Virus record (IMG/VR): IMGVR_UViG_3300040960_001030
Coordinates: 1 to 22,114 of that record
Origin: a virus
Reading direction: 5' to 3' (one strand)
Length of the DNA stretch: 22,114 nt
This document shows positions 1 to 22,114 of the stretch, piece after piece. The position numbers were made by a program, and so were the translations under genes. The notes under the pieces are model-generated. The model was not told the origin of the DNA, ran no database searches, and saw only the letters and a program-made list of their open reading frames with translations. Every line of letters starts with the position of its first letter. Position 1 is the first letter of the stretch.

Positions 1-465
1 GCTGCAGACGACAACCTGTATAGCTTGACAAATGCTGGAAATTATGGTAAAATAGAGGCTATCATTAAGGATGACGGAGTGGAGCTTAAGCAAGAACAGC
101 TTCAGAATATCCGTAAGCGACAAGCCGCATCGCCAGCAAACAATAAGCCTAAGTACTATGCAGTCAACGGCGTCGATGCCAGTGGCGACATCCAAATACA
201 GCTATTCCCGAAACCTGATAACGTATACAGCTACACCGTATATGGATTCAAGCGTCAAGCAGAACTAAGCGCTAAGAATGATGTGTTGCTTGTACCCGGT
301 AAGCCCGTTGTGTACGCAGCGCTAGCTATGGCAGCACGCGAGCGTGGCGAAGTGGGCGGGCAAACGGCAGCAGAGTTGTTTGCGCTAGCCGGTACGTACC
401 TTAGCGACGCTATCGCATGGGACTCTGCTCTTAACGACTACGATAACGTCTGGATGACTGTGTAA
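1..465 (+). CDS. Tail adaptor (head-tail connector / tail-tube A-like) protein, 5' end missing
   Basis: The reading frame is open from base 1, so the N-terminus lies outside the window; a TTG at 25 is not needed as a start. The visible C-terminal ~154 residues contain a beta-rich segment (DIQIQLFPKPDN) followed by YTVYGFKRQAELS and a helical stretch with AALAMAARERGE. This order (hydrophobic-P-x-P, an 'l-x-Y' strand, a D-x-x-x-LP turn, then a helix with A-x-x-x-A-x-x-R) is typical of podovirus adaptor/tail-tubular-A proteins that sit between portal and tail nozzle. Its stop overlaps the next ATG by one base (TAATG), so the two are translationally coupled, and the next gene is a tail protein. 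Family assignment is by pattern and context, not by alignment. Confidence 0.72.
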   Translation, partial: AADDNLYSLTNAGNYGKIEAIIKDDGVELKQEQLQNIRKRQAASPANNKPKYYAVNGVDASGDIQIQLFPKPDNVYSYTVYGFKRQAELSAKNDVLLVPGKPVVYAALAMAARERGEVGGQTAAELFALAGTYLSDAIAWDSALNDYDNVWMTV

Positions 466-2177
466 TGGCGCAGCAACAACAGAACATTACGGTTAGCGCT
501 CCGGGGTTTCAAGGGCTGAATACGGAAGACTCTCCGCTTCAGCAAGACCCCGGCTTTGCGGTTGTGGCCGACAATGCTGTTGTGGATAAGTTTGGTCGTA
601 TTGGCTCGCGTAAGCCCTGGACGGAGTTTACCACTGCGGTTAACGTAACGTATAGCGCAGCGGTTGGCGTGGCGGACACGCAGATTAAGACGCACCGCCT
701 AGGCAACGGCGACATCAATGGCGTTACGTACGTGCTGGCTACGGTTGGTGTGTATCAGTATAACGCCTCCGGCTCTTTGCTGCAAGACGACTACTTTATC
801 TGCAAGCTTACCACCAGCTCTGGTCCTGTATACGAGCTGGACGAGATTAGCTATCCGACGCTGATTAACGACAGCGCTTTGGCTGACGCTAAGATTGTTA
901 GCTTTAACGACAAGCTGTACATTTTTAGTGCAGGCAATGAGTGCCTTGAGTATGACGGCAGCACGATTGTTAAGCTGTTCACAGGCACTAACGACGTAGA
1001 CTACATTAAGCCACAGGACGACAGCGGTACCATTGCGGCAAACATTAACGGTGACGTAGCCGCAGCCGCTTACGGGCGTTTGTGGGTTAGTGGCGTTAAC
1101 GGCGACTACCAAACGATTTACTACAGCGACCTGCTCATTGCCACGCAGTGGTACGATGGGCGCGCTGTGCCTGCCGATGCGCAAAACACTGGCGGTATTC
1201 TTAACATTAACGAATACTGGCCCCGTGGCACTGACCGTATTGTAGGCATTGTAGCTCATAACAACGCCCTGTTCATCATGGGGCGTCAGTCTATCTTGGT
1301 GTACAACAACGCTGCTAGCGGCGATCCTGCGGGCACTGAAGGCATTGTGCTGGCTGATACCATTAGCGGTATTGGCTGTGTAAACCGTGACGCCATTGCT
1401 AACATTGGCTCTGACGTATTGTTTGTAGACGACTCTGGTGTGCGTTCTATTGGCCGCACCATCCAAGAAAAGTCTGCGCCGCTTAACGACCTAACCTCTA
1501 ACGTACGCCGTGACATCACGGACATCATTGCGCTTACGGCAGACAAGACCACTATTTCGCTATCGTACTGGCCTGATGAAAACCTAACGGTTGTTAACTT
1601 TAGTAACGACTTGCAAGCCTTTGCGATTGAAATGCGAGCGCCTAGCGTAACGGGTGGCAACAAGGTGACGCGCTGGACCAACACGGTCTGGGAGCGCGCC
1701 ATGTACTACGAGATTGACGGCGAAGCCCGCGTGTTGCTAGCAAGCAGCGCAAGCGGCTACGGCTGTCTGCTATACGAAGACGGCTTGAACTACAACAACC
1801 AGCCGTTTGAGTTTAAGTATGAGTCTAATTCGTTTACGTTTGGTCAGCCCGCTAACTTTAAGTTTATTAAACAGATTGACTTTACCGTTGTGTCTACGCT
1901 AACGGACGCTCAAGCGTACGCAGGGTGGGGCTATAGCGGGCGCCTTGACTACACTAAAGCGCTAACGATTACGGCTCAGGCCCCAGCGCTATACAACGTA
2001 GCGTACTTTAACCAAGACGACGAATACGGCCCCGGCCTTACGACTATTCGCCGCTATCGTGTAAACGCTAAAGGGAGCGGTGAGTCTGTGATTATTGGAT
2101 TCCGTACTGAAGTAAACGGCAATACGTGTAGCCTTCAAGAGATTAACGTACAGACCCTTATTGGGAGGATTATCTAA
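465..2177 (+). CDS. Tail nozzle / tail tubular B-like structural protein
   Basis: 570 residues. The N-terminus has the recurrent phage tail signature G-F-x-G-L-N-T-E-D-S-P near residues 14-24, followed by a DNA-V-V region ending in GRIGSRKPW, as seen in tail tubular B-like and nozzle proteins whose N-terminal arm contacts the adaptor. The body is almost entirely short beta strands with Asp/Asn-Gly turns and aromatic residues, compatible with a beta-propeller barrel, and there is no transmembrane segment or signal peptide. It likely forms the distal tube through which DNA leaves. The start is ATG 465, one base inside the stop of the adaptor gene; the SD is weak, so coupling probably supplies initiation. 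Structural role is confident; the exact position in the tail is inferred. Confidence 0.72.
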   Translation: MAQQQQNITVSAPGFQGLNTEDSPLQQDPGFAVVADNAVVDKFGRIGSRKPWTEFTTAVNVTYSAAVGVADTQIKTHRLGNGDINGVTYVLATVGVYQYNASGSLLQDDYFICKLTTSSGPVYELDEISYPTLINDSALADAKIVSFNDKLYIFSAGNECLEYDGSTIVKLFTGTNDVDYIKPQDDSGTIAANINGDVAAAAYGRLWVSGVNGDYQTIYYSDLLIATQWYDGRAVPADAQNTGGILNINEYWPRGTDRIVGIVAHNNALFIMGRQSILVYNNAASGDPAGTEGIVLADTISGIGCVNRDAIANIGSDVLFVDDSGVRSIGRTIQEKSAPLNDLTSNVRRDITDIIALTADKTTISLSYWPDENLTVVNFSNDLQAFAIEMRAPSVTGGNKVTRWTNTVWERAMYYEIDGEARVLLASSASGYGCLLYEDGLNYNNQPFEFKYESNSFTFGQPANFKFIKQIDFTVVSTLTDAQAYAGWGYSGRLDYTKALTITAQAPALYNVAYFNQDDEYGPGLTTIRRYRVNAKGSGESVIIGFRTEVNGNTCSLQEINVQTLIGRII

Positions 2178-3029
2178 ATGAGCCTTTTTGATTTGCTGGC
2201 AGGTGCCGGTAGCGCTGCTGCTGGCTACCAAATGGCTGAAGATATTCGGCAGACTGGCCGTACTGGCGCACAACAGATGCAGCAGCTTGGTCAACAGCTA
2301 CAAGACCAATCAGCTTTCCGTGGCTATGGCGTACAGACGGGTCTAGGACGCTCTACGGTGGCTCCTACGGGCAGTTTAGACGTAGGCGTAGGTCCCCAAG
2401 CGGGTTTGATGCAAGGCGGTCAGCAGCTCTATGGGGGCGCTCAGGCGGCCCTAGGGCAAGTAATGCAACCTCCTGCGGCACGTGAGCAAGCTATCTTTGA
2501 ACGCGCTATGGCTATGCAAGAGCCGGGACTGCAGCGCGCACAGGCCGCACAGCAAGCCCGTGAGTTTGCTATGGGCCGTGGTGGACTACGCGGCGCACAG
2601 TTTGGTGGCACCGCTGAAGATGCCGCTATGGCCCGCGCACGCGCTGAAGCGTCTAACGCAGCGGCCTTCCAGGCTATGCAGCAGGCGCAGCAAGAAGCAC
2701 AGACGCAGACGCAAGCAGCTAACGTTGCTGGTCAGCTTGGCCTGCAGGGCTACACGACAGCCTTCACGCCCATTCAGCAACAGCTCAATGCGCTGCAGGT
2801 GGCGCAGCAGGCAGCCAACATGGCACAAACCGGCCAGCTTACCGGCACCGGCTACGGCGCACAGCTTGGCCTTGGCGGTATTCAAGCACGCATCAATGCC
2901 GAGAAGGCAGCGAGCGAGCTGTTCGGCAACTTGTTTGGTTCGGGCATGGCGGCTCTTAGCGCTGCCGGCGCCGGCACGGCTCCCGGTACTAGCATTTGGG
3001 ATGAGCTTAAGGGCCTTCTGGGAATCTAA
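2178..3029 (+). CDS. Probable ejection (internal virion) protein, Gln/Ala/Gly-rich
   Basis: 283 residues. ATG 2178 directly follows the upstream TAA, with GGGAGG nine bases before it. The N-terminus is a small hydrophobic, glycine-rich segment (LLAGAGSAAAGYQM), then long Gln/Ala-rich stretches predicted to be helical with recurring QQ-x-x and AQ-A pairs, and a Gly-rich C-terminus (FGSGMAALSAAGAG). Size, low-complexity helical composition and the place as first of three such genes after the tail gene fit the smallest of the three T7-like ejection proteins (gp14 type), which inserts in the outer membrane. There is no sequence motif that proves this; position and composition carry the call. An overlapping + frame over 2482-3165 is a shadow. 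Confidence 0.65.
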   Translation: MSLFDLLAGAGSAAAGYQMAEDIRQTGRTGAQQMQQLGQQLQDQSAFRGYGVQTGLGRSTVAPTGSLDVGVGPQAGLMQGGQQLYGGAQAALGQVMQPPAAREQAIFERAMAMQEPGLQRAQAAQQAREFAMGRGGLRGAQFGGTAEDAAMARARAEASNAAAFQAMQQAQQEAQTQTQAANVAGQLGLQGYTTAFTPIQQQLNALQVAQQAANMAQTGQLTGTGYGAQLGLGGIQARINAEKAASELFGNLFGSGMAALSAAGAGTAPGTSIWDELKGLLGI

Positions 3030-3040
3030 GGAGCGGCATC

Positions 3041-4231
3041 ATGGCAGGACAAGACGTAAGCGCCAACCTTGGCGGAATGTTGTCGCAGATTGGAGGCGCT
3101 ATTGGCGGCATGGGCGGGGCCGGTGCTGGGCTTATGCGGCCTATTATGACTGCGTTTCGCCCTAATGTTGATGTGTCTGACCCTATGTCTTTGCAACGAC
3201 AAGCTGATTTTTTTGGACGCGTTGGTGACACTGCTCAGCAAAAAGCGTTTGCAAACCGCGCTATTGTAGTAGATAAAGAGCAAAAAGCACAACGCGCTCA
3301 ACAAGGGCAAGCCGCTATTGTTAAGATTCAAGAAGCAATGAAGGCTACTATGAACGATCCTTCTATGCCTGAAGAAGTAAAGCAACAGCGCATGGCTACG
3401 TTACAAAATGCAGCTAACCAAGCAGCCACTAAGTTTGGCCTTGACCCTACGCAAACGATGGACATGGGCAAAGAAGTGCAGTCTGGTTTTTATGCCCGCG
3501 AAACGCAAGTTGAAAATCTTGAAACTATTCGTCGCTCTAATCAGCGTCAAGCAGGCGTTATGGCCTTAGAGGCTGCTGCAAATAACCCGGAGCGTTTTGA
3601 CGAAGTGCGTAATCAACTAGAAGCGCAAGGGTTTGGTGATGTTGTTCGTGCGTACGACTTGGGCCAAGAAGAATATAAAGCTAAGATGGCGGAGTATGGC
3701 GGTAAGATTCAAGACAATGGGCAGTGGACGGAAGAAGAAACGGCACTGGCTAAAGAGCTTGGTGTGTCTGATCGTGAACTTGCTACTTGGAAGTCTAATG
3801 CCCCGCGTGGCCGTATTGCTTTGCGCCAGCGTGCGCAGTCTGAAGCCGCTAAGGTACGCACGGAACAACGCGAGAAGACGCTTGCTGATGGCGTAGTGAA
3901 AGACCTAGTGCCTGGAGTGCTGCGGCAACTTAAGCGTGAGGGGTCTGAGTGGTTTGACATCTTTGACAAAGACGTTGAAGACTTGGCTGATGACATCCTT
4001 AGCGACGAAGAAGCGCTTGGCGACATCACTGCTCTGGTGCGCGCATCTGGCGTAAAGAACCCCGCAGAAGTTAAAGAGATTATCCTTGGCGAGTTGCGCA
4101 AGAAAGACCAGTCTATTTGGCAGAGTTGGGGCTGGGCAAAGAACGCTGTTGATTCTTACAATGAAGGACGCGGCGTTAAGTCTGTAAACGTAGGCGATAA
4201 GACGGTAACCATCGAAGAAATTACGGAGTAA
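3041..4231 (+). CDS. Probable ejection (internal virion) protein, middle member
   Basis: 396 residues starting at ATG 3041 with AAGGAG seven bases upstream. A Gly/Met-rich hydrophobic N-terminus (residues ~10-30, GGMLSQIGGAIGGMGG) is followed by a long, charged, alpha-helical body with many Gln, Glu and Lys residues and no recognisable catalytic motif. The C-terminus ends in a short beta-like segment (VNVGDKTVTIEEI). As the second of three large helical proteins between the tail gene and the converging terminator it is the likely gp15-type ejection component, forming part of the channel crossing the periplasm. The first third is AT-richer than the preceding gene (hand count 26/60 GC at 3241-3300 against 39/60 at 2641-2700). 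Confidence 0.65.
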   Translation: MAGQDVSANLGGMLSQIGGAIGGMGGAGAGLMRPIMTAFRPNVDVSDPMSLQRQADFFGRVGDTAQQKAFANRAIVVDKEQKAQRAQQGQAAIVKIQEAMKATMNDPSMPEEVKQQRMATLQNAANQAATKFGLDPTQTMDMGKEVQSGFYARETQVENLETIRRSNQRQAGVMALEAAANNPERFDEVRNQLEAQGFGDVVRAYDLGQEEYKAKMAEYGGKIQDNGQWTEEETALAKELGVSDRELATWKSNAPRGRIALRQRAQSEAAKVRTEQREKTLADGVVKDLVPGVLRQLKREGSEWFDIFDKDVEDLADDILSDEEALGDITALVRASGVKNPAEVKEIILGELRKKDQSIWQSWGWAKNAVDSYNEGRGVKSVNVGDKTVTIEEITE

Positions 4232-4233
4232 CA

Positions 4234-6972
4234 ATGCCTACATACAAGATTACCGCTGACGGTAGGACGTATAAGGTTACTGCGCCGGACCAAGAGAGTG
4301 CCCTAGCGGCGCTCAATATGCAAGAGCAAGACCTTACGACTACCGCTGAGGACATCCAAGGCGCAGGCACTAAGATTCTTGACGGCCTGCTTCTTGGCTT
4401 TGGCGACGAAGCGGCTGCTGCTATGCGTGCTGGTATTGATGTAGGCGTGGCTGGTTTGTTTGGTGAGGAGGCGTCGCTGTATGGCGGGGACTTCTCGCGT
4501 GCCTATGAAAACATTGTGGCCCAACAGCGTGACGTTGAGAAGCGTTTTGAGCAGCAGAATCCTAAGCTTGCTCTTGGGCTTGAAGTTGCGGCTGGTCTGC
4601 CTACTGGTATGGCTACCGGTAAGGCGGCCCTCATGGGCGCTAGCAAGGCCGCAGCGGCAGCAGGCAAGGCAGGCACTACCCGTGCCTCTAACGCCCTTGC
4701 AGGGGCCGCTGTGGGCGCCGTAGAGGGCGGTACGTACGCACTCAACGAAAAGGAAGGAGACATCGGCCAGCGCATTGACGCAATGACCATGCAGGATGCG
4801 TTGATTGCTGGCCTGGGCGGGGCCGCTGGGGCTGTTGGTGGGTCGCTAGTGCGCGGTACGTCACCGGAAAGCCGTACTATTGGTGAGCTGTCTAGCGGTG
4901 TAGTGAATCGCTTAAACACTGCGGCTAAGTCCACGGCTATTAAGACCAAAGAAGTAGCAGATGATATTGGTGAGGTGGCCTTTAAAGCTACTGAAGCTGT
5001 ATCACCTTCTCTTGCAAAAGCGGGACGCGACACTATACACCAGCTTAGCGATGTTACTGGCGAAATGATGACGTCTTTACGTCCAGCATTTGATGAAGTT
5101 AAAGACAAGTTTGATCGTTTGTTTAAGCCTACTAAAGACTATGCTTCAGACAAAGTAAGCGCTCAATACGGCGCACGTATCCACAGGGGTTCAATTAACG
5201 GACAGCGTGTTATTAACAAAGTAGACGATCTGTTTACGCGAAACAAAATGTTTGAGTTGCGCGATGTTGTTGAAGGCAACAATCAGCTCAAAGCTGCAAT
5301 GGCCGACTACGCAAACCCTAATCTTGCACCTAAGCAGCGTGCTGTTGCTTTGCGCACTGTAAAGCGAGAGCTTAACGATAACAATTTGTTTAACAGCTAT
5401 CGTCGCTTTATCAAAGAGCAAGAAGCTCTGCTTAACGACATTGCTCAAGGTACTCAAAGCGTCAAGCGTACTCGTGGCTATATGTCCATTGCTGCTGATT
5501 CTGATAGCAAACGAGATTTGGCTACGCGCTCTCTTGAAGCAGAGCGTAAAGCAAGCGAACAGGCTGCGCGTTTGTCTACCGCTGACGTGAGCGCCAAGGA
5601 AAAGATGAAGGTAGCGCGCTTGAACGCTGACGGCACTGGGCTATCCAAGGCGGGCATGGAAGCCCCGGTAATGAACCCAATTGACTCTCACCATTATTGG
5701 ATGCGCTCTCACGCCCAGCTAAACGAAATGAACAAGGTGCTTGGGCTGCGTGGCGCACGCACTGAAGAAGAGCTGGCTGAGGTAGCACGCGGCGGCTTCT
5801 TTGGTAATCAGCTCCGTGCAAAGCTCAAGTCTGCTGGCTATAGCGACGAAGCTGTAGGCAACGCTGTTGAGATTTACAATCAAGTGGTGTGGGGCAGCCA
5901 GCGCGGTATGGCTAAAGAGCTGCAGGCGCTGCGTAACGTAGGCTATGCGTCCGCTATTGGTAACCCCTACGGTGCAGCGCTGCAGTTCCATGATTTGTTT
6001 AACAGTGCCTGGGCGAACGGACGCCGCGAAACTTTTGAGGCTCTGGCACGTAAGAACGGTTTTGACATCAGCGTTGAAGATGTGGGTATTGCGCAGCAGG
6101 TTCACAGCGAGATTGTGAATGGTGCTAAGAAAGCTGACGGCTCCTTTACTGAAACCGCTTTGGCAGACTGGGCAGCATCTCGTTCTCAAAAGCTTGTAGA
6201 CTTTGCTATGCGTGCCTCTGGCTTTAGAGCTATGGACGGCTGGACGAAAGGTAAGATTATGTCTGCTGCTTTGGGCAAGGAGTTCAAGCAGCTATCATCT
6301 AGCCCCGCGCAGTGGCGCAGTAAGTGGCGCAATACGTTTGACACAGCGGAGCTTAACGAGCTTGAAGCAGCGCTTAAGAACAAGGACACCAGCAACGAGT
6401 TGGTTAAGCAGCTTGCTGCTCTAAACCTAGCTGACTTGCAGCCTATTAGCGCCGCCAGCAGCTCGCTAACCCAGCTTAGTGTTCCTAACGCACGCATCCT
6501 GTACATGCTGAAGGGCTTCGCCATGACGCAGCTACAGCTTATTCGTAAGCGTGTTGGTGGGGAGCTGAAGCGGGGTAACAAGAAGGAAGCAGTTAAGGAC
6601 ATGCTGGCTTATTTCTTGATCTCTGGCGGCGGCTACGGCGTTGTGAACGAAACGCGTCAGCTTGCCAAGCTAGAGTCCCCTGACTATGGCAACGTGCCGG
6701 CTCTTGCGTTCTATCAAATGATGTCTATCCCGACGCTTGGTGCATTTGGTGGTAATCAGTACGCTGCGCACTTGTTCCAGCAAAATCCAGTGGAGCAGAT
6801 CACGTCTAACTTTGTGCCCGTTGTGCCTGTCGCAGAAGGTGTTGGTAAAGACTTGTCTAATTTGTTTACCAAAGGTGAAATCATTCCAGACAAAACGCTT
6901 GGCGCCATGCCTCTGATTGGTCCGTTCTATCGCGGTATATCTGAGAAGTTGGACAGCGAAAGCGAAGAGTAA
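4234..6972 (+). CDS. Large ejection (internal virion) protein
   Basis: 912 residues, the last rightward gene. ATG 4234 follows the previous stop by two bases, with GGAG five bases upstream. The N-terminus has the short 'Y-K-I-T-A-D-G-R-T-Y-K-V-T-A-P-D' strand pair common at the start of large podovirus ejection proteins. Next come a Gly/Ala hydrophobic zone (about residues 45-75 and 115-210, e.g. GLGGAAGAVGGSLV), a long charged helical region, and a C-terminal block with PLIGPFYRGISEKL. I see no lysozyme or transglycosylase motif, so a peptidoglycan-cutting activity as in T7 gp16 cannot be claimed. It probably enters the host with the DNA and lines the inner-membrane part of the channel. Base composition drops sharply in about 4960-5560, suggesting a mosaic middle. 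Confidence 0.75.
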   Translation: MPTYKITADGRTYKVTAPDQESALAALNMQEQDLTTTAEDIQGAGTKILDGLLLGFGDEAAAAMRAGIDVGVAGLFGEEASLYGGDFSRAYENIVAQQRDVEKRFEQQNPKLALGLEVAAGLPTGMATGKAALMGASKAAAAAGKAGTTRASNALAGAAVGAVEGGTYALNEKEGDIGQRIDAMTMQDALIAGLGGAAGAVGGSLVRGTSPESRTIGELSSGVVNRLNTAAKSTAIKTKEVADDIGEVAFKATEAVSPSLAKAGRDTIHQLSDVTGEMMTSLRPAFDEVKDKFDRLFKPTKDYASDKVSAQYGARIHRGSINGQRVINKVDDLFTRNKMFELRDVVEGNNQLKAAMADYANPNLAPKQRAVALRTVKRELNDNNLFNSYRRFIKEQEALLNDIAQGTQSVKRTRGYMSIAADSDSKRDLATRSLEAERKASEQAARLSTADVSAKEKMKVARLNADGTGLSKAGMEAPVMNPIDSHHYWMRSHAQLNEMNKVLGLRGARTEEELAEVARGGFFGNQLRAKLKSAGYSDEAVGNAVEIYNQVVWGSQRGMAKELQALRNVGYASAIGNPYGAALQFHDLFNSAWANGRRETFEALARKNGFDISVEDVGIAQQVHSEIVNGAKKADGSFTETALADWAASRSQKLVDFAMRASGFRAMDGWTKGKIMSAALGKEFKQLSSSPAQWRSKWRNTFDTAELNELEAALKNKDTSNELVKQLAALNLADLQPISAASSSLTQLSVPNARILYMLKGFAMTQLQLIRKRVGGELKRGNKKEAVKDMLAYFLISGGGYGVVNETRQLAKLESPDYGNVPALAFYQMMSIPTLGAFGGNQYAAHLFQQNPVEQITSNFVPVVPVAEGVGKDLSNLFTKGEIIPDKTLGAMPLIGPFYRGISEKLDSESEE

Positions 6973-7016
6973 AGCAAGGCGCCCGCTACGGATAACGTGT
7001 AGCGGGCGCTACGCTT
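6972..7016. terminator. Bidirectional terminator between converging gene blocks
   Basis: A perfect 11-bp GC-rich stem (6979-6989 with 6999-7009, GCGCCCGCTAC / GTAGCGGGCGC) encloses a 9-base loop. Outside it AAGC (6972-6975) can pair with GCTT (7013-7016) across a three-base internal mismatch. It lies exactly in the 46-bp gap between the ends of the rightward ejection gene and the leftward MazG-like gene. No long U tract follows on either side; the leftward exit is somewhat T-rich (CTTGCTTT). Stem strength and position make termination of both transcripts likely. Confidence 0.8.
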
Positions 7017-7018
7017 CC

Positions 7019-7321
7019 CTACAAGTCCTCCTCCTTCACGAAGATGCCGTGGCGCATCTGCCCTTTGCGGTCCTTAATCTTATTGTAGCTGACCGTTAGC
7101 GCCTGCTTCAGCGTAAACCCGTTACGCGTTGCAATGTTAATCAACACCACCAAGCAGTCGCCTAGTTCATCCCGCAAGTCAAAGCCATCATGGACATCTT
7201 GGTCCAGCTCATGCACTTCCTCTAGCAGCTTGTGCATTTGTGCTGCGTCGCTGCTGCCTAGGATTAGGTTGCGGTCGTCATGCCATTCAGCTACACGCTG
7301 CTCTAGTTCTTCAAAGGTCAC
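7019..7321 (-). CDS. mazG: MazG-like nucleotide pyrophosphohydrolase
   Basis: 100 residues from GTG 7321. All-alpha NTP-PPase signature: E34-E35-x-x-E38 (LLEEVHEL) and, 14 residues later, E52-x-x-D55 (RDELGD), the Mg2+-binding EExxE...ExxD set of the MazG/dUTPase-like superfamily. It should hydrolyse (d)NTPs to (d)NMP and PPi, either cleaning nucleotide pools or, as proposed for marine phage MazG, altering alarmone levels; the substrate cannot be read from sequence. Start choice: GTG 7321 overlaps the upstream TGA as GTGA and has AAGGGAG eight bases before it. An ATG at 7342, seven codons earlier in frame, has no SD and lies inside the preceding gene. Last gene of the leftward transcript, ending beside the terminator. 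Confidence 0.88.
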   Translation of the reverse strand: MTFEELEQRVAEWHDDRNLILGSSDAAQMHKLLEEVHELDQDVHDGFDLRDELGDCLVVLINIATRNGFTLKQALTVSYNKIKDRKGQMRHGIFVKEEDL

Positions 7322-7536
7322 TTCGTCAACTCCCTTGCCCATACACGTTCATTGATGTGGCTATTGTAGCAGTGGTTTTTGTCGAACCAGAACAGGTCAT
7401 CCAGTGCCTCTTCGGCCCGCTCCCAGCCCTCACGGTGGCAGCGTCCTGATACGGACTCATACGGCAGCCCGTTCAGGAACACTACGTTAGCGAGGACAGA
7501 CAAGGCGTGGAAGACGCGGTGCAGATAGCTCTTCAT
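7318..7536 (-). CDS. Small conserved phage protein of unknown function
   Basis: 72 residues, ATG 7536 overlapping the upstream stop as ATGA and itself overlapping the MazG-like start by four bases, so it sits tightly inside the operon. Visible features are a helical start with LHALSVLANVVFLNGLPYESVSGR, a Trp/Glu-rich middle and a conserved-looking HCYNSHINER near the C-terminus. From memory, small phage proteins with 'ANVxxxGxPxETxSxR' and 'HCxxSxxxE' occur in many podo- and siphoviruses and have no assigned function; the His/Cys pair might bind metal but a full site is not seen. Real gene with high likelihood; function unknown. Confidence 0.75.
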   Translation of the reverse strand: MKSYLHRVFHALSVLANVVFLNGLPYESVSGRCHREGWERAEEALDDLFWFDKNHCYNSHINERVWARELTK

Positions 7537-7766
7537 GGCCCATACTTCCTTTCAATCAGCAGCTCCAAGTAGTGAATGGCTTTGAGCAAGTCTTCCTTGC
7601 CGCCCTTCTGTTCATGGCGTGTCACGTACTTAACCACGTTGCCTTCGATAAAGCCCAGCCCGTTCTGGTAGATAAAGTCGATGGGTTGAATAGCTAGGCG
7701 GTAGTGGTCGCCGCCTTCCTGGCGCTTACTAGCTTCAGTGGACGGGGCCGTCATAGCTTTCTTCAC
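7533..7766 (-). CDS. DUF3310 family protein (nucleotide-kinase-related)
   Basis: 77 residues. The DUF3310 signature covers residues ~18-72: GGDHYRLAIQPIDF, then EGNVVKYVTRHEQKGG and DLLKAIHYLELLI. The family is widespread in phages and overlaps the domain in T7 gp1.7, a nucleotide kinase, so a role in dNTP metabolism fits its neighbours MazG and RNR; catalysis by this short form is unproven. The start is GTG 7766: GGGAGG lies eight bases upstream, while the in-frame ATG at 7754 is 20 bases from that SD. It overlaps the end of the upstream gene by 32 bases and the next ATG as ATGA. Confidence 0.88.
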   Translation of the reverse strand: MKKAMTAPSTEASKRQEGGDHYRLAIQPIDFIYQNGLGFIEGNVVKYVTRHEQKGGKEDLLKAIHYLELLIERKYGP

Positions 7767-8016
7767 TCTCTATACCTCCCATAAGCAAGTTGAATTTACC
7801 CATATCAAGCAGCATGTTAACGGTGTCGGGGTGTTGGCCGTTAGAAGCTAGCACAAACTCCCTGCCTTCGATAAAGATAACGCAAGCGCTCTCCACCGCT
7901 ACGTCAGGGTTGTCGTCTTCAAAGGTGCCAAGCGCATCACGCAGTGACTGAAGCATATCGACAACTTTATGCCGCTCTTTGCCGTTCTTCTTGAAGTCTC
8001 CCTTAACTACTTTCAT
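7735..8016 (-). CDS. Hypothetical protein, 93 residues
   Basis: Not recognised. Translation from ATG 8016, which overlaps the upstream TGA as ATGA and has GGGAAG seven bases before it, gives 93 residues; an in-frame ATG at 8031 would add five residues but sits inside the upstream gene. The protein has a basic start (KVVKGDFKKNGKERHK), a helix (VVDMLQSLRDALG), a beta-looking core (ESACVIFIEGREFVLASNG) and a C-terminal helix (NMLLDMGKFNLLMGG). This small alpha/beta layout resembles other phage proteins of unknown role encoded beside DUF3310 genes. No catalytic motif or membrane segment is seen. Confidence 0.7.
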   Translation of the reverse strand: MKVVKGDFKKNGKERHKVVDMLQSLRDALGTFEDDNPDVAVESACVIFIEGREFVLASNGQHPDTVNMLLDMGKFNLLMGGIESEESYDGPVH

Positions 8017-8189
8017 GTCCAGTCTTCCCATAGCTCTATGTGATTATTGAAGCGCTCCCGGTTATCCAAGATGTGTCCCCGTAGCAGGTCCACTAGCTCC
8101 TCCGTCGTTACGTTGCAAAGCTCAATGATCTCCCAAGCGTCGCAGTGTTCCAAGATACGCTCAAAGAACGGGTCGTCTTGCAGCGGCAT
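8013..8189 (-). CDS. Small acidic helical protein, 58 residues
   Basis: Start ATG 8189 lies one base after the stop of the metallophosphoesterase gene, with GGAGGG six bases before it. A longer frame back to 8249 would run through the end of the metallophosphoesterase gene and is rejected. The product is acidic and helical, with ILEHCDAWEIIELCNVTTEELVDLLRGHILDN; the 'TTEELVDLLRxHIxxN' segment recalls short phage proteins of unknown function. Overlap with the next ATG (ATGA) shows operon membership. Confidence 0.75.
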   Translation of the reverse strand: MPLQDDPFFERILEHCDAWEIIELCNVTTEELVDLLRGHILDNRERFNNHIELWEDWT

Positions 8190-8190
8190 G

Positions 8191-8877
8191 CTACACCCTC
8201 CGAATCTTAGAGCCAAGGTCCATAGGCTCAGCGTAAGGTATGCCGTCAATGACCACGCCGCAGCCGATGATGGGCTTTAGCTTGAAGTGTCGCCCATAGG
8301 CAAAGGCGAGGTGCTTCTGGTTGACGCCGCAGCCTACCGCCATGCCCCATACCAGCTCCCTGTCGCTAGCCGTGTAGCTAACGCCAAGGTTGCTGTGGTT
8401 GTGGCCTGACACGGTGCATTGCATGCGCTGCTTTGCGTCGTTACGGAAACCGTTGACACCGTTAGCGGTTTCACCGTGGTGGTACAGCACGCCATCAATC
8501 TCAATCTGCTCCTCAATCTGCCAGCCCTTCGGCATTTGCATTAGCTCCTCAAGGGGCTTCATGAAGATAGAGGGCTCCATGCCTAGCTTCCGTAGCTGCC
8601 GTGCCGGGATGCGGTCATGGTTGCCAAGGATCAGGGTGAGCTTGGGGAACGCTGCGTACCAGCGCTTAGCCCGCTCCAGCGCAGACTCGTACTCTCCGTG
8701 TACGTTGTGCAACAGCGGCTCGCTGTCGTGGAAGGACAGGCTGTGGTTGTCGATGAAGTCTCCAATGTGAACCACAGTGTCCACCTTCCAAGCTTTAAAC
8801 TGCTCTTGACAAAACTCCAAGTAGCCGTCAAGCTCGTAGGGCAAGTGCGTGTCTCCGATAATGCCTACCCTTGCCAT
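8191..8877 (-). CDS. Calcineurin-like metallophosphoesterase
   Basis: 228 residues from ATG 8877, one base after the HNH gene's stop, with AGGAG eight bases upstream; the frame is open further back (to 8967) but that part is a shadow of the HNH gene. The five metallophosphoesterase motifs are all present in order: D9-x-H11 (GDTH), G-D40-x-x-D43 (GDFID), G-N86-H87-D88, H133-H134-G, and G-H159-x-H161 (GHNH). It should be a dinuclear-metal phosphoesterase. In phages such enzymes include protein phosphatases, nucleases and cyclic-nucleotide esterases. The place next to HNH nuclease and exonuclease genes favours a nucleic-acid or nucleotide substrate, but this is inference. The motif GDxxDNH and ~230-residue size fit the common marine-phage form. 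Confidence 0.92.
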   Translation of the reverse strand: MARVGIIGDTHLPYELDGYLEFCQEQFKAWKVDTVVHIGDFIDNHSLSFHDSEPLLHNVHGEYESALERAKRWYAAFPKLTLILGNHDRIPARQLRKLGMEPSIFMKPLEELMQMPKGWQIEEQIEIDGVLYHHGETANGVNGFRNDAKQRMQCTVSGHNHSNLGVSYTASDRELVWGMAVGCGVNQKHLAFAYGRHFKLKPIIGCGVVIDGIPYAEPMDLGSKIRRV

Positions 8878-8878
8878 G

Positions 8879-9238
8879 CTATTTACTCCTCTTCTTTGCG
8901 TCGCGTTCTTCGTTAGTCTTGACTTGGTGGCAGTCTTTACACAGCACTTGGAATCCGTCAGCTTCACAGAACATACGCTCTACAAAGCCGGGGAGGTCGT
9001 CGTAGTTCCGTAACGACCCGCACTGTACAATATGGTCCACTTCCACCTGCCTTGATCCAAACCAGCCGCCGCAGTGGGCGCATTCGTAGGTGTTGTACGC
9101 TACCTTAGCGGCTTGCTTGGCGCTGTGCTTCGGGCCCCATCTTTGGAAAGCAGAACGGAGGGCGCTACGTATAAAGCCAAAGTACCGTGCCTCCGTCCAC
9201 TTGCCATCGTTACGTGTCCTTGGTACCTTCTTGCTCAT
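8879..9238 (-). CDS. HNH endonuclease
   Basis: 119 residues. An HNH/zinc-finger nuclease domain fills residues 50-112: C53-x-x-C56 (CAHC), V-D68-H69-I (the metal/catalytic DH), and C100-x-x-C103-H104 followed by KTNEE, where the two Cys pairs bind structural zinc. The N-terminal ~45 residues are basic and helical and probably contact DNA. Free-standing HNH genes in phages may be homing nucleases or act in replication, recombination or packaging; location beside the exonuclease and far from terminase favours a replication/DNA-turnover role. The start ATG 9238 lies inside the end of a 46-residue upstream gene, and its SD is weak (GGAAA), suggesting coupled translation. Confidence 0.88.
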   Translation of the reverse strand: MSKKVPRTRNDGKWTEARYFGFIRSALRSAFQRWGPKHSAKQAAKVAYNTYECAHCGGWFGSRQVEVDHIVQCGSLRNYDDLPGFVERMFCEADGFQVLCKDCHQVKTNEERDAKKRSK

Positions 9239-9350
9239 CTAGTGTTTCCACCGTAATGCGTATCACTCCGTGTTCCTTCATCCATAGTAGGGCCATCCTG
9301 GCTATCGCTCTTGCTTGCTTTGGGTATGTAACAATATGTGTTATCTTCAT
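9210..9350 (-). CDS. Small hypothetical protein, 46 residues
   Basis: A gene too short for ordinary length cut-offs. ATG 9350 overlaps the exonuclease stop as ATGA, with GGGAG eight bases upstream, and TAA lies at 9210-9212, overlapping the HNH start by 29 bases. The product is a small mixed protein (KITHIVTYPKQARAIARMA, then KEHGVIRITVETLDEQE) with a strand-helix-strand look. Without it there would be an unusual 108-base gap in a packed operon. Function is unknown. Confidence 0.65.
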   Translation of the reverse strand: MKITHIVTYPKQARAIARMALLWMKEHGVIRITVETLDEQEGTKDT

Positions 9351-10072
9351 AACGGAAACTCCCACATCTGCTCCGGCTCACGCCTAATCCATAGCTGTCT
9401 CCCTTGTCGTAGTAGCCAGTCGTCTAGTATCTCCTCCTTCTCGTCAACGCACATGCCCACCTTGTCGAAGGCTTGAGAGTATACGTCACGTACGTAGGCG
9501 TACATCTCAGCGGGGTCAAACATATCTTCGATGGGGTCAAGCAGAGTGCGTGTAGCTTTCTGGCCCAAGCGACGGAACAGTCCGGGGATGTTGTCCGTGG
9601 CGTCGCCAGTCAGTAGCTGCTTGTAGAAGAAACGGTCTGCATCTTCCGGTGACACGTTGAATAACTCCTTGCGCCTCCAGTTCCAGTGCCAGCCGGGAAC
9701 GCCGTACAGGTCTTTGTCCAGCGTTGCAATACCATACCCGTGCTGGTACGCCATGTACCCAAGCTTGTCGTCAGCCTCCTCGCCTTGCACAAGCTCAGCG
9801 CCCAAAGAGTCAATCATGTACTCCTTGAGCGCTGCGAAGTGTGCGGGCTTCTCAGACTTCCGTGTGCCCTTGTAAGGGTAGGTATCGCAGCCGTACTGCA
9901 GCCGATAGTTACCGTCCCCTGTTAGGTAGATTTCAGCACCCTCCGCCCCAAGCTGCTGCATAATCTGCTCGCAGACGGAGCGTGCTGAACGACAGGCAAA
10001 GGCAATGGGGTCATCCTTGGCGGCGAACGCCACGCTGTACAGAATGATGTCGCCGTCCAGACCCCAGCGCAT
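9347..10072 (-). CDS. 5'-3' exonuclease (T7 gp6-like, FEN/PIN fold)
   Basis: 241 residues. Acidic metal-binding residues of the FEN/5'-nuclease fold are all visible: D6 and D8 (GLDGDII), an arch-helix region with YKGTRKSEKP at 67-76, E98/E99 and D101-D102 (GEEADD), D119 and D121 (LDKDLYG), and D157/D160 (LTGDATDNIPGL) leading into the helix-hairpin-helix segment. In T7-type phages this enzyme removes RNA primers and degrades host DNA for recycling, matching the RNR and MazG-like genes nearby. ATG 10072 overlaps the SSB stop by one base (TAATG). Confidence 0.93.
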   Translation of the reverse strand: MRWGLDGDIILYSVAFAAKDDPIAFACRSARSVCEQIMQQLGAEGAEIYLTGDGNYRLQYGCDTYPYKGTRKSEKPAHFAALKEYMIDSLGAELVQGEEADDKLGYMAYQHGYGIATLDKDLYGVPGWHWNWRRKELFNVSPEDADRFFYKQLLTGDATDNIPGLFRRLGQKATRTLLDPIEDMFDPAEMYAYVRDVYSQAFDKVGMCVDEKEEILDDWLLRQGRQLWIRREPEQMWEFPL

Positions 10073-10518
10073 TACAGCACCTCAGCCATTGCGTCTTCGT
10101 CAGCCGTCACTTCGGGCTGGACAAGCTCTTCAATGGACATGCTGACTAGCGACGGACGTACCACACCGTCACGTGCCTTGTACGCCTTAACCTTAGCGCG
10201 CACTACGGAGCCATATCCAATCTCGCGGGGGTTGCCCTCAAAGGGCGTCTTGCCATCGTCTTCAAACAAGATTTTGAAACGCCCGCTGTTGTCAATAGGA
10301 TACTGCGACTTGCATTCCACAAACTTGCCGCGTGCGTACTTGTCATCAGGCTTTTGCTTCAGCTCAATGCCAAGCTCTTCCAGCCGTTCGATAGCACGTT
10401 CGCTAAGGTTGGTGAGCTGCACGCCGTACTTGCCGGTCGGTGCGCCACGGTAGGTAATCTCGTCAACCAGGGACGGGAAGCTAACGGTAGCGCGGACGGT
10501 TACGATTTGGTTTTCCAT
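10072..10518 (-). CDS. Single-stranded DNA-binding protein (probable)
   Basis: 148 residues, ATG 10518 with AAGGA upstream. The predicted all-beta body has TVRATVSFPSLVDE, GKYGVQLTNLSERA and RGKFVECKSQYPI strands, a pattern typical of phage SSB/gp2.5-like proteins and related single-OB-fold proteins. It ends in an acidic tail (VTADEDAMAEVL) of the sort that recruits polymerase and helicase in gp2.5 and bacterial SSB. Position between polymerase and exonuclease genes supports a replisome role: coating single strands and coordinating leading and lagging strands. It is first gene after its own promoter. The fold call is by pattern; the alternative is another small OB protein. Confidence 0.78.
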   Translation of the reverse strand: MENQIVTVRATVSFPSLVDEITYRGAPTGKYGVQLTNLSERAIERLEELGIELKQKPDDKYARGKFVECKSQYPIDNSGRFKILFEDDGKTPFEGNPREIGYGSVVRAKVKAYKARDGVVRPSLVSMSIEELVQPEVTADEDAMAEVL

Positions 10519-10540
10519 GTTTAGTTCCTTTTCAGTTATC

Positions 10541-10557
10541 CGGTCGTTCTTTGACCG
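10541..10557 (-). promoter_or_regulatory. Leader hairpin before the SSB gene
   Basis: In the transcript, CGGTC and GACCG (10553-10557 with 10541-10545) pair over a 7-base loop. It lies between the promoter at 10565-10593 and the SSB ATG. No U tract follows, so it is not a classical terminator; it could stabilise the transcript or be a protein-binding site. Five base pairs is short. Confidence 0.35.
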
Positions 10558-10564
10558 TGACTAT

Positions 10565-10593
10565 ATTTTCCCACAAGTAGCTTTAAATGTCAA
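10565..10593 (-). promoter_or_regulatory. Sigma70-like promoter for SSB-exonuclease-MazG block
   Basis: On the - strand, a perfect -35 TTGACA (10588-10593) and a -10 GAAAAT (10565-10570, 4/6 to consensus) are 17 bases apart; a TATAGT at 10560-10565 is an alternative -10 with a long spacer. The -35 begins four bases after the polymerase TAA. The only intergenic gap in this part of the operon holds it. Confidence 0.68.
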
Positions 10594-10597
10594 GCAC

Positions 10598-12241
10598 TTA
10601 GTGAGTTTCCGCCCAGTTATTTCCTACCTTAAACTCTCCGTCGAGCGGACACCGGAGGTCAAGCTGTCGTCCCGCTTCGCGTATAGCGTTACGGAACACT
10701 GCGCCTACCTGCTGCGCATACTCTTCAGGCACCTCAACCTGAAACTCATCATGCACTTGAGCCACTAGCTTGTATGGGTAGCCGTAGCTTGCTAGCTTCT
10801 GAGTCGCAATGACCAGTGCCTTCTTCATGACGATAGCGCCAGCGGATTGCAGCAGGGTGTTGAGTGCTGCGTGTTCGCTACGTATCAGCACACGGCGCCC
10901 GTCAAGCCCCGGTAAGCTACCGTCTAGCCCGTGCCTAGCCACCTTGTTAATCAGCTTCAGAAGGGCAGGGAGGCTGTCTAGGAAGCGCTGCTTAAGCTGT
11001 GCGCCCTTGCGTGACGACCCGCCTACAATGCTGCCAATCTTGGCGTCACCGGCACCGTAGAGGAAGGCGTAGATGAACGTCTTCGCTTGCGCTCTGGTGT
11101 CCAAGCCGGCAGCTTGCTGATTGTAGGTGTGGATGTCACCGTTGAGTATCAAGTCCGTGTACTTAGCATCGTCCATGTAGTGGGCCAGCATGCGTAGCTC
11201 AAGGCCACTAGCGTCAATGCCGACAAGCTTGCTGCCCTCAGGCACAACGAAGCATTGGCGGTACAGAGAGTCGCTAGGAATCTGTGCCATGTTGGGCGAG
11301 CTGTGCGTCATGCGGCCCGTCACGGCACCGCACGTGTTGACACGGCCATGGATACGTCCGTCGTCCTGCACCGCATCAAGCCAGGACTTGAGCATACCGT
11401 AGCGCTTCTGAAGCGTGAGGTACTCAAGGACAAGAGCAGCTTCAGGTATCTTTTTGTTTTGCTTAAGAGTAGCTTCGTCTACTTTTGGTTTACCACTTGG
11501 CGTAGTCTCACACCAAACAGCACCCTTCTGCGCCAGACGCTCCGCCACTTGCTGCCGTGACGCTACGTTGAACACAGTTACTTTGTCCTTGAGCCGCTTG
11601 CCAGTCTTCTCAGACCAGCGCTCCTCCACGATGGGCGGGAAGATAGCCTGAAGCTCTGCTTCAATTTCCCGCATGCGCTGTTCGTGGTCCCGATACAAGG
11701 TGCAGGCGGTGTCGAAGTCGAAGGCAAAGCCGTTGGCAATCTGCTGCACCGTAGCCTTAGCGACATCATGCTCAAGGTTAATAGACCGCTGACTGAAGCC
11801 TTGCCGGTAAAGCTCTCCGGTTATGTGTTCGTACACGTCCCAGTTAGCACGGCAGTCTTGCAGGCAGTAGCGAATCATGTCGTCCGTCAGGCCCTTGTCG
11901 AAGTCGGCAGCATCAAACTCTTCCTTGAGTTCTTTGCCGGCCCGAAGCGCCCAAGCTTTTAGTGAATGCCCACCGTCAGCAGGAGGGTTAAGGAGGCGGC
12001 CCATGACGAGGGTGTCATGAACCGCCCCGTCCCATGCCCAGCCCCACACGCGCTGCAGGACGGGCAGGTCGAAGGCAAGGAGGTTGTGCCCGATAACTGC
12101 ATCAACGCCCTTGAGTGCTGCGGAGAGTTCGGATGACGTAGCGCAGTGTACGCTCTCGTTCTGAGCGGGCAGGTACACTCCAGCCATCCAGATCATGTCG
12201 TGTGAAAGATTCGTTTCGATGTCCAAGACTGCTAGTTTCAT
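10598..12241 (-). CDS. Family A DNA polymerase with 3'-5' proofreading domain (T7 gp5-like)
   Basis: 547 residues. Exonuclease domain: ExoI D7-x-E9 (LDIET), ExoII N53/D58 (IGHNLLAFDLP), ExoIII Y125-x-x-x-D129. Polymerase: TGRMTHSSPNMAQIP (308-322), motif A D343 (GIDASGLELR), motif B K387-x-x-x-Y391-x-x-x-Y395 (AKTFIYAFLYGAG), motif C H498-D499-E500 (VHDEF), ending NNWAETH like T7's PNWAICH. The Y391 position matches T7 Tyr526, which governs sugar discrimination. The protein is much shorter than T7 gp5 (704): the thumb region (~200-225) has only a short loop where T7 carries the ~76-residue thioredoxin-binding insertion. Processivity must come from elsewhere. Start ATG 12241 has GAGGAG eight bases upstream. 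Confidence 0.96.
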   Translation of the reverse strand: MKLAVLDIETNLSHDMIWMAGVYLPAQNESVHCATSSELSAALKGVDAVIGHNLLAFDLPVLQRVWGWAWDGAVHDTLVMGRLLNPPADGGHSLKAWALRAGKELKEEFDAADFDKGLTDDMIRYCLQDCRANWDVYEHITGELYRQGFSQRSINLEHDVAKATVQQIANGFAFDFDTACTLYRDHEQRMREIEAELQAIFPPIVEERWSEKTGKRLKDKVTVFNVASRQQVAERLAQKGAVWCETTPSGKPKVDEATLKQNKKIPEAALVLEYLTLQKRYGMLKSWLDAVQDDGRIHGRVNTCGAVTGRMTHSSPNMAQIPSDSLYRQCFVVPEGSKLVGIDASGLELRMLAHYMDDAKYTDLILNGDIHTYNQQAAGLDTRAQAKTFIYAFLYGAGDAKIGSIVGGSSRKGAQLKQRFLDSLPALLKLINKVARHGLDGSLPGLDGRRVLIRSEHAALNTLLQSAGAIVMKKALVIATQKLASYGYPYKLVAQVHDEFQVEVPEEYAQQVGAVFRNAIREAGRQLDLRCPLDGEFKVGNNWAETH

Positions 12242-12314
12242 TCGGCTTTCTCCTCAGCCTACTGGTTTCTTCTTGCTCTTGCAGGGCGATTACGTAGTCA
12301 CCCATTCTGCTCAT
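12102..12314 (-). CDS. Possible small gene overlapping the polymerase start
   Basis: ATG 12314 has an excellent SD (GGAGG, seven bases upstream, lying in the last codons of the HTH gene) and opens a 70-codon frame that enters the polymerase gene in another frame for 140 bases. The first ~28 residues (MSRMGDYVIALQEQEETSRL) look like a genuine short phage peptide. The rest is Arg/Ser-rich and shaped by the polymerase codons. Either a true overlapping gene or a leader frame that delivers ribosomes to the polymerase SD at about 12250. Confidence 0.45.
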   Translation of the reverse strand: MSRMGDYVIALQEQEETSRLRRKPNETSSLGHRNESFTRHDLDGWSVPARSERERTLRYVIRTLRSTQGR

Positions 12315-12316
12315 GG

Positions 12317-12511
12317 CTAAGCCTCCATTCGGTACGAAGCGTAACGCCGGCCATCATGCACCTTCATGTCAGACACAATACGAAACCCTTCGTTACGTAG
12401 ATCGTTAACGCGGGACGCTAGGCGCATAATACCATAGCGAGTCAGTGCCTCAAGCGGCGTGATGGAACCGTATTGGTTGATGTGATACATAACCTTGTCG
12501 TTCTGAGTCAT
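12317..12511 (-). CDS. Small helix-turn-helix protein
   Basis: 64 residues, ATG 12511 with AGGAG six bases upstream. It matches the pattern of the short phage 'helix-turn-helix domain' family: an N-terminal helix (NDKVMYHINQYGS), then ITPLEALTRYGIMRLASRVNDLRNEGFRI, where LEALTRYGIMRLASRVNDLR is the HTH and recognition helix, and a beta-wing with a RRYASYRM end. Such proteins are thought to bind DNA and may regulate phage genes. It is first gene after a strong promoter, with repeats GTAACGCTAC in its leader, which makes autoregulation an attractive but untested idea. Confidence 0.82.
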   Translation of the reverse strand: MTQNDKVMYHINQYGSITPLEALTRYGIMRLASRVNDLRNEGFRIVSDMKVHDGRRYASYRMEA

Positions 12512-12538
12512 AGTGTTCTCCTGAACAGTTGTCGTAAT

Positions 12539-12595
12539 GTAACGCTACGGCCTAACTAATATTGGTAATCTGTATTAGGTTTGCCGTAACGCTAC
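12539..12595. repeat. GTAACGCTAC direct repeat in the HTH-gene leader
   Basis: The 10-mer GTAACGCTAC occurs at 12539-12548 and 12586-12595. The first is followed by GG and the second preceded by GCC, so each half is part of a GCCGTARCG-like site on opposite strands. Between them CTAATA (12555-12560) and TATTAG (12572-12577) form an imperfect inverted repeat. The stretch lies downstream of the -10 at 12607-12612 and before the HTH start. Confidence 0.6.
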
Positions 12596-12606
12596 AGAAC
12601 GGTATT

Positions 12607-12636
12607 ATTTTATCATGCCGACGGGGTGTGTGTCAA
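12607..12636 (-). promoter_or_regulatory. Strong sigma70-like extended -10 promoter for HTH-polymerase genes
   Basis: On the - strand TTGACA (12631-12636) and TAAAAT (12607-12612, 5/6) are 18 bases apart, and TG-A immediately precedes the -10, giving an extended -10 element. The -35 box includes the TGA stop of the RNR gene. The string CATGATAAAATA is shared exactly with the promoter at 16511-16539. Confidence 0.82.
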
Positions 12637-14543
12637 GCACCAGAGCCGACAACTTCACAAACACCACCAGTGCAGGCCAGCTCTTGGCTACCCGTAGTGG
12701 TGTCGCCACGCTCAAAGGCAGGTAGAGAGGCCCAGTCAATCTCAGGCATCTTAGCAGACAGCTCCTTATACTCCTGCTCCGTAAGCTCCTGATACGGCGC
12801 TTGACGGTACGTGCCGTTGTCGTAGGGCAGCAGACTGATACCAGACATGATGTCCCAGTTGTCCCAAATCCACTGGCATACAGCAAAGAATTCATCTTCC
12901 TTGTAGTACACCGTGATGGACGGCTTGTGTTCACACCAGTGTAACTGATACTGCTTCCACACTTCAAGCTGTCCGATAGCGCCCACATCATTGCGGAAGA
13001 TGGAGGTCTTCGGTGCTTCAATCGGGAAGCTGAACACGGTGGTGGTGTCAGGCTTCATGACGCACGGCTCATACGGTACGCCCTGGGCGCGCAGGAAGTC
13101 CGTCATGGGGTCTTTGTTGTCCTGCCGTACGGTGCGTACGTAGTACCGTGAGTAGTTGGGGTGGATGCCTGAAGCGCACAGCGCAAGCTGACTCACCGTA
13201 CCGCTAGGCTTGACGCACGTGATGGCCGCAGCAGGATTGATCTCAAGGCTCTCAGCCCACTGCTTGTTCACGTTGACGGCACGCTCACGCATGACAGTCA
13301 GCCACTCTTCAAGCTTCTTGTTACCCTTGCTGCCGTTAAGCACAGGGTGGTCCATGAGGCCCGTCAAGCTGACGCCAAGCAGCGCTTCCTCCTCGCAGTT
13401 CTTCTTCCACACAGAGCGGAGGTAACGGAAGTTAGTGAGCGTAGCTTGCAGCGTACCGAAAGCCGTAGCCACCTCCACCTTCTCCAGCAGTTGGTCAAGC
13501 GTATCGGTGGACCGTACAATCACTTCGCTCAGGTTGCAAAACTCAGCGGGGCGCAGGAGGATTTCGCTGCACGGGTTACACCCAAAGGCTGCGGTGTTGT
13601 CCCGCCGTCCGTTACGCCCCGCAATGTTGCGTGCTGCTTCCCGTGAGAAGATGCCACGCTCACCAGAGTAGCTCTCGTACAGCGCCTTCATCTCGCTCAT
13701 GAAGAACGGGAAGTCAGGCTTCTCGTCGTACACTGCGCTGTTGTTAGCGAGGGCACGCTGGCCGTTACGCTCCCACCACTGCCCAGACTTGGCTGCCTGC
13801 ATGCGGTCAGACACAGGGCTCGACAGGCTGATGAGGGCAGAGCGGCGCACACCACCCACCACCACGATCTCAGCGATCTTGCAGCAGATGTCATGGCACT
13901 CTAGGTCGGTGAGCTTCCTACCCGCAGCGCCCTTGAACACGTCCACAAGGAAGCGGTGCAGGTCTTCCAGCGGCTCCGGCCCAGACGCCCTGCCGCCAAA
14001 GGTTTTCAGGCGTGCGCCAGCGGGGCGTACCTGGGAGTAGTCCAGCTTGGGCACCTCGCCAGCGTAGAGCATGGCGATTAGCTGTCGCGTACTCTTAGCC
14101 CAGCCAATCTTGCTGTCCGCTACGACAATCGTGGTGTCGGTATTGTCAAACTCTTCGGCCACGATGGGCAGCTTCTTGACTTCCTCACGCTCCACGCTGA
14201 AGCCTACGCCCGTTCCGCAGAGCAGGATGTACATCAGCTCGTCGAAAGCTTTCGGGTCATTGATGGCAAGGTAGGCGCAGTTGAAGCCGGCTACGTTGTC
14301 ACGGTCCAGCGCAGGGCCAGCCGTCATGAGGGCGCGCATGCTGGGCACAACCTCAAGGTTGCTGATAGCTTTCTTGAAGCGCGTTGCTTCATTGCTGCCG
14401 ATCATGCCCTTGTCTTTCCAGTAGTTTACGTAGCGGTTGACAGTCTCGTCCCACGTTTCGCGCCGCTGCTCGTCTTCCAGCCAGCGAGCGTAGCGACTAG
14501 CGTGGATGAACGCGCTGTAGCTTGGGTTGCTTGTCGGAATCAT
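12633..14543 (-). CDS. nrdJ: Adenosylcobalamin-dependent (class II) ribonucleotide reductase
   Basis: 636 residues, resembling the monomeric RTPR of Lactobacillus leichmannii. Conserved catalytic residues: C89 (GFNCAY) and C336 (EFCNLSE) as the active-site redox pair, C325 as the thiyl-radical cysteine in FGCNPCSEI with N323 and E327, and a C-terminal shuttle pair C624-x4-C629 (ACTGGVC). The C325-to-C336 spacing of 11 equals that of RTPR C408-C419. It reduces ribonucleotides to deoxyribonucleotides using coenzyme B12, needs no second subunit or oxygen, and takes electrons from thioredoxin. No B12 synthesis or uptake gene is visible, so the host must supply the cofactor. ATG 14543 has AAAGGAG six bases upstream. 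It is somewhat shorter than RTPR (739). Confidence 0.95.
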   Translation of the reverse strand: MIPTSNPSYSAFIHASRYARWLEDEQRRETWDETVNRYVNYWKDKGMIGSNEATRFKKAISNLEVVPSMRALMTAGPALDRDNVAGFNCAYLAINDPKAFDELMYILLCGTGVGFSVEREEVKKLPIVAEEFDNTDTTIVVADSKIGWAKSTRQLIAMLYAGEVPKLDYSQVRPAGARLKTFGGRASGPEPLEDLHRFLVDVFKGAAGRKLTDLECHDICCKIAEIVVVGGVRRSALISLSSPVSDRMQAAKSGQWWERNGQRALANNSAVYDEKPDFPFFMSEMKALYESYSGERGIFSREAARNIAGRNGRRDNTAAFGCNPCSEILLRPAEFCNLSEVIVRSTDTLDQLLEKVEVATAFGTLQATLTNFRYLRSVWKKNCEEEALLGVSLTGLMDHPVLNGSKGNKKLEEWLTVMRERAVNVNKQWAESLEINPAAAITCVKPSGTVSQLALCASGIHPNYSRYYVRTVRQDNKDPMTDFLRAQGVPYEPCVMKPDTTTVFSFPIEAPKTSIFRNDVGAIGQLEVWKQYQLHWCEHKPSITVYYKEDEFFAVCQWIWDNWDIMSGISLLPYDNGTYRQAPYQELTEQEYKELSAKMPEIDWASLPAFERGDTTTGSQELACTGGVCEVVGSGA

Positions 14544-14658
14544 TGTCTACTCCTTTGTTGAAATACATACGCTCTAGTTTGTCAAGCTTCTTAGACACTT
14601 GGTCTAGTAATCTTTCCAGCTCCTCGACACGAAGTGCTGAGGCGGGGGTCTGACGCAT
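14497..14658 (-). CDS. Small coiled-coil-like protein overlapping DUF1289 and RNR genes
   Basis: ATG 14658 has GGAGG seven bases upstream and opens 53 codons to TAG at 14497-14499. It overlaps the end of the DUF1289 gene by 55 bases and the RNR start by 47. The product has a heptad-like segment (RVEELERLLDQVSKKLDKLERM) predicted as a single coiled coil, encoded mostly in DNA not used by another gene. The strong SD and structured sequence make it a probable real gene; function is unknown. Confidence 0.58.
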   Translation of the reverse strand: MRQTPASALRVEELERLLDQVSKKLDKLERMYFNKGVDNDSDKQPKLQRVHPR

Positions 14659-14792
14659 TCTAATTCCTCCATAATTTGTTCACGCTGCTCGTCGGTGTAC
14701 CGTGACCAGCGCACGATTTGCTCCTTGGTTCTACCGCAGCCAGTGCACCTGTCCCCCATCAGCTCACACTCGCTGCGACACGGTGACTTCAT
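14604..14792 (-). CDS. DUF1289 domain protein (four-cysteine, possibly Fe-S or Zn)
   Basis: 62 residues. The N-terminal half is a clear DUF1289 match: SPC5RSEC9, then C16-T-G-C19-GRTKEQIVRW and DEQREQIMEEL. The four cysteines form a small metal site, described in the family as a predicted Fe-S protein, without a known role. ATG 14792 overlaps the helicase stop as ATGA. The C-terminal ~18 residues (VRPPPQHFVSRSW) exceed the domain and overlap the SD and start of the small coiled-coil gene. Sitting between primase-helicase and RNR, it may serve nucleotide reduction or replication, but this is only context. Confidence 0.85.
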   Translation of the reverse strand: MKSPCRSECELMGDRCTGCGRTKEQIVRWSRYTDEQREQIMEELECVRPPPQHFVSRSWKDY

Positions 14793-16486
14793 AGCGCCTC
14801 CTCCTCAGGCGGCGTGTACTCGCTGAGCCGTCCAGTCTCCATGTCGTAGAGCAGGTGACCGGCTGGTCCGGTGATGCCACTGAAGCGATTCTTAAGCACG
14901 CGAATGCGCGTGGTGTTGCGTTCAGTTGCACTTTCAGCTTGGCCGTTACGCTCCAAGCCGATTACAAAGTCGCTGAGCTGAGCGATGGACGCACTGCCCC
15001 GCAGTTGCGACACAGACGTAACCGCTCCATCCTCGTGGCCCTTGCCGTCAGGGCGCTTGAGGTGTGACACAGCGAACAGCACAATGCCCGTGTCCTGCGT
15101 AAGCGTGCGCAGCTTAGTCATGATTTCGTCAAGGGCTTTACGCTCGTCGCCTTGCTGCCCAGCAGAAACCAGGATTGATATATGGTCAAGGACGATGACG
15201 TTACAGTCCAGCGCCTTAGCCATGAAGCGTACACGGGACACAACATCGTCAACGCTAGCGCCAATGTCGAAGCCAGCGTCCATGATGAACAGCCTGTCGT
15301 CCCCATACACACGGTCGTAGCAGTCTAGCCAGTCCTGAGAGCCACGTTCCACCTTGCTGATGGGCAGATGTAGCGGGGTTTCTAGGTCCACGCTCATGAA
15401 GCCTTCAGCGGTACGCTCGACGCTCTCCTCCATGAACAGGCAGCCGATACGATTGTCCGTGGTGTTCTTGATGTGCATCACAATCTCACGCAGGATGGAC
15501 GATTTGCCCAGCCCGCTACCTGCCGTGATGGTGACCAGCTCCGTAGGGCGGAAGCCGTAGGTTAGTTCATTCAGCTTAGTCCACGGGTAGTCGCCAAGCT
15601 TGCGTGGCTTAGGCGCTAGCAAGCGCTCAAGCAGCTCCTCCTTGGACAGCACACCCTTCGGCGTATACAGCGACGCCTGCCAGAACGCATCCGTAAACTC
15701 CTTCTTACGGCCAGCCTTGAGGTAGTCGCACGCATCCTTGCCAAGCCGTGCGTCAAGCTTCATGACACGCAGCTTACCAGCGAATACTTCAGCAGCTTTC
15801 TCAATGCCTTCGCGTCCTGGTTCGTCAGCGTCAAAGCACAAGATGATTTCATCGAAGCCATCAAGGAAATTGTACGCTGCCTTGAAGTCACGCCCTGCAC
15901 CAGCAGCGCCAGACTTTAGGGACACCACAGGCGACTTACCATCGAACAGTTGATTAGCCGCAATGGCGTCAAGCTCACCTTCAGTGACCACGATACGCCG
16001 CTGCTCGTGGTTACCGTAACGCTGCTGACCAAAGAGGCCAGCGTCCTTGGTGTTACCTACAACAGTGAAACCTTTGGTGCTGACGGTGCGTACCTTGAAG
16101 CCGATAGGCTGGCTGCTGTCTTCACCAAAGTAGGGATAGTAATGCTTATCTCCGTCAACAATAACACCGTAATGTTTGGCGTACGTTGACGTAATGTTGC
16201 GCTCTGGGATGCTAGACGCAGGCGCTTCGGCCCACTTAGCAATCAAGCGCTCAAGCTCTAGGTCTTTCGTAAGTGTTACGCTAGGTGTGTCGATAGGTTT
16301 CTCCGTGCCGAAGGAACGCTCCGGTTTGATGAACGGTACGGTGTTGTCGTTACGTGGCGCTGGCGTGTGCTTCTCGCAAGCGAAACAAAACTTACTACCG
16401 TTACTGTATACTGCGTTAGCGTCGCTGCTACCGCAAGCTTCACAGCCCTCGTGTTTAACGAAGGTAGATTCGCTAGTGTTATACAT
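14789..16486 (-). CDS. Bifunctional primase-helicase (T7 gp4 / Twinkle-like)
   Basis: 565 residues. An N-terminal zinc ribbon has C15-x-x-C18 and C34-x-x-C37. The TOPRIM primase core has E169 (VTEGELDA) and D219-A-D221 (CFDADEPG). After a linker (~275-300) comes a DnaB/RecA-type helicase: Walker A GSGLGKS (323-329), an E353/E354 segment (FMEES), Walker B D434 (VIVLDH), the SQLRGSASIAQLSD segment (493-506), and R534 (LKNRFSG), probably the arginine finger. It unwinds DNA as a hexameric ring and primes the lagging strand with the neighbouring polymerase. ATG 16486 has GGAGG five bases upstream and is first gene behind the promoter at 16511-16539. Its full primase set with zinc ribbon implies it can make primers itself. 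Confidence 0.96.
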   Translation of the reverse strand: MYNTSESTFVKHEGCEACGSSDANAVYSNGSKFCFACEKHTPAPRNDNTVPFIKPERSFGTEKPIDTPSVTLTKDLELERLIAKWAEAPASSIPERNITSTYAKHYGVIVDGDKHYYPYFGEDSSQPIGFKVRTVSTKGFTVVGNTKDAGLFGQQRYGNHEQRRIVVTEGELDAIAANQLFDGKSPVVSLKSGAAGAGRDFKAAYNFLDGFDEIILCFDADEPGREGIEKAAEVFAGKLRVMKLDARLGKDACDYLKAGRKKEFTDAFWQASLYTPKGVLSKEELLERLLAPKPRKLGDYPWTKLNELTYGFRPTELVTITAGSGLGKSSILREIVMHIKNTTDNRIGCLFMEESVERTAEGFMSVDLETPLHLPISKVERGSQDWLDCYDRVYGDDRLFIMDAGFDIGASVDDVVSRVRFMAKALDCNVIVLDHISILVSAGQQGDERKALDEIMTKLRTLTQDTGIVLFAVSHLKRPDGKGHEDGAVTSVSQLRGSASIAQLSDFVIGLERNGQAESATERNTTRIRVLKNRFSGITGPAGHLLYDMETGRLSEYTPPEEEAL

Positions 16487-16510
16487 TGTGTCCTCCGTAA
16501 AGGGCCTAAT

Positions 16511-16539
16511 ATTTTATCATGAATCGGAGCAAAAGTCAA
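16511..16539 (-). promoter_or_regulatory. Sigma70-like extended -10 promoter for primase-helicase and RNR
   Basis: On the - strand TTGACT (16534-16539, 5/6) and TAAAAT (16511-16516, 5/6) are 17 bases apart with TG-A just before the -10. The -35 box contains the TGA stop of the upstream gene. CATGATAAAATA is identical to the promoter before the HTH gene. The transcript would start about 20 bases before the primase-helicase ATG. Confidence 0.82.
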
Positions 16540-16721
16540 CGCTCAATCATCGACATCAAGAGGTTAGCCACTTTCTCTCCATACTCTTTAGTGATGTCAC
16601 GCATTGCAATTGTGGAGTCAGTCTCCGGGTTTGCTAGGTAGTGGTACAGTTCCTCCAGTTCTGGGCGTGTAATGTCCGTGTAGTGGTTACGTTCAGGCCC
16701 ACTCGTCGTAGTCGTGGTCAT
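16536..16721 (-). CDS. Hypothetical protein, 61 residues
   Basis: Not recognised. ATG 16721 has AGGAG ten bases upstream; a longer frame to 16880 is a shadow of the preceding gene. After a Thr run (MTTTTTSG) the protein is acidic and helical (ELEELYHYLANPETD, then MRDITKEYGEKVANLLMSMIE). It overlaps the end of the upstream gene by 29 bases, and its stop is part of the -35 box of the next promoter, so it is the last gene of the early leftward block. Confidence 0.65.
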   Translation of the reverse strand: MTTTTTSGPERNHYTDITRPELEELYHYLANPETDSTIAMRDITKEYGEKVANLLMSMIER

Positions 16722-17103
16722 CGTCGATGCGCTCCTCAGTGTCGTCATCATTGTAGTCTTTAAAGAAGTCCTGCTCAGCACGGCTGCGCAGCGGCCCGTC
16801 ACCGTGCATGTGTACGTCGTTACCATCCACCATGGAGTAGTCCCCGGACGTGGCAGACAGCAGCGCAAAGCGAGCGTCACGCGTGTCCTCCATGGTGTCC
16901 CAGGTTGTGGTGTCCATGACGGTTTCCAAGGTCAGCATCCTGTTCGCTACGCTACGGTTAGCTTCACGCTCAATGTTATGCTGCCGGTACTGCTCAGGCG
17001 TTATGGTTTGCACCGTGCCGCCTGCCGCCTCAAAGGCTGCGATGTCAGCGGCAAGGGCGCGGCGCTCCTCGTCCTTATCGTCGCGCTTCGTGTGTAGTGC
17101 CAT
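16693..17103 (-). CDS. Hypothetical acidic protein, 136 residues
   Basis: Not recognised. ATG 17103 with AGGAG six bases upstream. The N-terminal ~45 residues are charged and helical (KRDDKDEERRALAADIAAFEAAGG) followed by TVQTITPEQY, a pattern seen in short phage proteins of unknown role. The C-terminus is strongly acidic (DDDTEERIDDDHDYDEW), which resembles tails of DNA mimics or replisome-binding proteins, but such a role is only a guess. No membrane segment. Confidence 0.7.
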   Translation of the reverse strand: MALHTKRDDKDEERRALAADIAAFEAAGGTVQTITPEQYRQHNIEREANRSVANRMLTLETVMDTTTWDTMEDTRDARFALLSATSGDYSMVDGNDVHMHGDGPLRSRAEQDFFKDYNDDDTEERIDDDHDYDEWA

Positions 17104-17356
17104 GCCTCACTCCTATGCTCTGCCACGGCAGCGTGTTGATGCGTCCGTGTACTGTGCCCTTTACGTCACCGTGTATGTCACCGCCTACGCTGCCACCTAT
17201 GCTGCCCCAGACGCTGCCCTTGACGGTACCTTTGACGGTCAGGATGCGCCACTCCTTGCTCTTCGGCGTGTACTCAAAGTCAATCATATCCAGCACCTGC
17301 TCAAGCGTAGGGCGTGGGGCGTTAGGGTCTGGCTTTGTGACTTTATAGCTGCCCAT
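17075..17356 (-). CDS. Tetrapeptide-repeat protein 1
   Basis: 93 residues from ATG 17356, in TGATG overlap with the DUF551 stop and with GGAGG seven bases upstream; an in-frame start at 17440 is in shadow sequence. The N-terminus has PTLEQVLDMIDFEY, matching PTMQEVLELVAFD of the second repeat protein, so the two are paralogues. Residues 41-72 are eight units of V/I-x-G-x (VKGT VKGS VWGS IGGS VGGD IHGD VKGT VHGR). The C-terminus is basic (TLPWQSIGVRH). Regular V/I and Gly every four residues suggests a stacked beta arrangement. Proteins with similar G-x-V runs occur in other phages, from memory, without known function. Confidence 0.75.
   Translation of the reverse strand: MGSYKVTKPDPNAPRPTLEQVLDMIDFEYTPKSKEWRILTVKGTVKGSVWGSIGGSVGGDIHGDVKGTVHGRINTLPWQSIGVRHGTTHEARR
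17141..17236 (-). repeat. 12-bp tandem repeat array coding eight tetrapeptides
   Basis: Eight diverged 12-base units of the type (GTN)(NNN)(GGN)(RNN) encode residues 41-72 of repeat protein 1. Unit boundaries are codon-exact, so gain or loss of units would keep the frame. Confidence 0.75.
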
Positions 17357-17535
17357 CACTGCTCCTCCGGCGGTTCGGGTAGGGGCATCCAGTGGGTGGG
17401 TTTCCGGTAATCCCAGCCCGCCCACTTGCCCGACAACCAAAATGAGCTTTGGGCGTACATAAAGTACCCAAGGTTTATACCTAAAAGGATATGCTCACCA
17501 TCCCGTGGCGCTGTCTCAATCGGTTGCCAAGTCAT
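17356..17535 (-). CDS. DUF551 family protein
   Basis: 59 residues, ATG 17535 with GGAGGAGGAG just upstream and in ATGA overlap with the gene before. The DUF551 pattern is complete: W-Q-P-I-E-T-A-P-R-D-G at 3-13, ILLG, a Trp-rich middle, and the closing PTHWMPLPEPP at residues 46-56. The family is common in proteobacterial phages and prophages and has no established function. It sits between the two paralogous tetrapeptide-repeat genes. Confidence 0.9.
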   Translation of the reverse strand: MTWQPIETAPRDGEHILLGINLGYFMYAQSSFWLSGKWAGWDYRKPTHWMPLPEPPEEQ

Positions 17536-17942
17536 TGCTCCTCCTCCAACACCTTAATGGCTTCCTCCCCCCTGCCTTCTCGGATCAGGCGAATAGCGCG
17601 CTCTTTGGGGGTTTCCACAAATTGCCATTCACGCCCGTTGATTGTGCCCTGAACGTCGCCCCAGACGTTGCCCAAGACGTCGCCTTTGACACTGCCAAAG
17701 ACGCTGCCATAAACATTGGCCCAGACGCTGCCTTTGACGTTGCCTCCAACGTCGGCACAGACGCTGCCCCTGACGCAGCCCTGAACGTCGCCCCAGACAT
17801 CGCCACAGACCTTCTTCACGCGTAGGCTGCCATCCTTATCGCGATCAAACGCAACAAGCTCAAGCACTTCTTGCATCGTTGGTTCTTTCATTGCGAACTC
17901 TCCCTTTAGAGCAGCTATAAGTATGCGGTTCAATTCGTCCAT
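17532..17942 (-). CDS. Tetrapeptide-repeat protein 2
   Basis: 136 residues from ATG 17942, seven bases after a perfect AAGGAGG. GTG 17945 is too close to that SD. A second ATG at 17891 also has an SD (GGGAG) and would start just before PTMQEVL, so a shorter product is possible. Residues 45-104 are fifteen unbroken V-x-G-x units (VCGD VWGD VQGC ... VQGT INGR), twice the array of its paralogue. A helical C-terminus follows (ERAIRLIREGRGEEAIKVLEEE), which could mediate oligomerisation. It may form an elongated beta-solenoid-like rod or sheet, but no enzymatic motif is seen. The repeat carries several exposed aromatic residues at position 2 (W, Y, F). Confidence 0.78.
   Translation of the reverse strand: MDELNRILIAALKGEFAMKEPTMQEVLELVAFDRDKDGSLRVKKVCGDVWGDVQGCVRGSVCADVGGNVKGSVWANVYGSVFGSVKGDVLGNVWGDVQGTINGREWQFVETPKERAIRLIREGRGEEAIKVLEEEQ
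17631..17810 (-). repeat. 12-bp tandem repeat array coding fifteen tetrapeptides
   Basis: Fifteen consecutive 12-base units encode residues 45-104 of repeat protein 2. On the + strand the array reads as repeats like GACGYYGCCYWN. The units are diverged, so the array looks selected at protein level, not freshly expanded. Confidence 0.8.
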
Positions 17943-18247
17943 CACTTCTCCTCCTTTGCTTTTTCGATGGCGGCGTCCACTAGCCGGTCAACTTCGGCGA
18001 CCTCTGGCCATTCGGGACCGTTCCCACGATCCTCGCCAATCAGCATCCAGCCGCCGTCCCTGATCCACCTGTACCGTCTATCGTTCAGGTCCAGCTCTTC
18101 GATGCGGTCGGCTATGGCCTTTACAGACTCGGCGACATCGCAATGACAGTCAGGATCGTGCAAACGTCGGATTTTGTATGCGTCATGGCATCGGCACAGC
18201 ACAAGGTCTTGCAGTTCTGCGAGGGACTGCTTCACATCGTCACTCAT
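17942..18247 (-). CDS. Hypothetical protein, 101 residues (RYRW-type phage family)
   Basis: ATG 18247 with GGGAG six bases upstream; the longer frame to 18382 is shadow. Contains CRCHDAYKIRRLHDPDCHCD, a cluster of three Cys and three His that could bind zinc. It then has a helix (AESVKAIADRIEELD) leading to DRRYRWIRDGGWM and a C-terminal VDRLVDAAIEKA helix. The 'IEELxxxxxRYRWLRD ... LDxAIDxA' layout is shared by a common family of small phage proteins of unknown function (from memory). It belongs to the GATC-rich cassette together with the next upstream gene. Confidence 0.75.
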   Translation of the reverse strand: MSDDVKQSLAELQDLVLCRCHDAYKIRRLHDPDCHCDVAESVKAIADRIEELDLNDRRYRWIRDGGWMLIGEDRGNGPEWPEVAEVDRLVDAAIEKAKEEK

Positions 18248-18728
18248 GCTCCTCTCCCTTTGCTTTTGCGCGAGATGCATACCCGCAGACGGGGCAGTAA
18301 AAGACAACGCTCGCGTACTCGCCGTTTTCAACCCACAGCTTTCCATCTTCGTCCTCAAAGCAGACGTCAACGGCTTCCCCATGGCCTCCTGATTGTGAGT
18401 GCAGCTCGCAACGATGCCGCTCCTGCGGACCGCCGTTGACCCTCACCGTATGCCCCTTTGCTTTTGTGATAGCGGCGCGGGTTTTGTTGAGCAGCTTGAT
18501 CAGCCTAGGATCGTCATCAGCGCCAAACATCTTGATGAAATCCACAAGCGCCTCCAGCAGATCAGGCGCCGCAGCGATGAGGCGGGCGTCTTCTTCCCGC
18601 CCGATGGCGCCCCAAACCGCTTCAGGATCGCTCGCCGTTGCGACCCAACATTCGGCTTCCGGCGATCGGATGTCGTACCCATCGATCAATTCATAAACGA
18701 CCCACGGCCCCGGTGTGTGTTTACTCAT
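18240..18728 (-). CDS. HTPGPW-family protein fused to a zinc-ribbon module
   Basis: 162 residues, ATG 18728 in ATGA overlap. Residues 1-92 form the widespread phage HTPGPW module: KHTPGPWVV at 3-11, a short beta segment, EDARLIAAAPDLLEALVDF (46-64) and RAAITKAKG (84-92), where relatives normally stop. Residues ~103-162 are a second module, RHRC, VDVCF, KLWVENGEYASVVFYCPVCGY, a CxxC zinc-ribbon unit that in other phages is a separate small protein. The joint protein therefore looks like an in-frame fusion. Both modules lack a known function. It is part of a stretch with unusual GATC density, implying recent transfer. Confidence 0.83.
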   Translation of the reverse strand: MSKHTPGPWVVYELIDGYDIRSPEAECWVATASDPEAVWGAIGREEDARLIAAAPDLLEALVDFIKMFGADDDPRLIKLLNKTRAAITKAKGHTVRVNGGPQERHRCELHSQSGGHGEAVDVCFEDEDGKLWVENGEYASVVFYCPVCGYASRAKAKGEEHE

Positions 18729-18907
18729 TGCTCCTCCTCGCTACTCTCCGTAGCCTCAAGTCCCACCTCTATGGCACGCAGCACGCCCAAGCTAAGGAAA
18801 GCTTGCGCTGCTTTGCTGTCCATGTCAAGCACCACCGTAGCGCTGCCGTCTTCGTTCTCCACTACGTCAATCACCTCGACGTGAAACTCTTCATTCTGCT
18901 TGTTCAT
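18725..18907 (-). CDS. Small acidic conserved phage protein, 60 residues
   Basis: ATG 18907, seven bases after GGGAG; ATG 18913 is only one base from that SD, and the frame up to 18952 is shadow. Strands (FHVEVIDVVENEDGSATVVLDM) precede a helix (SKAAQAFLSLGVLRAIEVGLEA). Short phage proteins with this 'VEVxxxxEDGSAxVxxDM...A...L..xGxLRAIE' order are found in several marine phages as I recall, of unknown function. It overlaps both neighbours. Confidence 0.75.
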   Translation of the reverse strand: MNKQNEEFHVEVIDVVENEDGSATVVLDMDSKAAQAFLSLGVLRAIEVGLEATESSEEEQ

Positions 18908-19190
18908 ACGCATACTCCCACGCTTCGCGCAGTTCTTCGTAAAGGTGCACAAGGTCTGACATTAAAAAGTCTACATAAAAACAATTGATTGGCCTAATGT
19001 CGATGCCCTTCTCGTCAAACATTTCAGAGCATCTAATCTCAGCGATGCCCCCATCGCCGTCTGTATACAGAATGGCGGCGCCGCCAGAATAGCGCCAGTC
19101 GGTCCTCTCCATGTTCTGCGCCCAGTCCATAAGCGCCTGCTCTGATTCAAAACCGTAACGCTCAAGCAAGTCTTTACTGATGCCTTCCAT
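18891..19190 (-). CDS. Hypothetical protein, 99 residues
   Basis: Not recognised. ATG 19190 in TGATG overlap with the upstream gene and GGAGGAG five bases before it; the adjoining GTG 19193 is less well spaced. Acidic, mixed alpha/beta: a helix (KDLLERYGFESEQALMDWAQNM), a beta hairpin (GGAAILYTDGDGGIAEIRC), and a C-terminal helix (SDLVHLYEELREAWEYAYEQ). No motif pointing to activity. It overlaps the next gene's start by 17 bases. Confidence 0.72.
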   Translation of the reverse strand: MEGISKDLLERYGFESEQALMDWAQNMERTDWRYSGGAAILYTDGDGGIAEIRCSEMFDEKGIDIRPINCFYVDFLMSDLVHLYEELREAWEYAYEQAE

Positions 19191-19369
19191 CACTGCTCCT
19201 CCTCGTCAGCGTCCAGCATAACTTCAAGCGTATCAATAGCTTGCGCAATGTCAAGTAGCAAACGCGCTTCGTTGTCGGTGAGCTGATGCTCGACAACACG
19301 AAGCACAGCGTACGCGTTGGACAGTAGGTCAGCGGCACGGGCGCGTGCGTCAGTCAGTCGTGGGGTCAT
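19190..19369 (-). CDS. Small helical protein, 59 residues
   Basis: Not recognised. ATG 19369 with GGAG seven bases upstream, and TGA at 19190-19192 in TGATG overlap with the next gene. Almost wholly helical and amphipathic (TDARARAADLLSNAYAVLRVVEHQ, then NEARLLLDIAQAIDTLEVML), like a two-helix hairpin, with an acidic end. It fills what would otherwise be a 180-base gap in the operon. Confidence 0.68.
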   Translation of the reverse strand: MTPRLTDARARAADLLSNAYAVLRVVEHQLTDNEARLLLDIAQAIDTLEVMLDADEEEQ

Positions 19370-19457
19370 TCCAGCTCTCCTTAATCCATTCGTCGTAAGT
19401 TAAGAAACATTTCCGGTGATAGGACCAGAACCGACACTGCTTGTACACATCAGACAT
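19350..19457 (-). CDS. Possible 35-residue peptide gene
   Basis: ATG 19457 has GGAG six bases upstream and TGA at 19350-19352, overlapping the next gene's start. The peptide has CRFWSYHRKCFLTYDEWIKESW, rich in aromatic residues with two Cys, more structured than chance coding. It is the only plausible content of the gap 19370-19487. No known family recognised. Confidence 0.42.
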   Translation of the reverse strand: MSDVYKQCRFWSYHRKCFLTYDEWIKESWNDPTTD

Positions 19458-19487
19458 ACCATTCTCCATTACCAGTAATTAATTCAC

Positions 19488-19814
19488 TCATAACGCTATC
19501 ATCCTATGGTTGATAATGACTTGCACCGTCACGTCCCAATCGGTGGAATAAGCATACGCTGCGGCCATTTGTTTTGCAATCTCAATGACACGCTCGCGCA
19601 CGTCACCGTTCACGTGGTCGGACCAAAACGGTATGGTGATGACGGGCTCTCTGCTACAGTCGCAGTAAATCTTTATCAGAGCGTCCATATCGAAGCTCTC
19701 AGGCGACGTAAAGGGGTTAGGCATAGGACCGTACTGCCTAGCCTCAGCGGCCCGCACAGCGGCTTCTGCGGCGTCCTGCCCTGCCTGGATTAGTTCTGCT
19801 GTCGTCATGGTCAT
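19488..19814 (-). CDS. Hypothetical protein, 108 residues
   Basis: ATG 19814 with AAGGAG six bases upstream; a second ATG at 19808 is in frame. N-terminal Ala-rich helix (AELIQAGQDAAEAAVRAAEARQ), then a Pro-containing loop (YGPMPNPFTSPESFDMD), a CDCSREPVITIPFW segment, and VRERVIEIAKQMAAAYAYSTDWDVTVQVII. Family not recognised; soluble, slightly acidic. It follows a 38-base gap, so it is one of the few genes in the region not overlapping its upstream neighbour. Confidence 0.7.
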   Translation of the reverse strand: MTMTTAELIQAGQDAAEAAVRAAEARQYGPMPNPFTSPESFDMDALIKIYCDCSREPVITIPFWSDHVNGDVRERVIEIAKQMAAAYAYSTDWDVTVQVIINHRMIAL

Positions 19815-19852
19815 GGGTTGCTCCTTTGCTTTTGCACTAAGTCAGTCACGGC

Positions 19853-20050
19853 TCAAGCCCCGTACCAGTCCAGCACGCGCTCAAGCGCTTTTACCAAACG
19901 CTTCACTTGCTTCCTGTCCTCGTCGTAGTCGAAAGAGAACGTCCCCACCCTGCCCTCTTCCAAGTCCTGCTTAAAATAGCTAAGCTGTGCGGACAGCTCT
20001 TTGATTATGATGTCGTTTAATTGCTCGTCGCATATTTCAATGGTCATCAT
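19853..20050 (-). CDS. Small conserved phage protein, 65 residues
   Basis: ATG 20050 with CGGAG eight bases upstream. The order 'mTIEI.DEQLNDIIIKELSAQLSYFKQDLE', an acidic turn (FDYDEDRKQVKRLVKALERVLDWY) and a short length match a widespread family of phage proteins of unknown function in which a beta start leads to two helices with a 'D...KxLxxALxxVLxWY' close. First gene after the 115-bp gap with direct repeats, so it may be under separate control. Confidence 0.78.
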   Translation of the reverse strand: MMTIEICDEQLNDIIIKELSAQLSYFKQDLEEGRVGTFSFDYDEDRKQVKRLVKALERVLDWYGA

Positions 20051-20165
20051 AGCTTACACTCCGTTTGAACTGTTAAGTAATCCTTACACGTTGCACTTTA
20101 CTGCGCATAGTTTGCGGTGATTCGCGCACTTTTCTGCGCATAGCGTGGGCCGTAGCGGCACACAC
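20051..20165. promoter_or_regulatory. Intergenic control stretch with 18-bp direct repeats
   Basis: The longest gene-free gap inside the early operon. GCACTTTWCTGCGCATAG occurs at 20093-20110 and 20126-20143 (17/18 identical, 33 bases apart). The second copy also allows a GCGCA/TGCGC hairpin (20124-20128 with 20135-20139). A GCCGTAGCG motif is at 20149-20157. I find no convincing -35/-10 pair on the - strand. Probably operator or transcript-control sites. Confidence 0.6.
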
Positions 20166-20450
20166 TCACAGCCCATACTCTTCCTGCCAGTCCGTTATAG
20201 CTTCCATGTAGTCGTCAATAGCTTGATAATACTTCGCGTCTAGCGCTGCCGCCAGCTCCTCTTCAAAGCCCGTGAAGCGCTTGCCAATGGCCAGCAGCAG
20301 CGGCGTCAGGTCGTCGCCTATGGGAATGTACAGCTCGTCTGAATCGCCTGCCGCTATGGTTTCGCGGAGCCACTCTTGCGCCAACCCTTCCCGAATCTTA
20401 GCTTTCTCGCATAGCCATTCGTAGTTGTCGTCATAGTCTATATTAGCCAT
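20166..20450 (-). CDS. Hypothetical acidic protein, 94 residues
   Basis: Not recognised. ATG 20450 with GAGG eight bases upstream, overlapping the upstream stop by eight bases. Acidic, helical: DNYEWLCEKAKIREGLAQEWLRETIAAGD, an SDELYIPIGDDLTPLLLAIGKRF middle and a C-terminal helix (DAKYYQAIDDYMEAITDWQEEY). No transmembrane segment. The leader sequence GAGGGCAGCACA before its ATG is identical to that before the gene at 21182-21349, a duplicated initiation site. Confidence 0.7.
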   Translation of the reverse strand: MANIDYDDNYEWLCEKAKIREGLAQEWLRETIAAGDSDELYIPIGDDLTPLLLAIGKRFTGFEEELAAALDAKYYQAIDDYMEAITDWQEEYGL

Positions 20451-20658
20451 TGTGCTGCCCTCTTTGCTTTCGATTCTTGAAGCGCTCGCGCACCATCAAT
20501 ATAAAGTTTATTGCCGTGAGCGCTGGCCCAAGTGTTATGATTAGCACATACTCCCACACATTGAAAGTGTCACGCTTGTTCTCGAAGTCTTCGGCCCACA
20601 TGGCGAGCGCGCACACTATCCCAAGGGCAAGATAAACAGTTAAAGCATTGATTTCCAT
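20443..20658 (-). CDS. Small membrane protein, two predicted transmembrane helices
   Basis: 71 residues, ATG 20658 with AGGA upstream. Hydrophobic segments at about residues 5-21 (ALTVYLALGIVCALAMW) and 36-56 (YVLIITLGPALTAINFILMV) are joined by an acidic loop (AEDFENKRDTF), with a basic C-terminus (RERFKNRKQRG). By the positive-inside rule both ends may be cytoplasmic. Small early membrane proteins in phages include superinfection-exclusion and holin-like proteins; neither can be assigned. Confidence 0.75.
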   Translation of the reverse strand: MEINALTVYLALGIVCALAMWAEDFENKRDTFNVWEYVLIITLGPALTAINFILMVRERFKNRKQRGQHNG

Positions 20659-20668
20659 AGTGTTTTCC

Positions 20669-20827
20669 TCACAGTGTAAACAGTAGCGATACAGCTAGCC
20701 ACCATGTCCCAAGCAGTAGCGAAGCGGCGGCGGTGATGGTCAGGGCCGCGATGGTCATTCCGGCCCATGCTGCCCAGCGATTAAGCCGGGCCTGTCGTTC
20801 GTATTCCTTGCGTGCTGCGGCGTTCAT
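20669..20827 (-). CDS. Small membrane protein, 52 residues
   Basis: ATG 20827 overlaps the upstream TGA (ATGA) and has a perfect AGGAGG seven bases before it; TGA at 20669-20671. A charged N-terminus (RKEYERQARLNR) precedes a continuous hydrophobic stretch from residue 18 to the end (AAWAGMTIAALTITAAASLL, then GTWWLAVSLLFTL), enough for one or two membrane helices with the N-terminus inside. Pairs with the next membrane gene only 10 bases downstream; they may act together. Confidence 0.7.
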   Translation of the reverse strand: MNAAARKEYERQARLNRWAAWAGMTIAALTITAAASLLLGTWWLAVSLLFTL

Positions 20828-21096
20828 GCTGCTACCTCCTGAAGCTTATTGCTTGCGATTTCGTACCAGTTGACGTCAGACATAAACGCCAGCGCGTAGT
20901 CTAGCGCTAAGCCCTCCGGCGCTGTCTGGCTCACCAGCTCTTCCGCGTGCTCTTGGAGCAGCTCTGCTAGCTCGCTTTCTGTCAGCGTTTCGCGTTCTAA
21001 GCCCCACTCCTCCACGGGGTTGAAGCCGTCGAACATTTCCAGATTGATTCGCCACGTTGCGTAATTGGTCCAGCCGTTGTATTTGGTGTCGGTCAT
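20824..21096 (-). CDS. DUF7249-like NGWTNYATW phage protein
   Basis: 90 residues from ATG 21096, with AGAGGA upstream; the frame open back to 21288 is shadow of the next gene and leader. The N-terminus NGWTNYATWRINLEMFDG (residues 7-24) is the hallmark of a small family found in many phages and plasmids (DUF7249, named from memory), with unknown role. The rest is acidic and helical (ESELAELLQEHAEELVS and LDYALAFMSDVNWYEIASN). Stop overlaps the next ATG (ATGA). Confidence 0.85.
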   Translation of the reverse strand: MTDTKYNGWTNYATWRINLEMFDGFNPVEEWGLERETLTESELAELLQEHAEELVSQTAPEGLALDYALAFMSDVNWYEIASNKLQEVAA

Positions 21097-21160
21097 TGTG
21101 GTGTCCTCTTTGAATTCTGTGGCTTGCCTCATCAGCGGGCAGGGAGCCACCCTTACCCGG

Positions 21161-21174
21161 ACGCCCGAAGGCGT
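21161..21174 (-). promoter_or_regulatory. C(UUCG)G tetraloop hairpin in intergenic leader
   Basis: In the leftward transcript ACGCC-UUCG-GGCGU forms a five-pair stem with an extra-stable UUCG loop, in the 85-base gap between the genes at 21182-21349 and 20824-21096. No U tract follows. Possible transcript stabiliser or attenuator. Confidence 0.45.
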
Positions 21175-21181
21175 TTCGGCG

Positions 21182-21349
21182 CTACTCATCGACACTGTAT
21201 ACGGCTTGTTCTTCGGGGTAATTCTTACAGAAGAACACATAGCCCCACTCGTCTTTATAATAGCTATTTTCCTCGCCGGTTTCAACAAGCTTAATAGCGC
21301 CGCTTGCTAGCCATGCTTCTGCTGTTTTGGTGCTTATTTGTCGTAACAT
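21182..21349 (-). CDS. Small hypothetical protein, 55 residues
   Basis: ATG 21349 with GAGG eight bases upstream; the frame to 21403 is shadow. The sequence LRQISTKTAEAWLASGAIKLVETGEENSYYKDEWGYVFF reads as a small helix followed by a beta hairpin, ending CKNYPEEQAVYSVDE. No family recognised with certainty. A GCCGTAGCG motif (21378-21386) lies in the gap before it. Confidence 0.65.
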   Translation of the reverse strand: MLRQISTKTAEAWLASGAIKLVETGEENSYYKDEWGYVFFCKNYPEEQAVYSVDE

Positions 21350-21392
21350 TGTGCTGCCCTCACTGTTTACTGTTTGAGCCGTAGCGGCCCTT

Positions 21393-21554
21393 TCAATAGC
21401 CAAGCCATGCTAGCACTTCGGCGCTGTCGTAGCAATCCCTTCGGCCCATTTCATCCACAAATTCTTGCCAATCAATGTCGTGCTTCTCTACTTCCCGGCG
21501 TGCTTCGGTTTCGCTAACTTCAAAGCCTGCCATCGCTTCATCATACGTTGCCAT
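21393..21554 (-). CDS. First early gene: small acidic protein, 53 residues
   Basis: ATG 21554 with AAGGGAA upstream; TGA at 21393-21395. Helical and acidic (DEAMAGFEVSETEARREVEKHDIDWQEFVDEMG) with a C-terminal SAEVLAWLGY. The 'D-x-x-W-x-E-F-V ... Y-x-x-x-E-V-L-x-W-L-G-Y' end is recurrent in short phage proteins of unknown function. It is the promoter-proximal gene of the leftward early operon, about 50 bases after the likely transcription start. Confidence 0.72.
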   Translation of the reverse strand: MATYDEAMAGFEVSETEARREVEKHDIDWQEFVDEMGRRDCYDSAEVLAWLGY

Positions 21555-21610
21555 GATGCTTCCCTTTCTGGCTTAGCGCTCCGGCCCTATGCCGTCGCTC
21601 TATGGTTCCC

Positions 21611-21639
21611 ATTGTGCGCGCTTCGCCCCAAGCTGTCAA
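21611..21639 (-). promoter_or_regulatory. Sigma70-like promoter of the leftward early operon
   Basis: On the - strand a perfect TTGACA (21634-21639) is followed after 17 bases by CACAAT (21611-21616, 4/6). It lies 57 bases before the first ATG of the early gene run and immediately left of the gene-free control region. With no phage RNA polymerase visible, host polymerase reading this promoter early is the simplest reading. Confidence 0.7.
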
Positions 21640-21692
21640 GCACTATTTGCGACCGTTCGTCGGCGGGGCATGATGCACATAGCGTGCCAAGT

Positions 21693-21725
21693 GGTGGCGC
21701 GATGGTGGCGCGATGGTGGCGTGGC
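21693..21725 (+). repeat. GGTGGCGCGAT iteron-like tandem repeats
   Basis: Two perfect 11-base copies (21693-21703, 21704-21714) and a third partial copy starting GGTGGCG (21715-21721), followed by further GTGGCG and CGTGGCGGC words to about 21740. Tandem spacing of one helical turn is typical of initiator or regulator binding. Confidence 0.7.
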
Positions 21726-21783
21726 GCTGTCGTGGCGGCTGCCGCCTTGCCCCCTCTCTGCCCCCAAAACGTGAGCCTGGACT

Positions 21784-21811
21784 CACATAATGTGTGCAAT
21801 GCTTACATTGC
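21784..21811. promoter_or_regulatory. Two adjacent palindromes (operator-like)
   Basis: CACAT-A-ATGTG (21784-21794) is directly followed by GCAATG-CTTA-CATTGC (21796-21811), a perfect six-base inverted repeat around four bases. Paired dyads like these are typical dimeric-repressor sites. Confidence 0.5.
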
Positions 21812-21838
21812 GTGGCGCGTCGGGCCAAATCGCAATCG

Positions 21839-21859
21839 AAATGATAACGATTCGCATTC
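21839..21859. promoter_or_regulatory. Fur-box-like sequence
   Basis: AAATGATAACGATTCGCATTC agrees at 17 of 21 positions with the 7-1-7 gammaproteobacterial Fur consensus (ATGATAATGATTATCAT core). It is flanked by CGCAAT direct repeats (21831-21836, 21859-21864) and includes AATCG/CGATT inverted arms (21834-21838, 21848-21852). It may be a real Fur site, a phage operator of like shape, or chance. Confidence 0.3.
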
Positions 21860-21922
21860 GCAATGGGGCGGGGGAGGGGCTGTGGCGCGGCGGTCCGATG
21901 CGGGGTGCTGCTCCGACTTGCA

Positions 21923-21935
21923 AAAAGTAACTTTT
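21923..21935. promoter_or_regulatory. AAAAGT-A-ACTTTT palindrome
   Basis: A perfect 6-1-6 dyad at the junction from GC-rich to AT-rich DNA in the control region. It can also form a hairpin ended by UUUUG on the + strand, but the stem is AT-rich and weak as a terminator. Confidence 0.4.
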
Positions 21936-21941
21936 GAGCCC

Positions 21942-22029
21942 TAAGTGGACACAATCTGATACACTTTATCTGCTAGCAAACTGCCCGCTAAGCCGCATAA
22001 CGCCTACAAAGTGTACAAAAAGTGAACAA
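21942..22029. repeat. AAGTGNACAA repeats with inverted partner
   Basis: AAAGTGTACAA (22008-22018) and AAAGTGAACAA (22019-22029) are head-to-tail (10/11), and TAAGTGGACA (21942-21951) is a third related copy. TACACTTT (21960-21967) is the exact inverse of AAAGTGTA (22008-22015), so the set holds both direct and inverted sites. Confidence 0.6.
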
Positions 22030-22038
22030 TATGGAAAA

Positions 22039-22076
22039 CTGCATGAGCCGTAGCGCTCTGCATGGGCCGTAATGCT
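22039..22076 (+). repeat. Tandem 19-bp repeat carrying the GCCGTA motif
   Basis: Two abutting copies, 22039-22057 and 22058-22076, of CTGCATGRGCCGTARYGCT, 16/19 identical. Each contains the GCCGTA(G/A) word also found in other intergenic gaps of the window. Confidence 0.72.
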
Positions 22077-22114
22077 ACCCATTTACGCTTCATTACCCTA
22101 CAGCTATTGACTTT

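What the first reader, a model, noticed from the sequence alone, without database searches (positions are those of the whole stretch)
17075..17942. Twin genes for tetrapeptide (V-x-G-x) repeat proteins flanking a DUF551 gene
Two paralogues share an N-terminal PT-[LM]-x-x-VL motif and carry 8 and 15 uninterrupted four-residue units coded by 12-bp tandem repeats. A four-residue period differs from the five-residue quadrilateral helix of pentapeptide-repeat proteins and the six-residue left-handed beta helix. Array length differs two-fold between copies, so unit number can change in frame. This could be an undescribed repeat fold, perhaps a DNA-mimic rod, filament or decoy.
Basis: partly seen in the sequence, partly recalled or inferred. 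Interest (0 to 1): 0.72.

Follow-up and report, generated by a model that had tools for sequence, protein, structure and literature searches.

The report
Phage proteins with variable-length repeat rods
Two small neighbouring phage genes belong to an undescribed family of proteins made of a four-residue repeat between conserved end pieces, whose repeat number differs widely between relatives; this may let the phage adjust the protein's length, but what the protein does is not known.

Summary
Two minus-strand genes in one coupled operon encode period-4 arrays (G-[DNS]-V-x), 8 and 15 units, with a DUF551 gene between them; shuffles exclude chance. They belong to a family without an informative database hit, found here on 42 viral contigs or records (37 clusters of 48 unique ORFs). 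An N-cap (TLEEaLkLVxF...W.V) and often a C-cap (INGReWxFvETPkeKLqRLI) flank the array. Among ORFs not cut by a contig end, the spacing-4 chain runs from 3 to 50. V and G positions resist replacement; the two x positions vary. Two contigs 99.2% identical differ by exactly one 12-bp unit within this gene; others differ by 2 or 11 units. The shorter window protein keeps 8 units in six relatives. AlphaFold gives a low-to-moderate-confidence beta-rod with a helical-hairpin C-cap. A second unnamed small family ("ADWQ") lies within 400 bp of it on 19 of 68 ADWQ-bearing records, once fused to it. Best working model: a length-adjustable rod between caps in a host-takeover or counter-defence protein, by analogy to mycobacteriophage Tweety gp54. 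That function is inferred, not shown. DNA mimicry is unlikely because the shorter twin is basic.

The parts
17532..17942 (-). Longer repeat protein (136 aa from ATG 17942; in-frame GTG at 17945 and in-frame ATG at 17891 are alternative starts)
   Evidence: ATG 17942 preceded by AAAGGAGG and overlapping the upstream stop; relative L024 starts at the MKEPTM position
17814..17891 (-). N-cap of longer protein (MKEPTMQEVLELVAFDRDKDGSLRVK)
   Evidence: alignments; N-cap profile
17634..17813 (-). 15-unit tetrapeptide array (x-V-x-G), 12-bp DNA units
17535..17642 (-). C-cap of longer protein (INGREWQFVETPKERAIRLIREGRGEEAIKVLEEEQ), predicted helical hairpin; overlaps the last unit
17356..17535 (-). DUF551 protein gene, coupled to the repeat gene before it (ATGA) and after it (TGATG)
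   Evidence: a DUF551-like ORF also follows the repeat gene in phage DB2 (L002), by regular expression and BLAST, not by Pfam (one search gave no Pfam hit for it)
17075..17356 (-). Shorter repeat protein (93 aa, basic)
   Evidence: relatives L016-L021
17240..17317 (-). N-cap of shorter protein
17144..17239 (-). 8-unit tetrapeptide array of shorter protein
   Evidence: dN/dS 0.05-0.10 against the window copy
17078..17143 (-). C-terminal end of shorter protein (RINTLPWQSIGVRHGTT...), only the start resembles the C-cap
17942..18382 (-). Upstream operon gene whose stop overlaps the longer protein's ATG (first ATG of the open frame at 18382; its true start was not settled)
   Evidence: weak PHROG 4029, unknown function
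16693..17103 (-). Downstream gene overlapping the shorter protein's end
   Evidence: weak PHROG 9129, unknown function

Best explanation
The twins are members of an undescribed family of small phage accessory proteins. Each has an N-cap (short helix plus beta hairpin), an array of four-residue G-[DNS]-V-x units and, in many members, a C-cap (last strand INGReW plus helical hairpin). V and G form the structural core and the two x positions are exposed and free to change. Array length is altered by gain or loss of whole 12-bp units, so the reading frame survives. I think most likely that the array is a rod, that the caps carry the binding activity and that the rod sets their spacing, in a protein made in the cell during infection and aimed at a host target, perhaps a defence component, as proposed for Tweety gp54, whose tetrapeptide number tunes counter-defence. 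Shown: family, caps, conservation pattern, unit-number differences, operon coupling, recurrent ADWQ neighbour. Predicted only: beta rod and helical C-cap. Inferred only: exposure of x positions, spacing as the selected property, host target, counter-defence.
For: Cap-profile hits on 48 unique ORFs whose chain runs from 3 to 50 when ORFs cut by contig ends and the doubtful L098 are set aside, including a 62-aa member that keeps the C-cap and the helix part of the N-cap with about 2 units. Replacements: V 0/61, G 3/61, x(-1) 14/61, x(+1) 14/61; Fisher p 1.1e-6, treating sites as independent although three of them are one site in three related contigs. Array dN/dS 0.05-0.10 for the shorter protein against six relatives, some identical to each other in the array. 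One-unit 12-bp indel between two contigs 99.2% identical by blastn; 2-unit difference L026/L032 and 11-unit duplication in L006. Long ORFs scanned near the genes are polymerase, primase, helicase, terminase or sigma-factor genes. The longer gene is missing at that place in L016, L019 and L021, so it is accessory. ADWQ within 400 bp on 19 of 68 ADWQ-bearing records, fused in L100. AlphaFold: C-cap blocks 77-88, period-4 beta bridges. Tweety gp54: PMC2884959 and PMC9262239, passages read.
Against: No functional evidence for this family; no PADLOC hit for the 10 proteins scanned. Tweety gp54 has a different repeat (AA-x-x) and homology to it was not tested. The shorter window protein has 8 units in all six relatives, against a freely tuned length. 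Array model confidence is low (block pLDDT 51-75), residues about 94-130 of the second model have no strand, and it found no PDB match. 17 of 48 ORFs have only the N-cap hit, so a two-cap design does not hold for every member. The 12-bp indel and the 11-unit duplication come from metagenome assemblies, and the duplication lies at a contig end. 23 of 42 cap-family records show no ADWQ gene in the stretch held, the window included.
Confidence: 0.33

Rival explanations
1. The caps do all the work and the array is a tolerated, largely passive linker that grows and shrinks by slippage; its length is not selected.
For: A member with only about 2 units exists; unit number differs widely among relatives; no supra-period in the array; low AlphaFold confidence in the arrays.
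Against: V and G positions are strongly conserved, array dN/dS is 0.05-0.10, and the shorter protein has 8 units in six relatives.
Confidence: 0.25
2. It is a trimeric, intertwined beta prism like the C-terminal needle of T4 gp5 and acts in or on the virion.
For: Units read V-x-G-[DNS]; gp5 repeats read VxGxxxxx (PMC4576200, one passage read) and the aligned gp5 stretch has V-x-G-[ND] about every eight residues. phrog_430 (hub/lysozyme) matches 4 of 30 members (best E 1.2e-6) and L022 at 4.2e-10. Cyanophage S-RIM2 structural protein contains VTGN/VTGD arrays.
Against: In the PDB sequence search, unrelated GQMP and NGHM low-complexity repeats outscore gp5, so these scores mostly reflect glycine spacing. 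Period is 4, not 8. The genes are small, and the long ORFs scanned nearby were not tail genes, though only one or two per locus were scanned and S-SKS1 and L030 have an ORF within about 3 kb that looks fibre-like to me by eye (annotated hypothetical).
Confidence: 0.15
3. It polymerises into a filament like a bactofilin.
For: Best VIA matches of the longer protein's model are bactofilins 6ria (Z 5.5, rmsd 3.3, 69 aligned) and 6rib (Z 5.3, rmsd 2.5, 64 aligned).
Against: Z under 8 is common for unrelated models by the tool's own note; Foldseek gave E 2.5 and 2.6 for them; no bactofilin profile among the Pfam hits of 30 members; the second model had no match. The C-cap would be expected to hinder end-to-end stacking (inference).
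Confidence: 0.12
4. It is a DNA-mimic rod or decoy.
For: Members other than the shorter twin's group and L035 are acidic, pI 4.1-5.6.
Against: The shorter twin and its relatives are basic, as is L035; D makes up 29% of x(-1) and little of the other positions, so charge density is modest.
Confidence: 0.05

Closest known systems
Mycobacteriophage Tweety gp54 (with Che8 gp57, PMC gp51)
   Same: Conserved N and C regions flank a tetrapeptide array of 12-bp units whose number differs between related phages; accessory gene (PMC2884959, passages). Changes in unit number overcome a prophage defence (PMC9262239, passages).
   Different: Repeat begins with two alanines and is described as of a kind common in unstructured proteins; no V/G pattern. 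Homology was not tested; hosts differ.
T4 gp5 C-terminal triple-stranded beta-helix
   Same: Contains V-x-G-[ND] elements; length can be extended by repeats (PMC4576200, one passage).
   Different: Period 8 rather than 4; homotrimeric part of a virion hub protein; the weak score is exceeded by unrelated low-complexity repeats.
Bactofilins
   Same: Closest structural alignment of the longer protein's model (Z 5.5).
   Different: No sequence-family hit; weak Z; second model unmatched.
Pentapeptide-repeat and hexapeptide (left-handed beta-helix) proteins
   Same: Short-unit solenoids with about one unit per face (recalled).
   Different: Period 5 or 6; here 484 of 513 core-to-core steps are 4; no such Pfam hit.
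Cyanomyophage S-RIM2 structural protein with VTGN/VTGD arrays
   Same: Same V-x-G-[ND] unit in runs of 12 and 16.
   Different: Large protein next to neck genes, no caps seen, x(+1) mostly T.

Membership tests
The capped tetrapeptide family described here | N-cap TLEEaLkLVxF...W.V before the array | tested here: met
   Both window proteins align and match the N-cap profile, which was itself built with them
The capped tetrapeptide family described here | C-cap INGReWxFvETPkeKLqRLI after the array | tested here: inconclusive
   Met by the longer protein; the shorter has only IN...W. Of 48 unique ORFs, 26 have both cap hits, 17 N only, 5 C only, some cut by contig ends
Tweety gp54-like tunable counter-defence protein | Tetrapeptide array of variable number between conserved ends | tested here: met
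   Met by the family; the shorter window protein itself shows no variation in six relatives
Tweety gp54-like tunable counter-defence protein | Repeat with two leading alanines | tested here: not met
   Unit is G-[DNS]-V-x; gp54 unit as described in PMC2884959
Tweety gp54-like tunable counter-defence protein | Unit-number changes overcome a host or prophage defence | not testable with these tools
   Needs infection assays
Bactofilin | Bactofilin sequence profile (that Pfam holds one is recalled) | tested here: not met
   Not among hits of 30 members at E 0.01
Bactofilin | Bactofilin beta-helix fold | tested here: inconclusive
   Z 5.5 for one model, none for the other
T4 gp5 triple beta-helix | VxGxxxxx octapeptide period | tested here: not met
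   Period 4
T4 gp5 triple beta-helix | Intertwined homotrimer | not testable with these tools
   Only monomer prediction available
Pentapeptide-repeat protein | Five-residue period | tested here: not met
   Period 4; no such Pfam hit
Hexapeptide left-handed beta-helix | Six-residue period | tested here: not met
   Period 4; no such Pfam hit
DNA-mimic protein | Strong overall negative charge | tested here: not met
   Shorter protein net +4, pI 9.7; longer net -5, pI 4.9

The most novel reading that the evidence does not exclude
Marine phages carry a minimal beta-solenoid with one four-residue unit per face that serves as a molecular ruler: adding or removing 12-bp units resets the distance between two binding caps and so retunes a counter-defence or host-takeover complex, in many phages together with the ADWQ partner protein.
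Probability: 0.15. Interest if true: 0.82.

Novelty: new variant of a known kind. Interest (0 to 1): 0.5.

Why it matters
Only one tetrapeptide-array phage protein with a known role came up in my paper searches (Tweety gp54). An unrelated-looking family with ordered V/G units, conserved caps, a core chain from 3 to 50 and a recurring neighbour gene would make two things testable: whether phages use repeat number as a fast, frame-safe dial on anti-host proteins, and whether a four-residue beta-solenoid exists. It also gives profiles for small 'hypothetical' genes of marine phages.

Tried and rejected
Rejected: DNA mimic as a family-wide role (charges). Rejected as evidence: PDB sequence hits, since unrelated GQMP and NGHM low-complexity repeats rank above gp5; a search with the longer protein itself gave nothing better than E 0.044. 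Rejected: plasmid hits in Lactococcus and Enterococcus, which lie antisense to the annotated genes. Rejected: weak Gly-zipper, EF-hand and UmuD-like hits. Looked for a supra-period such as 3 units per coil: in 26 arrays, lags 1-12 of the x positions show nothing beyond z about 2.2, so the number of faces is not settled; the 36-base DNA period in TRF was not borne out in protein. tblastn of the shorter protein in the phage collection: no match at E 0.01. Megablast of the whole window in that collection: no match. Bacterial relatives: two genome-contig scans confirmed none; they rest on short patterns, so distant relatives could be missed. Foldseek gave no significant PDB match for either model, and in the viral library the best match of the longer protein's model was a Synechococcus phage S-SKS1 protein at E 0.018. 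Eight paper searches (open-licence PMC papers only) listed nothing describing this family. The PHROG and Pfam scans of ADWQ and neighbour proteins named none of the ADWQ proteins (one weak sub-threshold hit). L098 was flagged only by the N-cap profile (E 7.4e-6), lacks an array and is doubtful, but is counted among the 19 and the 42. The L029/L030 pair has phase slips that blur its position classes; without it the counts are V+G 1/110 and x 27/110.

Full report
WHAT IS THERE. Two minus-strand genes sit in one operon: the shorter (17075-17356, 93 aa) and the longer (ATG 17942 to 17532, 136 aa), with a DUF551 gene between them (17356-17535; PF04448 E 1.5e-7). Junctions overlap: the upstream gene's stop overlaps the longer gene's ATG, the longer gene and DUF551 share ATGA, DUF551 and the shorter gene share TGATG, and each of these three starts follows a GGAGG site. 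The longer array has 15 V/I at spacing 4, the shorter 9 (8 full units plus RINT). Residue shuffles reach neither in 20,000 trials each, and no other window ORF of 40 aa or more exceeds 7.

FAMILY. Neither protein has an informative hit in Pfam, PHROGs or NCBIfam. tblastn of the longer protein in 50,697 phage records matched 68: S-SKS1 (two records of one phage; 50% over residues 54-135), Octadecabacter phage DB2 (33%), and otherwise Synechococcus or marine-virus records in which the match covers only the array, 'structural protein' in those listed with annotation. The shorter protein had no match there. Seven scans of viral contigs brought in relatives. With N-cap and C-cap profiles run on the held sequence, 42 contigs or records carry a family ORF, counting the window, a longer contig identical to it over 7757 bases, several near-identical contig pairs and the doubtful L098. 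There are 48 unique ORFs in 37 clusters at 85% identity: 26 with both cap hits, 17 N-cap only, 5 C-cap only, some cut by contig ends. The profiles were built from these members, so this describes the family and is no independent test. Consensus: N-cap MTxQITLEEaLkLVxF...G.W.V..V, array, C-cap (G)TINGReWxFvETPkeKLqRLI. A variant group (L009, L010, L022, L037, L042) has a different N-cap and ends without the C-cap helices.

UNIT GRAMMAR. In 35 proteins, redundancy not removed, 478 inner units have D/N/S at x(-1) in 74%, V/I at the core in 97%, G at +2 in 85%, and a broad choice at +1. 484 of 513 core-to-core steps are 4; 19 are 3, and 10 of those 19 read V-G-x-[VI], as in L007, L008 and L024; a few steps counted here run into the caps. 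Replacements between internal duplicates and relatives: V 0/61, G 3/61, x(-1) 14/61, x(+1) 14/61 (Fisher 1.1e-6, sites treated as independent). No supra-unit period shows in 26 arrays, so all units look equivalent.

UNIT NUMBER. The longest uninterrupted chain runs from 3 to 50 when ORFs cut by contig ends and L098 are set aside. L037 and L038 are 99.2% identical over 4.6 kb by blastn; a whole-stretch alignment shows six substitutions, one 4-base indel outside the gene and one indel of exactly 12 bases, one unit, inside the array. L026 and L032 (86% identical) differ by 2 units. L006 carries a second copy of an 11-unit block that is single in the window, at a contig end. L022 has an internal 19-unit duplication. 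Pairs without a difference also exist: L022/L023, L024/L025 and L029/L030. And the shorter window protein has 8 units in all six relatives L016-L021, with array dN/dS 0.05-0.10 against the window copy and up to 0.15 between relatives; some of the six are identical to each other in the array. The longer gene is missing at that place in L016, L019 and L021. Metagenome assemblies can miscount repeats; reads were not available.

FOLD. AlphaFold of the longer protein (28-row alignment): mean pLDDT 74.7, pTM 0.44; blocks of ten give 67-75 in the array and 77-88 in the C-cap hairpin; beta bridges recur every four residues. AlphaFold of the long member L031: 69.1, pTM 0.35, array blocks 51-73, with no strand at residues about 94-130. 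Foldseek finds nothing significant in PDB for either. The VIA second look for the longer protein ranks bactofilin first (6ria Z 5.5, rmsd 3.3, 69 aligned; 6rib Z 5.3, rmsd 2.5, 64 aligned), then MinC (Z 4.0), all at levels the tool calls common for unrelated models; L031 gave none. I read this as a likely but unproven short-faced beta rod. Sequence hits to T4 gp5 are outranked by unrelated low-complexity proteins and carry little weight.

CONTEXT. In the window the genes lie upstream, on the same strand, of a gene matching phage primase/helicases and of a DNA polymerase gene. Long ORFs scanned elsewhere, one or two per locus and within about 5 kb: helicase (S-SKS1, L001), primase-like and polymerase (L008), primase and terminase (L009), polymerase (L024), terminase (L022), sigma factor (L011); one ORF each of L010 and L026 had no hit. 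A DUF551-like ORF follows the repeat gene in DB2 with a four-base overlap. A second small unnamed family, 'ADWQ' (..AADWQLEQViewL..AMRPT), recurs beside it: 68 contigs or records have ADWQ, 42 have the cap family, 19 have both, and in all 19 the nearest pair is within 400 bp. Sampling is biased, because the ADWQ queries came from family loci; of the 70 loci brought in by the ADWQ scans (L050-L119, some on the same contig), 20 hold a family member. In 50,697 phage records the L031 caps (E up to 1) and an ADWQ protein (E up to 0.01) each hit only S-SKS1. On contig L100 one ORF joins the N-cap, about 4 units, a stub of the C-cap (ETPKEKL) and ADWQ from its AADWQ motif to its end; it lies near the contig's start, so an assembly fault is not excluded. 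The window shows no ADWQ gene.

MECHANISM. The caps persist when the array shrinks to about two units, the V/G frame is conserved, and length varies by whole units. The simplest reading is that caps bind and the rod spaces them. The documented precedent is Tweety gp54, where phages with more or fewer tetrapeptides overcome a prophage defence (PMC9262239, passages; PMC2884959, passages). This family works, I propose, in a similar way, but it is not shown to be a member: its repeat differs and no phenotype is known. I give about 0.6 to an ordered beta rod, about 0.3 to length as a selected, host-directed property, and less to any specific target.

VERDICT. A real, undescribed family with good sequence evidence and an unproven function: a new variant of a known kind.

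Noticed in passing
L007:408-689, L008:4422-4679, L011:5231-5485, L029:4759-5007, L001:2310-2552 and others: A second unannotated small family ('ADWQ', AADWQLEQV...AMRPT), often in several copies per phage and next to the repeat genes; one fusion with a repeat gene in L100:2-394.
   Followed up: partly
L029:4759, L031:5283, L011:5231, L027:3286 and window 17535: The C-terminal tails (such as QLEDN, VLEEEQ) encode a GGAG-type ribosome-binding site followed by an overlapping stop/start, so part of the tail conservation may serve the next gene.
   Followed up: partly
L003:1-3915 and L004:2385-7250: A cyanophage structural protein and an unannotated marine-virus ORF carry arrays of the same V-x-G-[ND] unit (VTGN/VTGD), without the caps as far as seen.
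   Followed up: no
window 17505-17825 (+) and antisense frames of other members: The strand opposite the arrays is open and gives A/D-rich repeats; such antisense ORFs cluster across 12 phage groups and are probably a by-product of the codon pattern.
   Followed up: no
window 21692-21721: Perfect 11-bp tandem repeat TGGTGGCGCGA, 2.7 copies.
   Followed up: no
window 12535-20291: A 7757-base stretch of contig IMGVR_UViG_3300040808_000573 (31,846 bases) matches the window at 100%, so the window is probably part of, or the same virus as, that longer contig.
   Followed up: no
L025:5861-5976: A further family ORF begins at the contig end downstream of the L024/L025 repeat gene, cut after 38 residues.
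   Followed up: no
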